A stretch of 64,000 bases of DNA from Fodinibius salipaludis (GTDB taxonomy: Bacteria > Bacteroidota > Rhodothermia > Balneolales > Balneolaceae), in contig NZ_NSKE01000008.1 of NCBI RefSeq assembly GCF_002287075.1, positions 124,001 to 188,000 on the forward strand, written 5' to 3'. The position numbers and the translations under genes were made by a program. This document shows positions 1 through 64,000 of the stretch, piece by piece. The notes under the pieces are model-generated. The model saw nothing but the letters and a program-made list of their open reading frames with translations, made no database searches and was not told the DNA's origin. The first letter of the stretch is position 1; each line of letters begins with the position of its first letter.

Positions 1-117
1 AATAAATTGGGGTTTGGTCATGCAATTATTCCCCAATCGAATGTCGTAGAGAGTAATAATGATCTGAAAACCAGTGGGGTTACCAATATTTCATCAGCGA
101 TAAAAAAAGCTCTTTAG
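1..117 (+). CDS. radA: C-terminal end of probable DNA repair protein RadA (partial)
   Basis: An open frame enters from the left edge and stops at TAG 115-117, giving 38 residues. The piece has the pattern LGFGHAIIPQSN, then a short beta strand and SSAIKKAL at the very end. This matches the last part of RadA/Sms, where the Lon-like C-terminal domain ends in a LGF..AI.P..N segment followed by a helix. RadA is a RecA-like ATPase that processes recombination intermediates. The identification rests on a short tail only, so another Lon-like domain protein is possible. The gene converges on rpsU and shares a hairpin terminator whose stem contains its stop codon. Confidence 0.5.
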   Translation, partial: NKLGFGHAIIPQSNVVESNNDLKTSGVTNISSAIKKAL

Positions 118-136
118 CATAAGCTAAAGAGCTTTT
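105..136. terminator. Bidirectional intrinsic terminator between radA tail and rpsU
   Basis: A perfect 14-bp stem (AAAAGCTCTTTAGC at 105-118 with its complement at 123-136) closes a 4-nt loop. It has an A-run on the left and a T-run on the right, so it can stop transcription from both convergent genes. The TAG stop of the upstream gene lies inside the left arm. Confidence 0.85.
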
Positions 137-154
137 CAAGATCGCAATATATTT

Positions 155-349
155 TTAGTACTGGTTGCGCTCTCGTCGGCGTTGTTCACGGATACTTTTC
201 TTCAAAGCCTCGCGACGTTCTTTCGAAGGCTTGGTATACTGTTGATTCTCTTTGTATTCGTTGAGAATACGTGAACGTGCAACCAGTTTTTTGAACCGGT
301 TAACGGCTCGATCAATGCTCTCGTTATCTTTTACTTTAACTCCAACCAT
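155..349 (-). CDS. rpsU: 30S ribosomal protein S21
   Basis: The product is 64 residues and very basic. It starts MVGVKVKDNESIDRAVNRFK and ends in an RRRERNQY tail, which is the S21 family pattern and normal length. S21 binds the 30S platform near the 3' end of 16S rRNA and helps initiation. In Bacteroidetes-type ribosomes it is one of the proteins that surround the anti-Shine-Dalgarno region. The gene stands alone, ends at the shared hairpin at 105-136 and has about 120 bp of AT-rich leader upstream. The start is ATG. No oddity is seen. Confidence 0.96.
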   Translation of the reverse strand: MVGVKVKDNESIDRAVNRFKKLVARSRILNEYKENQQYTKPSKERREALKKSIREQRRRERNQY

Positions 350-466
350 ATAATATAAATTGTTTTGCTTTCAATTCTCGGACGCGAAATATAAGGATTC
401 TTTTGTAAATGTACATACCTATAACAAAGAAAAATTATAGATCATTTCTACCACTTTGTAGTAGTT

Positions 467-1093
467 TTAGTAAACAGTAATATTTATACCAACTGAGAAC
501 TCAAAGCCTGCACCATAAAAGTGATTTTTCCCTTTGGCATGATATGACCGTACTGATCCATTCTCCCACCGATCCGTAATTTCAGTAACGGTTCTTGTAT
601 GACTTGAGATAAATCGGTACCCGGCTTTAGAAATAAGAGAAATATAATTGGAGATTTGCCAATCCCATTCCAGATAAGGTTGTAATGCCTCTTGATATTC
701 CTCTTCCAGTGTTGCTCCCAAAACAACATCATTTTGATACCTGCCCAATTTAAAACGCCCTAATTCTACGCCGGTTTTAAACCAGTGAGATTTTCCTTTG
801 TACATAAAATAGGCGGGGCTAATGCCATAAGAGTAATCTATGGTGCTGTTTCGCCCCGTTGTGATAAACATTCCCAGCTCAACAGGTGCAATATCGGGCT
901 CATGAATGAGGAGTTTAAATGCAGTTGAAGTGGTATTCGAAAATGAATTGTTATTAATTTCAAATGTAGGCTGATACGATTGCGCGAGACCTATTTTAAA
1001 ATATCTTTCGTTTTGGTCTTGTTCTTGTGCATAAGTAAAGATTGGAATGATTATTAGAAAAAGTAATAAGGTAAAGGCATGCAAGTTCTTCAT
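467..1093 (-). CDS. Secreted hypothetical protein, probable outer-membrane beta-barrel
   Basis: The product is 208 residues. The first 22 form a clear signal peptide (hydrophobic LLLFLIIIPIF, then TYA before QEQDQ). The rest alternates polar and aromatic/hydrophobic residues, with repeated short strands such as YFKIGLAQSYQ and FYGAGFEFSVGINITVY. The protein ends in an aromatic residue (ITVY), as small outer-membrane barrels often do. No enzyme motif is visible and I do not recognise a named family. It lies 39 bp downstream of another barrel-like protein on the same strand, so the two are probably co-transcribed and may be distant paralogues. An outer-membrane location is inference from the pattern. 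Confidence 0.65.
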   Translation of the reverse strand: MKNLHAFTLLLFLIIIPIFTYAQEQDQNERYFKIGLAQSYQPTFEINNNSFSNTTSTAFKLLIHEPDIAPVELGMFITTGRNSTIDYSYGISPAYFMYKGKSHWFKTGVELGRFKLGRYQNDVVLGATLEEEYQEALQPYLEWDWQISNYISLISKAGYRFISSHTRTVTEITDRWENGSVRSYHAKGKNHFYGAGFEFSVGINITVY

Positions 1094-1132
1094 TATAAAT
1101 TAATCCTTATTATTTAGGACCGTTGTTCATCC

Positions 1133-1849
1133 CTAAAAGTTAAATAATACATTGAAAGTGAGCGTACCTGTTGAATGCTCGTGGGTAAAATTATACCGCA
1201 GTCGATATTGAGGCTTGGCTGTAATAGAAAACGATTCGCCGATATTAAATTTCGTATCTAATCCCAACTGCGGACCGGCGACAAAGCCATCAAATCCCTG
1301 CCGTAAATTTGCTGATGAATATACTGGAGGTCGATAACTTCCAATTCCTATCAGTGCGCCAATATTTGGGAAGAAGGTGATAGCTTTTGATATGCTTAGT
1401 GGTTTATACAGTGATGATACTCCTAAAGCGGATGTCAGAGAAGGATCTTGCGGTGCTTCATATCCTTCTAAATTGAGATTAATGGCCTGATACATAGATA
1501 TTTCATTGCGTAATAGCACTCCGTTTTTCCAATAACTGGTTTGTCCCGCTGTGAGGCCAAGGTTGAGAATAGAAAGTTGTATTGTGGACGCATCCATTAG
1601 AATATTTGATTCAGTGTTTAATAATTCGGAATGCAGGCTCAGATCATATCTGTTGTTAAATCGATACCCAATGGCCGGACCAATAAGTTGCGTATCTTCA
1701 AAAATACCGCCCCGCAGATACAAAGATTCTACCACCGGAGTAAAAAAGCCCGAATCATCTTCATAGGTAGTTTGACCTTGTGTAACAGTTGCGGTAGTTA
1801 ACAGGACAAAAAATAGGAGGGTCGTAACAGTGATTTTCGCACATCTCAT
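1133..1849 (-). CDS. Secreted hypothetical protein, probable outer-membrane beta-barrel
   Basis: The product is 238 residues with an N-terminal signal peptide (TLLFFVLLTTATVTQGQ). After that come amphipathic strands typical of an 8-10 strand barrel: YLRGGIFEDTQLIGPAIGYR near the start and LTFNVLFNF at the very end, with the terminal Phe that the BAM complex recognises. No catalytic motif is seen. It precedes the 467-1093 gene by 39 bp on the same strand and probably shares its transcript. The upstream neighbour on this strand is the TIGR02757 gene, which ends at 1938, leaving 88 bp for a promoter. Function unknown; a porin-like or structural envelope role is a guess. Confidence 0.65.
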   Translation of the reverse strand: MRCAKITVTTLLFFVLLTTATVTQGQTTYEDDSGFFTPVVESLYLRGGIFEDTQLIGPAIGYRFNNRYDLSLHSELLNTESNILMDASTIQLSILNLGLTAGQTSYWKNGVLLRNEISMYQAINLNLEGYEAPQDPSLTSALGVSSLYKPLSISKAITFFPNIGALIGIGSYRPPVYSSANLRQGFDGFVAGPQLGLDTKFNIGESFSITAKPQYRLRYNFTHEHSTGTLTFNVLFNF

Positions 1850-1937
1850 GTTGATGATATTTTGGGATAAATAAGTAGCGTCTGTTTAATAATTAATGGT
1901 TTTTAAATATTAATAAATTCGAGAGGGAGGAGAAAGT

Positions 1938-2780
1938 TTAATCCAGCACTATCGGATTCTTGATAAACTTTTCAGGGATTTCATCTTGGTTTATCCCCAA
2001 TCCAAACAACGCATAATCGTATTTGGCAGGATCTTGGGGATCTAACAGTCGAAGTGCTTCGGTAAGTTCTTGCACTGCCCACCAGTCGTTATATGTTCTG
2101 GAGAGTAATCCCAGCGCTCGGGCCTGGCGTGCTACGTGCACATCAAGTGGAATCATGAGTTCCGATTGCGGCATAAAATTCATTAGCCCTAAATCAACAG
2201 GACTGTTATTGCGCAATGCCCACCGGAGAAAAAGATAAAGCCGCTTGCATGAGCTTTTTTTATCGGCATTTGATACATGTTTTCGCGTACGCTGTGGTGC
2301 TTCGGGATGTTGGGCAAAGAACTGTTCATGGAATACGGACATCAATGGACGCTCATTTTCGGAAGCGTTTTTATGGCATGACGCCCAAAAATCCTCAAAA
2401 GAGCCGTACTGCGATAGGATGGTTTGCAGAATTTTTACCAGCCACTTCATATCGATAGGCTTGAAGGTTCGGTGTTTGAATCCCTCGAAACGCTCAGCAT
2501 CACGGTCAGAAAAGTTGACAATAAAGTCGGTGGGACGATTATCCATTCGATTCAGAAAGTCACGCACTTTTCGAATAACGATATCACGGCGTCCCCAGGC
2601 CATGGTTGCTGCAAAAAAACCGGCTAAAAGCTGGTCTTCCTTTTGATTAAAAGCATGCATAAATAGGATGGGATCATCATCGATATACTCGGTCCGTTCG
2701 ATTTTTTCTACCCATGCATCCAGAAAGGGTTTTAGTTTTTTAATCTCGTCGGGTGATCGTTTTTGAAGCTCTGGTGGCAT
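1938..2780 (-). CDS. TIGR02757 (DUF2400) family protein
   Basis: The product is 280 residues, the usual length of this family. Visible family blocks are DDPILFMHAF near residue 38, the conserved LAGFFAATMAWGRRD block near 53-67, KHRTF near 102 and, at the C-terminal half, LFLRWALRNNSPVDLG, MIPLDVHVARQARALGL and YDYALFGLGI. The D-V-H and R-A-L-G-L blocks resemble the helix-hairpin-helix DNA glycosylase fold, and family members are often annotated as putative glycosylase-like proteins without a proven reaction. It lies downstream of mutY on the same strand. A 115-bp gap holding a repeat element separates them, so a shared role in DNA repair is plausible but not shown. Confidence 0.85.
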   Translation of the reverse strand: MPPELQKRSPDEIKKLKPFLDAWVEKIERTEYIDDDPILFMHAFNQKEDQLLAGFFAATMAWGRRDIVIRKVRDFLNRMDNRPTDFIVNFSDRDAERFEGFKHRTFKPIDMKWLVKILQTILSQYGSFEDFWASCHKNASENERPLMSVFHEQFFAQHPEAPQRTRKHVSNADKKSSCKRLYLFLRWALRNNSPVDLGLMNFMPQSELMIPLDVHVARQARALGLLSRTYNDWWAVQELTEALRLLDPQDPAKYDYALFGLGINQDEIPEKFIKNPIVLD

Positions 2781-2798
2781 TTAACTTATTGAAGTTAG

Positions 2799-2884
2799 TG
2801 TCATGATGAACCCCGATGTAGCGGGACAGGCTTTGTTTCTGCATCTGGAACAATAAATGACAGATCTTGAAATGAATTCAAGAT
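2799..2884. repeat. REP-like dispersed repeat, copy 1 (diverged) with a second palindrome
   Basis: The segment 2799-2847 is nearly the same as 45304-45352: it begins TGTCATGATGAACCCCGAT, contains CAGGCTTTGTTT and ends GCATCT. A second palindrome follows at 2864-2884 (ATCTTGAA, atga, then TTCAAGAT). The element fills most of the gap between mutY and the TIGR02757 gene. The terminal inverted repeats are less well kept here than in the copy at 45 kb. Confidence 0.7.
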
Positions 2885-2894
2885 GACATGACAA

Positions 2895-3989
2895 TTATAT
2901 TTTCAGCTCCTGCTGACCTTTATCCAAATTCATCAGCTTTTCGGTAAGTTTACGGTTAGCTTTCGGAAATGGATAATCTTTGAGTTCGTCGATAGCAATC
3001 CAGCGGATTTCTTGGCTTGATTTCGGTTTGGGTGTTCCATCCACCAACTCACATAAATAAGCATGCAGTGTAATTTTAAAATGAGAATACGCATGGTCGA
3101 GCTTCATAAACGGTTTCGAAATTGAAACAGCAATATCTAACTCTTCCTTAAGCTCGCGTTTAACGGTGTTTTCCATCTCTTCGTCCTCTTCCTGCTTTCC
3201 GCCCGGGAATTCCCACATGCCGCCCAGCATCTCATCGTCAGGGCGTAGGGCAATGAGAACTTCTTCATCTTTATTCATCACAATGCCTACGCCAATATGA
3301 TGGTGCGGACGTTTTTTGGCGGATGACTTATAAGGTATTTCTTCAGTTTTTGCAGTTTTGTAAGCTACACAATTCGCTTGTATGGGACACTCCTCACAGG
3401 TGGGGTTAGAGGGCGTACAAATTGTTGCACCCAGTTCCATTACTGCCTGATTAAAATCCCCGGGACGTTTTTCTGAAATAAGCTCATCCGCAGCATCCTG
3501 TATGGTGTTTTTTGTAGATGTACTTCGAACATTATCCTCAATTCCCAGATAGCGACTAAGTACCCGAATCACGTTGCCGTCAACAACAGCATGCTTTTTT
3601 TGATAAGCGATACTAAGCACGGCCGATGCAGTGTAGGGGCCCACGCCTTTAAGTTCAGTAATGTCATCCCAGTTATCGGGAACGTTGCCATCGAACTCAT
3701 CAACTACGAGCTTTGCCGCAGCATGCAGGTGTCGAGCACGGCTGTAATAGCCGAGTCCCTCCCATACTTTTAGCACTTCCTGCTGATCGGCTTTAGCCAA
3801 ATCTTGTACTGTGGGAAAGCGATTCATAAAACGATTGAAATAGGGAGTAGCCTGATCCACACGGGTCTGTTGTAGCATAATTTCAGAGACCCATATTTTG
3901 TAGGGATTACCACAGTCGCGCCAAGGCATCTCACGCTTGTTTTGATCGTACCAATCCAACAAGAGGTTTTGAAATGTACCCTTTTCCAA
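2895..3989 (-). CDS. mutY: A/G-specific adenine glycosylase MutY
   Basis: MutY removes adenine mispaired with 8-oxoguanine or guanine. The N-terminal half is the HhH-GPD glycosylase. It has catalytic Glu36 in SEIMLQQTRV, the hairpin LKGVGPYTASA at about 113-123 and catalytic Asp137 in VVDGNVIRVLSR. The 4Fe-4S loop has Cys191, 198, 201 and 207 in the canonical C-x6-C-x2-C-x5-C spacing. Residues from about 230 on form the NUDIX-like 8-oxoG recognition domain, with MWEFPGGKQEEDEE and RELKEELDI. The length of 364 is normal. The first codon is TTG, 11-13 nt after AGGAAG; no in-frame ATG lies before the catalytic region. It follows the beta-propeller gene by 36 bp on the same strand. Confidence 0.95.
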   Translation of the reverse strand: MEKGTFQNLLLDWYDQNKREMPWRDCGNPYKIWVSEIMLQQTRVDQATPYFNRFMNRFPTVQDLAKADQQEVLKVWEGLGYYSRARHLHAAAKLVVDEFDGNVPDNWDDITELKGVGPYTASAVLSIAYQKKHAVVDGNVIRVLSRYLGIEDNVRSTSTKNTIQDAADELISEKRPGDFNQAVMELGATICTPSNPTCEECPIQANCVAYKTAKTEEIPYKSSAKKRPHHHIGVGIVMNKDEEVLIALRPDDEMLGGMWEFPGGKQEEDEEMENTVKRELKEELDIAVSISKPFMKLDHAYSHFKITLHAYLCELVDGTPKPKSSQEIRWIAIDELKDYPFPKANRKLTEKLMNLDKGQQELKI

Positions 3990-4025
3990 TAGTTTGTTAC
4001 TTCCTAAAAGTTAAAATGATCTGTA

Positions 4026-5585
4026 CTAATTGTCGGCTTCTCCGCTGCGGGGATTCTCAACAACATTAATAGTAATGTCGATTGATTTTGCTGACCCATA
4101 CTGATCAGTTGCAATTACCCGGAATTCATTTTTACCTATTTGGCGCGGAGTAGGCGACCATGTAAATTCGCCCGTTTTCTCGTCAATTGAAGCCCCCTCG
4201 GGTAAGTCTACGCCTAAGTACCGAATCAGCTCGCTGTCGCTTCCGTCCGGATCGGTTGCTTTAATGGGTAACGAAAATTCTTCATTGATTGGAATACTTA
4301 TCGATCGTATAGGCGCAAAACGTGGCGGTGAATTAAATGATGTAACTTCAATATTAACACTGGTGCTGTCCGTTTTACCACTGTTTGTTGAGGCGATAAT
4401 TTTAACGCGATGGTTCCCAACATCATCAGCCGTGGGTTGCCAGTAAAAACTCTGTCCACGTATTTCGCCATGTGTGATGTCATCAGATTGATAAGAAATC
4501 TGAACTGCATTGGCCGGAACATCCTGCTCAAATCTGATGGGAAACAAAAGTGGTTTTGTATGTGGAACTGCCTGGTTGGAAATATCTTTTAGTGAAAGCT
4601 CACCGGAATAGTTTTGAGTTAATTCGGAATTGCCGTCATTATCAGAACTACCGGGTGTCGACGTTATAATCCGGCTAAGCTTATTATACTCCGAAATCCA
4701 TAGGTCATCCTTTGTTACCGTAAAGTAATTTCCGGCATCTTTGTCTTCTTTCCACAGATCGGGACTTCTATTTTGGTATGAGGTCCACACCCTGTTAGAG
4801 TTTCCCTGGATAATGAGCCAGTTTTTCCATGATTCTAACTTAACTATAGGTTCGTCAATGCTACCGAGTTTTGAGGTGTTGCCGGAGCTGTCGAGCTCGT
4901 ATATATTACCATTGTTGTCCGAGCCGTAAACAGTATTATCAATCAAAAATATTTTACTTACATCTTCGGAGAGCTCCAGCTCTTTTGCCAGCGATAATTG
5001 CCCGTCTTCATAGTCAAAATGATAGAGCTTTTGTCTGGTTGCAAGAGCAAAAAGCTGATCGTTGGAGGCTTCGAGATCAACAATATTTTCTCGACTCAAG
5101 CGAGAACGCTCCACATAATCCATTGTAGAATCAACTGCGGCAGGCGTACGCAGCGAAAGCTTTCCCAAGCCCTTATCACCAAGAGCAACATATAAATTAT
5201 TGTCAATCCGTTTAGCGTCCCGCGGATTGGCGGGCAATAGGGTAGAGGAATAAACGCCCAATACGGAAGTGGGTTCCAAAACTGTAAGTCGCCGGCTGTC
5301 GCCCCAAAGGTATGCGAATCGGATATCAGCCGTCATAGTATTACCCCGCTGTTCCATGCCGGTGGATGAGTAGAGCCACTGCAAGGTATCCTGCTGGGTA
5401 CGAAATACAGCCATACCTTCGGTATCAGACAGAATATAAACATGGGCAGCGGAACTGCCGACCGTCATAGTTGATGGAACTTCTAAAACATATGAAAAAT
5501 CTTTTTGCAAGGTCGGTTGTGCCTGTACATTTAGCGCAATGCAAAACAGTAAGCCGATAAAAAAAGTAAATAGTTTGTTCTTCAT
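4026..5585 (-). CDS. Secreted protein with N-terminal beta-propeller-like repeats and two Ig-like (putative-Ig) domains
   Basis: The open frame extends to 5690, but the ATG at 5585 is the convincing start. It opens a signal peptide (MKNKLFTFFIGLLFCIALNVQAQ) and leaves a 4-bp gap from the upstream SDR gene, giving 519 residues. Residues of about 30-330 show recurring short strands of the kind found in WD/PQQ-type propellers (VYILSDTEGMAVFRT, LYVALGDKGLGKLSL, LFALATRQKLYHFDY, VYGSDNNGNIYELDS). Residues of about 370-510 hold two tandem cadherin/He-PIG-like Ig modules; the last has the hallmarks IDEKTGEFTWSPTPRQIG and FRVIATDQYG. No enzyme motif is seen. Its place between a lipid-type SDR and mutY is odd and gives no functional clue. 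It is probably periplasmic or surface-exposed. Confidence 0.7.
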   Translation of the reverse strand: MKNKLFTFFIGLLFCIALNVQAQPTLQKDFSYVLEVPSTMTVGSSAAHVYILSDTEGMAVFRTQQDTLQWLYSSTGMEQRGNTMTADIRFAYLWGDSRRLTVLEPTSVLGVYSSTLLPANPRDAKRIDNNLYVALGDKGLGKLSLRTPAAVDSTMDYVERSRLSRENIVDLEASNDQLFALATRQKLYHFDYEDGQLSLAKELELSEDVSKIFLIDNTVYGSDNNGNIYELDSSGNTSKLGSIDEPIVKLESWKNWLIIQGNSNRVWTSYQNRSPDLWKEDKDAGNYFTVTKDDLWISEYNKLSRIITSTPGSSDNDGNSELTQNYSGELSLKDISNQAVPHTKPLLFPIRFEQDVPANAVQISYQSDDITHGEIRGQSFYWQPTADDVGNHRVKIIASTNSGKTDSTSVNIEVTSFNSPPRFAPIRSISIPINEEFSLPIKATDPDGSDSELIRYLGVDLPEGASIDEKTGEFTWSPTPRQIGKNEFRVIATDQYGSAKSIDITINVVENPRSGEADN

Positions 5586-5589
5586 AAAT

Positions 5590-6567
5590 TTATAGCCAGT
5601 GATGTTTTTGATACCAATGGATGGTACGTGAAATCCCTTCACCAAGCGAGTATTGCGGGGTATAACCGAGTTCGCGGTGTGCTTTTTCATGGGAGCACGT
5701 CCATTCTAATATTAATTCCTTTGCTTTTTCCCTGTTAAGAACGGGATACATTCCAAAAAATGATGCAGCTTTTTCCACTGTACCCGCAATGGTTTTGACA
5801 AGTTTGGGTTTTACGTAAATGGGTAACGCTTTTTTACCTAATACCTTAGAGGTAGTTCCGCGAATTTGATTCCAGGTGTAAATTTCCGGTCCTGATATGA
5901 AATACGTATGCACCCCTTTGGCGGTTTGATCCACCGCTTTTAAAATCCCATTAATGACATCTCCCACGTAGATCATCGAAATTCTGGGATGCTCACCGTC
6001 ACCGATGATAGGACAAATTCGATTGTTGACCATCTTAAAGAAGCTATAGATTTGATCTTCGCGCGGGCCGTAAACTGCGGGCGGACGTAAAATAGTGATA
6101 GAGGTGTTTCCATTTGATACCTCGTGAATGACTTCCTCCATTTCTTTTTTGGACCTCCCATAGTTACTAATGGGATTCATGGGTTTGTCTTCGGTAACGG
6201 GTTCGTCTTCACTGGGACCGGCCGCAGCTAATGATGATAGTACCACTATTTTAGGAACGCCTTCTTTTTGGGCAATACGTAGGAGGTTTTCGGTTGCATC
6301 TACATTAGCACGTTTGAGCTCCTCATAGGTAGGTGCTTTTACGCGTCCGGCAATATGAAAAATAACATCTACATCTTTAACTGCTTTTTTAAGCACAGGC
6401 AGGTCATCCAGGTCTCCGTGCACGCGGGCAAAATCCTTGTCCTTAAGCCATTTTTCATTATTGCGAATGAGGCATAGTACCTCAGAATAGTCGTCAGAAT
6501 TGATTAAAGTATCGGCCAGATGACTTCCAATAAAACCTGTGCCGCCGGTTACGAAGGCTTTCATCAA
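5590..6567 (-). CDS. Extended SDR / NAD-dependent epimerase-dehydratase, candidate 3-ketosphinganine reductase (CerR-like)
   Basis: The product is 325 residues with the extended-SDR signature: TGGTGFIGSHL nucleotide loop at about 8-18, GDLDD near 51, the active-site SSLAAAGPS near 112 and the Tyr-Lys pair in SNYGRSKKEMEE near 134-145. FHIAGRVKA at about 69 resembles the block in Caulobacter CerR, the bacterial 3-ketosphinganine reductase. The family reduces or epimerises NAD(P)-linked substrates, so sequence alone does not fix the substrate. The case for ceramide synthesis is contextual: serine palmitoyltransferase and a GNAT acyltransferase lie within 5 kb, with two glycosyltransferases between. 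The gene is divergent from the first of these. The start is one of two adjacent ATGs. Confidence 0.8.
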   Translation of the reverse strand: MMKAFVTGGTGFIGSHLADTLINSDDYSEVLCLIRNNEKWLKDKDFARVHGDLDDLPVLKKAVKDVDVIFHIAGRVKAPTYEELKRANVDATENLLRIAQKEGVPKIVVLSSLAAAGPSEDEPVTEDKPMNPISNYGRSKKEMEEVIHEVSNGNTSITILRPPAVYGPREDQIYSFFKMVNNRICPIIGDGEHPRISMIYVGDVINGILKAVDQTAKGVHTYFISGPEIYTWNQIRGTTSKVLGKKALPIYVKPKLVKTIAGTVEKAASFFGMYPVLNREKAKELILEWTCSHEKAHRELGYTPQYSLGEGISRTIHWYQKHHWL

Positions 6568-6667
6568 ATTTTGTATATTTGGGGGCTAAATTAAACTGTG
6601 ATTGTCAAAACATCTCAAGTTTAAACGATTGTAAAGATACAAATATCAAAGATGTATTGGAAAATTT

Positions 6668-7822
6668 ATGAAAGAACTTAGAGTTGCCATTTTTACCGGG
6701 AATTACAACCATATTCAGGATGGTGTTTCGTTGACTCTGAATAGGCTGGTTGGATTTTTGGAAGAGAAAGGCATCCCGGTAATTGTATTTGGCCCTACCG
6801 TCGATGAGCCGGCTATTGATCATGAAGGAGAATTTGTGCCCGTTCCCTCTGTTCCGGTTCCCGGGCGATCAGAATATCGTATTACCGTTGGGTTTCCCGA
6901 AAGAGCTCAGCGACGGCTTCGAGAATTTGATCCTACACTCATTCATTTGGCTACGCCCGATGTATTGGGATTCCGTGCCATGCGGTGGGGCCAGGCCAAC
7001 AATATACAGCTTGTAGCCTCGTATCATACTCATTTTACCAGTTATTTGAAGTATTATAATTTGGATATGCTGGAAATGTTGGGCTGGAAATATATCGGCT
7101 GGTTTTACAGCCAGTGCAAGCATATTTATGTGCCATCTCCTTCAATGGCTAATGAACTTAACGAAGAAGGTATTGATGAGGGTATTCGAATTTGGGCGCG
7201 TGGTGTAAATACTGATCAGTTTAATCCCGATTTTCGGGATATGGAATGGCGCCGATCAGCTGGGTTTGACGATGATGATAAAGTTGTAACTTTTGTCTCT
7301 CGATTGGTGTGGGAAAAAAATCTCCAGACTTTTGTTGATACGGTGAAGCGCTTACAGCAAGATCATTCGAATATTAGAGCGATGATCGTAGGTGACGGTC
7401 CCGCCAAGAAAGAGCTCGAGCACATGTTGTCCGAAGCACATTTCACCGGTTTTATTACGGGAGATGAATTGAGTCGGGCCTATGCCAGCAGCGATGTATT
7501 TCTATTCCCATCCGAGACGGAAACCTTTGGAAATGTAACGCTCGAAGCAATGTCAAGTGGACTTCCATGCGTTGTGGCCGATGCTACGGGGAGCCGGTCA
7601 TTGGTAGAATCAGGGGTAAACGGATTTTTAGCTGCTCCCCGCGATACGCAGGGATTTGCGGAACGTGTGGCTGATCTTGCAACTGATGAAGAGCTTTGGG
7701 ATCAGATGAGCAAAGCAGCACGCCAAAAAGCGTTAGCTTACTCTTGGGAAAATGTAAATAATAAGTTGTTGGAGAATTACCGGGAAGCGCTTAACGAACC
7801 TCGTCCCGCCCTCAAATTTTAG
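6668..7822 (+). CDS. GT4-family glycosyltransferase, MgtA-like
   Basis: The product is 384 residues with a GT-B fold. The N-terminal half starts KELRVAIFTGNY, followed by GVSLTLNRLVGFL, as in GDP-mannose-dependent mannosyltransferases that act on diacylglycerol-type lipids. The C-terminal donor half has LVWEKNLQ, VGDGPAKKELE, ASSDVFLFPSETETFGN and the E-x7-E motif ending in TLEAMSSGLP. No membrane span is visible, so it would act at the inner face of the membrane. The start is ATG; a TATATTTG box lies at 6574-6581 without a clear -33 partner. A second GT4 gene follows after 17 bp, then serine palmitoyltransferase. A role in putting the first sugar on a sphingolipid or diacylglycerol is inference. 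Confidence 0.88.
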   Translation: MKELRVAIFTGNYNHIQDGVSLTLNRLVGFLEEKGIPVIVFGPTVDEPAIDHEGEFVPVPSVPVPGRSEYRITVGFPERAQRRLREFDPTLIHLATPDVLGFRAMRWGQANNIQLVASYHTHFTSYLKYYNLDMLEMLGWKYIGWFYSQCKHIYVPSPSMANELNEEGIDEGIRIWARGVNTDQFNPDFRDMEWRRSAGFDDDDKVVTFVSRLVWEKNLQTFVDTVKRLQQDHSNIRAMIVGDGPAKKELEHMLSEAHFTGFITGDELSRAYASSDVFLFPSETETFGNVTLEAMSSGLPCVVADATGSRSLVESGVNGFLAAPRDTQGFAERVADLATDEELWDQMSKAARQKALAYSWENVNNKLLENYREALNEPRPALKF

Positions 7823-7839
7823 TTTAATCTTTTTTTAAC

Positions 7840-8979
7840 GTGCGAATTTTATACGTCTCTCATACACATCCACCGGAAGGGGAAATCCTCGAAAATGTAG
7901 GTGGCATGCAGCGGGTAAGTCAGCAGTTGATAAATGAACTCAAGCGTAAAGATGATGTGGAAGTTATTCCCGAAACGATAAATGTTTCTGAGGAGGGTAA
8001 AATAGCTTTACAAACGGCCGGGTTTCTTTTTAGAAACCTGTTTGAGCTACCCCATAAAGTTCGTGAGCATGATGCTGATGTAGTCGTATTTTCATCGATG
8101 GTTACAGCAAGTTTGGCTTATTTTATACGGGATAAAGTTTCAGTACCGATGATTACGATTAATCACGGTCGTGATGTCACCCTGCCAGTTAAAATTTATC
8201 AGTGGTTTGTACCCAAGATTTTTGAAAACCTTGATGGAGTTATTTCTGTTTCGCGGGCAACGCGCGAAGAATGTATCAAGCGGGGAATGGATCCGGAAAA
8301 AGGCGTGGCATTGCCGAACGGATTTGATTTTAAAAAGCTAAATGATTTTCCAGATAAAAACGAATCCCGAAATCGATTGCAGCAGAACTTTCGTATACCG
8401 CTGGAAAATAAGTTTATGCTTCTTACGGTTGGACGGAAAGTTAAACGCAAGGGACATGAGTGGTTTATACGCGAAGTAATGCCCAAGTTGGGTGATAACA
8501 TTGTTTATGTAACGGTAGGGGATGGCCCGGAGTTTGACAATATTGATGAGGCAGCTGACCAATCAGAATGTGAAGACCGTATCTTTCTATTGGGACGACA
8601 ACCTGATGAAGTGTTGAGCCAGGCTTATGCAGCCGCAGACCTTTTTGTGATGCCCAACATTCCGGTAGAAGGCGATATGGAAGGGTTTGGCATTGTACTC
8701 CTCGAAGCTAATATGGCACGGACACCTGCGGTAGCTGCTGATCTCGAAGGGATTAAGGATGTAATTACCCAAGGTGAGAACGGATACCGGGTACCAACCC
8801 GTGATGCCGATCAGTTTGTGGAAACAGTAAATAGTATTCTTTCTAATAATTTGGAACAATTTTCGAAGCAAACGCGTAGTTATGTGCAAGAGCAATTCAG
8901 CTGGAAGCACGTAGCGCAGCAGTATATTAACTTTTTTCAAACTATAATCAACAGATATACTCCAAGGCAACCCAATTAA
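7840..8979 (+). CDS. GT4-family glycosyltransferase
   Basis: The product is 379 residues. The GTG start at 7840 lies 17 bp after the preceding gene's stop and gives RILYVSHTHPPEG, the standard N-terminal strand. GGMQRVSQQL at about 21-30 is the acceptor-side glycine loop. The donor half has LPNGFDFKKL, VGRKVKRKGHEWF, VGDGPEFDNI, AAADLFVMPN and the E-x7-E motif in MEGFGIVLLEA. It is soluble, with no membrane span. It is probably co-transcribed with the MgtA-like gene upstream, and two sugars added in order to the same lipid is the simplest reading. It could equally act in capsule or lipopolysaccharide assembly, but no other such genes are near. Confidence 0.87.
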   Translation: MRILYVSHTHPPEGEILENVGGMQRVSQQLINELKRKDDVEVIPETINVSEEGKIALQTAGFLFRNLFELPHKVREHDADVVVFSSMVTASLAYFIRDKVSVPMITINHGRDVTLPVKIYQWFVPKIFENLDGVISVSRATREECIKRGMDPEKGVALPNGFDFKKLNDFPDKNESRNRLQQNFRIPLENKFMLLTVGRKVKRKGHEWFIREVMPKLGDNIVYVTVGDGPEFDNIDEAADQSECEDRIFLLGRQPDEVLSQAYAAADLFVMPNIPVEGDMEGFGIVLLEANMARTPAVAADLEGIKDVITQGENGYRVPTRDADQFVETVNSILSNNLEQFSKQTRSYVQEQFSWKHVAQQYINFFQTIINRYTPRQPN

Positions 8980-8996
8980 TATTATCTTATTGATAA

Positions 8997-9028
8997 TTTG
9001 ATTGACGGTTAATATGGAAGTATATTTG
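8997..9028 (+). promoter_or_regulatory. Bacteroidetes-type sigma promoter for serine palmitoyltransferase
   Basis: TTTG at 8997-9000 and TATATTTG at 9021-9028 are separated by 20 bp. This is an exact match to the -33 TTTG / -7 TAnnTTTG promoter described for Bacteroides and Flavobacterium. Transcription would begin near 9034, about 26 nt before the ATG at 9060. It is the cleanest promoter I could find in the window. Confidence 0.7.
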
Positions 9029-9059
9029 CAACGATAAGCACTTTTTTAAAAGCCGAAAA

Positions 9060-10313
9060 ATGGAACGAATGGCTGATTCTAAATCAGATGTAAAACCAAA
9101 CGATATTTTTGCCAAGGCTTACGATTTTACCAAAGCCGAGGAAATAAAATCTGAGGGTCTTTATCCCTACTTTAAGCCCCTCCAAGCTACCGACGGTACA
9201 ACGGTTCAGATTGACGGTCGCGAAGTTATTATGGCCGGCTCTAATAACTATCTGGGATTGACAAATGATCCCCGAGTTATTGAGGCTGCTACCGAAGTTT
9301 TAAAAGTTTACGGAACAGGTTGTACGGGTTCACGATATTTGAATGGTACGCTTGATTTGCACATCGAGCTTGAAGAGAAATTAGCAGAGTTTATGCGTAA
9401 GGATTCCTGTGTGTTGTTTAGCACAGGATATCAAACGAATGAAGGCGCAATACAGACAATTGCAGGTCGGAAGGATGTGATTTTTTCTGACAAAGATAAT
9501 CATGCGTGTATTGTAACAGGCACACTTGTTTCGAATGCCAAAACGATGCGTTTCCAGCACAACGATATGGAGCAGCTGGAGATGTTGATGGACCGTGCTG
9601 ATGAAGATGCCGGGAAAATTATTGTGAGCGACGGTGTTTTCTCGATGTCAGGAACCATTGCCAATGTTCCTGAACTTGTACGACTGAAGAAAAAACATGA
9701 TGCTCGTTTGTATCTCGATGATGCTCACGCTATCGGTGTGATTGGTGAGGGCGGCCGTGGTTCTGCATCTACGTTTGATTTGATGGACGACGTTGATTTG
9801 ATTAGCGGAACTTTTTCAAAATCATTTGCTTCGCTCGGTGGATTTCTGGTTGGTGACCATGAAGTGATTGAATATATCCGACACAATTCACCTGCACATA
9901 TTTTTAGTGCATCAATGCCACCCGCCAACGTTGCAACCGTTCTAAAAGCACTTGAAATTTTAAAAGAAGAAACGTGGCGCCTGGAGCGACTGGATGAGAT
10001 TTCCAATTATATGCGGGAATCACTTCGCGATATGGGCTTTAACGTATGGAGCAGTCAAACTCCGATTATTCCGGTAGTAATCGGTGAAATGATGGATTGC
10101 TTTAAGTTTTGGAAAGGCCTGTTCGAGGCTGGTGTTTATGTTAACGCTGTGGTTCCTCCCGGAGTACCACGCGGTCAGTCACTGGTTCGTACCAGTTATA
10201 TGGCAACACATACTGATGATCATTTGGATCGAATTCTCGAAGCCTTCCGAAAAGTAGGTATTGAGCAAGGTATTATTGATCAGAATGGCCACTCACTTCT
10301 TGAAATGGGTTAA
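9060..10313 (+). CDS. spt: Serine palmitoyltransferase (alpha-oxoamine synthase family)
   Basis: This enzyme condenses L-serine with a long-chain acyl-CoA to 3-ketosphinganine, the first step of sphingolipid synthesis. It is a PLP enzyme of 417 residues. Motifs are AGSNNYLGL near 62, GTGCTGSRYLNGT near 90, LDDAHAIGVIG near 221 and the PLP lysine in SGTFSKSFASLGG near 249. The long N-terminal arm and SNNYLGLT block resemble Bacteroidetes and Sphingomonas Spt more than BioF or Kbl. No biotin genes are near, whereas a GNAT-like acyltransferase follows after 3 bp. It has its own Bacteroidetes-type promoter. An 8-amino-7-oxononanoate synthase or glycine C-acetyltransferase is the alternative. Confidence 0.85.
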   Translation: MERMADSKSDVKPNDIFAKAYDFTKAEEIKSEGLYPYFKPLQATDGTTVQIDGREVIMAGSNNYLGLTNDPRVIEAATEVLKVYGTGCTGSRYLNGTLDLHIELEEKLAEFMRKDSCVLFSTGYQTNEGAIQTIAGRKDVIFSDKDNHACIVTGTLVSNAKTMRFQHNDMEQLEMLMDRADEDAGKIIVSDGVFSMSGTIANVPELVRLKKKHDARLYLDDAHAIGVIGEGGRGSASTFDLMDDVDLISGTFSKSFASLGGFLVGDHEVIEYIRHNSPAHIFSASMPPANVATVLKALEILKEETWRLERLDEISNYMRESLRDMGFNVWSSQTPIIPVVIGEMMDCFKFWKGLFEAGVYVNAVVPPGVPRGQSLVRTSYMATHTDDHLDRILEAFRKVGIEQGIIDQNGHSLLEMG

Positions 10314-10316
10314 GTT

Positions 10317-11450
10317 GTGAAAACCACTCAGCGAATTAATGGTATTACGCTTGCAACAACCAAAAGTGAGCGTAAACAATTTATAGACTTTCCTTATCAG
10401 CATTATTCTGAAGATGAGAACTGGATTCCTCCACTGAAAATGGAGCAGAAGAAGCTTATCGATACAGAAAATAACCCGTTTTATGATAAGGGTGATATCG
10501 CCCTGTTTTTAGCCGAGCAGGATGGCAAACCCTGTGGTAGGATAGCTGCTATACAAGATTATCGCTATAACGAGCATCATAATAACAAGACTGGTTTTTT
10601 TGGATTTTTTGAGTGTATAAATGATCAGTCAGTAGCCAATCTTTTATTTAAAGTGGCAAGTGACTGGTTAAAGAAGCGGGGACATACGGATGTCTTAGGC
10701 CCGGCGAATCCAAGCATGATGGATGAGATTGGCATTTTGGTCGATGGATTTGAGTACGAACCCAGCTTTATGATGCCGTATCACAAATCTTACTATGATA
10801 ATTTAATTACCAATGCCGGGCTCGAGAAAGAGATGGATATGTATGCTTTTCGGGTGACGCAGGCCAGCGTAACACTTGATCGAATTTACCGGGCTGAGGA
10901 GATTGTTCGCCGTCGTTTGCCCAAGCTCAAGATCCGTGAGATTGATACGAAGAATCTTGATGAAGAAGTAGAAATTGTTAGAAATATATTTAACCAGGCC
11001 TGGTCACAAAATTGGGGATTTATCCCGTTGTCAAAAGAAGAATTGGAAGAACTGGCCAAGGATTTGAAACTTATCCTCGACCCGAAAGTAGCTCATATCG
11101 CTGAAGTTGATGGGGAGCCGGTAGCTTTTTCGATTGGTCTCCCGGATTTAAACCAGGCTTTAAAGCACACTGACGGTACGTTATTTCCAACCGGAATTTT
11201 TAAACTGCTTTGGCACCGTCGAAATATAGACCAAATTCGCACGGCTTTGATGGGAGTTATTCCAAAATATCAGGGCAAAGGCATTGATGCTTTGCTTCAC
11301 AAAGAGGCGATAATAAACGGCAGGGAAGTAGGTTATAATTCGTCTGAATTGAGTTGGGTTTTGGAATCTAATAAAAATATGATTCGGGTTGCTGAAAAAA
11401 TTGGTGCGAGCATTGAAAAGACCTACCGAATGTATTGCAAGGACTTGTAG
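10317..11450 (+). CDS. GNAT-like acyltransferase, candidate bacterial ceramide synthase (bCerS-like)
   Basis: The product is 377 residues, long for a GNAT protein. The start is GTG, 3 bp after the spt stop, so translation is probably coupled. Family blocks include DENWIPPLKMEQ near 37, CGRIAAIQDYRYN near 73, TGFFGFFEC near 91, the strongly kept GPANPSMMDEIGILVDGFE near 123-141 and, in the C-terminal half, AFSIGLPDLNQ and PKYQGKGIDALL (acyl-CoA loop). The same family includes the acyl-CoA-dependent ceramide synthase found beside spt in Caulobacter crescentus. N-acylation of sphinganine is therefore the best guess, drawn from family and context. No membrane span is visible. Confidence 0.75.
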   Translation: MKTTQRINGITLATTKSERKQFIDFPYQHYSEDENWIPPLKMEQKKLIDTENNPFYDKGDIALFLAEQDGKPCGRIAAIQDYRYNEHHNNKTGFFGFFECINDQSVANLLFKVASDWLKKRGHTDVLGPANPSMMDEIGILVDGFEYEPSFMMPYHKSYYDNLITNAGLEKEMDMYAFRVTQASVTLDRIYRAEEIVRRRLPKLKIREIDTKNLDEEVEIVRNIFNQAWSQNWGFIPLSKEELEELAKDLKLILDPKVAHIAEVDGEPVAFSIGLPDLNQALKHTDGTLFPTGIFKLLWHRRNIDQIRTALMGVIPKYQGKGIDALLHKEAIINGREVGYNSSELSWVLESNKNMIRVAEKIGASIEKTYRMYCKDL

Positions 11451-11464
11451 CATAGGTCTTTTTT
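11416..11464 (+). terminator. Possible terminator overlapping the end of the GNAT gene
   Basis: AAAAGACCTA (11416-11425) pairs with TAGGTCTTTT (11453-11462), followed by more T. The loop of 27 nt is long, and the left arm lies in the coding sequence, so this is a moderate call. Confidence 0.4.
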
Positions 11465-11622
11465 GAGTTCTTATTTAAGACAGTGTGAGTTGTTAGATCG
11501 GAGTTGATTTTACTGCCTTCCGAGACTCCGAAATCTCCGAAAAATTTCCTACCTTTGAATGCCTGCGCAGAACGTACTTTCTGTGGCATTGAAAATAATT
11601 TCTGACTAAAAAATCGAGTATT

Positions 11623-13017
11623 ATGAGTGATTATCGTATTGAAACGGATTCAATGGGAGAAGTGAAAGTACCGAAAAATGCTTATTACGGTGCACAAACC
11701 CAGCGTGCTGTTGATAATTTTCCGGTGAGTGGTATCAGGTTTAGCCGGGGATTTATTGAGGCAATTGGATTGGTTAAAAAAAATGCTGCGAGAGTAAATG
11801 CTGAATTGGGGGAACTTGAAGATGGGGTTGCCGAAGCTATTCAAGAAGCAGCATCGGAAGTTGCTGAAGGTAAGTTTGATGAAGATTTCCCCATCGATAT
11901 TTTCCAGACGGGATCTGGGACATCAACCAACATGAATGCTAATGAAATCATTGCCAAACGAGCGAATGAGCTTAAGGGAGATAATGTTGATACCGAGATC
12001 CATCCCAACGATCATGTAAATTATGGTCAGAGTTCCAACGATGTTATTCCAACTTCAATCCGTATTGCAGCGATATTAGCTGTAGAGAACAATTTAATTC
12101 CTGCTCTTGATCACTTGCAAAAAGCATTTAAAGAGAAGGGTGAAGAGTTTGCTGATGTCGTCAAAACGGGGCGTACGCATCTTATGGATGCCATGCCGGT
12201 AACGATCAAACAGGAGTTCGACGGGTATGCACGTCAGCTCGAGCTTGGGGTTGAACGACTGGAATCAACATTGGAACGAGTTACGGAACTCCCACAGGGG
12301 GGTACGGCAGTGGGAACAGGATTAAATACCAATCCTAAGTTTGGTACGGAGATGGCCAAAGCGCTATCCGAAGAAGTGGATGCGGATTTAAGTGAAGCTC
12401 AAAATCATTTTGAAGCGCAGGCAACGGTAGATGCCCCTGTTGAATTAAGTAGTCAGCTAAAAACAATTGCTACGGGATTGATGAAGATTGGCAATGATCT
12501 TCGGTGGATGAATTCTGGTCCCAATAGTGGAATCGGGGAGATAGAGCTTGAAGCACTTCAGCCGGGTTCGTCAATTATGCCGGGTAAAATAAATCCCGTG
12601 ATTGAAGAGTCTATTACCATGGTTTGTGCCCAGGTGATCGGAAATGATTCTGCCATCACAGTAGCAGGACAGTCGGGAAATTTTGAATTGAACGTTATGC
12701 TGCCAGTTGTTGCTCATAATTTGTTAGAATCAATCAATATTTTGGGTAATGCAGTTCGCAACTTGGCCGATCGGTCTGTTTCTCGATTGAGCGTAAATAA
12801 GGAGCGAGTCGCCGATATGGTTGGTCGGAACCCAGTATTAGTAACTGCCTTAAACCCGCTTATTGGATATGATAAAGCAGCAAAAATTGCGAAAAAGGCA
12901 TTTGCTGAAAGTCGTCCGGTTAAAGAAGTGGCCCGTGAGATGACGGACTTAAGTGATGAAGAGTTGGATCAGGCTTTAGATCCTATTAAAATGACGAAAG
13001 GCGGTTTTATGGAGTAG
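11623..13017 (+). CDS. fumC: Fumarate hydratase class II
   Basis: The enzyme converts fumarate to L-malate in the citric acid cycle and works as an iron-independent tetramer. The 464-residue length is typical. Substrate-site motifs are TGSGTSTNMNANE near 107, HPNDHVNYGQSSND near 129 and GRTHLMDAMP near 185. The family signature GSSIMPGKINP at about 319 carries the flexible catalytic serine loop. Aspartase and argininosuccinate lyase share the signature, but HPNDHVN and the whole-length pattern favour fumarase. The start is ATG. A TACCTTTG box at 11550-11557 could be the -7 element, with a poor -33 match. The E1 gene follows after 65 bp, so the two may form a central-carbon unit. Confidence 0.95.
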   Translation: MSDYRIETDSMGEVKVPKNAYYGAQTQRAVDNFPVSGIRFSRGFIEAIGLVKKNAARVNAELGELEDGVAEAIQEAASEVAEGKFDEDFPIDIFQTGSGTSTNMNANEIIAKRANELKGDNVDTEIHPNDHVNYGQSSNDVIPTSIRIAAILAVENNLIPALDHLQKAFKEKGEEFADVVKTGRTHLMDAMPVTIKQEFDGYARQLELGVERLESTLERVTELPQGGTAVGTGLNTNPKFGTEMAKALSEEVDADLSEAQNHFEAQATVDAPVELSSQLKTIATGLMKIGNDLRWMNSGPNSGIGEIELEALQPGSSIMPGKINPVIEESITMVCAQVIGNDSAITVAGQSGNFELNVMLPVVAHNLLESINILGNAVRNLADRSVSRLSVNKERVADMVGRNPVLVTALNPLIGYDKAAKIAKKAFAESRPVKEVAREMTDLSDEELDQALDPIKMTKGGFME

Positions 13018-13082
13018 GCTTTTAAAGGGCTATCTGAAAATAATTTATACTGCTGCAAAAGTTTTAACTGAAAACAGATATT

Positions 13083-15524
13083 ATGGCATCTATAAAGACA
13101 AAAAAAGAGAAGAAATCGTCAGATATTTCTTACTCTCAAGAGCAGAAACAAGAGATTTTAGCCGATTATAAATTGGCTTTTAAAAGTCGAGAGGCTTCTT
13201 ATCTGGGACGTAAAGAAACCCTCACTGGAAAGGCCAAGTTTGGAATTTTTGGTGACGGTAAAGAGATGCCGCAGATTGCAATGGCAAAATATTTCAAGGA
13301 AGGAGATTTCCGTGCTGGTTATTACCGGGATCAAACTTTTATGATGGCCATCAATCAAGTTACGTTGCAGCAGTTTTTCGCCCAGCTTTATGCGCATGCA
13401 AATGTTGAAGAGGAGCCTCATTCAGGTGGACGTCAGATGAATGCACATTTTAGTACGCGTAGTCTCAATGATGATGGCAGCTGGAAAGATCTGACGTCAA
13501 TGAAAAATACGTCACCGGATATTTCGCCTACTGCGGGACAGATGTCGCGATTACTGGGGCTGGCGGAGGCGTCAAAAGTGTATCGTAATCATGATTCGCT
13601 TTTGGATCAGGAAGAATTCCAAAAGTTTTCAGATGGTGGAAATGAAGTTGCATGGGGTACTATTGGTGATTCCAGCACTTCTGAAGGCGTTTTCTGGGAG
13701 ACAATTAATGCGGCCGGCGTGCTGCAAGTACCTATGGTGATGTCGGTTTGGGATGACGGCTACGGTATTTCGGTGCCGCGTAAATATCAGACGACAAAAG
13801 ATAGTATTTCTGAAGTTCTAAAAGGTTTTCAACGGACGAAAGAGCAGGAGGGAATTGAAATACTGAAAGTTAAGGCCTGGGATTATCCTGCACTTTTGGA
13901 GACTTATGAAAAAGCTGCCCAAATAGCTCGCGAAGAACATGTACCTGTATTAGTACATGTCACTGAAGTAACACAGCCGCAGGGACACTCTACATCAGGA
14001 TCACATGAGCGTTATAAGTCTGATGAGCGCCTTGAATGGGAAGAAGAGTATTGCTGCCTTAACAAAACGCGAAACTGGTTGATTGAAGAGGATATCGCTT
14101 CGGAAGAGGAGATTGAAGCAGTTGAAGAAGAGGCCCAGAAAGAAGCTAAAGAAGCACAGAAAGCAGCGTGGAAATCATTTAAATCAGAGTTGAAGGATGA
14201 GCGTGAAACGGTAACAGCGCTTATTGAAGATCTTACTGCTGAGAGCAGTAAATCAGAGGAGTTGAAAAAGTTCATAAAGGAGATGAAGACTCCTATCATA
14301 CCGCTTCGAAAATACATTGTTTCTGCGGCACGTAAAGCACTGCGTTTGACACGAGATGAAAATATTTCTTCGCGCAAGAAACTGGTACAGTGGCTGGAAG
14401 AAAGTAATGAGGATAACAGTTACCGATACGATAGTTATTTATACAGTGAAGGCGAACAGTCTCCGCTGAATGTAGAAGAAAATCCAGCTGTGTATAGTGA
14501 TGATCCCAAAAGTGTGGACGGTCGCGTGGTGCTGCGCGATAATTTTGACAAGCTGTTTGATAAATATCCCGAAACGCTTGTTTTCGGTGAAGATACCGGC
14601 AAGCTGGGCGATGTAAATAAGGGGCTCGAAAACATGCAGGATAAGTATGGGGAACTCCGCGTCAGTGATACCGGTATTCGTGAAGCAACTATTTTGGGAC
14701 AAGGTATTGGAATGGCATTGCGAGGGTTACGCCCCATAGCCGAAATTCAGTACTTGGACTATCTGCTTTACTGTTTTCAGGGATTGAGTGATGACCTTGC
14801 CACTGTTCGCTACCGAAGTATGGGTGGACAAAAAGCCCCCCTAATTGTTCGAACGCGCGGTCATCGTTTGGAAGGAATCTGGCATACCGGATCGCCCATG
14901 GGCATGATTATCAATGGAATTAGAGGTGTGCACGTTTGTGTGCCGCGAAATCTGACTGAAGCCGCGGGAATGTATAATACGCTGCTACAGGGGGACGATC
15001 CGGCATTAGTTATAGAGCCGCTCAACGCCTATCGATTAAAAGAAGATCTGCCGGAAAACTTAGGAGAATTTACGGTACCGCTCGGCATTCCCAACGTGGT
15101 ATCTGAAGGTACTGATATCACTATCGTTTCGTACGGGTCGACCTGTAATATTTGTGAGGATGTATTACCGGAGTTAGAAAATGTTGGCATTTCGGCAGAA
15201 CTGATTGACGTGCGAACCCTGTTACCGTTCGATCGCAATCAAGATATTGTGGAATCCCTAAAGAAAACCAATCGCATTTTGTTTGTGGATGAAGATGTCC
15301 CCGGCGGTGCGTCGGCCTATATGATGAACAAGGTTATTCAGGATCAAAAAGGATATTACTACTTGGATTCAGAGCCGCAGTGTTTAACCGCCAAAGAGCA
15401 CCGTGCGGCCTATGGTTCAGATGGAGACTACTTTTCTAAACCTAACGAAGAGGATATCTTTGAGGCGGTTTATGCGCTTATGAGCGAAGCGAATCCGGCA
15501 AAATATCCACCTATTTACGAATAA
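13083..15524 (+). CDS. Fused alpha-beta 2-oxo acid dehydrogenase E1 component (branched-chain / pyruvate type)
   Basis: The enzyme decarboxylates a 2-oxo acid on thiamine diphosphate and passes the acyl group to lipoyl-E2. The 813 residues hold both subunits. The alpha part (about 20-345) has the TPP motif GDSSTSEGVFWE, followed by VWDDGYGISVP and a phosphorylation-loop-like GHSTSGSHERYKS. The beta part (about 475-810) has FGEDTGKLGDVN, EIQYLDYLLYCFQ, RTRGHRLEG and TIVSYGSTCN. A charged helical linker rich in Glu and Lys (about 345-430) joins them. The alpha sequence is closest to the branched-chain E1 found across Bacteroidetes, but substrate cannot be read safely. No E2 or E3 gene is in the window. 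Confidence 0.9.
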   Translation: MASIKTKKEKKSSDISYSQEQKQEILADYKLAFKSREASYLGRKETLTGKAKFGIFGDGKEMPQIAMAKYFKEGDFRAGYYRDQTFMMAINQVTLQQFFAQLYAHANVEEEPHSGGRQMNAHFSTRSLNDDGSWKDLTSMKNTSPDISPTAGQMSRLLGLAEASKVYRNHDSLLDQEEFQKFSDGGNEVAWGTIGDSSTSEGVFWETINAAGVLQVPMVMSVWDDGYGISVPRKYQTTKDSISEVLKGFQRTKEQEGIEILKVKAWDYPALLETYEKAAQIAREEHVPVLVHVTEVTQPQGHSTSGSHERYKSDERLEWEEEYCCLNKTRNWLIEEDIASEEEIEAVEEEAQKEAKEAQKAAWKSFKSELKDERETVTALIEDLTAESSKSEELKKFIKEMKTPIIPLRKYIVSAARKALRLTRDENISSRKKLVQWLEESNEDNSYRYDSYLYSEGEQSPLNVEENPAVYSDDPKSVDGRVVLRDNFDKLFDKYPETLVFGEDTGKLGDVNKGLENMQDKYGELRVSDTGIREATILGQGIGMALRGLRPIAEIQYLDYLLYCFQGLSDDLATVRYRSMGGQKAPLIVRTRGHRLEGIWHTGSPMGMIINGIRGVHVCVPRNLTEAAGMYNTLLQGDDPALVIEPLNAYRLKEDLPENLGEFTVPLGIPNVVSEGTDITIVSYGSTCNICEDVLPELENVGISAELIDVRTLLPFDRNQDIVESLKKTNRILFVDEDVPGGASAYMMNKVIQDQKGYYYLDSEPQCLTAKEHRAAYGSDGDYFSKPNEEDIFEAVYALMSEANPAKYPPIYE

Positions 15525-15791
15525 CAGTTTTACATCCTTTTTTAAAGTGCAGGGAATATGGGGATATTATTTTAACTCTTAGTCCGTCGCCCTGCTCTGA
15601 TGGTCAGTTTTCAGTATGTTTTTCTGTTTTGTAACAGAGTACCAGAAAGAAATCAAGAACTTGCATAATCCTGTATTACCATCGATCAAACGTCCCATTT
15701 TTGCGGTAGTTAGTGCTACTTTTCAGTTTGAATGAGATGCTTGTGCTATTGCATTTTTAAATAATATTGGGGAAAGTATTCAAAGACCCTA

Positions 15792-17126
15792 TTAAATAAA
15801 TCCTCGAGCTTTTAGCTCTAAGTATTTGTTGATAGTATTGATCGAGAGGTCTTGAGGCCGGCTGAGAATAGTTTGAATACCACGCTGGTTCAGCATCTTG
15901 ACAATACTTTTCTTTTCATAATTGAATTTTTCTGCAACAGTTTTAATATAGATCTCTTCTTCGCTTTTGGGGGTACTCTGTAAAAGGTCGTCCAGTTCTG
16001 TATTGATAAAAAAGATGTTGACTAACAGATGCTTGGAAGCAAGTTGCTGAAGAACCGGCAGTTTTCGCTTCATACTCTCAATAGTTTGAAAGTTTGTATA
16101 CAACAAAATAAGGCTTCGCTGAGAAATCCTATTGTGCATAAAGGTAAGCAAGCGGTTGAAGTCAGACTCCTTGAAATCAGTATCAACATTGTATAGTGCT
16201 TTTTGAATTTTCTGCAAATGTGCCCGTTTTTTTTGAGCAGGCACGATGTTACATCCCTTGTCACCAAAAGTAATCAGGCCAGCCTTATCGTGTTTGGTAA
16301 GGGCAATATTAGAAATAGCCAAGCTTGAATTAATGGCATAATCAAGCAGTTGCAGACCATCAAAAGGCATTTTCATGACACGGCCTGTATCGATAACACT
16401 GTATACCTGTTGGGACCGTTCATCCCTATACTGGTTCACCATAAGATCCCCAGCACGGGCCGTTGCCTTCCAGTTGATAGATCGAACATCGTCGCCCCGC
16501 ACATATTCTCGTATCTGGTCAAATTCCATCGTATGACCAATACGCCGAATTTTTTTTATTCCTACGTCTTGTAGTCGGTCTGAGATGGCATATAATTCAA
16601 ATTGTCGCATTTGAATGAAGGATGGATACACCGGTACTTCCTGTTCTTCATCAAAACGATATCGCCGCTCAATAAGCTCCAGTGGTGAGGTTATATAAAT
16701 ATTGAGCGCTCCAAAGGTATAGCTTCCTCGTTGTGTAGGAGTTAACTTGTAACTGATTTTAGTTTGTTTTTTGGGCGCCAGGCTATCATTAAAGTTATGA
16801 TCTCGTTTTTGAAACTGGAAGGGTAGTTCATCAATAATAGTAAACCCAACTTCAAAGGGGTAGTAATGCTGTAGGTTGATAGAAATGGCATTGGGATCTC
16901 CATTTGATAACCGTTTGGGGAGATTTCTTGTGGCGTCTACGCCCGGTCCGGGATAAAACAGAAGCAGGGCATCTGTTACCAAACAGACCGAAAGGGCTAA
17001 TAATAATATTTCAGCTATGGCTCCGATGACAGGATAGAAGTATCCCAACACAAAAAATACACAGACGGAAGCCAGGGAGATAAAAAAACGGTTGGTCAGA
17101 TAGATATTTTTGATGAAATGTACTAT
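15792..17126 (-). CDS. DUF58 domain protein with two N-terminal membrane spans; probable ATA start
   Basis: The family has a von Willebrand A-like region that often serves as a partner of MoxR ATPases. The DUF58 core is GHTMEFDQIREYVRGDD, then RSINWKATARAGDLMV and a MIDAS-like VIDTGRVM. The first conventional start, GTG at 17051, would cut the first membrane span in half. The open frame continues upstream through KNIYLTNRFFISL, which is what homologues look like at their N terminus. No ATG, GTG or TTG occurs in this extension. ATA at 17126-17124 overlaps the moxR stop (ATAG) and sits 5 nt after GAGGTG, so I extend the gene to there (444 residues). If that is wrong, the gene starts at 17051. 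Confidence 0.85.
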   Translation of the reverse strand: MVHFIKNIYLTNRFFISLASVCVFFVLGYFYPVIGAIAEILLLALSVCLVTDALLLFYPGPGVDATRNLPKRLSNGDPNAISINLQHYYPFEVGFTIIDELPFQFQKRDHNFNDSLAPKKQTKISYKLTPTQRGSYTFGALNIYITSPLELIERRYRFDEEQEVPVYPSFIQMRQFELYAISDRLQDVGIKKIRRIGHTMEFDQIREYVRGDDVRSINWKATARAGDLMVNQYRDERSQQVYSVIDTGRVMKMPFDGLQLLDYAINSSLAISNIALTKHDKAGLITFGDKGCNIVPAQKKRAHLQKIQKALYNVDTDFKESDFNRLLTFMHNRISQRSLILLYTNFQTIESMKRKLPVLQQLASKHLLVNIFFINTELDDLLQSTPKSEEEIYIKTVAEKFNYEKKSIVKMLNQRGIQTILSRPQDLSINTINKYLELKARGFI

Positions 17127-18139
17127 CGGGGCACCTCTATCTGTTTTAGAATTTGTGTTACTACCTCATCAGTTTTTGTACCTTCCATCTCCTTTTCGGG
17201 CGTCAAAATAAGACGGTGACGCAATACCGGTCGAGCAATATCTTGTATATCGTCGGGAATTACGAAGTCGCGCCCATTGATGGCCGCCCAAGCCTGGGCT
17301 GCACGCATAATAAATACAGCAGCTCTTGGTGAGGCTCCAATGTGGATAGATGGATGATTTCGGCTATGTTGTGTAATGTCGGTAATATATTGCATTAAGG
17401 ATCTTTCGACATGAATATCAGAAACCAATGATTGGTTTTGTATCAACCTGTTAGGTTCAACAACGGGATCGAGCTGAGAGGGATTGTTTTGGTTCTTACG
17501 CTTGTGGACCCCTTCTAAAATAGCCGTTTCCTGATCTTGGTCGGGATAGTCTACATTAATTTTAAAGAGAAAACGATCGAGCTGTGCTTCCGGCAATTTA
17601 TAGGTCCCTTCATGCTCAATGGGGTTTTGGGTTGCTAGGATAATAAAAGGCTCTTCCATGGCATAAGTGGTGCCATCAACCGATATTTGTCGCTCTTGCA
17701 TCACTTCAAAAAGTGCGGCCTGTGTTTTTGCAGGTGATCGATTAATTTCATCGATCAGAACCACGTTTGAGAAAACTGGTCCCTCTTTAAAGTTGAATTC
17801 CGTTGTTTTAGGATTAAATACCGAAGTACCGATGACATCCGCCGGCATTAAGTCGGGGGTAAACTGGATGCGAGAAAAGTCGGTCGACAAGGTACGCGCA
17901 AATAGTCTGGAGGTAAGGGTTTTAGCTACACCGGGGACGCCTTCAACGAGGACATGCCCATTTGCCAGCAGAGCTGTAATAAGCAGATCTACCATACGGT
18001 GCTGACCTACGATTATCTTACCAATTTCGCTGCGGATACTATCAGCCATGGCTTTAATGCCGGAAAGGTCAGTTCTATTTTGTACAGCTGGTGCAAAGGA
18101 GTTGGAGTTGTCAGATAGTTCTTCAGGTTGGTTATTCAT
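17123..18139 (-). CDS. MoxR-family AAA+ ATPase
   Basis: The product is 338 residues. Walker A is GVPGVAKT at about 69, Walker B is VVLIDEINRSPAKTQ at about 125, and sensor/arginine-finger blocks include ATQNPIEHEGTYKLPEAQLDRF at about 169, which is the MoxR hallmark. The C-terminal lid has GASPRAAVFIMRAAQAWA. MoxR ATPases act as chaperones that remodel or insert cofactors into partner proteins, usually with VWA-type partners such as DUF58 proteins. Here the partner is encoded immediately downstream, and the DUF4350 gene upstream overlaps it by 4 bp (ATGA). The cytosolic ATPase therefore probably works with the membrane proteins of this operon. Confidence 0.95.
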   Translation of the reverse strand: MNNQPEELSDNSNSFAPAVQNRTDLSGIKAMADSIRSEIGKIIVGQHRMVDLLITALLANGHVLVEGVPGVAKTLTSRLFARTLSTDFSRIQFTPDLMPADVIGTSVFNPKTTEFNFKEGPVFSNVVLIDEINRSPAKTQAALFEVMQERQISVDGTTYAMEEPFIILATQNPIEHEGTYKLPEAQLDRFLFKINVDYPDQDQETAILEGVHKRKNQNNPSQLDPVVEPNRLIQNQSLVSDIHVERSLMQYITDITQHSRNHPSIHIGASPRAAVFIMRAAQAWAAINGRDFVIPDDIQDIARPVLRHRLILTPEKEMEGTKTDEVVTQILKQIEVPR

Positions 18140-19329
18140 CGCGATGATTGTTGATAAAAGGATTCAATATTTTTGTTCAAATACCAGAGTTCATCAGAAG
18201 AGATGTTCTCTTTATTTTGAATTTGATCAATAAAGTTAAAAAGCGTTCTTACGGTTTCATGATCTGCTCCCGAACGCTGGGAAAGATGTTCTAAAAAATT
18301 GTCATTGATATTTTGGGTATCCAGGTTCAAATTTTCCCGGATATGTTCTAACAAATATTTAATCTTTTTGGAAGCAATATCCTTATGATCTCCATTCTGA
18401 TAGTAGAGGCGGCCGATAGTTTTCGTGAATTCTACGGTGGAATTTGTAGGCTTTTCAATAACAGGAATAACACGCTGCCGTCGTTTAGCACGGAAAACAA
18501 GAAATAGAGCTAATCCAATAAGCGCTGTAATCCAAGCCCACTTTAGGTGAGGATGGGAAACAATATAACGAAGGGGAGAGGTATTAACCATGCGGCCGTC
18601 TTTGTTATATTCATCCCAAACTGTTGGGGCTATTGGAAGATGGGAAAGCACACGCGAGGCATACTTTGTCTTTTGGTAATCACGCATAAAATAGTTTGTA
18701 AATACATAAGGTACAGTATGCACATAGAGTTTGCCATTCCCATGTTTAATCTTAATAAAATTTGTTTCACCGTTTTCATTACTACCCATGATGGTAGTTG
18801 CTGATGAGTCAAAATCTGTAAAATAGGGGCTTGCCAGCATTTTTGGAAAGTGCCATTGTCCCTCATAAGATTCCCTCTTGGAAGTAAAATTTAGTCCCAG
18901 TGAATCCCATTTTGAATCAAGAGCAGGGGCTGAAAATATAGGCGGATCGGTTACTTTCAATTGAAGGCTGTCGGACAGCGGTCCATCAAGAGTATGGGCA
19001 GAGATGAAAATGTTTTTCCCGTTGTGTGCCCGTTCCAATAATATTTCAGACTCATACTGATCAGGTGAAAAACTGCTGTTGATATAGATTTCATTTTGGA
19101 ATGAAGTAGAGTCGCGGCTTTTAAAAATGGGTATGTTGCGGTAACGAATAGGATGATCGGGGAAAATATCATCCAGTACATTACGTGCAATAAAGCAACC
19201 ATAGGGTTTTTTAGCCAGACCGGAATAACTGGGCGACCAGTCAACAGGTTTAGGTTGGGCCCATTGAACCAGTAGGTATCCTGCCACAGTAATAACTAAA
19301 ATGGAAATATACAGGTGCTTCTTCTTCAC
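18136..19329 (-). CDS. DUF4350 domain membrane protein
   Basis: The product is 397 residues. Residues of about 5-22 form a first membrane span (LYISILVITVAGYLLV). The following 230 residues are outside, with the DUF4350 pattern: YGCFIARNVLDDIF, then HNGKNIFISAHTL and GNGKLYVHTVPYVFTN. A second span at about 262-282 (WITALIGLALFLVF) is followed by a basic stop-transfer RAKRRQR and a cytosolic tail. The fold of the outer part resembles glutamine-amidotransferase-like domains but shows no catalytic triad. The start is GTG, overlapping the stop of the DUF4129 gene by 4 bp (GTGA). The stop overlaps the moxR ATG by 4 bp, which suggests strong translational coupling. Confidence 0.85.
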   Translation of the reverse strand: MKKKHLYISILVITVAGYLLVQWAQPKPVDWSPSYSGLAKKPYGCFIARNVLDDIFPDHPIRYRNIPIFKSRDSTSFQNEIYINSSFSPDQYESEILLERAHNGKNIFISAHTLDGPLSDSLQLKVTDPPIFSAPALDSKWDSLGLNFTSKRESYEGQWHFPKMLASPYFTDFDSSATTIMGSNENGETNFIKIKHGNGKLYVHTVPYVFTNYFMRDYQKTKYASRVLSHLPIAPTVWDEYNKDGRMVNTSPLRYIVSHPHLKWAWITALIGLALFLVFRAKRRQRVIPVIEKPTNSTVEFTKTIGRLYYQNGDHKDIASKKIKYLLEHIRENLNLDTQNINDNFLEHLSQRSGADHETVRTLFNFIDQIQNKENISSDELWYLNKNIESFYQQSSR

Positions 19330-20036
19330 GGTGAACGCCGAATAAGTGTTCGCATTTCTTTAAACTGATCGTGAATAGACCGAAAATCAGTACTGGTTAT
19401 TGAAAAGTTTCCATATTCAATTAGTTCATAATAACGGGTTAATTCACGAAAATGAGTACGGAGTTTGGGGTCATCTATCTCATAGAGGTAAGTGCGGTTG
19501 GTTTTTTCTTTTTTCCAGTTAATATAACCGCCCTCTTGTAGCTGTTTAAGTTTTTGTTGATATAAATAGCGGACAGCTAAACTATAGTTATTATCAGCAA
19601 TGGCATTGTTGATAAGCCCATCCAGGTCAAGATTGTCAAAATCTTGTTTGTTAAAGGTTACAGGTTGCTTTCGGATACCATTACTGCGAATAATATTGCT
19701 TATGTTCCCTTTCATAAACTGGTTAATGAGGAGGACAGTAAGCCCGATAAAAATCAGTATGAATAAAAGTTTAAGTATGCTATTTGCTGTGGGATTGTCC
19801 AGCAGTTTAGCTATTTGGTTTAATCCCCAGGCAAAAATTTTTTCTACCAGTGATTGGTCTTCTTTGGGAAGAGATTGATAGGTAAAATCGTCTTGTTGGG
19901 CATAGGAATTGATGGTTTGTTCGGACGGCTGCCTGGCATCCGGAACACAGGACTGCCGCTCCGTTTGTTGCCCGAAAGCAACAAACGGAAGAACAGTCAT
20001 AAAAAGGAAAAGCAAGAAATAGCGGTAAGACTTCAA
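19326..20036 (-). CDS. DUF4129 domain protein
   Basis: The product is 236 residues with an N-terminal signal-type span (YFLLFLFMTVLPFVAFGQQ) and a second span at about 87-105 (SILKLLFILIFIGLTVLLI). The DUF4129 block follows, with LINNAIADNNYSLAVRYLYQQ, LQEGGYINWKKEKTN and FRELTRYYELIEYGN. It fits the C-terminal cytosolic helical domain known from transglutaminase-type neighbours of MoxR systems. The start codon appears to be TTG, because the only later Met lies inside the signal sequence. It sits 12 bp after the next gene upstream and is coupled to the DUF4350 gene. Function unknown; it is a structural member of the MoxR membrane cluster. Confidence 0.8.
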   Translation of the reverse strand: MKSYRYFLLFLFMTVLPFVAFGQQTERQSCVPDARQPSEQTINSYAQQDDFTYQSLPKEDQSLVEKIFAWGLNQIAKLLDNPTANSILKLLFILIFIGLTVLLINQFMKGNISNIIRSNGIRKQPVTFNKQDFDNLDLDGLINNAIADNNYSLAVRYLYQQKLKQLQEGGYINWKKEKTNRTYLYEIDDPKLRTHFRELTRYYELIEYGNFSITSTDFRSIHDQFKEMRTLIRRSP

Positions 20037-20048
20037 CGAATAGAATGG

Positions 20049-20915
20049 TTAGGCGTTTGCAGAGTTTCCAATTTCATTAATACGCTGGCGTAGTCCTTCC
20101 CCTTCTTTACGTTCTACCAGATTATAAAAGTGAAAGCCGAGGGCCAAGTATAGTATGCTATAAAACACATAGTTTAAAGAGGTTACAAATCCATAGAAAA
20201 TAGCTATTAACGTACCTGCTGTATTAGGATCTGCAAATCCAGAAAATCCACTAATAGCAGAGATTATTACAAAGGGCAGGCTTAGAGCTTGAGATAGAAG
20301 GGCAATAAGAATTGAAACTACAATAACCAGTCCCAGTGTAAACCACCAGTGATTTGTAACTAAATGCCATGACCTTGAAAATGCATCACTTATAGTGTGT
20401 TTGTCCTCTAACACATAGGCTGCGGTAACCAAAGTAAGTTTGACAGAGATAAAGAGACCCGGTATTATCAAAGCAATCATTCCAAACACTGTTGCAAAAA
20501 AGACTCCGATCGAGATCACCAAAATTGCTAAGAAGTTCGATTTAAGTCCTTTCCAAATATCATCTACTGTTATTTCAGTGTTAGAGACCGTTTGATCAGC
20601 TACCAGCTTCAGGTGAGTATATATTACTGCAGCAAGAGCGGTCATTGTTAGTACTCCAAAGAATGTTCCGGTTCCGGAAGTAGCCATGAAATTTGATAGG
20701 AATTCTCCTGACTCCATGGCATCCGGATTCATTCCCATCTCAAAAGAAGCTGAAAAGTACTGGGTCATTAGAATACTTGTTACAGCAATGAGGGGTACGA
20801 CAAAATAGAGCAAACTTTTGCCAAGTACTTCATAATGCTGACGAATATATGTAAATGGTGCCGTAATGAGGTCACCAAAATCGCGAGGTTGTTTTATTTT
20901 AAAAGTATCAGGCAT
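20049..20915 (-). CDS. Polytopic membrane protein of the SpoIIM-MoxR cluster
   Basis: The product is 288 residues with about six hydrophobic spans, including LLYFVVPLIAVTSILM, FFGVLTMTALAAVIY, FLAILVISIGVFFATVFGMIA, WWFTLGLVIVVSILIALL and VFYSILYLALGFHFYNL. The N-terminal motif KQPRDFGDLITAPFTYIRQH and the ERK-rich C-terminal tail are cytosolic. The pattern resembles the membrane domain found in glycerophosphodiester phosphodiesterase-type proteins, but no catalytic domain is present and I cannot name the family with confidence. It lies 12 bp upstream of the DUF4129 gene and 13 bp downstream of the SpoIIM gene, so it belongs to the same operon. Confidence 0.75.
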   Translation of the reverse strand: MPDTFKIKQPRDFGDLITAPFTYIRQHYEVLGKSLLYFVVPLIAVTSILMTQYFSASFEMGMNPDAMESGEFLSNFMATSGTGTFFGVLTMTALAAVIYTHLKLVADQTVSNTEITVDDIWKGLKSNFLAILVISIGVFFATVFGMIALIIPGLFISVKLTLVTAAYVLEDKHTISDAFSRSWHLVTNHWWFTLGLVIVVSILIALLSQALSLPFVIISAISGFSGFADPNTAGTLIAIFYGFVTSLNYVFYSILYLALGFHFYNLVERKEGEGLRQRINEIGNSANA

Positions 20916-20928
20916 AATGATTAGTTAT

Positions 20929-21876
20929 TTATTGTTGGAGATGACGAGGATATAAAATGAAATACCACAGTACAAAAAGTAGTGAACCTGCTATAATGAA
21001 TAGACTCAACAGTAGTGGCATTTCGGTATATCGTGTGACAAAAGACTCTAAAAACCCGGCCAATATAAATATTGGTACTAACCCAAATGTCATTTTAAGT
21101 CCTTCGCGGGCACTTTGCTTAAATGAGGTCAAGCGTTTATAGCTGCCGGGAAACAGGATACCATTCCCCATTACAATACCGGCCGCCCCGGCAATTACTA
21201 TCGCCGATAGCTCAAGGGTACCGTGAATAAAGACTACTAACAGTGATTCGGTAACTAAGCCGTATTTACTAAACATAGCCAAGAATGCCCCAATAAAAAT
21301 CCCATTATACATGAGCAGTAAGCCGGTTCCTACCGAAGCAAGCACACCCGAAACGAATGCCATAAAAGAGACCCGAATATTATTGATGGTAATTCCCAGA
21401 AACATATCCATGGAATGATCTTGCTTATATACAGCCATGGGATCGTTCTGTTCGATATTATGGATCGTCATATTTACATATTGGTCGCCCAATATCATCC
21501 GGCTAAAATCGGGATCATTTAACTCTGATATGATACCTATGCCGAGAGCAATAACGAATACTGTGAATGCAATCGTAAGTTTAAGGTGATGCTTATAGTA
21601 GAGTTGTGGTAATTCTTGTTTCCAAAAATGGAGGATACGTCGTTTATCCTCTTTTTTGTTTTCATAAATCTGTTCATGTACCTTTGCAGTTAGCTCATTG
21701 AGATATGCAGTAGTCTCACTATTGGGATAATATGTTTGTGCCCATGCCAGATCATCAGTTAGACGAGTATATAAATCAGCGAGTTCATCTGCATCGGCTT
21801 TTTTGGGTTGTTTTAGCAGTTGCTCAAACTTTTTCCAGTGGGGAGCATTTTGTCGTAAAAATTTAACCTCTCGCAT
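20929..21876 (-). CDS. SpoIIM / DUF95 family membrane protein
   Basis: The product is 315 residues. A cytosolic N-terminal domain of about 100 residues (starts REVKFLRQNAPHWKKFEQL) is followed by five or so membrane spans. The family core is NNIRVSFMAFVSGVLASVGTG, then AFLAMFSKYGLV and FIHGTLELSAIVIAGAAG, the H-G-x-x-E block that defines stage II sporulation M-like proteins. No sporulation is implied: non-spore-formers use the family in MoxR-DUF58 clusters and its biochemical role is unknown. It is the first gene of the minus-strand operon that runs to 15792, and it is divergent from the RDD gene across 135 bp. Confidence 0.9.
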   Translation of the reverse strand: MREVKFLRQNAPHWKKFEQLLKQPKKADADELADLYTRLTDDLAWAQTYYPNSETTAYLNELTAKVHEQIYENKKEDKRRILHFWKQELPQLYYKHHLKLTIAFTVFVIALGIGIISELNDPDFSRMILGDQYVNMTIHNIEQNDPMAVYKQDHSMDMFLGITINNIRVSFMAFVSGVLASVGTGLLLMYNGIFIGAFLAMFSKYGLVTESLLVVFIHGTLELSAIVIAGAAGIVMGNGILFPGSYKRLTSFKQSAREGLKMTFGLVPIFILAGFLESFVTRYTEMPLLLSLFIIAGSLLFVLWYFILYPRHLQQ

Positions 21877-22011
21877 AATCTCTTATACTAATTGCACCCA
21901 TATAATTAACGGTGGATAACTTGATGCTCGAAAAGCTTTTGATATTTTAACCTAATAAAACGGATTTTATTTAACTCATCAAAAAAATATAGCTGGCTAC
22001 CACTATTCTTT

Positions 22012-22731
22012 ATGAAACATTTAAATATAGAAACCTCTCAACATGTGCAGATAGCTTACACTCCAGCAGGCATTGGAGCACGTATTGGTGCCTACATTTT
22101 AGATTTAATCATAATGGGGATTTACCTGGCAGTTTCTCTTGCTATTATTTTTGAGTTTTCAGAGCCATCAACGTGGATTATCATGTTGGCAGTGGGGCTT
22201 CCACTTATGGCTTATCATCTTACTTTTGAGCTTTTTATGGAGGGACAGTCGCCGGGAAAAAAGGTGGTAGGTATCAAAGTTATGAAAACTGAAGGTACCC
22301 CGGCAACATTTGGCAATTATATAATGCGATGGATTTTTCGTCTTATTGATATTACTACTACATCTGGTACTGTAGCTTTTGTTACGATTTTGATTAATGG
22401 CAAAGGTCAGCGCTTGGGAGACTTAGCAGCGGGGACTGCAGTGGTAGAGAATAAAAAAAGAACCAGCCTGTCTGATACTTTGTATGCAGATGTAGAAGAT
22501 GGGTATGAGCCCGTTTATCCCGAGGTATCGGTATTAAATGACAACGATATATCTATTGTTAAAGAAGTATTGAATGAAAGGAAAGAATATGATCGGCAAA
22601 CGTATAAGATTATGGTTTTGAAAACGTGTAATGCTATACAGGAAAAGATGGGAATTGAAGAGGCCAGGGAAAAGGGCATGTTAAAATTCCTGCGTACGGT
22701 CGTAAAGGATTATAATGTGATTCATGGGTAA
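22012..22731 (+). CDS. RDD-family membrane protein
   Basis: The product is 239 residues. The RDD signature is complete: arginine and two aspartates in the opening GARIGAYILDLIIMG, with two more spans at about 50-68 (WIIMLAVGLPLMAYHLTF) and near 105-125, and the SPGKKVVGIKVMKTEGTPAT loop at about 78-97. The C-terminal 90 residues are soluble and charged, longer than in the shortest family members. Some RDD proteins are Na+/H+ antiporters, but most are unassigned. It is divergent from the SpoIIM-MoxR-DUF58 operon, a pairing seen in many genomes, and so probably shares its function. The start is ATG. Confidence 0.88.
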   Translation: MKHLNIETSQHVQIAYTPAGIGARIGAYILDLIIMGIYLAVSLAIIFEFSEPSTWIIMLAVGLPLMAYHLTFELFMEGQSPGKKVVGIKVMKTEGTPATFGNYIMRWIFRLIDITTTSGTVAFVTILINGKGQRLGDLAAGTAVVENKKRTSLSDTLYADVEDGYEPVYPEVSVLNDNDISIVKEVLNERKEYDRQTYKIMVLKTCNAIQEKMGIEEAREKGMLKFLRTVVKDYNVIHG

Positions 22732-22763
22732 AGCAGACCTTGGCACTTTCAAAGTCAGTTAGT

Positions 22764-23924
22764 CTATTCTATGGCGTCAATCACACGTTTGACAAAACCG
22801 TCCATAGCGTCGTAATCAGAGATCCATCTCCCAACAATAACAAGATCATTTTTTTGATCGATATAAACCATGTTAATGCCAGCCCCGAGAAAAACATACG
22901 CATTTTTCGGCGCGCTGGGTAGACGCTCTTGGTCGTGATTTAAAAAGAAGTTCATATAACCATAGCCGTTATTGGCCTCAGTAGGGGTCCGAGCCATTCT
23001 AATCCAGTTGTCGGAAAGGATCTGATTTCCATCCCAGTTGCCCTCTCTTAGAAAGAGATATCCGAACTTTGCCTGATCATAAGCACTGAGCCACATGCCA
23101 CCGCCCCAGTGCCCGCCACCACTGACCGACTGCATTTTTATGCCGTCAATGTTTACCCATGAGTTCTCATAGCCATACCAGCGCCAGGTGTTAGAAGCAC
23201 CGATAGGATCCATAACATGATCTCTGAGAACGGCGGGTAGTGGTTCCCGCCAGACTTTCAATGCTGCCAATGCAAGTAGATTTACCCGCACATCGTTGTA
23301 TTTCCATTCGCTGCCGGGCTCATTTCGCTCCCGATTTATAACCTCTTGGGTTAGTTCTTTCTCAGGACGATCAGCCCAGTCAGGTTTACCAAACAGTTTG
23401 CCTTCCCAGTCACTGGTCTGGCGCAACAGGTGATTCCAGGTGATTTTGGAATTGTGTTCAGAGTTGAAATGCTCAACAGGTGAATATTTTTGAACACGGT
23501 CATCTATACTATCAATCATACCTTTATCCCATGCTACTCCAACAACTGTAGAAAGAAAGCTTTTAGAGATACTGAAAGTCATATCTACACGGTGTGGTTC
23601 TCCCCATTCAGCAATCAGGTAGCCATCTTTTATAATCATACCCGTCATGTCTCCGCGTTCTTTTACAGGGCCGATAATATTATTATAGGGTTCATTGGTT
23701 CGTGTGTTTAAGTGGATATTGAGATCTCTGGGATTGGAGGATTCATTAGCTTTTACATATTTAATGGCTGCCTCAATATCAGAAGAATTCATCCCGACCT
23801 CTTCAGCTGTTTTTGTTTCCCAGTGAAAGCGAGAAGGAAAATAGGTATCAGAAGTTTGGGCAAGAACAGGAGTAGAAAACAGCAGAAAGACTAATAGTAG
23901 AGAAAGGCGTTTAAGCTGAGACAT
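22764..23924 (-). CDS. Secreted serine hydrolase, beta-lactamase class C / PBP-like fold
   Basis: I take the ATG at 23924, which opens a compact signal peptide (MSQLKRLSLLLVFLLFSTPVLAQ). The frame continues nine codons further to 23951. The mature enzyme has the SxxK motif in FSISKSFLST with the nucleophilic Ser, and a Tyr in EWKYNDVRVN in the place of the YxN motif, here Y-N-D. Close to the C terminus comes GGGHWGGGMW, in the region where KTG-like motifs sit. The family covers esterases, DD-peptidases and beta-lactamases, and nothing here picks between them. It converges with the RDD gene across 32 bp. Confidence 0.85.
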   Translation of the reverse strand: MSQLKRLSLLLVFLLFSTPVLAQTSDTYFPSRFHWETKTAEEVGMNSSDIEAAIKYVKANESSNPRDLNIHLNTRTNEPYNNIIGPVKERGDMTGMIIKDGYLIAEWGEPHRVDMTFSISKSFLSTVVGVAWDKGMIDSIDDRVQKYSPVEHFNSEHNSKITWNHLLRQTSDWEGKLFGKPDWADRPEKELTQEVINRERNEPGSEWKYNDVRVNLLALAALKVWREPLPAVLRDHVMDPIGASNTWRWYGYENSWVNIDGIKMQSVSGGGHWGGGMWLSAYDQAKFGYLFLREGNWDGNQILSDNWIRMARTPTEANNGYGYMNFFLNHDQERLPSAPKNAYVFLGAGINMVYIDQKNDLVIVGRWISDYDAMDGFVKRVIDAIE

Positions 23925-24095
23925 TGGAAGATGGTTTTTAGTTGATATCATTTTAAATGATAATACAGAAGATACTGTGGAAATGCGATTGCTTGAGGGG
24001 CTGGAATTTTGTTACTGTCAGTTTTGATTGGAACAAAAAATACGGTTTAATATGCTGTCAATATTTTGGATCCTAAGTGGCAGATATATTTTCTT

Positions 24096-25004
24096 TTACT
24101 GATCCCTTTGTAGCAAAAGCTGATCTTGTCCGTTGCGGGCTGCTACATAGATATCAGGCAGTTCATCCCCGTTAAAGTCGACTACTTCAAGATCCATAAC
24201 GAGGGGAGTGAAATTTTCGGGCAGCCACTCGTCTGATTGGTCAGTAAAATAGCCTTCTCCATTATTGATTAGAATACGTAAGCCTCCATTGTAATTTCCA
24301 ACGATTAGATCGAGATCACCGTCGTTATCTAAATCTTTGAATTCGGCATCATACGTATTGGTTGTAATATCGGGCAATCGGTCTGATGTTTGATCGGAGA
24401 AAAATCCCTGACCGTCATTAATCAGTAAGCGGTCTTGAGGATTTGCATTTTCCTGAAAGGCAGAGTTTCCAAAATAGATATCGAGATCACCATCGCGGTC
24501 AACATCAGCAAGGGCAACGTGCTGGCTTTCCTCAATGGCATTAATATAGGGGATTCGGTTCCCGGATTGGTTGGAGAAAAAACCGGAGCCGGTATTGATA
24601 AGTATAATATTCGGCCCTCCGTTAGCAGCTAATAGATCGGGCAGGTTGTTACCGGTGATATCACCAGCCGCGATGTCAAAAGTCACATCAAGGATTTGTG
24701 GAAGTCGCTGGGATGTTTGGTCATTGAAAAAAGCATTTCCGTTGTTTATGAGGATCTTGTTGCTTTGGCCTCCAACACCCAAGACCAGATCGAGATTACC
24801 ATCATTATTAATATCTATGGCTTTAGCAGCATTAGTCTGGTGATTAAGTTCGCTGGGGAGGTTGGAAGAACTTACGTTTTTGAAATTGGGTGTTTCATCA
24901 CCAGGATCAGTCCCTCCATTCCCATCATCCGGGGCGTTTAGGTTTCATCCACACGCAGTTACCAAGAATCCGGAAATAATAAGAAGTAATATCGGAGGTC
25001 TCAT
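24096..25004 (-). pseudogene. FG-GAP/VCBS repeat lipoprotein interrupted by one in-frame TGA
   Basis: Reading from ATG 25004, the frame gives MRPPILLLIISGFLVTACG, a lipoprotein signal peptide with a lipobox Cys, and then TGA at 24947-24945. The same frame continues without further stops through NLNAPDDGNGG and five calcium-type FG-GAP/VCBS repeats (DINNDGNLDLVLG, DITGNNLPDLLAA, DVDRDGDLDIYFG, DLDNDGDLDLIVG, DFNGDELPDIYVA) to 24096. A conventional gene finder would start at TTG 24782, losing the signal peptide and the first repeat. One base change separates it from an intact outer-membrane or surface lipoprotein with an integrin-like beta-propeller. A sequencing error, a recent mutation or readthrough could each explain it. 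Confidence 0.7.
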
Positions 25005-25070
25005 AATATGAAAGGTAATTACTTCTCCACCTTTTCGCTAAAAACTCTTTTTGAATTAGAAAAGAAATAA

Positions 25071-25976
25071 TTAGAGGATGAGAATATCAACAATAACAAA
25101 AGCCCAGATGACGGGTAGGTATCCGAAAGAGGCAAACATTAGTTTTTTGGCGGAAGGTTTGTCCCGATCTTTGGCAAAGATAAGTCCATAGTATAGGAAA
25201 ACGATACCACTTAAGAGTCCACCGATTAAATAGATCCAACTGTTCATTCCAATATGATACAGGCCGTATGAAACCGGCAGTAAGGCAACCAAACATCCAA
25301 CAATTAATATTGTTGCTTTAATACCTGCGGGATCATTTTTTGGGAGCATCTGAAAGCCCGCATTGGTGTAATCATCTTTGCAGACCCAGGCGATAGCCAT
25401 CACGTGGGGAATCTGCCAAAGAAATACAATGCCAAACAGCAGCCACATGCCTGTACTGCCCAGATGGCCTGTAGCAGCGGCCCAGCCACCTACGGGAGGA
25501 AGTGCACCCGGTATTGCGCCAATAAAGACGTTAGCGACCGAAATACGCTTCATAGGCGTATAGATTCCTAAATAGATAAGGGTTGTTAGGAGTGATACCA
25601 ATCCGGCAATTGCATTTACCGCAAGCAGTAAATAAAGAAGACCGACGGTGATTAAAGTCAGAGAAAATAATACGCTTTTTTTGGGGGATATTTTACTTGC
25701 CGGTACAGGACGTTTTTTGGTACGTTTCATTTTCCCGTCGTACCGCCATTCCAAAAATTGATTATGGGCTGCCGTACCAGATGCTATTAGCCAGGTTCCG
25801 AGGATAGCATGAATGAGAGTGATGTAATCGATTTGTCCGGCTGATCCCAATACAAACCCGATGACCATACTTGCTAAAACCGTAAGGGTGATACCCGGTT
25901 TGGTAAGCTCATAGTATGCCGCTATTTGCTGAGTGTCAAAAAACTCTGAAAGGGAAAATTCTGTAGCTAACTTCAT
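25071..25976 (-). CDS. ctaB: Protoheme IX farnesyltransferase (heme O synthase)
   Basis: The enzyme adds a farnesyl group to heme b to make heme o, the precursor of heme a for the caa3 oxidase encoded upstream. The product is 301 residues with about eight membrane spans. The UbiA-type prenyl-diphosphate site is NQFLEWRYDGKMKRTKKRP at about 71-89, with both conserved Asp/Glu-rich and RT..RP blocks, and the second site is KRISVANVFIGAIPGALPP at about 142. It is separated from the cox operon by a strong terminator. A perfect TACATTTG -7-type box sits at 26002-26009, so it is probably transcribed alone. No heme A synthase (CtaA) gene is in the window. Confidence 0.94.
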   Translation of the reverse strand: MKLATEFSLSEFFDTQQIAAYYELTKPGITLTVLASMVIGFVLGSAGQIDYITLIHAILGTWLIASGTAAHNQFLEWRYDGKMKRTKKRPVPASKISPKKSVLFSLTLITVGLLYLLLAVNAIAGLVSLLTTLIYLGIYTPMKRISVANVFIGAIPGALPPVGGWAAATGHLGSTGMWLLFGIVFLWQIPHVMAIAWVCKDDYTNAGFQMLPKNDPAGIKATILIVGCLVALLPVSYGLYHIGMNSWIYLIGGLLSGIVFLYYGLIFAKDRDKPSAKKLMFASFGYLPVIWAFVIVDILIL

Positions 25977-26001
25977 GTCAAACTCGTGGTTTTGTCAGGT
26001 G

Positions 26002-26009
26002 CAAATGTA
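26002..26009 (-). promoter_or_regulatory. Candidate -7 promoter box for ctaB
   Basis: On the minus strand the bases read TACATTTG, an exact TAnnTTTG match, 26 nt upstream of the ctaB ATG. No good TTTG lies at the -33 distance, so the call is weak. Confidence 0.3.
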
Positions 26010-26295
26010 CTGATTTATATTGAAAAATGTTACCCTTCTGAGAGTGTCAATATTACATTGGTTGGATTGGTAATAAAAATATTGAACAGGATGAGGTATG
26101 GGATTTTAATACCTATCAAAAGGTAGCATTACCAATGGCGATAACTATGATTTTCAGGATAGATTTGACTAATTGGACGTCTAATTTCTCTCTATTTAAA
26201 AAAAGGCTCCGCAATTTTTATTTTACTCATTTTACCATTGAAGGTGGTTATTATTATAGATAACGATATTTAAAAATGAGAATAAAGGCCAATAT

Positions 26296-26328
26296 AAAAA
26301 GCCGATCGGGGATGCCGATCGGCTTTTT
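26296..26328 (-). terminator. Strong intrinsic terminator of the ACIII-caa3 operon
   Basis: A perfect 14-bp stem, AAAAAGCCGATCGG (26296-26309) with its complement at 26315-26328, has a 5-nt loop. On the minus strand the right arm runs into TTTTTATATT. It lies 26 bp beyond the stop of ctaF and marks the end of the long respiratory transcript. Confidence 0.88.
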
Positions 26329-26353
26329 ATTACAAAGGTATGAAATCGTCTTG

Positions 26354-26656
26354 TTAGAAAGCTGGTATAACTTCGGTACGGAAAAGGGTATCCAAAAGTG
26401 TTAGTGCCACTAACAATCCAAAGAAAGCTAATCCTGCTACCAACAGCATGGAATTAAATCGCTCATCCCAATAAAGATTCATAAAGAATAGTGCAACTAA
26501 TGTTGCCTTTAAGACAGCGATTCCCATTGCTGTGACAATATTCCAGGGAGCGGGAATTTGGATATAATATACTCCTACTGTAAGAATTGTTAGTACCAGC
26601 AATGCGGCTGCAACGCCAAGTAATGTTTTATCTGAGGATATATGATGTCCGCTCAT
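26354..26656 (-). CDS. ctaF: Cytochrome c oxidase subunit IV (CtaF-like)
   Basis: The product is 100 residues with three membrane spans: LLGVAAALLVLTILTVGVY, the middle one around IAVLKATLVALFFMNLYWDE, and LLVAGLAFFGLLVALTLL. The block KATLVALFFMNLYWD in the second span is the family signature of the small bacterial subunit IV. It has no redox centre and stabilises the oxidase. It is the last gene of the operon, 23 bp after ctaE, and is followed by the strong terminator. Confidence 0.9.
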   Translation of the reverse strand: MSGHHISSDKTLLGVAAALLVLTILTVGVYYIQIPAPWNIVTAMGIAVLKATLVALFFMNLYWDERFNSMLLVAGLAFFGLLVALTLLDTLFRTEVIPAF

Positions 26657-26679
26657 GAGCTGTAAAATATTTAGAGTTA

Positions 26680-27336
26680 TTATTCAATTAGGTAGAACAG
26701 GGGAAAGAGGAAAATCCAGATAATGTCAACGAGGTGCCAATAAAGGCCTGTGATTTCAATTGGAGTGTAGTACTCACTGTTGAAATGATTGTTAAGGGAT
26801 CTCCAAAGTAGCCATCCCATCAGGCCCATACCTACTAAAACGTGGATGCCGTGTAAGCCGGTCATCAGGTAGTATAGACTAAAAAATACATTTGCCTTCT
26901 CATGTTCAATGCCCCCGAAATCATAAAACTGGCCGGGGAAAATGCCCAGCTCAAACTTATGGGTCCATTCAAAGTATTTAATAACCATAAACACGGCGGC
27001 AAGAGCCAGCGTAATTCCCAAGTTAATGGCTATGTTCTTTTTCTGATTCAACTGTGCCGATTTGATGGCCATTGCTACCGTTAAACTACTACCAATGAGT
27101 ACCACGGTGTTAACCCCGCCCCAAAAAGTATTGAGTTCTGTAGAGGCTTGGGTAAACAGATCGGGATACCATAATCGGAATACGATATAAGCAGCAAATA
27201 GTCCGCCGAACATCAGAATTTCTGTTACCAAAAATATCCACATACCCAGTTTTGCAGTTGCAAACTGCTGGTCGGCATCCACAAAATGATGTTGAAAAAA
27301 TCGTGAATGTGTTGTGGAAGATGAATGATCTGCCAT
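26680..27336 (-). CDS. ctaE: Cytochrome c oxidase subunit III
   Basis: The product is 218 residues with five membrane spans. Family marks are the opening KLGMWIFLVTEILMFGGLF, in which the Glu within the membrane is conserved, YYLMTGLHGIHVLVG in the middle and ITGLYWHLVDIIWIFLFPLFY at the C terminus. The five-span form is usual for caa3-type oxidases, in contrast with the seven-span mitochondrial one. Subunit III supports proton uptake and stability but has no metal. It lies 35 bp after ctaD and 23 bp before ctaF. The start is ATG. Confidence 0.95.
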   Translation of the reverse strand: MADHSSSTTHSRFFQHHFVDADQQFATAKLGMWIFLVTEILMFGGLFAAYIVFRLWYPDLFTQASTELNTFWGGVNTVVLIGSSLTVAMAIKSAQLNQKKNIAINLGITLALAAVFMVIKYFEWTHKFELGIFPGQFYDFGGIEHEKANVFFSLYYLMTGLHGIHVLVGMGLMGWLLWRSLNNHFNSEYYTPIEITGLYWHLVDIIWIFLFPLFYLIE

Positions 27337-27371
27337 AATCAGTTATTAATGATTTTCAGGTTAATACGTTG

Positions 27372-29117
27372 TTACTCAGCGTTAATTTCTTTGCCATCAC
27401 TTGTTATTTCAAGATCACTTTCCTGCCCGTGTCCATCAGTAGACTCTGCTAAGCCTAACTGAAACTCTTCCATCGGTTTGTGATAATCATATGGACCGTT
27501 AATGATTACGGGGATATGATGGAAGTTGTGCAGTGGCGGAAGTGTATTTATCTGCCATTCGAGCGCACGACTCCCCCAAGGATTTGCTGTCGCTTTTTTT
27601 CCGGTAAATAGTGATTTAACCAAATAGTAGAACACCATCAGAAAGCCTAAACCGAGGATATACGATCCTATAGTTGAAACTTGGTGGAACGGTTGAAACT
27701 GTTCGATATAGTTGAAATAACGTCGAGGCATTCCTTGGGATCCCATTACAAACTGGGGAAGGAATGTGACATTAAATCCTACGAAAATAATACCACAGGC
27801 AATTTTCGCCATAATTTCATTGTACATGCGCCCGGTAATTTTAGGCCACCAGTAATGTACGCCGGCTAATAACGCCATCACCATACCACCCACCATTACA
27901 AAGTGGAAGTGTGCAACTACGTAATATGTGTCGTGTAGGTGAACATCGAGGGCGATAGAAGCAAGTACAATACCTGTCAAACCGCCTACTAAGAAGAGGA
28001 AGAAAAATCCAAAAATGTAAAGTAGCGGTGATTTTAGATCGATCGAACCTTTGTATAGGGTTGCTGTCCAGTTAAACATTTTAATGCCTGTGGGAATACC
28101 AACCAGAAAGGTCAGGAATGAAAAGACCATAGAGGCTAATGACGCCTGCCCGGAAACGAACATGTGATGTCCCCACACAAGGAAACTAATAAAGGCAATT
28201 GCCAATGATGAAAGCGCTATAGCCCAATATCCAAAGATGTGTTTGCGGCTGAAGGTAGTGATAACTTCCGAAACAACACCAAAGCCGGGAACAATCATAA
28301 TGTATACCGCCGGATGGCTGTAGAACCAGAAAAAGTGTTGAAACAGAACAGGGTCGCCGCCCATCGCCGGATCAAAAATCCCAATTCCCAAAATGCGTTC
28401 CATACCAAGAAGTGCAAGTGTGATAGCAAGCACTGGGGTTGCTAAAATCTGGATAATGCTCGTAGCATATAGACTCCAGCTGAATAGCGACAGTTTATCC
28501 CAGGTGAGGCCGGGAGCGCGCATTTTGTGGATGGTAGTAATAAAGTTTACACCTGTTAGAATAGATGAAAATCCGATTATAAAAACACCGAAAACCATGG
28601 TCGTAACTGCACCGCCTGTTGTAGAAGAGTAGGGGGTGTAGAACGTCCATCCGGTATCAATACCACCATTTAGGATTGCAAAGACAGCAACAAAAGCTCC
28701 AGTCAAATAGAGATAAAAACTTAATAAGTTAAGCCTGGGAAAAGCTACATCTTTGGCGCCCAGTTGTAGCGGCAAGATAAAATTACCAAGGGCTGCCGGT
28801 ACAGCAGGAACCAGAAAAAGGAAAACCATTATTGCACCGTGCAGCGTAAAAATCTGATTGTAAGTATTGGCTTCAATAAAGGTTTTAGCTGGTGTCCAGA
28901 GTTCAGTACGGACTAACAATGCCATTATACCACCAATGAAGAAGAAAAAGGTAACAGCACTAAGGAACATGATGCCGATCTTCTTATGATCGACCGTTGT
29001 TAACCAAGACCACAGTCCTGTTTCTTCATTTAGAAAGTGCTTATCAGGATTATCATCGGGTTTATACCGGTGAACCTGTATTTTTTTAGATGTAGAGCTT
29101 GATTCTGCTGTATCCAT
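27372..29117 (-). CDS. ctaD: Cytochrome c oxidase subunit I, A2 type
   Basis: This is the catalytic subunit, with heme a and the heme a3-CuB centre where oxygen is reduced. The product is 581 residues with 12 or more spans. The heme a His is in [15 protein letters not shown] near 93, the CuB His-Tyr pair is in [14 protein letters not shown] near 264, the CuB His-His pair is in WGHHMFVSG near 314, and the heme a and a3 ligands are in [11 protein letters not shown] near 403. The D-channel Glu of the usual GHPEVY motif is replaced: the sequence is YSHPAVY, the Tyr-Ser variant that defines A2-type oxidases such as that of Rhodothermus. It begins 1 bp after the ctaC stop. Confidence 0.97.
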
Positions 29118-29118
29118 A

Positions 29119-30069
29119 TTACTTCAATGTTTTGATGTATTCGATAATCGCATTAATCTGGTCGTCGTTAAGCTGCCCCTGGTAGGTATTCATAACATCC
29201 GGATATCCTTCAACGATTTTTGAACTTGGCTCCAGTATAGATTCACGGATGTAATTTTCATCTACGGTCACCGTGGAGCCGTCTTCAAGAGTTTGCTCAC
29301 TGCCAAATTTTCCTTGCCAGGTTGGGCCGGTCATTTGGCTGCCATCTGTAGAGTGACAAGTAGTGCAAGCGTATTCTTGAGCCAGTTGTTCGCCCCACTC
29401 TTCGGGTGCAAGATCTTCTGGTTGCGATCCTCCTCCGGAATTTTCAGCCAACCAGTCTTCAAATTCTTCCTGCTCGTGAACGATGACGTTACCAAGCATA
29501 TCGGAGTGACCGTCACCACAGTACTCTGTACAAAAAATAATAGATTCGCCGGGTTCGGGGGCATTAAACCACATCTCGGTATATCTGCCGGGAACCACAT
29601 CCTGTTTCAGGCGATAGTCTGGTACAAAAAAGGAGTGGATGACATCATTCGATTGCATAATTAGCTTGATGGGACGATCGGCCGGTATATGAAGTTCGCC
29701 CGTTGATCGAGCACCATTTTCATACTGAAACTGCCAGATCCATTTTTGTGCAGTCACATTAACTTCATAGGCGTCATCAGGTACTACTGTTTGATTCATG
29801 AATACTTGATATCCCCATCCAAAAACGATAAGAACTAATACTAAGGGGATGACCGACCAAGTAACTTCCAAAGCACTGTTATGAGTGATGAGAGGAGTTA
29901 CCTCGTCTTCAGACTTGCGACGATATTTGTAGACGAAATAAATTAAGACTGCAATGAGTCCAATAGTCAGAATAAGGCTGCTGCCGTGTACGAACCAGAA
30001 AAGGGTATCGTGTTGTTCGGCCAGCGTAGATTTTGCCGGGGGTAACAAGAAATCTCTAATCGCGTCCAT
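29119..30069 (-). CDS. ctaC: Cytochrome c oxidase subunit II with C-terminal cytochrome c domain
   Basis: Subunit II receives electrons and passes them to heme a. The product is 316 residues. Two N-terminal spans are at about 25-47 and 65-90. The cupredoxin domain has the upstream CuA His in [14 protein letters not shown] and the CuA loop [12 protein letters not shown] (C-x3-C-x3-H-x2-M). From about 220 on there is a class I cytochrome c domain with CTTCHS and a distal Met in PDVMNTY. The c domain makes this a caa3 oxidase. It is very similar to the C-terminal domain of ActE in the same operon. The start overlaps the SCO gene by 14 bp. Confidence 0.96.
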
Positions 30070-30895
30070 TCGTTTCTTTTATTTGCTTTTCATTATTAGA
30101 ATATCGATGCCGCAACCACATAAAACCGAGGAATATACCCAGAATTAACATGGTAGCAAAGCCGCCAACCTGCATGATTTTCCAGGCTACCGGTACATAT
30201 GTGTTGGAATCCGCATCGTATTGATAACAATACAGTAACACTTGTTCTGCAGCACTTCCGATGTTACCATCAGCTGCATCGTATAACGCATTCCGCAAAT
30301 TAAACTCGTCAAACTTAAGCCCGTATAGATAACGTGTTATCACGCCATCGGGACTGAGAAACATAATAGCAGCGCCGTGTGCATACTGTCCATCTTGCAA
30401 GCGCCTCTTATTAAACCCAACAGCTTCAGTGAGCTTATCAATATTTTCTTTGGTTCCGGTTAAAAAGTGCCATCCTTTTCCAGCACTTTTTCTTCCCAGC
30501 TTATTCAAAAATCGTTCTCTGTTTTCAGCAGCCAGAGCTGTTGTTTCGCTGGGATCAAAACTGAAAGTAACAATATTGTATTCTTTGCCCGGTGACCACT
30601 TTAAATCTTTAACACCTTTAAAAATGGCCTCTTTTATCATCGAGCACAGCTGCGGACACTCATAATAAACCGGATTTAACAACACCGGTTTGCCGTCAGT
30701 AAATAAATCTTTAAGCTTTATAGAATCGCCTTTAGCATTGGCGAATGTTAAATCGAGCGGAACCTGCTCGCCTAATCGCTCTTCAACACCTACATCTTCC
30801 AGTTGCTTTGGCTTTTGTTTATTCAATTGAGCCTTGGAAGCGTAGGGTAGTAAAAACAGGCTTATTACAGTTATTACAAGCCCTAAGTGTTTCAT
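30056..30895 (-). CDS. SCO1/SenC-family copper chaperone
   Basis: The family delivers copper to, or reduces, the CuA site of subunit II. The product is 279 residues with a signal peptide (LVITVISLFLLPYASKAQ), a thioredoxin-like domain with the copper-binding CPQLC near 82 and the third ligand His in YAHGAAIMFLSPDG near 173. A C-terminal membrane span at about 240-262 (MQVGGFATMLILGIFLGFMWL) is followed by a basic cytosolic tail, an arrangement common in Bacteroidetes SCO proteins but unlike the N-terminally anchored mitochondrial form. It overlaps ctaC by 14 bp, fitting a direct role in CuA assembly. Confidence 0.93.
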   Translation of the reverse strand: MKHLGLVITVISLFLLPYASKAQLNKQKPKQLEDVGVEERLGEQVPLDLTFANAKGDSIKLKDLFTDGKPVLLNPVYYECPQLCSMIKEAIFKGVKDLKWSPGKEYNIVTFSFDPSETTALAAENRERFLNKLGRKSAGKGWHFLTGTKENIDKLTEAVGFNKRRLQDGQYAHGAAIMFLSPDGVITRYLYGLKFDEFNLRNALYDAADGNIGSAAEQVLLYCYQYDADSNTYVPVAWKIMQVGGFATMLILGIFLGFMWLRHRYSNNEKQIKETNGRD

Positions 30896-30905
30896 AAACG
30901 GTTAT

Positions 30906-31460
30906 CTATTCTTCATCTGCAGCGATTTCATTAATTGCGCTGTCGATAGGTATTCTGTAAGTGCCATTTTCGAGATCAACAACACCAAAACTATCGAGTT
31001 GCTGTCGTGCTTCTTTTTTCATCTGATTAGCCTGATAGTATTCACTTTCAGATGATACGCGGTCTTGTGTTACTTCCGTGTTGTATTGATACATTTCATA
31101 AAGACCACGTACAAATATTACAACTAAAATTGTTCCAAAAACGCTCCAAAATATAAGGCGTTTATAATTCAGCTTATCTTGCATCACTCCGTGCTCAACA
31201 GAGTCAGCGAACTGCTTGTCGGAAATGTCAACATCAACATTTTCTGCCGGTTCCTCAGGGGATGATGTATCTTCGCTTTCTTTAGTCTCAAAAACATCTT
31301 CTCCACCTTTTTCCAGCTCGGTTGCCCACATTAGGATAACCGAAACAGGTACATCATACTTTTCTGATAGCCGGTCCAGGTTCTTCTTGGACTGATCTAA
31401 TGCCTTTTGTGCAACTTCTTTTTTAAACTCGGCAGAATAATTTTGCTTCTCGTTAGCCAT
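30906..31460 (-). CDS. Unknown membrane protein with N-terminal transposase-type helix-turn-helix
   Basis: The product is 184 residues. Residues 8-52 read like the HTH of IS3/IS66-type transposase OrfA proteins: YSAEFKKEVAQKALD, then LSEKYDVPVSVILMWATELEKGGED. An acidic linker (about 54-85) follows, then one membrane span at 102-119 (LIFWSVFGTILVVIFVRG) and a periplasmic tail of about 65 residues with no cysteine or heme motif. No DDE catalytic part and no inverted repeats are present, so this is not an insertion sequence. It sits between actF and SCO with small gaps (58 and 10 bp) and the same strand, inside the respiratory operon. I do not know its function; an assembly factor or a membrane-bound regulator are both possible. 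Confidence 0.75.
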   Translation of the reverse strand: MANEKQNYSAEFKKEVAQKALDQSKKNLDRLSEKYDVPVSVILMWATELEKGGEDVFETKESEDTSSPEEPAENVDVDISDKQFADSVEHGVMQDKLNYKRLIFWSVFGTILVVIFVRGLYEMYQYNTEVTQDRVSSESEYYQANQMKKEARQQLDSFGVVDLENGTYRIPIDSAINEIAADEE

Positions 31461-31518
31461 GAAAATAAAAGCTTTGTTGGCAGTAACAGTTCTACTGCGT
31501 TAATTGTTAGCTATAGGA

Positions 31519-32703
31519 TTAATGTTTATTTAGTGAATCTCCTAATTTTGGATCGTTAATAGGCACCATTTTATTTTGCTTAAACTTATAGAAAAACAAT
31601 CCTAAAAAGATACCTCCGAGACCAATAAAGCTTGTAATAGTCATCCAGTTAAGATGGAATCCATGGTGATTAAGTACCGGCATAACAAGCCAGTAAAGTT
31701 CAACCAGATGTGATACTAAAATCAAGACGGCAACACTACCTACAACTTTTGGTTTGGATTTTGGTCCCTTCGGGAGTAAAATTACAAATGGAATTACAAA
31801 ACGCCCAAACAGGTAGAACCATGCAAGATATTCATATCCGCCGCTAAGCCGCTCTAAATACCAAACGGTTTCTTCGGGGATGTTAGCATAGTAAATCAAC
31901 AAGAATTGACTAAAAGCGATGTAGGCGTAAAAAACAGTAAAGCCAAACATCTGCACGCCCAAGTCATATATATGGCTTTTCTGGATGGTATTTGTAAGTA
32001 AGTTATTATTCCACAAGAAAAATATGACAAGAATAAGGACGGCAAATAATCCCTGGAAACTCATTGCAAAATAATAAACGCCAAAAATGGTGGAATACCA
32101 GTGTGGATCAAGCGACATTATCCAATCGAAAGAAGCAAATGCAAGGGTAATAGCAAAGAAAAATAATCCCGGTCCGCTGGTTCTTCGCAGTAGCGTTTGT
32201 AGTCCCCAGTCGCCGGTTTCATCCATTTCAACCGATTTAGAATAGAGTCGATATCCGAGGAAGCTCCAGAGTGCAAAGTAGATAACTTGGCGGATGATAA
32301 AGAATGTGGTATTCAAATAAGGTTCTTTACCTTGTAGAACCGGATCAGCAGCAACAGCATCAGCGTGGGTCCAGTGATAAAGAGAGTGCATTCCAAACAA
32401 GAGGGGAATAATAAATAGTCCCCAGATCCAAAAATAAGATGAGAAAGTTTCAGGAATTCTTCTCAGCACAGCACTCCATTCCGATCGGGTTAAATGTTGA
32501 ACCATTACAAAAAACAAACTTCCCAGGGCAATACTTGAGAAGAAGGAAAAACTTACAAGATAGGAGAAGAAAAACTGATCATGATCCAGAAAATATCCAA
32601 CACCGGTAGCCAGTAGGCCAACAGTCCCCACACCAAATAATGACTTGGTTATATTCAAATCAGAAGGAAAATCCAGCGTATCAGTTATTTTAGGCTTGCT
32701 CAT
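31519..32703 (-). CDS. actF: Alternative complex III subunit ActF (quinol:cytochrome c oxidoreductase)
   Basis: The product is 394 residues with about ten membrane spans. Typical ActF/ActC-like blocks are FSFFSSIALGSLFFVMVQHL near 54, WSAVLRRIPETFSSYFW near 76, DWIMSLDPHWYSTIFGVYYF near 193 and AFSQFLLIYYANIPEETVWY near 262. ActF is a paralogue of ActC (NrfD fold) and belongs to the membrane part of the complex, thought to take part in proton translocation. It follows actE by 44 bp. The order actA-B-C-D-E-F is complete and standard. The start is ATG; the length is normal. Confidence 0.93.
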   Translation of the reverse strand: MSKPKITDTLDFPSDLNITKSLFGVGTVGLLATGVGYFLDHDQFFFSYLVSFSFFSSIALGSLFFVMVQHLTRSEWSAVLRRIPETFSSYFWIWGLFIIPLLFGMHSLYHWTHADAVAADPVLQGKEPYLNTTFFIIRQVIYFALWSFLGYRLYSKSVEMDETGDWGLQTLLRRTSGPGLFFFAITLAFASFDWIMSLDPHWYSTIFGVYYFAMSFQGLFAVLILVIFFLWNNNLLTNTIQKSHIYDLGVQMFGFTVFYAYIAFSQFLLIYYANIPEETVWYLERLSGGYEYLAWFYLFGRFVIPFVILLPKGPKSKPKVVGSVAVLILVSHLVELYWLVMPVLNHHGFHLNWMTITSFIGLGGIFLGLFFYKFKQNKMVPINDPKLGDSLNKH

Positions 32704-32747
32704 AGGTTAAACCAATCGTTTATATACGTTAAATACGTTTTAAAATG

Positions 32748-33737
32748 TTATTCAGCGTTTTCACTCAGTGATTTTATATACTCAACAAGTGAATTGATTT
32801 CGCTATCACTCAGAAAGTCATATGAAACCATAGAAGGAGGATATCCTTCTACGACTTTAGCAGATGGTTCTACAATAGATTCTTTCAAATACTCTTCATT
32901 TGCGGTTGCCGTTGATCCATCATCAAATGTTCGTTCGGATCCATATAAATTTTGCCATGTAGGACCAACCAATTTGCTACCATCGGTTGAGTGGCAAGTC
33001 ATGCAACCATTATTTTGTGCAATTGTTTTACCTCGTTCAACAGAAACTTCTCCACCGTCGCCGCCTGCCTGGGCTTCTTCTTTGGCTTGTTGCGCAGCTA
33101 ATTTTTCCTGATAGTCTTCTTCAAGAGCAGCAAGATCTACATCATATTCTTGAATTTCGTCTTCAGAAACATTTTGACTTTTCTGTAGTGCTCGTACATA
33201 GGCTACAATAGCCCATCGGTCTTTAACAGGAATTTGTGTGGCATAGGATGGCATATTTCTGATGCCATTGGCAATAGCAGAATAAAGATATCCATCACTC
33301 TGGTTTCTCAAACGCTCAAGATGAAAACTTGGAGCAGGCACATATCCATAGTTATTTGCCATAATGATGCCGTTTCCATCACCGGCTATCCCGTGGCAGG
33401 GTGTACAAAATACTTCGTATTGATCTTTGCCTCGGTAAATGAATGATTTCGTAACATCAACAGGGATTTGATCTACAAAGCTGCTGTCCTCGTTAATACC
33501 CTGGTACAAGGCTTTATCTTCTTTAAGATTGTCACGGGCAATAGTTCCCTCTACCGGTTTACGCATGGCACGGTTGTCGGAAAAGAACTCATTTTTTTCT
33601 TGTGCCTCAAAACGTTTTTGTTGATCCATATTCATGTTAGGATGGACAGGCTGAGATTGAAACTTCCCGCCTCTGCATCCAGCTAAAGCCAATGGGAGGA
33701 CTAAAACAGCTAATAATAAGTACTTGGAAACTTTCAT
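32748..33737 (-). CDS. actE: Alternative complex III subunit ActE, di-heme form with extra cytochrome c domain
   Basis: I use the ATG at 33737, which starts a lipoprotein signal peptide (KVSKYLLLAVLVLPLALAGC). The longer frame to 33773 begins with TTG. The product is 329 residues. The first cytochrome c domain has FCTPCHGIAGDGNG with a methionine ligand region in GIRNMPSYATQ; this is the usual ActE. A Gln/Glu/Ala-rich linker (about 215-245 of the longer frame) leads to a second c domain with [18 protein letters not shown], close to the domain at the end of CtaC. The usual ActE carries one heme, so this is a fused form. It is anchored by its lipid on the periplasmic side. Confidence 0.92.
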   Translation of the reverse strand: MKVSKYLLLAVLVLPLALAGCRGGKFQSQPVHPNMNMDQQKRFEAQEKNEFFSDNRAMRKPVEGTIARDNLKEDKALYQGINEDSSFVDQIPVDVTKSFIYRGKDQYEVFCTPCHGIAGDGNGIIMANNYGYVPAPSFHLERLRNQSDGYLYSAIANGIRNMPSYATQIPVKDRWAIVAYVRALQKSQNVSEDEIQEYDVDLAALEEDYQEKLAAQQAKEEAQAGGDGGEVSVERGKTIAQNNGCMTCHSTDGSKLVGPTWQNLYGSERTFDDGSTATANEEYLKESIVEPSAKVVEGYPPSMVSYDFLSDSEINSLVEYIKSLSENAE

Positions 33738-33773
33738 CGGATCGTTATGCGATCTAAAGATTTTTGTGGTCAA

Positions 33774-34322
33774 TTATTCCGAATCGTATACGGTTTCAAT
33801 GTGTGTTGCTCCGTTATCCTGGAACAGCTTTTTAACTTTTTCTTCAGCAAAGAGATCATCAGAAGCTTCAATGTGAACAAAAAAGCCATCGTCCGAGGCT
33901 TTTGAGAAGCGCTCTACGTTAAACAAAGGATTATGTAAGCGTGGTAATTTATTGAGCGCAAGCATGCCAAATGTAGTGGCAAAAGCTGCCAGAAGTACGG
34001 TTAACTCAAATGTTATAGGTATATAAACTGGAAAGTTGATGAATGGCTTACCACTAATATTCATCGGGTACTCATAACCCATTACCCATATCATTAATGC
34101 TAATGCACCTATCATACCAGTTAGGGCTCCACCCAACACAATCCAGCCGAGCGGAGATTTCTTTAACCCCATAGCTTTTTCCATCCCGTGAATGGGAAAG
34201 GGAGCGTAGGTATCGAAATCCTGGTATCCGGATTTTTTAACTGAAGAAGCGGCATCAACGAGTTCTTTTGGATTCCTGAACTCGGCTAACACACCGTAAA
34301 TTTGTTTGTTTTCTGCGTCCAT
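33774..34322 (-). CDS. actD: Alternative complex III subunit ActD (DUF3341)
   Basis: The product is 182 residues. The DUF3341 pattern is seen: YGVLAEFRNPKELVDAASSV at the start, YDTYAPFPIHGMEKAMGL-type block (here FDTYAPFPIHGMEKAMGL) near 36, two membrane spans at about 60-82 and 100-125, and a C-terminal soluble domain with SDDGFFVHIEASD. ActD has no cofactor and holds the membrane part of the complex together. It lies 12 bp after actC and 36 bp before the actE ATG. Confidence 0.95.
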   Translation of the reverse strand: MDAENKQIYGVLAEFRNPKELVDAASSVKKSGYQDFDTYAPFPIHGMEKAMGLKKSPLGWIVLGGALTGMIGALALMIWVMGYEYPMNISGKPFINFPVYIPITFELTVLLAAFATTFGMLALNKLPRLHNPLFNVERFSKASDDGFFVHIEASDDLFAEEKVKKLFQDNGATHIETVYDSE

Positions 34323-34334
34323 AAATATCAGTTA

Positions 34335-35768
34335 CTAAACAGTTTGCTCTTGTTGAACAACAACAGGTTTGGTTTTCTCTATATCAAATTCGTTGGTTTC
34401 TTCATCATAGTTGTGCGGATCTGCCTGCGGCATAACACCTTTAACTTCTGCAATGGCAACCATTGGCATAAAGCGCAGGAAGAGCAGGAAGAAAGTGAAG
34501 AATAGTCCGAATGTTCCGATATAGGTGATGATATCCCAGAAGGTGGGAGAATAATAATCCCACGCAGAGGGCATAAAGTCTGTTGAGAGTGAAGCAACGG
34601 AAATCATAAAGCGTTCGAACCACATTCCGATGTTCACAATAATCGAAATAACAAAAGTGATAGCTACGTTACGTCGTATTTTCTTGAACCATAAGAATTG
34701 TGGGGTTACCACATTACAGAACATGAGGATCCAGAAGCCCCAGGCATAAGGCCCAACAACGTAGAGCCAGAAAATTCCTTGTTCATAAATATAACCACTG
34801 TACCAGGCGATAAAACCTTCCATCAGGTAAGCAAAAGCAACCAGGTTACCTGTTATCATCATTACAAGATTCATCTTTTCCATGATATCGATGTTCATAA
34901 TGTCTTCAAGACCGTAAATTTTTCGAGCGATCAACATCAGTGTCAATACCATGGCAAAACCGGAATAAATAGCACCGGCAACAAAGTAGGGCGGGAAAAT
35001 AGTACTGTGCCAGCCCGGAATAACAGAAACGGCAAAGTCAAAAGATACAATGGTGTGTACCGACAGTACCAAGGGAGTCGCAAGACCGGCCAGAATCATA
35101 TAGGCCTTTTCGTAGTTCCACCAATTTCGGAAACTGCCTGTCCAGCCGAGAGAAGCAATGCCATACGTAATTTTGGCAACCTTGCTTTTTGTTTTATCGC
35201 GTAGAGTAGCAAAATCCGGGATTAATCCAACATACCAGAAAAGTAGTGAAACGGTAAAGTATGTACTTACGGCAAAAACATCCCAAAGCAGTGGACTTGA
35301 AAAATTCGGCCAAGCTGCCATCTGGTTGGGGATAGGGAATACCCAGTAGATAACCCAGATACGTCCCACGTGTATAGCAGGGAAGATACCTGCACACATT
35401 ACGGCAAAAATAGTCATTGCCTCCGCAAAACGGTTAATAGCTGTTCGCCATCCCTGCCTAAAGAGGAAAAGGATAGCAGAAATAAGTGTTCCAGCGTGAC
35501 CAATACCAACCCACCAAACAAAGTTGATAATAGCCCAACCCCATCCGGCCGGGTTGTTAAGTCCCCAAATACCGATACCATCCCAAATGAGGTATCCTAT
35601 AGCTCCTAATAGTGTGATAAGAAGTATGTTGGCCAGGCCAAACGCTAAATACCATAATTTAGGAGTAGGAGATAAGGGAGTTTTGGCAATAAGGTCAGTT
35701 ATACTCCCAAAGGAATGATCTCCTTTTACGAGTGCTGGCTCTGGTACGTATTGATAATCTGTGCTCAT
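34335..35768 (-). CDS. actC: Alternative complex III subunit ActC (NrfD/PsrC-like quinol-binding subunit)
   Basis: The product is 477 residues with ten predicted spans. NrfD-family blocks include [21 protein letters not shown] near 75, [23 protein letters not shown] near 97, [17 protein letters not shown] near 133 and [22 protein letters not shown] near 240, with the His and Asp residues thought to lie near the quinol site. It oxidises menaquinol together with ActB and passes electrons to the iron-sulfur clusters. It lies 18 bp after actB and 12 bp before actD. The start is ATG and the length normal. Confidence 0.96.
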
Positions 35769-35786
35769 CGTAAAGTATGTTGAAAA

Positions 35787-38700
35787 TTAAGCCAATTTGG
35801 GATTGGGATTACGAACTTTAGCAAGATACGACGTTCTGGGTCGCGTATTAAGTTCTTCAAGCAGTAAGTAGTTACGATTGTTCTTCTTCGTTTTCACTAC
35901 TTCACTTTCGGGATCGGTGAGATCTCCAAAGTAGATAGCATCTGCGGGACAAGCTTGCTGACAAGCCGTCTCTACAGCTCCATCTTTAGGTTTCTTGGTT
36001 TCACCGTTTGTGTCTATGCTGCGATTGATCTTGGCGCGGTTTACACGCTGTACACAATAGGTGCATTTCTCCATCACACCGCGGAATCGCACGGTTACTT
36101 CCGGATTCATCGCCATTTGGACGATTTCCGGGTCATCTCCACCTGTTAAAAATTCTTTAGTATAATTGAAAAAGTTAAAGCGACGAACCTTGTAAGGACA
36201 GTTATTCGCACAATAACGGGTTCCAATACAGCGGTTGTAGGTCATCTGGTTCATACCGTCATCGCTGTGGGTGGTTGCCGCTACCGGGCAAACCTGTTCG
36301 CAAGGGGCCAGCTCACAGTGCATACAGGGCACAGGCTGGTGTAGGGCTTTGGGATCGTTGACATCACCATCAAAATAGCGATCATTTCTGATCCAGTGCA
36401 TCTCACGCCCTCGACTTACCTCGCGCTTACCTACTACCGGGATATTATTTTCAGCCGTACATGCAATCGTACAGACCCCACATCCGGTACAGGTGTTCAG
36501 GTCAATAGACATACCCCATTGTGGTTCGTCTTCAGGGTATTCTTGTTCATCAATAGGATTAAAAATTGAAAGCGGATCATCCTCGCCATGCTCTTCAGCA
36601 TACGCAACCCCCGGCATCTCCGCGTCATAAGCAGATTCATATGTCGAGAAGTTGGGATTCTCACGATACTCTTGAAGGGTAGCATGTCGCAGTAGCGATC
36701 GCCCTTCCATAGTATTATGATCCTGTGTAGAGGCGATCTCATATGTTTTGCCTGTCTTTTCAACTGAGACATTACTGGCAAAATGCATATTATCTGTTGT
36801 GCGAAGTGGATAGGTGTCAACACCTGTTTTATTAGCAACACGTCCAACGCCTTCTCGGCCATATCCTACCGTTATCGTGATACTGTCATCGGCATGTCCG
36901 GGTTGAACCCAGGCCGGTATCTCAAGAGTAGTGCCATCAACAGTGATAGAAATAACTTCAACTTCTGCTTTTCCAAGCCCGGCTTCTTTAACACCCAGCT
37001 CGTCGGCTGTCTTCTTGCTCATCAGAGCAACATTATCCCAAGTGATCTTCGTCATGGGCTTAGGTTGCTCTTGCAGCCAACCGTTGTTCGCAAAGCGTCC
37101 GTCAAAAACGGTTGAGTCAGGTCGGATAACCAGCTCCATACCCTCAGAAGGGTCTGCATTACTAATGAAGTCGCTGGCTTGTGAATTAAATGCACTTGAA
37201 ATACTGACTGAAGCAACAGAAAATGTTTCTTCACCTGCTAATCCATCGTGCAGTGCTTTATTCCACTGACTCGTAAAATCATTCGTGTAATAATCTTGCC
37301 ACGTATCCTGAACTATATCATAACCTTTTGTTTGTTCTCCATTCAGGATGATATTCAAAAATTCAATTTCACTGATTCCGGAATATAATGGTTCGATTTG
37401 TGGCTGGATAATAGAACGTGTTCCGGAATAGGAGTAACCGTCGCCCCATGCTTCAAGAAAATGAGCCCGGTTTAAATGCCAGTTGGCCAGTTTTGAAGTT
37501 TCATCATAATAGTTGGAGAGATGAATAACCTGTCTGGCATTGGAAAGAGCTTCTTCAAAATTCAAATCAGCCGGTGCCGTGAATGCAGGATTTGCTCCTA
37601 CAAGTACCACCGTATCTACATTATCATTGTTAAGATCTTCAGCTAAACCGGCAAAAGCTTCACGGTTGTTTTGATTATCAGCATGTGGAACTTCAAGATA
37701 ATCAACAGCTTGTCCATCGTTGCCAAGCGCAACGTTTATCGCTGCAACGGTTGCGTGAAGCTCTGGTTTGTGATCGCGTCCAACAGTTAGAATAGAATCT
37801 CCTCTGTTATCAAGTAGTTCTTCAGTGAGAACAGAGACCCATTCGTGATCAGAAAATTTGTTGCTGTAACCACTGAATGCAGATAATCCACTTACAGAAT
37901 TAGAAAGTTCAGCAGCCAGTGCATATATAAAGAGTTCAATTTCACCTGACTTAATGCGCAGGCGATTGTCAGCGTTGGAACCGGTAATACTAAATGTGCT
38001 TTCAACAGCATAAAACCGGGACATGTCGTCATCTTCAGACATTACGCGACGTCTGTCGGTAAAACGCTTGGTATTTTCAACGCTGTTTTTGTCTGCGGCC
38101 GGATTTAGGAAATCATCGTCAAAACTTACGATGACATCGGCCTCGTCATACTTATTATATGTTCGCAATCGCTCCCCGAAAGCAATATTTGTGCCTTCAA
38201 GAGCATTGTCCTCCCCAAATGGCTCGTACGTAATCCATTGAGCATTGGAGAATTGATCCATCGCCTGATCCTTCAACCTATTATAAGTAGGAGAGGAGTT
38301 TGCCTCAGAGACAAAAGCGATATTTTGATCAGTATTTGAAAAATGATCGCTGCAAAATTTTGCAAAGGCACTAACCGAAGAACGCTCTCCGTTTTTACGG
38401 ACGTAGCGCGATCGGTCAGGATCATACATGTTCAATATTTCTGCCTGACCAAAGATGCTGGTATTCCCACTACTTGCGGGATGCATCTCATTTCCTTCAA
38501 TTTTAGTGGGTCGCCCTGAATTGTTTTCGACGACAATACCAGTCACTGCATCCTGGAATGGTGATGCAGAAGCATAATACTGGGGTACGCCTTCCACCAG
38601 ATCTTCAGGTTGCTTGCTAAAGGGTACAATTTTTTGCACCGGTCGCCGACAGGCGGCAAATCCCGCAAGCGCAATGGATGCTCCCATCACACGCAAAAAG

Positions 38701-38837
38701 CTGCGTCGTGATACTTTGTCGTTAAGTTCAGTGGCGTTTTCGGGAAATTCGCGCTCAACGTACTTCTCATACTCTTCATTGCGAGCAAGTTCGCCAAGGC
38801 TTTTCCAGTAATTGGGATTTTTTACTTCTTCGCTCAT
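35787..38837 (-). CDS. actB: Alternative complex III subunit ActB (molybdopterin-oxidoreductase-like plus Fe-S domain)
   Basis: The product is 1016 residues. Residues of about 44-65 form a Tat-type signal with SRRSFLRVMGASIALAG, which is in the middle of the usual extension. The B1 part (about 70-740) has the fold of molybdopterin enzymes but, as in all ActB, no cofactor-binding motif that I can see. The B2 part has clusters in CTGCGVCTIACTAEN near 772, CMHCELAPCEQVCP near 830, CIGTRYCANNCPY near 859, CTYCVQRVN near 915 and CQQACPADAI near 948: enough Cys for three 4Fe-4S and one 3Fe-4S. It lies 51 bp after actA. Electrons go from ActC through these clusters to ActA and ActE. Confidence 0.96.
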   Translation of the reverse strand: MSEEVKNPNYWKSLGELARNEEYEKYVEREFPENATELNDKVSRRSFLRVMGASIALAGFAACRRPVQKIVPFSKQPEDLVEGVPQYYASASPFQDAVTGIVVENNSGRPTKIEGNEMHPASSGNTSIFGQAEILNMYDPDRSRYVRKNGERSSVSAFAKFCSDHFSNTDQNIAFVSEANSSPTYNRLKDQAMDQFSNAQWITYEPFGEDNALEGTNIAFGERLRTYNKYDEADVIVSFDDDFLNPAADKNSVENTKRFTDRRRVMSEDDDMSRFYAVESTFSITGSNADNRLRIKSGEIELFIYALAAELSNSVSGLSAFSGYSNKFSDHEWVSVLTEELLDNRGDSILTVGRDHKPELHATVAAINVALGNDGQAVDYLEVPHADNQNNREAFAGLAEDLNNDNVDTVVLVGANPAFTAPADLNFEEALSNARQVIHLSNYYDETSKLANWHLNRAHFLEAWGDGYSYSGTRSIIQPQIEPLYSGISEIEFLNIILNGEQTKGYDIVQDTWQDYYTNDFTSQWNKALHDGLAGEETFSVASVSISSAFNSQASDFISNADPSEGMELVIRPDSTVFDGRFANNGWLQEQPKPMTKITWDNVALMSKKTADELGVKEAGLGKAEVEVISITVDGTTLEIPAWVQPGHADDSITITVGYGREGVGRVANKTGVDTYPLRTTDNMHFASNVSVEKTGKTYEIASTQDHNTMEGRSLLRHATLQEYRENPNFSTYESAYDAEMPGVAYAEEHGEDDPLSIFNPIDEQEYPEDEPQWGMSIDLNTCTGCGVCTIACTAENNIPVVGKREVSRGREMHWIRNDRYFDGDVNDPKALHQPVPCMHCELAPCEQVCPVAATTHSDDGMNQMTYNRCIGTRYCANNCPYKVRRFNFFNYTKEFLTGGDDPEIVQMAMNPEVTVRFRGVMEKCTYCVQRVNRAKINRSIDTNGETKKPKDGAVETACQQACPADAIYFGDLTDPESEVVKTKKNNRNYLLLEELNTRPRTSYLAKVRNPNPKLA

Positions 38838-38888
38838 TCCGTTACGGTTGCGTTAATTCAGATTCGTTCGGTTAAATATTCCTTCTTA

Positions 38889-39542
38889 TTAATAATGGCA
38901 ACTTTGACAATAGGTAGGGGGAGCAATATTGTGTTTTGCTACAAGCTCACGTCCCATTTCAATCTGATCTTTTTCCGGTTTATATCCCATTGTAGTGACT
39001 TCTTCAACCGGACGAACATTTTGCTCCGGATTTCGGTGACAGTCAAGACACCAGCTCATACTTAAGGGTTCAACTTGTCGAACAACCTCCATCCGATCTA
39101 CCCGGCCATGGCAGCTTTCACAACCTACTCCTACGTTGACGTGCGCTGCGTGATTAAAGTAAGCATAGTCCGGAAGGTTATGGACGCGCACCCATTCAAT
39201 AGACTCATCAGACTCCCAGCTGTCACGAATTTTTTGTACTTCTTTGGGTTTATTTTGTCCATCAATCTGGTTGTGGCAATTCATGCAGGTTTGCGTAGCC
39301 GGCACATTCGCATGCTTTGAGTCAAAAACGTTTGTGTGGCAATATTGACAATCAATATCGAGTTTACCGGCATGCAGTTTATGGCTGTATTCGATAGGCT
39401 GCTCGGGGGCATAGCCTACATCGGTATATTCTGGAGAAAAGTAATACCAAACTCCTGCTACTGTTGCTGTCGCGAAAATTATGAGCCCGAGCAAAATACG
39501 TTGGGGTACTTCATTTGCCCATCGGGGAAAAATCTGAGCCAT
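38889..39542 (-). CDS. actA: Alternative complex III subunit ActA, pentaheme cytochrome c
   Basis: The product is 217 residues. One N-terminal membrane span (about 14-35, ILLGLIIFATATVAGVWYY) anchors a periplasmic domain with five CxxCH heme sites: CQYCH, CMNCH, CESCH, CLDCH and CQSCH, the last at the very C terminus. This is the full number for ActA. Extra His (KLHAG, HNLPDYAYFNHAAHVN) provide the other axial ligands. It is the first gene of a twelve-gene minus-strand operon that runs to the terminator at 26296-26328. The 334 bp upstream separates it from the divergent DUF420 gene. The start is ATG. Confidence 0.96.
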   Translation of the reverse strand: MAQIFPRWANEVPQRILLGLIIFATATVAGVWYYFSPEYTDVGYAPEQPIEYSHKLHAGKLDIDCQYCHTNVFDSKHANVPATQTCMNCHNQIDGQNKPKEVQKIRDSWESDESIEWVRVHNLPDYAYFNHAAHVNVGVGCESCHGRVDRMEVVRQVEPLSMSWCLDCHRNPEQNVRPVEEVTTMGYKPEKDQIEMGRELVAKHNIAPPTYCQSCHY

Positions 39543-39876
39543 GGGTTAAGTAATTTTTGTCGTTACTTTAAGCAATTGTCCTCTAAAAGTTTTCGGCATG
39601 AAAGTATGGAAAATCCAACTCTTTTAGAACCCATAAAAATGAGCTTTATCATATTTAAATCGAATCTAAATAGAATAGGGTCACTCTTTCATCCCGAAAA
39701 TTAAGAGCGTTAAAATATAATCTATTTTTTAAAAATGTCTAATTGAATTCAGGAAATCCCGTAAATTGTATCTGTAATCTTGGCAGGTATTCAAACCGGA
39801 AATGAACCTGTAGAAAAAATGAATATTATGTATCTTCAGTCTACTTAAAATTGTGTGCGTTAATACCAGCTAGTTT
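39543..39876. other. 334-bp divergent promoter region between actA and the DUF420 gene
   Basis: It is AT-rich and should hold promoters in both directions, one of them driving the whole respiratory operon. I see no exact TAnnTTTG/TTTG pair on either strand, no clear operator palindrome and no ORF that looks real. Confidence 0.5.
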
Positions 39877-40440
39877 ATGAATTCTGAGAAACCGGTTACT
39901 ATTGATCTCTTAAAAAATATTAGTCTCGCCAAAGCCCTTGGCGTAATATTATTAATAAGTAGTGTAGCATTTGGTTTTTTAATCTGGTTGATTTACTACA
40001 AAGGAGGGAGCGACTACAGTTCAAATCTGGTTACGAGTTTACCTGCACTGAATGCTTTATTAAATAGTGCGAGTGCTGTATTGTTGATATTTGGATATCG
40101 AGCAATACGACAGCGTGATTTTAGCAAGCATATGAGATTTAATCTCACTGCCTTTGTCACCTCAACCTTTTTTCTGATTAGTTATGTGATCTATCATAAC
40201 TATCATGGCAGCACGCCTTTTACGGGAGAAGGATTTATCCGTCCGATATACTTTTTTATTCTCATATCTCATATCATTTTATCGGCAATTGTAATGCCAA
40301 TGATACTTACCAGTTTTTACCTGGCTTTTTCCGGGAAGTTGAAATTACATCGAAAAGTGTCTAAAGTTACGTTGCCGGTGTGGCTGTATGTTTCGGTAAC
40401 AGGAGTGGTGATCTTTTTTATGTTACGAGCGTATTCTTAA
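39877..40440 (+). CDS. DUF420 family membrane protein (CtaM-like)
   Basis: The product is 187 residues with about five spans. Family blocks are LPALNALLNSASAVLLIFGYRAIRQ near 50, HMRFNLTAFVTSTFFLISYVIYH near 87, GFIRPIYFFILISHIILS near 120 and HRKVSKVTLPVWLYVSVTGV near 161, with conserved His at H87, H108, H133 and H161 by position. Members such as Staphylococcus CtaM are needed to mature heme-copper oxidases, so a place beside the oxidase operon makes sense. The gene is divergent from actA. The start is ATG. Confidence 0.9.
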   Translation: MNSEKPVTIDLLKNISLAKALGVILLISSVAFGFLIWLIYYKGGSDYSSNLVTSLPALNALLNSASAVLLIFGYRAIRQRDFSKHMRFNLTAFVTSTFFLISYVIYHNYHGSTPFTGEGFIRPIYFFILISHIILSAIVMPMILTSFYLAFSGKLKLHRKVSKVTLPVWLYVSVTGVVIFFMLRAYS

Positions 40441-40468
40441 GAATATAGATTTGCAATCCAATCACGAT

Positions 40469-40852
40469 CTATGGGGTAGACCATGAGACTTCCATCCCAT
40501 CAGAAGTCATAGTAGCTGTTGCGGTAACTTCAACATCTTCGTTGGTGCCTGTTCCCGTAACGGTTAGGGTATTTCCCGATCCGGAAACTTCGTAACTGCC
40601 ATTTTCGTTTTCAGGATCGATGGACAGAATATTTTTCTCAGAGATACCATCAAATGAACTGCCGCCACCGCCCAACATGTCCGGCTTCTTATAATAGATC
40701 TGGGCATCATTGATTACCATCAGTATATCTTGACGAACTGCCGATTCATTCGAGTTGTCTCTGGCTTCCTGCATCGTATCAATAGCAACGACGGCTGCTA
40801 CGCCCACGAGAATAGTTACTAATATGACTAAAAGCAGTTGTTGTTGTCCCAT
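40469..40852 (-). CDS. Small type IV pilin-like protein
   Basis: The product is 127 residues. The N terminus is MG followed directly by QQQLLLVILVTILVGVAAVVAI, a 20-residue hydrophobic helix of type IV pilin/pseudopilin character. Residues of about 30-60 are a polar alpha helix and the C-terminal half is Ser/Thr/Gly-rich with beta strands (GSYEVSGSGNTLTVTG). If Gly2 is the prepilin peptidase site, Gln replaces Phe at +1 and the usual Glu at +5 is missing. No pilus assembly gene is near. It converges with the DUF420 gene across 28 bp. It could also be an ordinary membrane-anchored protein of unknown role. Confidence 0.55.
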   Translation of the reverse strand: MGQQQLLLVILVTILVGVAAVVAIDTMQEARDNSNESAVRQDILMVINDAQIYYKKPDMLGGGGSSFDGISEKNILSIDPENENGSYEVSGSGNTLTVTGTGTNEDVEVTATATMTSDGMEVSWSTP

Positions 40853-41261
40853 AAATGAATATTAAATTAATAATTAGTAATAATTACGGAACATCTATCA
40901 TGTGTAAAAAACAATTAGTGAATTTTAATTTACTTTCTATATTATTTTCACAGTTAATGAAGGCATATTTAAAGGTGCTACTGGTCATTCTCATAGAAAA
41001 TTAAAGATCAGTATGTTAGTATTTTGTGCCGGACCCAACTAAGAATAATTAATAGTGCTGTTCTGCATATTATTGCGTATCTTTCCGCCAGCTGGTGTTA
41101 CTTAAAATCCCACCTACTCGTTAAACAGGTTCTTACAATCCTTTCTTTGGTCTGTCGGCGCCTCTAATATATACGGTTTTTGGATAGCGGTTTAAAAGAC
41201 CGGTACTATAAGTATGTTTTTGTGGCGTCAGGTATTCACTAATACTCAATTAATTTTATTT
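40853..41261. other. 409-bp region upstream of the DEAD-box helicase
   Basis: It is AT-rich near the pilin-like gene and carries the helicase promoter. A relaxed match, TTTA at 41191-41194 and TATGTTTT at 41213-41220 with 18 bp between, would start transcription about 35 nt before the ATG at 41262. I see no ORF, repeat or recognisable RNA element. Confidence 0.4.
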
Positions 41262-42827
41262 ATGACAGATTTAGATTTTAACGAACTTAATATTGCTGAT
41301 CCTATTCTCAAGGGAATTGAGCAGATGGGATTTGAGAAACCGACGCCCGTACAAGTACAATGTATTCCACCGCTTTTGGAAGAGAAGGATGTTGTTGGTC
41401 AGGCTCAAACAGGAACGGGAAAAACAGCCGCATTTGGTATTCCGGTAGTACAGAAAACTGATCTTGATATTGCAAATGTCCAGACCATTATTATGTGTCC
41501 CACTCGTGAACTGGCTATTCAGGTAACGGGAGAACTTATCAAGATAGGAAAACACCTTGATGGATTGAATGTTATTCCTATTTATGGAGGACAGTCTATA
41601 TCGCGACAGATAAAAGCACTTAAGCGAGGTGCTCATATTGTAGTGGGTACGCCGGGACGAACAATTGATCACTTGCGCCGCGGAACGATGAAGCTAAATG
41701 ACTTAAAGCGCGTAGTTTTTGACGAAGCTGACGAAATGCTCAACATGGGTTTTCGGGATGATATGGAACAGATTCTATCTTATTCTGACCAGCCGGTACA
41801 GACAATTATGTTTTCTGCGACGATGTCGAAAGGGATTCGTAAGATCATGAATCGCTATATGAATAATCCCCAGACCATTAGGATTGAACGCAAAAAAGTT
41901 ACAGCTCCTAATATTGAGCAGTATGTAGTTGAAGTGCGAGATTCTGTACGCACCGAAGCGATCTGTCGATTTATGGATATCAATAATTTCAAGCTGGCGC
42001 TTGTCTTTTGTAATACCAAGCGCAAAACTGAACAGGTAACGCGAGAGCTTAAGTCGCGAGGATATTCTTCGGATTTTATTAACGGAGATTTAAATCAGAA
42101 TCAGCGTGATCGTGTGATGGCAAAATTCCGGTCCGGTGCGATCGATATTTTGGTTGGTACGGACGTAGCTGCTCGCGGATTAGATATTGAGGATATCGAA
42201 GTCGTATTCAATTATGATATCCCACAAGATCCGGAGTATTATGTGCACCGTATTGGTAGAACCGGACGTGCCGGGCGATCAGGAATGGCTATTACGTTTA
42301 CAACACGTAGTAAGAGAAAAGATCTGCACGCCATTGAGAAGCAGATCAAAAATCAGCTGAACCCACTTGAAATGCCTTCTACAGCCGATGTTCGGATATC
42401 AAAGCTGGCTGGACAAATGGAAGAGGTTGTTGAAGTTCTTGAGAAGGGTGATCTGCGTCCCTACATCGAACAGCTTGAAGGATTTACGGATGATCGGTTT
42501 ACGACTATCGAAATTGCAGCTGCTCTGCTTAAAATGAACACAGCAGTAGAAGAATCTGCTGATGATAGTACTCAGGTCGGTCAGTATGACGATTCGGCAA
42601 TGATCAAAGTTCACTTTAATGTGGGTAAAAAGAACAATGTATATCCCGGTGATTTAGTTGGGGCGATAGCTGGTGAATCGGGTATCCCCGGAAAAGTAAT
42701 CGGTAATATTGATATTTTTCCTAAACACTCTTTTGTTGATGTTCCTGGTCAATATGTGAACCAGGTGCTCAACGGGATGAATAAAAACAGAGTGAAAGGC
42801 AAAAAGGTGCACGTTAAGGTAGCGTAG
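41262..42827 (+). CDS. DEAD-box RNA helicase with DbpA-type RNA-binding domain
   Basis: The frame opens at 41214, but the ATG at 41262 begins the normal Q-motif region (TDLDFNELNIADPILKGI). The product is 521 residues. RecA-like domain 1 holds KPTPVQVQCIP (Q motif), AQTGTGKTAA, PTRELAIQ, GTPGR, DEADEM and SAT. Domain 2 holds VFCNTKRKTE, VGTDVAARGLDIE and HRIGRTGRAGR. The C-terminal 70 residues (NVGKKNNVYPGDLVGAI, then VPGQYVNQVL and GKKVHVKVA) are the DbpA/CsdA RNA-binding fold. It unwinds short RNA duplexes during ribosome assembly or cold adaptation. It is followed by a hairpin terminator and stands alone. Confidence 0.95.
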   Translation: MTDLDFNELNIADPILKGIEQMGFEKPTPVQVQCIPPLLEEKDVVGQAQTGTGKTAAFGIPVVQKTDLDIANVQTIIMCPTRELAIQVTGELIKIGKHLDGLNVIPIYGGQSISRQIKALKRGAHIVVGTPGRTIDHLRRGTMKLNDLKRVVFDEADEMLNMGFRDDMEQILSYSDQPVQTIMFSATMSKGIRKIMNRYMNNPQTIRIERKKVTAPNIEQYVVEVRDSVRTEAICRFMDINNFKLALVFCNTKRKTEQVTRELKSRGYSSDFINGDLNQNQRDRVMAKFRSGAIDILVGTDVAARGLDIEDIEVVFNYDIPQDPEYYVHRIGRTGRAGRSGMAITFTTRSKRKDLHAIEKQIKNQLNPLEMPSTADVRISKLAGQMEEVVEVLEKGDLRPYIEQLEGFTDDRFTTIEIAAALLKMNTAVEESADDSTQVGQYDDSAMIKVHFNVGKKNNVYPGDLVGAIAGESGIPGKVIGNIDIFPKHSFVDVPGQYVNQVLNGMNKNRVKGKKVHVKVA

Positions 42828-42857
42828 CAACCGCACTTACTTTGCAAAAAATATTAT

Positions 42858-42890
42858 AGTGGATATCCAGTGATGGGTATCCACTTTTTT
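42858..42890 (+). terminator. Intrinsic terminator of the helicase gene
   Basis: AGTGGATATCC (42858-42868) pairs with GGGTATCCACT (42875-42885), with one G-T pair and a 6-nt loop, followed by seven T residues. It lies 30 bp after the helicase stop and just before the convergent MFS gene. Confidence 0.85.
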
Positions 42891-42898
42891 TATGGATG

Positions 42899-44095
42899 TT
42901 ATTTTACTTCCTGCGGACGAGCGGCACCCAATCCGAAAATAAGTTTAGCGCCGACAATAATTAATAGAAACAGTAGCGGGATAAACCACGCGCCGGTGAA
43001 GTCGTGCATAGCTCCGAAGAGGGTGGGTCCGATGGCGGCAAGTAAATAACCTATGGATTGTGACATTCCTGATAATTCAGTAGCTGTTTCGCTATCGGTT
43101 GATCGAAGCACAATAAACAAGAGTGCCAACCCAAAGCTGCCACCAAGTGTTAATCCAATTATTGATGCCCAGAGGGCAACTAAAAACGGATCGGGGAACA
43201 TTAATCCTATTAGGCTTATAGCCTCAGCAATCATGAGAGCCCAAACTATTTTTCGCTGATCGTTAATTTTTTCGGCCCAGACGGGAATAAATATCGTTCC
43301 CACGACTCCCATCGCCTGTGAGAGAGAAAGCATCCATCCGGCGTTGCCGGGGGAAAGGCCACGATCCTGGAGAATTTCCGGAAGCCAGGCTAAGATTACA
43401 TAAAATGCGAGAGATTGCAGTCCCATAAATAATGCTACTTGCCAGGCTACAAGAGAACCTCCCAGCTCTTTCATGGAGGTCAAAAAGTTACGTTCCTGTT
43501 TGGGAACCGTCAGATCTTTTAGCTGGGGAAGCCAAATAATAAAAGCAAGGATAGAAAGTGCTGCCCAGGATCCGAGTGACCACCGCCAGCCCCAGCCTAA
43601 ATCGTGAGCTAATGGTACGCTGACCCCGGCTGCTGCAGTAGCTCCAAGTCCCAGCATGCTGGAATAGACACTCGTCATAATCCCGGTATGGTTGGGAAAG
43701 TCGCGTTTTACAAGGCTGGGCAGAAGTACATTTCCAAAAGCAATTGCAATGCCTAATAATAGAGTTCCTGCAAAAAGGGCCCAGTTAGCAGGGACAACCC
43801 GAAGCAAGATACCTCCGGAAAGTAAGGCCATTGCTAAGGCAAGGGTACCTTCGATACCCATACGTTTTGTAAACAGGGGGGTTAATGTTGAGAGCACCCC
43901 GAATGCGAGCAGGGGAAGAGTGGTGAGCAGTCCCAGCATGGCATTGGAAAGTCCGGTAGCTTCTCGGATGGTGCTAATTAATGGTCCAACACCCGCCAGG
44001 GCCGGGCGTAAGTTTAGGGCTATAAGCACGATGCCCGAAATGAGTAAAATGTTTTTGAGACGAGAATTTTGTTCAAATGGGGAAGATGCAGCCAT
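42899..44095 (-). CDS. MFS transporter, CynX/NimT-like family
   Basis: The product is 398 residues with about twelve spans. CynX/NimT-type blocks are NLRPALAGVGPLISTI near 27 and GLSNAMLGLLTTLPLLAFG near 46, with GIEGTLALAMALLSGGILLR in the third helix. Members move small anions or drugs such as cyanate and 2-nitroimidazole, but the substrate cannot be read from sequence. The short Asn-Leu-Arg-Pro-Ala block at the end of helix 1 is the best family mark. A TATCTTTG box lies at 44144-44151 on the minus strand. The gene stands alone and converges with the helicase. Confidence 0.88.
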   Translation of the reverse strand: MAASSPFEQNSRLKNILLISGIVLIALNLRPALAGVGPLISTIREATGLSNAMLGLLTTLPLLAFGVLSTLTPLFTKRMGIEGTLALAMALLSGGILLRVVPANWALFAGTLLLGIAIAFGNVLLPSLVKRDFPNHTGIMTSVYSSMLGLGATAAAGVSVPLAHDLGWGWRWSLGSWAALSILAFIIWLPQLKDLTVPKQERNFLTSMKELGGSLVAWQVALFMGLQSLAFYVILAWLPEILQDRGLSPGNAGWMLSLSQAMGVVGTIFIPVWAEKINDQRKIVWALMIAEAISLIGLMFPDPFLVALWASIIGLTLGGSFGLALLFIVLRSTDSETATELSGMSQSIGYLLAAIGPTLFGAMHDFTGAWFIPLLFLLIIVGAKLIFGLGAARPQEVK

Positions 44096-44267
44096 TCGTA
44101 AAGTTCAGAATTCTAAAAATTATATCGTTATAATAAGGCGAGCCAAAGATACAAAACTGAAGTGAGTATTCATGAGCAATATTGTTTCTGATAGTTGGCA
44201 GTAAATGAGCAATAAGATTTGTACAGAAAAACCTCAAAGAGAACAGCCGGATAAGAACCGAATATTT

Positions 44268-45296
44268 ATGAGACAAATTGTAAACACATCGAATGGCGGA
44301 TACGAAGTACTGAAAGTTCAGGAAGTCCCTGATCTTGAGCCCGAACCAAATGAAGTTATTATTAATGTAAAAGCGTCGGGGTTAAATTTTGCGGATATTT
44401 TGGCACGAAAAGGGCAGTATCCTGACGGTCCGTCGAAACCTTGTGTAATGGGATATGAAGTCTCGGGAGTGGTAGATTCTGTTGGGGATCAGGTTGATAA
44501 TCAATGGCTGGATAAAGAAGTGATTGCTGCAACGCGTTTTAAAGGTCAGGCCGAGCAAGTTGCTATTCGCGAATCGCAATTATTTGAAAAACCGGAACGA
44601 TTATCTTTTGAAGAAGCGGCTGTTTTGCCGGTTAATTATTTAACTGCTCACATTTTAATCGAGGTTATGGGATCGCTACAGTCCTACGAATCCATTCTTA
44701 TCCATAATGTAGGCGGTGGCGTTGGTATTGCTGCGCTGGATATTGCCAAACATATTGGAGCAACAATCTATGGCACTGCAAGCAAGCGTAAACATCAATT
44801 TTTAGCTGATCGCGGATTAGATTATGCCATCGATTATCGCAACAAGAATTGGTACGAAGAGCTGATGGATCTAACTGATGAAAAAGGAGTCGAACTTATT
44901 ATCGATCCATTGGGAGGAAAAGAATGGAAACGAAGTTACGAGGCCCTGCGGGCAACAGGGCGTTTAGGGATGTTCGGGATTTCATCTGCCAGCGAAGGCA
45001 CAAGCAGTGGCATTGGAGCAATGTGGGGTATGCTTAAAACCGTTGTGCAAATGCCATTTTTTCATCCGCTGTCGCTGCTTAATAAAAATCGCGGAGTCTT
45101 TGGCGTAAATTTAGGACACTTGTGGCACGAGCCTGAGAAAGCAAAAGTTTGGATACAAGAAATACTACAAGGAGTAGAAGACGGTTGGATCAATCCCCAT
45201 GTAGATACAACGTTTAGTTTCAGCAATATTTCAAAGGCACATCAATACATAGAGGAGCGAAAAAATATTGGCAAGGTCATATTGGTACCCTCATAA
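44268..45296 (+). CDS. Zinc-independent MDR-family quinone oxidoreductase-like protein
   Basis: The frame opens at 44205, but the ATG at 44268 starts the normal N terminus (RQIVNTSNGGYEVLKV), giving 342 residues. Medium-chain reductase marks are PNEVIINVKASGLNFADILARKGQYP near 24-50 and VMGYEVSGVVDSVG near 57. The NAD(P)H-binding loop is HNVGGGVGIAALDIAKHIGA near 145. The metal ligands of alcohol dehydrogenases are absent, as in quinone reductases and the VAT-1 group. LNKNRGVFGVNLGHLW near 269 is typical of the VAT1-like clade. It uses NADPH to reduce quinones or enones. It is probably soluble; its neighbours give no pathway. Confidence 0.88.
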   Translation: MRQIVNTSNGGYEVLKVQEVPDLEPEPNEVIINVKASGLNFADILARKGQYPDGPSKPCVMGYEVSGVVDSVGDQVDNQWLDKEVIAATRFKGQAEQVAIRESQLFEKPERLSFEEAAVLPVNYLTAHILIEVMGSLQSYESILIHNVGGGVGIAALDIAKHIGATIYGTASKRKHQFLADRGLDYAIDYRNKNWYEELMDLTDEKGVELIIDPLGGKEWKRSYEALRATGRLGMFGISSASEGTSSGIGAMWGMLKTVVQMPFFHPLSLLNKNRGVFGVNLGHLWHEPEKAKVWIQEILQGVEDGWINPHVDTTFSFSNISKAHQYIEERKNIGKVILVPS

Positions 45297-45303
45297 AAGT
45301 ATA

Positions 45304-45352
45304 TGTCATGCTGAACCCCGATGTATCGGGTCAGGCTTTGTTTTCAGCATCT
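45304..45352. repeat. REP-like dispersed repeat, copy 2 (well kept)
   Basis: The arms ATGCTGAA (45308-45315) and TTCAGCAT (45343-45350) are exact inverted repeats. An inner palindrome CCCGAT-GT-ATCGGG lies at 45317-45330. The whole is a double-hairpin element closely similar to 2799-2847. It sits between the MDR gene and the nucleotidase gene. Confidence 0.75.
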
Positions 45353-45384
45353 AAAACGATGATTGAATTAAAGAGGAATTACGT

Positions 45385-45825
45385 ATGGAAATTGTTTACG
45401 TAGATATGGACAGTGTGTTGGTGGATTTCGAGCACGGTATCGGTCAGCTTTCAGAAGAAACCTACGAGGAATACAAAGATGATCTTGACGAAGTACCGGG
45501 CTTTTTTCGGGATCTGCCGCCCATCGACGGGGCCATCGAGGCCTTTCATAAACTGAGTGAGCAGTACGATGTCTATATTCTGTCAACAGCACCGTGGCGA
45601 AATCCCTCTGCCTGGATTGATAAATTACTTTGGGTAAAAAAGCATCTGCCCCAGAAAGCACATAAGCGTCTTATTTTGAGCCATAATAAACATTTGAACA
45701 GGGGCGATTACCTTATTGATGATCGGAAGGCTAACGGAGCCGGAGATTTCGCGGGCGAACATATCCATTTTGGTAAAGATCCGTTTCCCGATTGGGACGC
45801 GGTATTAGAGTATCTGCTCAAATAG
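45385..45825 (+). CDS. 5'(3')-deoxyribonucleotidase-like HAD protein
   Basis: The product is 146 residues. HAD motif I is VDMDSVLVDFE, with the nucleophilic and the acid-base Asp two residues apart (D-M-D). Motif II is LSTAPW, and motif IV is LIDDRKANG. The short form without a large cap is the NT5C-type deoxyribonucleotidase seen in Bacteroidetes, which removes the phosphate from dUMP or dTMP. The small size (about 146 residues) and the AP-W-R loop fit this family. The start is ATG, about 30 bp after the REP-like element. It has no evident operon partner. Confidence 0.87.
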   Translation: MEIVYVDMDSVLVDFEHGIGQLSEETYEEYKDDLDEVPGFFRDLPPIDGAIEAFHKLSEQYDVYILSTAPWRNPSAWIDKLLWVKKHLPQKAHKRLILSHNKHLNRGDYLIDDRKANGAGDFAGEHIHFGKDPFPDWDAVLEYLLK

Positions 45826-45854
45826 TTTTTTGATAGGATTACTTTCCGGGATAA

Positions 45855-46655
45855 TTAAAAAGTACTGGAAGCAAGGTTGTCAGATTTTAAGAAGTTGATG
45901 GATATACGGTTAAAAACCTCGGGCTTTTCCACATTTACCACATGTCCGCATTTTTCTACTACTTCTAAAACGGATTTAGTATGCTCCTTCACTACGTTTT
46001 TTACCGGTGGCAAAAACAAGTGATCTTCGCTGCCCATAATATATAGCGTACGGATTTTCAGTTCTTTTTCCCGGAAGTACTTTAGTAGCGGATTCACCTC
46101 ATGTGTCATATTAAACCATTTCAAGAACTCTTTTTTATAGAGCTTCTTGGCTTCCCGAATAAAAAGATTTCGCGATTCGGAGTGTCGTTGCCGTGGCATA
46201 ATAATCCATGCAAAAAGCTTATATAGCCATATAAAGGGCACCACTTTCTTAAATAGATGTCCCAGCCAAACTAAAAATCGTGAGCGAATATTGAGTCGCA
46301 TAATAGCTCCGCTCATTACCAGTGATTGCACACGATCGGGTTGCATTTCGCCAATCGTTCTGATAATGATAGTACCCAGCGAAACGCCCACAAAATGTGC
46401 TTTTTTGATCCCGATTTCGTCCAGTACATTAATTATATCTTGGCTCGCCATCTTAAAAGAATACTCTTCTTCATAATATTTTTGGAGCATTCCCTTTGAC
46501 TTGCCGTGTCCCCGGAGATCTACCATCAGCACGTTAAACTCTTTTTTATAGGCGCGCAGCTGTTTAAACCAGATCGAAGAGCTTCCACCTGCACCGTGGA
46601 CAAACACGACCCAGTCGGTATCTTCGTTTTTGAAGAATGTCTTGTAGTAAAGCAT
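45855..46655 (-). CDS. Alpha/beta hydrolase
   Basis: The product is 266 residues. The oxyanion turn is VFVHGAGGSSS near 19, the nucleophile elbow is GVSLGT near 94, the acid is probably Asp in GSEDHLFLPP near 211 and the catalytic His is in CGHVVNVEKPE near 240. A basic, hydrophobic insert (LVWLGHLFKKVVPFIWLYK, about 128-147) could be a lid or membrane-contact helix. The family is broad (esterases, lipases, epoxide or C-C hydrolases), so no substrate is assigned. The last residues turn hydrophilic, with no anchor. It is convergent with the nucleotidase. Confidence 0.85.
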   Translation of the reverse strand: MLYYKTFFKNEDTDWVVFVHGAGGSSSIWFKQLRAYKKEFNVLMVDLRGHGKSKGMLQKYYEEEYSFKMASQDIINVLDEIGIKKAHFVGVSLGTIIIRTIGEMQPDRVQSLVMSGAIMRLNIRSRFLVWLGHLFKKVVPFIWLYKLFAWIIMPRQRHSESRNLFIREAKKLYKKEFLKWFNMTHEVNPLLKYFREKELKIRTLYIMGSEDHLFLPPVKNVVKEHTKSVLEVVEKCGHVVNVEKPEVFNRISINFLKSDNLASSTF

Positions 46656-46735
46656 AGTTGCTAACTTGAATGGCCTAAAAGCTACAAAGAGCTAATTAGT
46701 TTTCAAATGATAAGTATGTAGGTTACGTAACGAGG

Positions 46736-48205
46736 CTATAATCTTTTATTGTTTTCTGCTTGCTGAGCCAGTTTTTCTATCATACGAGAAAATATAAGCG
46801 AATGAAATGGATATAGACCATACCAATAGAGCAGACCAAATAATCCCTTTGGGGCAAAGTAAGCTGTTTGTACTAATTTTGTTGTAGTCTTATCTTCCTT
46901 TTTAGCTTGAAACTCCAGCCATGCTCTACCCGGGACTTTCATTTCAGCACGTAGCCGCAGCAATTCGCCCGGTTTTATAGCTTCAACGCGCCAAAAGTCG
47001 AGGGCATCTCCTACGCGCAGTTCGGTGGGGTGACGGCGTCCACGGCGAAAACCTACCCCTCCAACAAGCCGATCCATGATACCGCGCAATTTCCAGGCCC
47101 ACTGAAAAGCCGGCCATCCCTTTTGACCTCCCAAACTTGCAAAAGTTTCAAAAACGTGTTGGGGAGAAGCATTAACCGTTCGAATTCGCCGTTCGATGTT
47201 AAGTCCCTCCTTTGTTTTCAGGATAACAGGTTCTTCATCCCCTTTGCTGCTGATAAGGGCGTCATTCCAGGTTGTTTCTACATCATCGGTATCAATACGA
47301 GTTATGGCAAGTTCAACAGCACGTTTGTATGAAAGAGGTTTTATTTCAGGAAAGAGGTTTTGGGTCTTATCATCCTGTACTACAACATCGTTTTTGAGGC
47401 CTTCAATAAGTGGACGTGCCAGTGAGGCGGGAATGGGAGTCATCCAGTGTACCCAGTGTGATGAGAGGGTAGGGGAGAGTACCGGCACCGGAATTAAAAT
47501 GCGTTTTAGCCCATTAACCTCTGCGTAAATTTTCATCATATCCGCATAGGTTATAACACTGCTGCCGCCAATTTCGATAATCTCATCTTCGGTGGCGGGA
47601 TTTTCAATGGTGGAAACTAAATATTGTAGTACATTGCGAATGGCAATAGGTTGAACTTTGCTGTATACCCACGACGGACAAATCATAATAGGGACCCGTT
47701 CTGTAAGATAACGGACCATTTCGAATGATTTACTGCCTGAGCCTACGACAACGGCAGCGCGAAATTCTGTTACTGAAACTCCGGATTCTCTTAAAATAGA
47801 ACCTGTCTTTTGTCGCGAAGCCAAATGTTCAGATAATTGGTCATCGGGATCACCGAGACCACCCAAGTATATAATTCGATCCACATTTTGCTGGCTGGCG
47901 ATATTGCCAAAATTACGTGCAGCTTGTACATCCCGGTTATGAAATTCCGAGCTGCCTTTGCCACTCATGCTGTGAATCAGGTAATAGGCAACATCAATGT
48001 GTTCTAAAGCTGTTGGCAATGTTTCAGCTTCGAGCACATCGGCTTCCACTACTTCGACGTCGTTAATCCAGGGGCGTCCCTGCAGACGATCAGTATCACG
48101 AGAGAGTACGCGAACATGGTATCCTTTTTTGAGTAATTCAGGTACAAGACGTCCACCGATATAGCCGGTAACTCCGGTGACAAGACAGTGTAAATTTTCT
48201 TTCAA
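46736..48205 (-). CDS. SDR-family oxidoreductase fused to DUF2867 domain
   Basis: The product is 489 residues. The N-terminal part (about 1-300) is an atypical SDR with nucleotide loop TGVTGYIGGRLVPEL and IDVAYYLIHSMSGKGS. The second part (about 330-480) is DUF2867, with HVFETFASLGGQKGWPAFQWAWKLRG-type pattern, RHPTELRVGDALDFW and APKGLFGLLYWYGLYPFHSLIF at the end, which looks membrane-associated. The same two-domain protein is widespread; its reaction is unknown, though it is often guessed to be an NAD(P)H-linked reductase. The start codon is TTG: an in-frame stop lies shortly upstream and no ATG occurs between them. It is divergent from the histidine kinase gene. Confidence 0.88.
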   Translation of the reverse strand: MKENLHCLVTGVTGYIGGRLVPELLKKGYHVRVLSRDTDRLQGRPWINDVEVVEADVLEAETLPTALEHIDVAYYLIHSMSGKGSSEFHNRDVQAARNFGNIASQQNVDRIIYLGGLGDPDDQLSEHLASRQKTGSILRESGVSVTEFRAAVVVGSGSKSFEMVRYLTERVPIMICPSWVYSKVQPIAIRNVLQYLVSTIENPATEDEIIEIGGSSVITYADMMKIYAEVNGLKRILIPVPVLSPTLSSHWVHWMTPIPASLARPLIEGLKNDVVVQDDKTQNLFPEIKPLSYKRAVELAITRIDTDDVETTWNDALISSKGDEEPVILKTKEGLNIERRIRTVNASPQHVFETFASLGGQKGWPAFQWAWKLRGIMDRLVGGVGFRRGRRHPTELRVGDALDFWRVEAIKPGELLRLRAEMKVPGRAWLEFQAKKEDKTTTKLVQTAYFAPKGLFGLLYWYGLYPFHSLIFSRMIEKLAQQAENNKRL

Positions 48206-48370
48206 GATGTTTGTGGTTGATTAGGGTTAAAAATGTAACAGCAGGGAGGATGAAAAAAGTCCGATGGTGTGAAAATATTATTGATGTTTCTATTTTTAAT
48301 AGATGTCCAACTTTTGTAGAATGGACAACTTGTTATCAGCTTTAGGAAATATTACTATCAATAATCGGCT

Positions 48371-49846
48371 ATGAAAAAATCAGGTTGGCAAAATCCACCT
48401 CCAGGCAGAGGTTTATGCGTGGTATTCTTTTTGTTTCTATTTTTATCTCCAATAGAATACTGTTTTGGGCAGGTATCCAAAGACTCTCTTTGGTCATTCT
48501 CTAAAATAAGAACGGATACGAATGCTGATAATGAGCTCGATTATCTCGGGGAAGAAGTAACAATAACTGGAATTGCCAATATTAGTACCGGACTCTTCCA
48601 CGAGCATTACTTGCAGGCATCTATTCAAAATGACTCGGCAGGGATGTCTATTTTTGCAATGGAGATTGATAATCCTTTTCAATCCGGTGATAGCTTAGTA
48701 GTAAAAGGGAAAATTCAGCGCTATAATGGCCTGTCAGAAGTTAGTGTGGATTCCTATCGGGTAGTTAACAATAACTCAAAAGAGCCGGCTCCCAAATCTC
48801 TAAACAAGGCTATGGCCAATCCATCAAAATATTTGGGCATGTTGGTCGAAGGGGAGGGGAGTATTATTGAAAAAGGAAGTACCTTCAATGGAAAATATCT
48901 GAGGATATCATCAGGAGAGTTAGCAAGTGGGACTATCATGGTGTACGTATCCAATTTTCATTATTTATTCGATCAATTCAATTTTGACGTCCTTAGTACA
49001 GGAGATAAAATATCGGTCAAAGGCATTATCTCTGAGAATAATCCCAAATTCCCGGAAGAGCGAACTTATCAGCTTCTCTTGCGAACACCTGAAGATTTGA
49101 AGTATGCGGACTTTCCCAAATATTACATGTTCTTGATTATTGGGGGATTGGTACTCGTGACAGCAATTGTCGTAGGTTGGGTTCTGGTACTTCGTAAACG
49201 GGTAGATAGTAAGACCGGTGAAATTCAGGAATCTCTTAAAGAGAAAGAGATCTTACTACAAGAGATTCATCATCGTGTAAAAAATAGTTTGGCTATTGTG
49301 TCGGGACTCATTGAGCTCCAGTTGGATAGCACCGATAGTGATGAGGCAAAAAATGTTCTTCAGGATAGTCAAACACGGATTCGGTCGATGGCTTTGATTC
49401 ACGAGAAGTTGTATCAGACCAAATCACTCTCGGATATTGCTTTGGATACTTATATCAGAGAGTTGGTCGAAGCCATTCACGGGACCTTTACAGAATATGA
49501 TGATACGGTTGACCTAAAGTTTAAACTGGATGAGATAGAGCTGGATATTGACCGGGTAATACCCTGCGGACTCTTAATAAATGAACTTGTAGTAAATGCA
49601 TTTAAACATGCATTTAAAAAGGATAAAAAAGGAGTATTAGAAGTCGGGCTTTTTAAAGAGAACGGAAATATCAGACTAAGTGTAGCAGATAATGGACCCG
49701 GGCTCCCCGATGGTTTTGATCTTAGCAGCGAAGATAATTTAGGATCATTGCTTATTGATACTTTCGCAGCCCAACTTAATGCAGAAATAGATATTAAAAA
49801 TGCAGGTGAGGGGGCTAAATTTACATTTGTGTTTTCCAAGAATTGA
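48371..49846 (+). CDS. Sensor histidine kinase (HisKA_2 type) with periplasmic OB-like domain
   Basis: The product is 491 residues. A signal peptide (about 13-33) leads to a periplasmic region, 40-245, with two repeats of a five-strand OB-like fold: GEEVTITGIANIS then GDSLVVKGKIQRYNG, and later YLGMLVEGEGSIIEKG then GDKISVKGII. A membrane span at 251-275 is followed by a coiled coil and the kinase. HisKA_2 has EIHHRVKNSLAIVSGLIELQ with His300 or 301; the ATPase domain has NELVVNAFKHAF and VADNGPGLPDG. The OB-like sensor is unusual. It converges with the cyclase gene. The lone response regulator at 56 kb is a possible partner, being of the type that goes with HisKA_2 kinases. Confidence 0.88.
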   Translation: MKKSGWQNPPPGRGLCVVFFLFLFLSPIEYCFGQVSKDSLWSFSKIRTDTNADNELDYLGEEVTITGIANISTGLFHEHYLQASIQNDSAGMSIFAMEIDNPFQSGDSLVVKGKIQRYNGLSEVSVDSYRVVNNNSKEPAPKSLNKAMANPSKYLGMLVEGEGSIIEKGSTFNGKYLRISSGELASGTIMVYVSNFHYLFDQFNFDVLSTGDKISVKGIISENNPKFPEERTYQLLLRTPEDLKYADFPKYYMFLIIGGLVLVTAIVVGWVLVLRKRVDSKTGEIQESLKEKEILLQEIHHRVKNSLAIVSGLIELQLDSTDSDEAKNVLQDSQTRIRSMALIHEKLYQTKSLSDIALDTYIRELVEAIHGTFTEYDDTVDLKFKLDEIELDIDRVIPCGLLINELVVNAFKHAFKKDKKGVLEVGLFKENGNIRLSVADNGPGLPDGFDLSSEDNLGSLLIDTFAAQLNAEIDIKNAGEGAKFTFVFSKN

Positions 49847-49868
49847 TAAAGAGAGGGGGGGGATCGCT

Positions 49869-51002
49869 TTACTGAATATTACTTTTTGAGTTCATAGGAA
49901 AAACATTGCCGGGATTTGGTCCAAATACTTCGCAATATTTAATGACTTCCGTTTTCTCGGAAAGCGTCGTCTCTTTAAGTTCTGATGTTTGGAAAGAATC
50001 CTTAACAAGATTATGGGTCCGTTCACTTATAATTATTGAGTTTGGCTTGTTCTTGCTAATCTTTTCCAAGCGCGAAGCCGTATTTACCGTATTTCCAATA
50101 ACGGTATATTCCATAAAATCATCAGTACCAACATTCCCAACAATAACCTCCCCGCTATTAATGCCAATACCGATACTTATTTCAGATCCCAATTTTTCAC
50201 TGTACTTTATGTTGATGCGATCCAGCAGGCCAACCATGTCAAGTGCAGCAGAAACCGCATTTTTATGGTTATTGAGGTGAGATACCGGAGCACCAAAAAC
50301 GGCTAATAATCCATCTCCGATATATTTATTAATCGATCCCTTATTTTCTTTGATAGCGATGGAAAGTACATCCCAGTAGTCATTTAAAAATTGAACGACC
50401 TCTGAGGGAGGCAGCTCACTGGTCATTTTAGTAAAGTCCCTCATATCGGCAAATAGTACTGAAACCACCCGAGATTCTCCGGGTTTCATTATATCTTCCT
50501 TTTTTGTTTTTAAGGCCTGTGATACTACTTCACCGGGGACGTATTTCTTAAATAAATCGAGAATATCTTGTTGCTCTTCTTCATATGAGGATATCCTTTC
50601 TGACAGTTTTTTATTCTCAAAATGGGCCTTGTGAATTTGCAAGGCATTATCAATAGCCATTTGGAGGTCCACGTTCGTAAAAGGTTCAGAAATAAACCTA
50701 AAAATAAGTCCCGTTTTATAAGCACGTTCCAGAGAGTTCGTATCCTCTGATCTACTTATAATAATATTGGTCAAGTTCGAGAACTCATGAGAAATACTTT
50801 CGCAGAATTGTAACCCACTCATTTCCGGCATCATCTGTTCTACTGTCACTACATGGATATCGTAGGCAGAAAGAGTGCGATGGGCTTCCTGAATTGAGGA
50901 TGCTGTAAACACATTATACGACTCAACATAGGCCTGCCGGAACCGGTTTAAAACCTGTTGGTCATCAGAAATAAATAATATGTTTCCGTTGTTTTGATAC
51001 AT
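49869..51002 (-). CDS. Class III adenylate cyclase with degenerate receiver domain
   Basis: The frame opens at 51035 with TTG; the ATG at 51002 gives 377 residues. Residues 7-120 are a receiver fold: the acidic pair Asp13-Asp14 is present, but Glu55 (VTVEQMMPEMSG) replaces the phosphorylated Asp and Glu106 (FISEPFTN) replaces the conserved Lys. A coiled coil (about 125-150) and a linker lead to the cyclase domain, with metal Asp186 in FADMRDFTKM and Asp230 in YIGDGLLAVFG, and the transition-state block VIGNTVNTASRLE near 300. It makes cAMP or, less likely, cGMP. It converges with the histidine kinase gene and no effector is near. Confidence 0.88.
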   Translation of the reverse strand: MYQNNGNILFISDDQQVLNRFRQAYVESYNVFTASSIQEAHRTLSAYDIHVVTVEQMMPEMSGLQFCESISHEFSNLTNIIISRSEDTNSLERAYKTGLIFRFISEPFTNVDLQMAIDNALQIHKAHFENKKLSERISSYEEEQQDILDLFKKYVPGEVVSQALKTKKEDIMKPGESRVVSVLFADMRDFTKMTSELPPSEVVQFLNDYWDVLSIAIKENKGSINKYIGDGLLAVFGAPVSHLNNHKNAVSAALDMVGLLDRINIKYSEKLGSEISIGIGINSGEVIVGNVGTDDFMEYTVIGNTVNTASRLEKISKNKPNSIIISERTHNLVKDSFQTSELKETTLSEKTEVIKYCEVFGPNPGNVFPMNSKSNIQ

Positions 51003-51112
51003 ATAGCCTGTGGACGGTAAATATATACGTATCAACTAATATAGCTAAAGGGGCTTATTTTCCCAATTCTCGAAATATATGGTTGTTAGAAGGTTTTGAA
51101 GGGTATAGATGG

Positions 51113-51685
51113 TTATTCATTCATCAAGTCAAGCAAATAATTGGTTTGTTGTTGCTCAACTTCTTGGATGGTCGATTTTGATGCTTCTGCTTTCACTTCT
51201 TTTAGAGCCACATCATTAAGGTCATCTTCCTTGTCCTTCATTTCAGCCCAAAGCCGATGAAAGCGAGCAGCCTGTATAGCACCTTCTAAAGGGTCGGGAT
51301 TGATACATTCTCGGGCGGCAAGATAAGCGGGGGCATTTTTATTTCCCTGCATCATTCCTGTAGTGTCAGTAGCAATAGCAGTTCCTTCGGTTTCTTGGTA
51401 TAGCTCTCGTAGTTCTTTCTCTTCGGTTTCTTCCTGTACAGCTTTTTCAGCAAGATCAAGTATTTTTTTCTGTATAGGTTTAAGTTCATCATTTATTTGA
51501 CGGGCACACCATACGGCAAATCTTCGAAGCAGAATGGGGTTATTCTCCTCATGCAGATACTTAAGCAGTGATGTAACCTGATCATCCTCTTCTTGAATAC
51601 GATTCCCGGTCTCACTGTCAATTACAATAATTTTGTGGTGTTCGGTATCGTAGATATAAATAAGATCTTGCCTTTTGTCTTTCAT
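51113..51685 (-). CDS. Hypothetical cytosolic protein
   Basis: The product is 190 residues from the ATG at 51685 (a GTG six codons upstream, 51703, is the other choice). I do not recognise a family. The first 35 residues look like a small beta module (LIYIYDTEHHKIIVIDSETGN). The middle and C-terminal regions are charged helices rich in Glu and Lys, with a Gln/Ala-rich tail. No signal peptide, membrane span or metal motif is seen. It lies 110 bp upstream of the cyclase on the same strand, and the divergent MFS gene starts at 51789, so it could be a regulator of either. Confidence 0.55.
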   Translation of the reverse strand: MKDKRQDLIYIYDTEHHKIIVIDSETGNRIQEEDDQVTSLLKYLHEENNPILLRRFAVWCARQINDELKPIQKKILDLAEKAVQEETEEKELRELYQETEGTAIATDTTGMMQGNKNAPAYLAARECINPDPLEGAIQAARFHRLWAEMKDKEDDLNDVALKEVKAEASKSTIQEVEQQQTNYLLDLMNE

Positions 51686-51788
51686 AAATGAATTGTTTCT
51701 CACGTTTGTGATTCAGTTTACAATAACAAATTGCATTTCCCAACTATTCCATCCATAATATGGCAGAATTTGAAACATAGTTATTCAG

Positions 51789-53081
51789 ATGTCTCAACAA
51801 AAAAAAGATCAGACGCGCTCCCTGTTTTCTTGGGCACTTTATGATTGGGCGAACAGTGCATTTTTTACGGTTATACAAACCTTTGTTTTTGCCACTTACT
51901 TTATGCAGTCGGTGGTTCAAGACGAAACGCTGGGTAGTACCTTGTGGGGAAATACTATTGGAGCTGCGGGCGTATTAATTGCTCTTTCTGCTCCTTTTGT
52001 TGGAGCCATTGCTGATCAGATGGGACGCAGAAAACCGTGGATAGCTTGGTTTTCACTGCTTTGCATTTTGGCTACTGCCGGGCTTTGGTTCGTAGAACCA
52101 TCGCAAGATTTTGTGATATTAGGATTGGTATTGGTCTTTATCGGAACGGTTGGTTCTGAGTTTGCCATCATCTTTTATAATGCTATGTTGCCTGATTTAG
52201 CCTCGAAAGAACGTATGGGACGCTGGTCGGGTTGGGCATGGGGCCTTGGGTATGCCGGCGGACTTGCCTGTCTTGTCGTGGCACTTTTTGTGTTTGTAGA
52301 TGTGGAAACCCCTCCCTTTGGATTAGATAAAGAAATGGCCGAACACGTGCGTGCTACCTTTTTAATGGTCTCAGTTTGGTATGCACTATTTTCGCTTCCA
52401 CTATTTGGGTTTACCAATGATCGGCCAAGGACAGGTATTGCACTAAAAAAGGCCGTTAAGTCTGGGTGGCAGCAGCTCAAAACATCCATAGCCAATGTAC
52501 GCAAGTACAAATATATCGTCCGCTTTCTGATTGCGCGAATGATTTTTATTGATGCGCTTGCCACCGTTTTTGCATTTGGAGGTATCTACGCTGCGGGAAC
52601 GTTTGATTTCAGCGAACGCGAAGTATTGATATTTGGCATCGGGTTGAACGTAACCGCCGGGCTGGGAGCGGTCTTGTTTGCTTGGCTGGATGATAAACTG
52701 GGAAGCCGCACAACAATGTTGTATTCATTGGTAGGACTTATTGTGACAACCACCGGTGTTTTGATTGTGACAGACTTAACTTGGTTCTGGGTGTTTGGGC
52801 TGGTGTTAGGAATATTTGTGGGACCTGTGCAGGCTGCCAGTCGAACATATATGGCTCGTGTGTCTCCACCTGATTTAGAGAACCAAATGTTTGGATTAAT
52901 GGCGCTTTCGGGCAAGGTGACCTCTTTTGCGGGACCATTGTTAGTGGGTTGGCTCACCTATTTTGCTGATAGTCAGCGTATTGGGATGAGTGTAATTGTA
53001 GTGTTATTTGTGATTGGATTTATCGTACTTTACTTCGTGCCTGATGCCGAAGATGCACGTCCAAATGAACCAATCACATAA
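51789..53081 (+). CDS. MFS transporter, UMF1/Atg22-like family
   Basis: The product is 430 residues with 11-12 spans. The opening FSWALYDWANSAFFTVIQTFVFATYF is the family mark, followed by FVGAIADQMGRRKPWIAWF in the first loop and WGLGYAGGLACL near 152. Atg22-type proteins export amino acids from the vacuole; bacterial members are uncharacterised, so substrate is unknown. A further mark is QAASRTYMARVSPPDLENQMFGL near 342. The gene stands alone, with the histone-like gene starting 130 bp downstream on the same strand. Confidence 0.92.
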   Translation: MSQQKKDQTRSLFSWALYDWANSAFFTVIQTFVFATYFMQSVVQDETLGSTLWGNTIGAAGVLIALSAPFVGAIADQMGRRKPWIAWFSLLCILATAGLWFVEPSQDFVILGLVLVFIGTVGSEFAIIFYNAMLPDLASKERMGRWSGWAWGLGYAGGLACLVVALFVFVDVETPPFGLDKEMAEHVRATFLMVSVWYALFSLPLFGFTNDRPRTGIALKKAVKSGWQQLKTSIANVRKYKYIVRFLIARMIFIDALATVFAFGGIYAAGTFDFSEREVLIFGIGLNVTAGLGAVLFAWLDDKLGSRTTMLYSLVGLIVTTTGVLIVTDLTWFWVFGLVLGIFVGPVQAASRTYMARVSPPDLENQMFGLMALSGKVTSFAGPLLVGWLTYFADSQRIGMSVIVVLFVIGFIVLYFVPDAEDARPNEPIT

Positions 53082-53210
53082 TTTTAAAATTAATCAGTGT
53101 TTTTAATCCGTAAAATGCTAACTTAAGCCCGTATTTTATAGGATGGTAACATCCGGGATGGAGAAAAACTCCATTTACCAGTTATTCAACTAATTTAATC
53201 GAGAAATAAT

Positions 53211-53387
53211 ATGAGCCGATTTGAAGAAATTACAAATATCATTACAGGAATTGAAGATGATATGACAAAATTTTATGAGAAAGGAAATAAAGCTGCCGGT
53301 ACCCGTGCACGTAAAGGGTTGCAGGGTTTGAAAAAGCTTGCTCAAGAAGTACGTCTTGAAATTCAGGATATTAAGAACAACGGATAA
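53211..53387 (+). CDS. Small histone H1-like protein
   Basis: The 58-residue product is read from ATG 53211 to TAA 53385-53387. It is rich in Lys and Glu: IEDDMTKFYEKGNKAAGTRAR, then KGLQGLKKLAQEVRLEIQ. This matches the short histone H1-like proteins annotated across Bacteroidetes and Chlorobi, with the KGNKAAGTRARK block as the mark. They are thought to bind DNA, but the biological role is not well tested. It lies just upstream of a hairpin terminator at 53408-53432 and forms a single-gene unit. Helical and cytosolic. Confidence 0.85.
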   Translation: MSRFEEITNIITGIEDDMTKFYEKGNKAAGTRARKGLQGLKKLAQEVRLEIQDIKNNG

Positions 53388-53407
53388 TTTTTTCCTATCT
53401 TACTTTG

Positions 53408-53435
53408 AAAAGCCACGTAATAGTGGCTTTTTTTA
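53408..53435 (+). terminator. Intrinsic terminator of the histone-like gene
   Basis: AAAGCCAC pairs with GTGGCTTT across a short loop (GTAATA), followed by seven T residues. It lies about 20 bp past the stop codon. Confidence 0.85.
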
Positions 53436-53477
53436 TATACGCTTTTTTCGTTGCAATTTTTTGAAGGATCAAATCTC

Positions 53478-53969
53478 ATGCGATCATCACCAAAAAATAA
53501 ATTATCACATGACGCCATTAAAGCATGGCGGGTTTCGTTATCAATATTTATTTCATTTTTAGTTCTCGGTTTATTTTTTCTATGGGGATATAAATTACTA
53601 TCACCCGAAGCTGGTTTTTTCTCTACCTGGACTCTCATAGCAATATCTGTAATACTTATAGTTATTACGGGTCTTGGTATATTTTTTATCCCCGAGATTC
53701 GCTGGCGACGATGGTTCTACGAAGTTGATGAACATGAGGTTGACCTGCAAAGCGGCATTTTTATTATTACCCGTACGTTAGTACCTATCAAAAGAGTGCA
53801 GCATGTAGATACTCGTCAGGGACCTATTCTCCGATCCTATAATTTAGCGGATGTAACTATATCTACCGCAGCAACCACACACCGTATCCCGGCGTTGAAC
53901 GAAGAAGTTGCGGATCAGGTGCGTGATCAAATTTCTAAATTTGCTCGATTGGCTGAAGAAGATGTTTGA
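53478..53969 (+). CDS. Membrane protein with bacterial PH domain (YdbS-like)
   Basis: The frame opens at 53451 with TTG, but ATG 53478 follows AAGGA by 9 nt and begins a basic N terminus before two membrane spans (about 30-55 and 60-85), giving 163 residues. The PH domain follows the spans: FYEVDEHEVDLQSGIF, then RTLVPIKRVQHVDTRQGPILRSY, which is the conserved VQHVDT block, and TISTAATTHRIPALN. bPH2 proteins of this type are usually encoded as a pair with a YdbT-like protein; here the next gene overlaps by 8 bp. The function is unknown, though in other bacteria such pairs influence resistance to secreted peptides. Confidence 0.85.
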   Translation: MRSSPKNKLSHDAIKAWRVSLSIFISFLVLGLFFLWGYKLLSPEAGFFSTWTLIAISVILIVITGLGIFFIPEIRWRRWFYEVDEHEVDLQSGIFIITRTLVPIKRVQHVDTRQGPILRSYNLADVTISTAATTHRIPALNEEVADQVRDQISKFARLAEEDV

Positions 53970-55458
53970 ATTACAACGACAACATCCCGCCGCTGCACTG
54001 GCTAACGCCTTTGATATAATCCGGGCGAACTTTATTACTATACTGATACTTGTTTTCGTGGGAAGTGGCGGACGGGAGGCTAACTTTACACTTTACTGGA
54101 TTATCGGCGCATTTTTATTTTTGCTTATTTGGGGTGTTATTTCATGGTATCGATTTGAATTCAGCGTAGAGGAGGGGGAACTTCGAATTGAGCAGGGAGT
54201 GTTCGTGCGCAAAAAATTATATCTTACTTCTGATCGTATTCAGGTAATTGATATATCTGCGGGAGTAGTGCAGCGATTATTCGGCCTGGTAGCTGTAGAA
54301 GTAAAAACAGCAGGTAGCAGTTCAAAGGAGGCAAAAATTAGTGCTATTACCCGGGTAAAAGCGGAAAAGTTAAAAACCTTACTCCGAAAGAAAACTGAAA
54401 AGACTGAAGAATCGCAGGAAGCTGAACCGATCGCCCAGCGGAAAGTTTATGCACTGGATACCAGAGATCTGCTTATCGCAGCATCAACCTCAGGGCGATT
54501 TGGGGTGGCCCTGTCGGTAGTCGGGGTAGCTTTTTCTCAGGTTGAACAGCTTATTTCTGAGGAGCAGATAATTCATTTTGTAGAAAAGGTTATTCCTCAG
54601 AGTACCAATGCCACGATGATTGCCATGTCAATTTTTGCAGTTATTGCAATAGCATGGCTGTTTTCATTTGCCGGAACCATCATAAAATACTACGATTTTG
54701 TTGTGGAAGTTCGTGAGGATGAATTGCTCATAAGTCGCGGTCTATTTGAACGCACACAGCTTACGATCCCTTTTAATCGTATTCAGGCGGTGCAAATTAA
54801 GGAAGAACTATTACGTCAGCCACTGGGATATGCATCTTTAGTTATTGAAAGTGCAGGTTATGGAGAAAGCGAAGGCAATTCTACAACATTGTTCCCCTTA
54901 TTGGCCAAGCCACAAATTTACACCTTTGTAGATGAAGTTATTCCCGACTACAACACGGAGATATCAGAAAAGAATGATGTGCCCTCAGTAGCTTTGCGCC
55001 GCTATCTGTTTCGAATGCTTTGGATATCATTACCCGTTATTTTAGTTGTGTGGAGCACCATACCTTATGGCGTTTACAGTTGGTTTTTGCTGATTCCTGC
55101 ATTACTCTTGGGATACCAACAGTACAGGGATGCTGAGATAGCCAGAGGAGAAGATACGTTGATTCTGGCTTTTCGATTATTGAGTAAAACTACTGCCATG
55201 GTCAAGAAATACCGAATGCAGTCGTGCCAGGTGCAACAGAACCCCTTTCAAAAAAGATTAAGTTTAGCCAATTTAACGGTACATGTTGCCAGTGGGAATC
55301 AAGGTCGTGCTTTTACGGTCAGAGATATTGATATCTCGAAAGCTATGGATTATCGCGCATGGTTAGCCAATGGCAAAGGTGGTGGTAGTTATATATCTCA
55401 TGAAGATAATAGTGAACCGGCAAATGAGACTTTTGATGATCAGGATGCTAACCAGTAA
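53962..55458 (+). CDS. Membrane protein with three bacterial PH domains (YdbT-like)
   Basis: From ATG 53962, which overlaps the previous gene by 8 bp, the product is 498 residues. The frame extends upstream to 53908 without a better start. PH-like modules with the RIQ(A)V block appear three times: TSDRIQVIDISAGVVQRLFGL near 75, IPFNRIQAVQIKEELLRQPLGY near 272 and a third near 420 (YRMQSCQVQQNPFQKRL). Two spans lie at the N terminus, and others at about 180-200, 220-250 and 355-390. YdbS-YdbT pairs occur together; here the pair has the usual overlap. A role in lipid or peptide handling at the membrane is inference. It converges by 11 bp with the next gene. Confidence 0.85.
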   Translation: MFELQRQHPAAALANAFDIIRANFITILILVFVGSGGREANFTLYWIIGAFLFLLIWGVISWYRFEFSVEEGELRIEQGVFVRKKLYLTSDRIQVIDISAGVVQRLFGLVAVEVKTAGSSSKEAKISAITRVKAEKLKTLLRKKTEKTEESQEAEPIAQRKVYALDTRDLLIAASTSGRFGVALSVVGVAFSQVEQLISEEQIIHFVEKVIPQSTNATMIAMSIFAVIAIAWLFSFAGTIIKYYDFVVEVREDELLISRGLFERTQLTIPFNRIQAVQIKEELLRQPLGYASLVIESAGYGESEGNSTTLFPLLAKPQIYTFVDEVIPDYNTEISEKNDVPSVALRRYLFRMLWISLPVILVVWSTIPYGVYSWFLLIPALLLGYQQYRDAEIARGEDTLILAFRLLSKTTAMVKKYRMQSCQVQQNPFQKRLSLANLTVHVASGNQGRAFTVRDIDISKAMDYRAWLANGKGGGSYISHEDNSEPANETFDDQDANQ

Positions 55459-55921
55459 GCCACCAATGATAAATCGACAGTGTACAGACGCCAAAAATGA
55501 TATGGATACCTAAAATCCAGTAGGGCATAAGCGTGCCCCATTCCCGACCTAAAATACCCGGACTGTTAATAGGTTTATCTTCCCCGATATAGGGATGGGT
55601 ATCCGCAATTATTCCGATCATGGCGCCGACAAAGATCCCGTGACCAAATCCCCAAAGAATACCAGCCGGCCAATTGGGCGTTACCACCATGGCGGTAAGT
55701 AGGACCACGTATAATACACCCCATCCGGCACCAATGAGCAGATGCAGTAATATACCAACCACATATACTTTTGTTTTATTTTGTATATCAACGAATTGCG
55801 TTCCGATGAGATAGGGGATGTCAAGATCTTGCCCAAATAGTTTCAGCAGGTAGATCAGCAAGGTTAAGATTAATGCACCTATAAAACCTGAAATTGCAGC
55901 GATTAAGAGATTAACTTCCAT
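55448..55921 (-). CDS. Hypothetical membrane protein
   Basis: The product is 157 residues with four spans: LLIAAISGFIGALILTLLIYLL, VYVVGILLHLLIGAGWGVLYVVLL, GILWGFGHGIFVGAMIGIIAD and WILGIHIIFGVCTLSIYHWW. Conserved-looking His and Gly sit in LLHLLIGAG and GFGHGIFVG. I do not recognise a family; it resembles small DUF-type membrane proteins with HxxxG pairs. It ends 11 bp into the end of the convergent PH-domain gene, and about 150 bp lies before the next minus-strand gene. No cysteine-pair or quinone motif is visible. Confidence 0.6.
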   Translation of the reverse strand: MEVNLLIAAISGFIGALILTLLIYLLKLFGQDLDIPYLIGTQFVDIQNKTKVYVVGILLHLLIGAGWGVLYVVLLTAMVVTPNWPAGILWGFGHGIFVGAMIGIIADTHPYIGEDKPINSPGILGREWGTLMPYWILGIHIIFGVCTLSIYHWWLTG

Positions 55922-56068
55922 AACTCCTCCTGTTTTTAAGATAAGAAGTGACAGCTGCGAATAATTTTAATGCAACACTGTTAATTCTGCTATAACAATG
56001 TTAATACTCTTTTGTTAAATAGCAATAAGGAGCGATAAATCCGTTTTAGAGAGGGGTATTGCCTTTCA

Positions 56069-56458
56069 TTAAGAAATCTGTTCGGCAAAAGCTTTACTGA
56101 TAGATTTCTTCAGATGGCTCATTTGAATCGGTTTTACCAGGTAGTCTACGTAATCAGTCTTTTTCGCTCGCTCAAGACTATACTGGTCGGAGTTTCCGGT
56201 GATGTAAATTACAAGAACATCCGATTTTTCACGAATTTTCTGCATTGCCGTAATGCCATCAATATTATCTTTGAGCTGTATGTCCATCAGGATAAGATCG
56301 GGCTCAAGCTCAAAAGCAGAGTCAATAGCATCCTGCCCAGCAATAACTTTTTTGACCACCTCGTGCCCGAGTTTCTTGATCATTCGTTCCAGCACCATTG
56401 AAATGATCATATCATCTTCAACGATGAGAACCTTTTTATCTGTTACTGAATCTCCCAT
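56069..56458 (-). CDS. Single-domain response regulator
   Basis: From ATG 56458 the product is 129 residues (a TTG seven codons upstream is the other choice). The receiver is complete: acidic pair in VEDDMI near 13, phosphorylatable Asp in LILMDIQLKDNIDG near 58, Ser/Thr in YITGNSD near 85 and Lys in YLVKPIQMSH near 108. No output domain is present. MDIQLKDNIDG is the block typical of regulators that pair with HisKA_2-type kinases, such as the one at 48371-49846. It stands alone, so pairing with that kinase is a guess. Confidence 0.93.
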   Translation of the reverse strand: MGDSVTDKKVLIVEDDMIISMVLERMIKKLGHEVVKKVIAGQDAIDSAFELEPDLILMDIQLKDNIDGITAMQKIREKSDVLVIYITGNSDQYSLERAKKTDYVDYLVKPIQMSHLKKSISKAFAEQIS

Positions 56459-56519
56459 TATTTCGTTGCCTGATCCCAACTTATTTTAAGTTGTAAGTAA
56501 TAAAATAAATTTTTGGGAC

Positions 56520-57359
56520 TTAACCTAAGGCAACGTCTAATATCATCATTACACTAAAACCAATCATTGTGCCAAGGGTAGCTAAGTCGGTATTACCGTG
56601 GAGCTGAGATTCCGGGATGAGTTCTTCGACAACCACATAAATCATAGCTCCGGCGGCAAAAGCAAGGGCATAGGGTAAGAGTGGTTGAACCATAAGCACC
56701 GCCGCGGCGCCAATAACTGCTGATATGGGTTCTACAATACCTGAAAGTTGGCCATACCAAAAGCTTTTACCAGCTGATAACCCTTCACGGCGCAAAGGCA
56801 TAGAAACTGCTGTTCCCTCCGGAAAGTTTTGAATGCCAATACCAATGGCCAGTGTTATTGCACCCATTACGGTAGCACCTCCGGCTGCTTCTATGCCGGA
56901 AGCCGCAGCTCCAAATAGAACGCCAATAGCAAGTCCCTCTGGAATGTTATGCAGGGTAATGGCAAGTACTAAGAGTGTTGCCCGGCGCCATGATGTGGGC
57001 ACTCCTTCTGCTTCTTCTATCGGTAATCCGATATGCAGGTGGGGCAGGTAGGCGTCGCAAATTCGCAGAAAAATTCCGCCCGTTAGAAATCCAATAACCG
57101 CCGGAAGCCACTCGATCATACCTTGCGCACCGGCCATATCGATAGATGGAACCAGTAATGACCAAAAGCTGGCAGCAATCATTACCCCGGCCGCAAAACC
57201 CATCATTGCATCGAGCATCTTGTAATTTACAGATTTGGTAAAGAATACAAGCGCTGCTCCCAAGGCTGTTAATCCATAGGTAAAAAGTCCGCCAAATAAA
57301 CTTTGCATGATGGGATTTAGTCCCAAAAAGACCTCTTTAATAGCAGTTGGATCAAACAT
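56520..57359 (-). CDS. ZIP-family divalent metal transporter
   Basis: The product is 279 residues with eight spans. The two metal-binding blocks of the ZIP pore are [14 protein letters not shown] near 137 (helix 4) and [16 protein letters not shown] near 179 (helix 5). A His-containing loop, [15 protein letters not shown] near 105, follows. The pattern is closest to the GufA branch. It probably takes up zinc, perhaps iron or manganese. No metal regulator is nearby. The start is ATG, with about 310 bp to the divergent gcvP. Confidence 0.93.
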
Positions 57360-57670
57360 GTAGTGTGTTTTTCTTTTAATGTTAAGCCTAAAAGTATTTA
57401 AATTATAAGTATTATTAAAAATAAAAGTTAGGCGAGGCTAATAATTTAAATATTGGAGTTTTTCTTTTCTAATTAGACGTTTTTTGGGAAGCCTTATAAG
57501 ACAATTAAAAACACGGCGATTAGCTGTTAATTTTTATCAGTTTTGCTTAGTTTCCTGCACTTCTATTGCATATTTATTATCACATTAAAAATGTAGTTAG
57601 AAGTATTATTGAAACTTGCAAACGGCAGTAACTCCATTTCGAGAAAAATCCAATTCTAAAATTGCGCTAA
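57360..57670. other. 311-bp divergent region between the ZIP gene and gcvP
   Basis: This AT-rich stretch must carry promoters for both genes. I see no clear TAnnTTTG box, ORF or repeat. I looked for the conserved parts of a glycine riboswitch ahead of gcvP and did not find them. Confidence 0.5.
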
Positions 57671-60586
57671 ATGAGTATCAATTTCGATAAAGAACGTTTT
57701 ATGCACCGCCATAATGGCCCCGATGAAAAACAGGAAAGTGAAATGCTTTCTGCCATTGATGCTTCTTCCATTGATGAACTTATTGATCAAACCATCCCGA
57801 AAGGTATTCGATTACAAGATCAGATTGATCTCGATGAGCCGATGAGCGAATATCGATTTTTGGAGGAGTTTCGAAAGCTTGCCAATAAAAATGAGATTTT
57901 TGACTCGTACATTGGTATGGGATATCACGATACCCTGACCCCCAATGTGATTCTGCGCAATGTACTTGAAAACCCCGGCTGGTATACAGCTTATACTCCT
58001 TATCAGGCCGAGATCGCGCAGGGACGGCTCGAAGCACTTATTAATTTTCAGACAATGGTATCGGATTTGACCGGAAGAGAATTAGCCAATGCTTCATTGT
58101 TAGATGAGGGGACATCGGCTGCTGAAGCAATGTCGATGCTCTATTCCATGCGGCGCGGTGCCAAGCGCAAAAAAGCGCACAAGTTTTTTGTTTCGGAATT
58201 GTGTCATCCACAGACGATAGATGTTATAGAGGGGCGTGCGGAGCCACTTGATATTGAAGTAGTCGTGGGTGATCATCATGACCTTGATGTAACAGATGAA
58301 GAACTTTTTGGAATGTTGTTGCAGTATCCGGCTACGGATGGGACCGTTGAAGACTATTCGGATTTAATTGCTGCATGCGAAGAAAATAACGTGCAATCGG
58401 TAGTGGCGGCTGATTTGTTGAGCCTTACCTTATTGACCCCACCCGGTGAAATGGGAGCAGATGTCGTTGTTGGATCAACGCAGCGTTTTGGGGTACCCAT
58501 GGGATACGGTGGACCGCATGCCGCATATTTTGCAACACGGGAAAAATACAAGCGCAAGATTCCCGGACGTATTATTGGTGTTACGCAGGATACCGAAGAG
58601 AATCCTGTTTACAGGATGGCGCTGCAAACGCGGGAGCAGCATATCCGCCGCGAAAAGGCGACATCCAACATTTGTACGGCACAGGTGTTGCTTGCCGTAA
58701 TTGCCGGTTTTTATGCTGTGTATCATGGCCCCAAAGGCTTGCGACGCATCGCTGAACGAATTCATGGACTGGCAAAGGTGATGGATAAAGGGCTTGAAAA
58801 GCTTGGCTTTGAAGTAGCAAACGATCTCTATTTTGATACGCTTAAGGTGAAACTTGAAGATGATAATCAGAAAGAAAAGCTCCGCCAGAAAGCGCTTAAT
58901 CACAAATTAAATCTGCGCTATTTCGACGAACCGGCAGTCGGTATCGCTTTTGATGAAGTGAAGGACTTAGATCATGTTGAGGAACTGCTCGCAATTTTTG
59001 CATCCCTGAATGATAAGGGAGATAAGGTAAACGTAGCCGAGTTATCGAAATCTGTTGAGATTGATTATCCGGAAGGATTAACTCGGACGTCTGACTATTT
59101 AGAGCACCCGGTATTCAACCTGTATCACTCCGAGCACGAGATGCTCCGTTATTTGAAGAAGTTGGAAAATAAGGATCTTTCGTTGGTCCACTCCATGATT
59201 TCGCTGGGCTCATGTACGATGAAGCTCAATGCCACGTCGGAGATGATTCCGCTTACGTGGCCGGAGTTTGGGAAATTGCATCCTTTTGCACCTCAGGGGC
59301 AAGCCGAAGGGTATCACGAGTTGTTTGATAAGTTGGAACACCAGCTTGCCGCTATTACTGGGTTTCCGGCCGTTTCTCTGCAGCCTAACTCGGGTGCGCA
59401 GGGGGAGTTTTCCGGATTGATGACCATTCGTGCTTATCATAAACACCATGGAGAGGAGCATCGCAATGTAACAATAGTACCTGATTCTGCCCATGGTACC
59501 AACCCTGCCAGCGCGGTGATGGCGGGTATGGATGTGGTGGTAACAAAATGTGATGAGCATGGTAATATCGATCTTGATGATTTGCGCGAAAAAGTGGAGG
59601 CTAACAAAGAGAATTTGGCTGCCCTGATGGTTACCTATCCGTCAACGCATGGTGTATTTGAAGAGGATATCAAAGAAATTTGTCAGGTAATTCACGATAA
59701 CGGCGGGTTGGTATATATGGATGGAGCCAACATGAATGCCCAGGTTGGGCTTACAAGTCCCGCCGAAATTGGTGCAGACGTTTGTCACTTGAATCTGCAT
59801 AAGACCTTTTGCATTCCTCATGGTGGCGGTGGGCCGGGAATGGGGCCTATTGCAGCAACAAAAGACCTTGCACCGTTTTTACCCGGAAATCCTGTGAAAG
59901 ATACCGGAGGTGAGCATGCTATAAAAAGTATTTCGGCGGCGCCTTGGGGTAGTGCAAGTATTTTGTCTATTTCATATGCCTATATCAAAATGATGGGGGC
60001 CGAAGGGTTGACCAAAGTTTCGGAAACGGCAATCCTTAATGCGAATTACTTGAAGGAACAGTTAAAAGATCACTATCCTATTTTATACACTGGCAAAAAT
60101 GGGCGTACTGCTCATGAATTTATCGTAGATATTCGCCCCTTTAAGCAATCGGCCGGTATAGAGTCGATAGATGTGGCCAAGCGTCTTATGGATTACGGTT
60201 TCCATGCGCCTACGATGTCATTCCCTGTGCCGGGTACGTTGATGGTTGAACCGACCGAAAGCGAAACGAAAGAAGAGCTCGATCGTTTTTGCGAGGCTAT
60301 GATTTCTATTCGTGAAGAAATAAAAGAGATCGAGGAGGGCAATGCTGATCCGGAAAATAATGTACTTAAGCATGCGCCTCATACTATGCGCGTGGCAATG
60401 GCCGAGGATTGGGATCAACCTTATAGTCGCGAAAAGGCTATATTTCCGCTCGACTATTTACGATTCAATAAATTCTGGCCGGCTGTAAGTCGGGTGGATG
60501 ATGCCTACGGCGATCGCAACTTGATGTGTAATTGTGTGCCTATTGATGCATATAGCGAAGGACAGGAGCCGACCGCTGTGGACTAA
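57671..60586 (+). CDS. gcvP: Glycine dehydrogenase (decarboxylating), P protein of the glycine cleavage system
   Basis: The PLP enzyme decarboxylates glycine and loads the aminomethyl group on the lipoyl H protein. The single-chain 971-residue form is complete: the N-terminal half (about 1-450) opens [18 protein letters not shown] and has [21 protein letters not shown] near 118. The C-terminal half carries [13 protein letters not shown] near 517, [13 protein letters not shown] near 577, [13 protein letters not shown] near 616 and the PLP lysine in [20 protein letters not shown] near 709. No gcvT or gcvH is in the window. Downstream, three palindromes of a probable mobile-element remnant lie before the convergent OsmC gene. 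Confidence 0.97.
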
Positions 60587-60619
60587 CCTTTTTACTGTTG
60601 CTTCTTTTCATTGATTTTA

Positions 60620-60717
60620 CCCACGGATGAATCCGTGGGCTAAGTCTTTCCTAAAAAAGCTCACTTAAGTGAGCTTCAGGTTTCTGTTATTTAGCCTGAT
60701 GATTCATCTTCAGGCTA
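60620..60717. repeat. Three consecutive palindromes, probable REP/RAYT or IS200-type end remnant
   Basis: Palindrome 1: CCCACGGAT (60620-60628) with ATCCGTGGG (60631-60639). Palindrome 2: a perfect 20-bp AAGCTCACTTAAGTGAGCTT at 60657-60676. Palindrome 3: TAGCCTGA (60692-60699) with TCAGGCTA (60110 + 600, i.e. 60710-60717). The spacer text (CTAAGTCTTTCC, CAGGTTTCTGTTATT) and the imperfect inner loops resemble sequences found near REP-associated tyrosine transposase genes in Bacteroidetes. No transposase gene is present. The first palindrome could also stop gcvP transcription. Confidence 0.65.
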
Positions 60718-60787
60718 TGGCTTATGGCAACCCATACCATGTTTGTCTCAATCCAAAACAGTTCATCTTTAGTTTAAGATGATTAGA

Positions 60788-61246
60788 CTATTTCTTGGTA
60801 ATTGAACTTTCTAACTGTATATCACCCATCAAGGTCCGGTGCACGGGACATTTTTGAGAGATATCCAGAATTTTATCGAGCTGTTCATCGGTAATATCGC
60901 CTTCCACAATGACTTCTTTTTCGATGACATCAATTCGACTTTTAGGATCCTCACAGTTTTGGCAATCCTCATCGTGACGTTTGTTGTGGCGTAACTCCAT
61001 GTAGATGTCCTCAACATTTTCCCAGCCTTTGTGCTGTACGTACATTTTTATAGTCATTACTGTGCAGGAGCCCAGTGACATTAAAAGGTAATCATAGGGA
61101 TCGGGTCCTTCATCTTTTCCACCATCCACAGATTTGGGTTCATCGCCCAAAAATTCATGTTTACCGGCCGTAAGGGTAGTGGTATAGGTTTCTTCTTGGG
61201 GGAGGTGTGCATGTACAATTTTTTTCTTATCAGAATTTTTAGCCAT
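60788..61246 (-). CDS. OsmC-family protein
   Basis: The product is 152 residues with the OsmC/Ohr fold. The two conserved cysteines are in SLGSCTVMTIKMYVQHKGW near 56 and in QKCPVHRTL near 133, and the second block with P-V-H-R-T is the OsmC-like signature. A Cys-rich insert (DEDCQNCEDPKS near 92) is found in the same subfamily. OsmC members act as thiol-dependent peroxidases for organic hydroperoxides, but many remain untested. The start is ATG. The DinB gene lies 64 bp upstream on the same strand. Confidence 0.9.
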   Translation of the reverse strand: MAKNSDKKKIVHAHLPQEETYTTTLTAGKHEFLGDEPKSVDGGKDEGPDPYDYLLMSLGSCTVMTIKMYVQHKGWENVEDIYMELRHNKRHDEDCQNCEDPKSRIDVIEKEVIVEGDITDEQLDKILDISQKCPVHRTLMGDIQLESSITKK

Positions 61247-61309
61247 GATATAACGATATTTTTCAAATTAAGATCAATTGATGAGTTGGGTCGGATGGAA
61301 CTTACAAAA

Positions 61310-61867
61310 TCAGTCGTTGCCATTTTTGACAATGGTTATTCCATACTTGTCTCCTAAGATATTCAAGTGATGTTTTTCATGTCCCGCAATGATAAAAGCT
61401 ATTGCTCGTACCGAAACGGACACGCCATTAGCAGTTCCTTTTTGTAACATTTGCTCTTTAGAGAAACTGTTAAACATACTGATGTTAGCATTTCGCAGGG
61501 CATCATATTCTATAGATAAACTTTGCAGGCTTCGTTTATCAAAGTTGGCCCGTTCTACATAGGATTCATGATCATATCCCGGTAGTGCTGTTTGTTCCCC
61601 GCGGCTGATGCACAAAGCCCGGTAAGCCATAATGCGCTCGGTATCTACCAGGTGACCAATAATTTCTTTGACGCTCCACTTATCGTCTGCATAACGATGG
61701 TTTGCCTCATCACCAGTGAGCTGCTGAATAAGGGCATAAACTTTTTGTCCTTGTTGAATGAGCGATTGAATTACGTTCGGTTCGTCAACAAGATTGACAT
61801 ATCCTTCATAGAAATCTCCGTACTCGTCGGGTTCAGGTCTGTTGTCTTCCCAATTTAAAAGTGCCAT
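61310..61867 (-). CDS. DinB-family metal-dependent protein
   Basis: The product is 185 residues with the four-helix DinB fold. The three metal ligands are the His in VKEIIGHLVDTERI near 70 and the two His in AGHEKHHLNIL near 164-168. The family holds a divalent metal and includes thiol S-transferases (bacillithiol and mycothiol) as well as many uncharacterised proteins. No bacillithiol gene lies nearby, so no thiol is assigned. The start is ATG. A terminator for the M16 gene lies 70-95 bp upstream, so this gene needs its own promoter. Confidence 0.9.
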   Translation of the reverse strand: MALLNWEDNRPEPDEYGDFYEGYVNLVDEPNVIQSLIQQGQKVYALIQQLTGDEANHRYADDKWSVKEIIGHLVDTERIMAYRALCISRGEQTALPGYDHESYVERANFDKRSLQSLSIEYDALRNANISMFNSFSKEQMLQKGTANGVSVSVRAIAFIIAGHEKHHLNILGDKYGITIVKNGND

Positions 61868-61936
61868 TTGGCTTGATTTATTTTAACTCTTGTTCTTTTG
61901 TAAAAGTACTCCTGAATAAACATTAATGTAAAATAA

Positions 61937-61962
61937 AAAAGGCCGGATTGCTCCGGCCTTTT
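61937..61962 (-). terminator. Strong intrinsic terminator of the M16 gene
   Basis: AAAAGGCCGGA (61937-61947) pairs with TCCGGCCTTTT (61952-61962) around a 4-nt loop. On the minus strand a T-run (TTTTTTATTTTA) follows. It lies 25 bp past the stop of the M16 gene. Confidence 0.9.
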
Positions 61963-61986
61963 AGAATCAATATGTGAGACTTCGTG

Positions 61987-64000
61987 CTATTTATTTACTT
62001 CGTGGCTTTTGTACACAGCCTCAGCAGATTTATTCCCATTAACTATGGTTTCTTGCAGATATGGATATGCAACACCGTCGACCACCTTCCAGTCAGAATG
62101 GTGATTCTCTACGGTAACCTGTTCCCCCATCTGTGGATTAAATTGTTTGTAACGGATGACATCCGGATAATGGGTTTCAGGATCCAATAGAAGTTCAATG
62201 TTTGAGCCATCCACTGTTACGTTAATTTTTTCATAACTCGTTCCATCGACTTCTTCAGAGCCCAGGTATTGCGGATTTACACTATCTGCATTTAGGGCGA
62301 TTGAGAGAAAACTTCTATTAAGGGTACTTTTAAGATTTTTGGCCATTTGTGGAGGGAGTGGGCGTTCCTGGCCGCCGGCGATCATTTTGCCAGATCCATC
62401 CTCATAGTTTATTTTAATTTCACCCATGGGGCCTTTAATTGTTTGGTTAATGGCATCGGGATAATTGATAGTTGAGGTCATGGGCATTTTTTGGCCTTGC
62501 ATATTCATTTCACCGGTAAGTGAAATGCTGCTAAGTTCTGTATCGCCATCAATAACAGCATCTGTCATTTTTGAAAGCCATTCTTTACCTTTTTCAGTAT
62601 CGCCCTCAACCATCTGCTCCTCACCGCTGCCGGGTTCGGGAATGCTGATATCGATCTCGTTAACTTCGCCGTACTTTTCAAGCTGATCGCCGATTTCTTC
62701 TTTATTACCAACCACAAGAATTTGAATATTATCGGGATTCAAGTATTCTTGGGCTACCGCCTGTACATCTTCGACAGTGGTAGCCTTGACGCCTTGGATA
62801 TATTCTTCAAAAGCATCAGCCGGCAGTCCACGATATTCATTAGACATACGCTCGTTAAGTACTTCTTCGTAGCTGTCATACTCAAATACCGCAGAATTGA
62901 GAATCTGATCCTTTACATCTTGTAGCTCTTGCTCAGTGATAGGTTCTTTCTGCAGGTGTTCAATTTGTTCTATGATGGCATCAATTGCTTCGGCAGTAGT
63001 GGAGCTTTTCGTCATTACTCCAGCATAAAACATCCCAGGGTAAAAGCTGTTCATCCCATATTGACCGAATACCGAATAAGCCAGTCCCATTTCGGTACGG
63101 ACGACCTGCATCAGTCGGCCTGAAAATCCACCGCTAAGTACACGATTCATAACCTGTACTTTGGCATAATCGGGATTGTCACGCATTCCGCCAAGGTGCC
63201 CAAGCATCACGAAGCTTTGATTTACATCTGATTTTTCAATAAAGTTGATAGAGCTTTGCGGCTCGTAGTCAACTTCGGGAAACTCCAATTGGGTTTCATC
63301 TCCGGCAGGAAGCTCACCAAAGCTATTACGCAGTTTTTGTTTCATCTCCTCTGTATCGAAATCACCAACGATACCAACCATCATGTTATCGGCAGAAAAA
63401 TGCTTTTCGTGAAAGTCGACTAAATCTTCCCGCGTAATATTGTTGATGGTTGAATATTCTGTGTTGCGACCGTAAGGTGAATCTTCGCCATAGATAATTT
63501 TTTGGAATTCACGGACTCCAATCTGTTGCGAATTATCATTCCGGCGCGAAATAGAAGACTTCTGCTGTTTTTTAGCCAGTTCAATTTTATCTTCGGGAAA
63601 TGCCGGATTGGTCAGGATATCAATATATACCGGAAGAAGATCATCAAAATCCTCTTTTAAAACATCCATGCTGGCATTACCGCTGGTAAAACCAATACCA
63701 GTTTCGATACTGGCTGCCCTGTTTTCAAGCATGGTATTAAGTGAGTCAGCCGGATATGTTTCCGTTCCGCCAGATCGCATAACCGTGCCGGTAATAGAAG
63801 CGAGACCTGTTTTTTCGTTGGAATTAAGAACACCTCCGGTACGAACGCGGGTGCTTACATTTATCAAGGGCAGTTCTTTATCCTGAACCAAGTAGAAGGT
63901 AATACCATTTTCAGTAGTAAAAGTTTCTACCTCAGGTTTCTGGAAGTCATTCAGTTCCGGGAAGTCCATATTTTCATATGGATTCGTTGAAGTATTTTTA
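61987..64000 (-). CDS. M16-family peptidase-like protein without zinc motif, with LolA-like C-terminal domain (partial at start)
   Basis: The frame stays open to the right edge (NTSTNPYENMDFPEL), so the start lies outside; an ATG at 63969 is not the true start. The visible 670 residues begin with a first M16 domain. Where active enzymes have HxxEH, this has GLASITGTVMRSGGTETYP, with none of the zinc ligands. A second M16 domain (NRVLSGGFSGRLMQVVRTEMGLAYSV near 270) completes the pair. From about 460 on comes a separate domain with SSISLTGEMNMQGQKMP and VDGTSYEKINVTVDGS, then WKVVDGVAYPY, as in LolA-like or outer-membrane lipoprotein-sorting folds. It is probably the inactive partner of an active M16 protein encoded just off the window. 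Confidence 0.85.
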   Translation of the reverse strand, partial: KNTSTNPYENMDFPELNDFQKPEVETFTTENGITFYLVQDKELPLINVSTRVRTGGVLNSNEKTGLASITGTVMRSGGTETYPADSLNTMLENRAASIETGIGFTSGNASMDVLKEDFDDLLPVYIDILTNPAFPEDKIELAKKQQKSSISRRNDNSQQIGVREFQKIIYGEDSPYGRNTEYSTINNITREDLVDFHEKHFSADNMMVGIVGDFDTEEMKQKLRNSFGELPAGDETQLEFPEVDYEPQSSINFIEKSDVNQSFVMLGHLGGMRDNPDYAKVQVMNRVLSGGFSGRLMQVVRTEMGLAYSVFGQYGMNSFYPGMFYAGVMTKSSTTAEAIDAIIEQIEHLQKEPITEQELQDVKDQILNSAVFEYDSYEEVLNERMSNEYRGLPADAFEEYIQGVKATTVEDVQAVAQEYLNPDNIQILVVGNKEEIGDQLEKYGEVNEIDISIPEPGSGEEQMVEGDTEKGKEWLSKMTDAVIDGDTELSSISLTGEMNMQGQKMPMTSTINYPDAINQTIKGPMGEIKINYEDGSGKMIAGGQERPLPPQMAKNLKSTLNRSFLSIALNADSVNPQYLGSEEVDGTSYEKINVTVDGSNIELLLDPETHYPDVIRYKQFNPQMGEQVTVENHHSDWKVVDGVAYPYLQETIVNGNKSAEAVYKSHEVNK

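Follow-up and report, generated by a model that had tools for sequence, protein, structure and literature searches.

The gene at 30906..31460 on the minus strand of the window (the 64,000-nucleotide stretch of the Fodinibius salipaludis genome analysed here) is actG, known as number seven in the gene cluster for the bacterial respiratory complex alternative complex III (ACIII), and encodes a lineage-specific domain variant of a known subunit. We consider it likely that the 184-residue product is a bitopic accessory subunit of ACIII, and that a helix-turn-helix domain (HTH) fused to it in the ancestor of the Balneolaceae acts as a cytoplasmic protein-docking or stabilising module that does not read DNA. 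The protein would dock on ACIII through its single membrane helix and its short tail, perhaps at the border with the caa3 oxidase, and the tail, predicted to be periplasmic, carries the motif GVVD-x-E-x-G-x-Y-R-I-P-I-D-x-A-I. In the Balneolaceae ancestor, a transposase-type HTH would have been joined to the cytoplasmic end via an acidic flexible linker; no longer a DNA reader, it would now serve at the cytoplasmic face as a small module for docking or stabilisation that is useful yet dispensable. We infer that ActG is a member of the physical ACIII complex in Fodinibius, and that the function of its HTH is to bind a protein docking partner.

Gene order and the identity of the anchor and tail

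The gene is an intact ORF, assigned by synteny and core homology, and reading the same interval on the plus strand meets several stops. It is flanked by actF (31519..32703; phmmer match to 6f0k_F, E = 1.5e-105) and by a gene for an SCO1/SenC copper chaperone (30056..30895; PF02630), in an operon that begins upstream with actE, actD, actC, actB and actA (32748..39542; Pfam and homology) and continues downstream with the caa3 oxidase genes coxII, coxI, coxIII and coxIV (26354..30069), all on the minus strand. The original prediction held that the gene is kept between actF and SCO, and the neighbourhoods of its relatives bear this out. ActF lies directly before and SCO or CoxII directly after actG in 91 of 103 distinct loci, far beyond chance, and most of the exceptions lie at contig ends or have over-extended starts. 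Under the gap limits applied, the gene directly follows actF in the window and in 97 of the 103 loci. The median gaps are 24 bases on the actF side and 14.5 bases on the SCO/coxII side. Nor is the gene missing from relatives, as homologues are found in 56 of 58 of them and in 203 of the 244 genomes of the class Rhodothermia. The slot between actF and SCO/coxII is kept throughout this class, the type strain of Rhodothermus marinus included, as well as in another Bacteroidota family and in Neomarinimicrobiota, and a homologue in Zixiibacteriota is located after actF. At two loci (L052 and L053) there is no SCO and coxII directly follows actG.

The acidic linker and single membrane span that had been predicted are both present. 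The linker (residues 53-91; 31188..31304) evolves fast, with pN/pS of 0.51 across 12 congeneric genomes, and has low pLDDT at residues 64-79. The transmembrane helix covers approximately residues 102-120 by hydropathy (31101..31157), and a single hydrophobic segment is found in 110 of 111 homologues. In the AlphaFold2 model, built on a 58-sequence alignment, a helix at 99-155 passes through the membrane and is followed by a C-terminal beta hairpin and helix, which form the conserved tail (residues 155-182; 30915..30998; LDSFGVVDLENGTYRIPIDSAINEIAAD) with invariant Y168, P171, D173 and I176. The window protein has no cysteines and no redox-cofactor motif. Since it lacks a signal peptide, and since lysine and arginine are in slight excess before the membrane helix (1.58 before vs 1.16 after), we infer an N-in orientation; an N-in/C-out topology is likely, if weakly supported. 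The C-terminal tail of the original prediction is confirmed, and its periplasmic side is predicted.

Outside the Balneolaceae, the match to the window protein starts at approximately residue 38-90 and covers the membrane helix and tail, leaving out the HTH. A profile of the tail (A2) found a single meaningful relative in the PDB, 8k9e_G, the ActG of Chloroflexus ACIII, at E = 0.0008 (7.6e-4), and a wider alignment (A4) returned the same chain at E = 0.003 (3.2e-3); the similarity is confined to approximately 38 residues of the tail (LNSYG..(E)G..IPIDRAM), with modest E-values. As a single sequence, the window protein did not match 8k9e_G and gave only chance matches to designed PPR proteins in the PDB, no Pfam or NCBIfam model covers the ActG core, and Foldseek with the whole model returned nothing at E ≤ 0.001. 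Weak Pfam matches, DUF7358 among them, fall on the membrane helix and were ignored.

In R. marinus, the seventh act gene has been named ActG, with one predicted transmembrane helix, and ActG peptides were found in the purified complex by peptide mass fingerprinting while no cryo-EM density was seen (PMC5928083). The R. marinus genome in our set has exactly one 130-aa, one-helix gene between actF and SCO, which we assign as actG on gene order, not on a locus tag. One paper holds that Chloroflexus ActG is without a counterpart in R. marinus (PMC9316378). Because the tail is common to both, the sequences argue that the two ActG proteins are counterparts and that R. marinus does have one. Since its membrane anchor and tail are those of ActG, which is encoded in the R. 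marinus cluster, was detected in the preparation from that species (PMC5928083) and is chain 8k9e_G of the solved Chloroflexus ACIII, the window protein is also a component already known, and not the undescribed one for which it had been taken. Our literature search found no paper on ACIII in Balneolaeota.

ActG might instead be an assembly factor that aids the insertion of ACIII and caa3, or their coupling (copper, haem), together with SCO and then leaves. Its place almost always directly before SCO and the presence of peptides without density in R. marinus (PMC5928083) would fit such a transient role, but ActG was detected in the purified R. marinus complex in that same work and is a named chain in four solved Chloroflexus ACIII entries, and we regard this alternative as unlikely. 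An assembly or structural role is nonetheless the earlier idea that comes closest to the resident accessory subunit that we prefer.

The neighbouring actE (32748-33773) encodes a second cytochrome c domain (approximately residues 246-336), which shares 57% identity with the one in the caa3 CoxII (29119-30069; E = 8e-35). ActE is long at Balneolaceae loci (about 326-387 aa) vs about 200-250 aa in most other families, and by these comparisons a cytochrome domain has apparently been copied between ACIII and caa3. A possible connection of the HTH to the long two-domain form of ActE was rejected, since ActE is long in the examined Balneolaceae genomes whether the HTH is there or not.

The transposase-type N-terminus and its distribution

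Residues 8-52 (31305..31439) form a domain of the HTH_Tnp_1 type, as the original prediction had proposed, and profiles, AlphaFold2 and structure alignment all point to it. PF01527 matched the window protein over residues 4-62 at E = 0.0086 and 16.7 bits, short of the curated cut-off (24.1 bits), and an orthologue (G012) at 27.3 bits, above it; 18 of 30 relatives in the family alignment were matched, with a best E of 2e-7. A profile of the family N-terminus in turn gave genuine transposases encoded in Balneolales genomes scores as high as 31 bits. The region also folds as expected in prediction, AlphaFold2 giving three helices (10-22, 25-35 and 39-52) with pLDDT of about 91-95. Alignment of residues 1-65 with VIA-align found IstA (Z 5.4), TnpE (2rn7, Z 5.0) and Cgl2762 (2jn6, Z 4.9); because these values are modest, a Z of 5-6 being the range of common helical arrangements, the evidence for the fold is that of sequence and model. 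The catalytic DDE part of the IS3/IS66 type is absent, both adjacent and fused, and the direct neighbours are actF and SCO/coxII. The idea of a domesticated transposase HTH on a membrane anchor is supported: the fusion is a fixed part of the ACIII-caa3 operon, and the clade has conserved it.

The HTH is present in 71 of the 83 Balneolaceae genomes in which the N-terminus could be gauged and is clearly missing in the other 12 (two further matches in the family were partial only and lie outside the 83), and it was found on ActG in no genome outside the Balneolaceae. On a FastTree phylogeny of ActF, ActC and CoxII (102 loci, 1185 columns, without branch support), Fitch parsimony required five changes of HTH state. 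The natural reading of these sequences is that the HTH was gained once at the base of the Balneolaceae and then lost about four to six times. Two HTH-less proteins, that of Gracilimonas amylolytica (L079) and that at L082, retain the first dozen residues (e.g. MASEEPTYSSESKAKE), which, read from sequence, are in-frame deletion scars.

Other lineages have either an FN3/Ig-like sandwich of approximately 100 residues at the ActG N-terminus (alignment A5) or nothing. The best PDB match of the FN3-like domain is titin (E = 0.004), and Pfam fn3 matches at E = 0.04. Because an HTH, an FN3-like domain or nothing occupies the same end, the cytoplasmic end of ActG can be viewed as a plug-in site. The FN3/Ig-like domain of approximately 100 aa lies ahead of the membrane helix at Rhodothermales loci L052-L059, L065 and L066, and a cytoplasmic site would be unusual for it.

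Selection and DNA-binding potential of the HTH

Among four close species, dN/dS was 0.056 in the HTH and 0.24 in the linker, with the membrane helix and tail at about 0.08, and by these estimates purifying selection on the HTH is strong. The absence of the HTH, with deletion scars, from 12 of the 83 gauged genomes might suggest that a transposase once inserted into actG and that the HTH is what is left of it, neutral and in decay. The selection test contradicts this, however, as the HTH value of about 0.06 is below that of the linker and not above that of the membrane helix; the fold-determining core residues K13, A17, A20 and W45 are kept across the family, and the HTH is intact in 71 genomes. 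We see almost no chance that it is neutral debris.

The part of the HTH that would read DNA has a different character. The mean net charge of the recognition helix, taken over 13 residues around the conserved helix-3 tryptophan, is -1.70 in 44 distinct ActG sequences vs +1.75 in 12 transposases of the same order (P = 2e-7, which is indicative only, the sequences being related and not independent). Helix 3 is also the most variable segment of the HTH, with a mean entropy of 2.24 vs 1.55 for helix 1. These features favour a surface for protein contact over one that reads DNA. The loss of basic residues argues against DNA binding, and regulation by that route is unlikely.

Upstream of actA, no operator specific to HTH-bearing genomes was found. 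The sole conserved palindrome-like block there, CTATTTAGAWTCGATTTAAATAT, occurs in genomes that lack the HTH as well. This near-palindrome (window positions ~39640-39690, before the act operon) was seen in 17 genomes, some of which have the HTH on ActG and some of which do not, and is probably a promoter element or an operator for a different regulator. A related 21-mer, TATTTAGAATNATTCTAAATA, has seven genome sites at ≤3 mismatches vs none for the reversed control, and the act site is not among them.

These data bear on the proposal that the protein is a membrane-tethered transcription regulator, in which the tail would act as a sensor, of the periplasm or of the state of ACIII, and the HTH would control the respiratory operon through DNA binding. 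Its order of HTH, membrane helix and periplasmic tail is that of CadC and ToxR (PMC5430869), and its HTH is homologous to the DNA-binding HTHs of transposases and strongly conserved by selection. Against this, the recognition helix is acidic rather than basic and is the least conserved HTH segment in the family, the predicted structure has no winged domain, and the tail is a structural ActG motif common to HTH-less homologues. Several deletions have removed the HTH while the gene and operon persist, and the upstream near-palindrome is equally present without it. Because of the acidic, variable helix, the repeated deletion and the HTH-independent upstream site, the regulator anticipated by the original prediction is disfavoured, and we now judge it quite improbable. 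A mixed case, in which the Balneolaceae ActG also signals, its ACIII-held HTH binding DNA or a transcription factor, appears very improbable; if true, gene expression would respond directly to how the respiratory chain is running. The docking or stabilising module on an accessory subunit is the reading that we prefer.

Wider meaning and comparison with known systems

ActG is the least understood ACIII subunit: the structure from R. marinus shows no density for it, and no function has been assigned to it. In Rhodothermia and beyond, the analysis ties the 'hypothetical' gene that separates actF from SCO to this subunit, for which the tail motif GVVD-x-E-x-G-x-Y-R-I-P-I-D-x-A is diagnostic. What is new is the N-terminal fusion, and with it the view of the cytoplasmic end of ActG as a slot that takes unrelated domains, a transposase-type HTH or an FN3-like sandwich. 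The former is a clear example of how a respiratory complex has recruited a domain from a transposase, probably to bind protein, and this is testable because natural HTH-less relatives exist in the same family.

The ActG proteins of R. marinus and Chloroflexus aurantiacus (8k9e chain G) resemble the window protein in their slot after actF, the single membrane helix, the lack of haem or Fe-S motifs and the LNSYG..(E)G..IPIDRAM tail. At 130 and 112 aa, respectively, they are too short for an N-terminal folded domain, whereas the window protein has a 52-residue HTH and an acidic linker fused in front. CadC and ToxR share with it the order of HTH, membrane helix and periplasmic part, and their HTH is winged and binds DNA (PMC5430869). 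The HTH of ActG is instead non-winged and acidic, the model showing no wing strands within residues 1-60, with no match of the window protein to the Pfam model Trans_reg_C. With the PF01527 domains of IS3 OrfA and IS66 TnpA type (2jn6, 2rn7), it has in common the profile, the three-helix fold and the helix-3 tryptophan, and it differs from them in having no DDE partner gene, an acidic recognition helix and a fused membrane anchor. RodZ serves cell shape, not respiration, and its HTH is of the Cro/CI type, another HTH family than that of ActG. Like the window protein, RodZ is a membrane protein with a cytoplasmic N-terminal HTH, and this HTH contacts protein, being needed for the binding of MreB (PMC3599482). 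Because its recognition helix is acidic and variable across the family, the HTH of ActG is probably a protein-docking module, as in RodZ.
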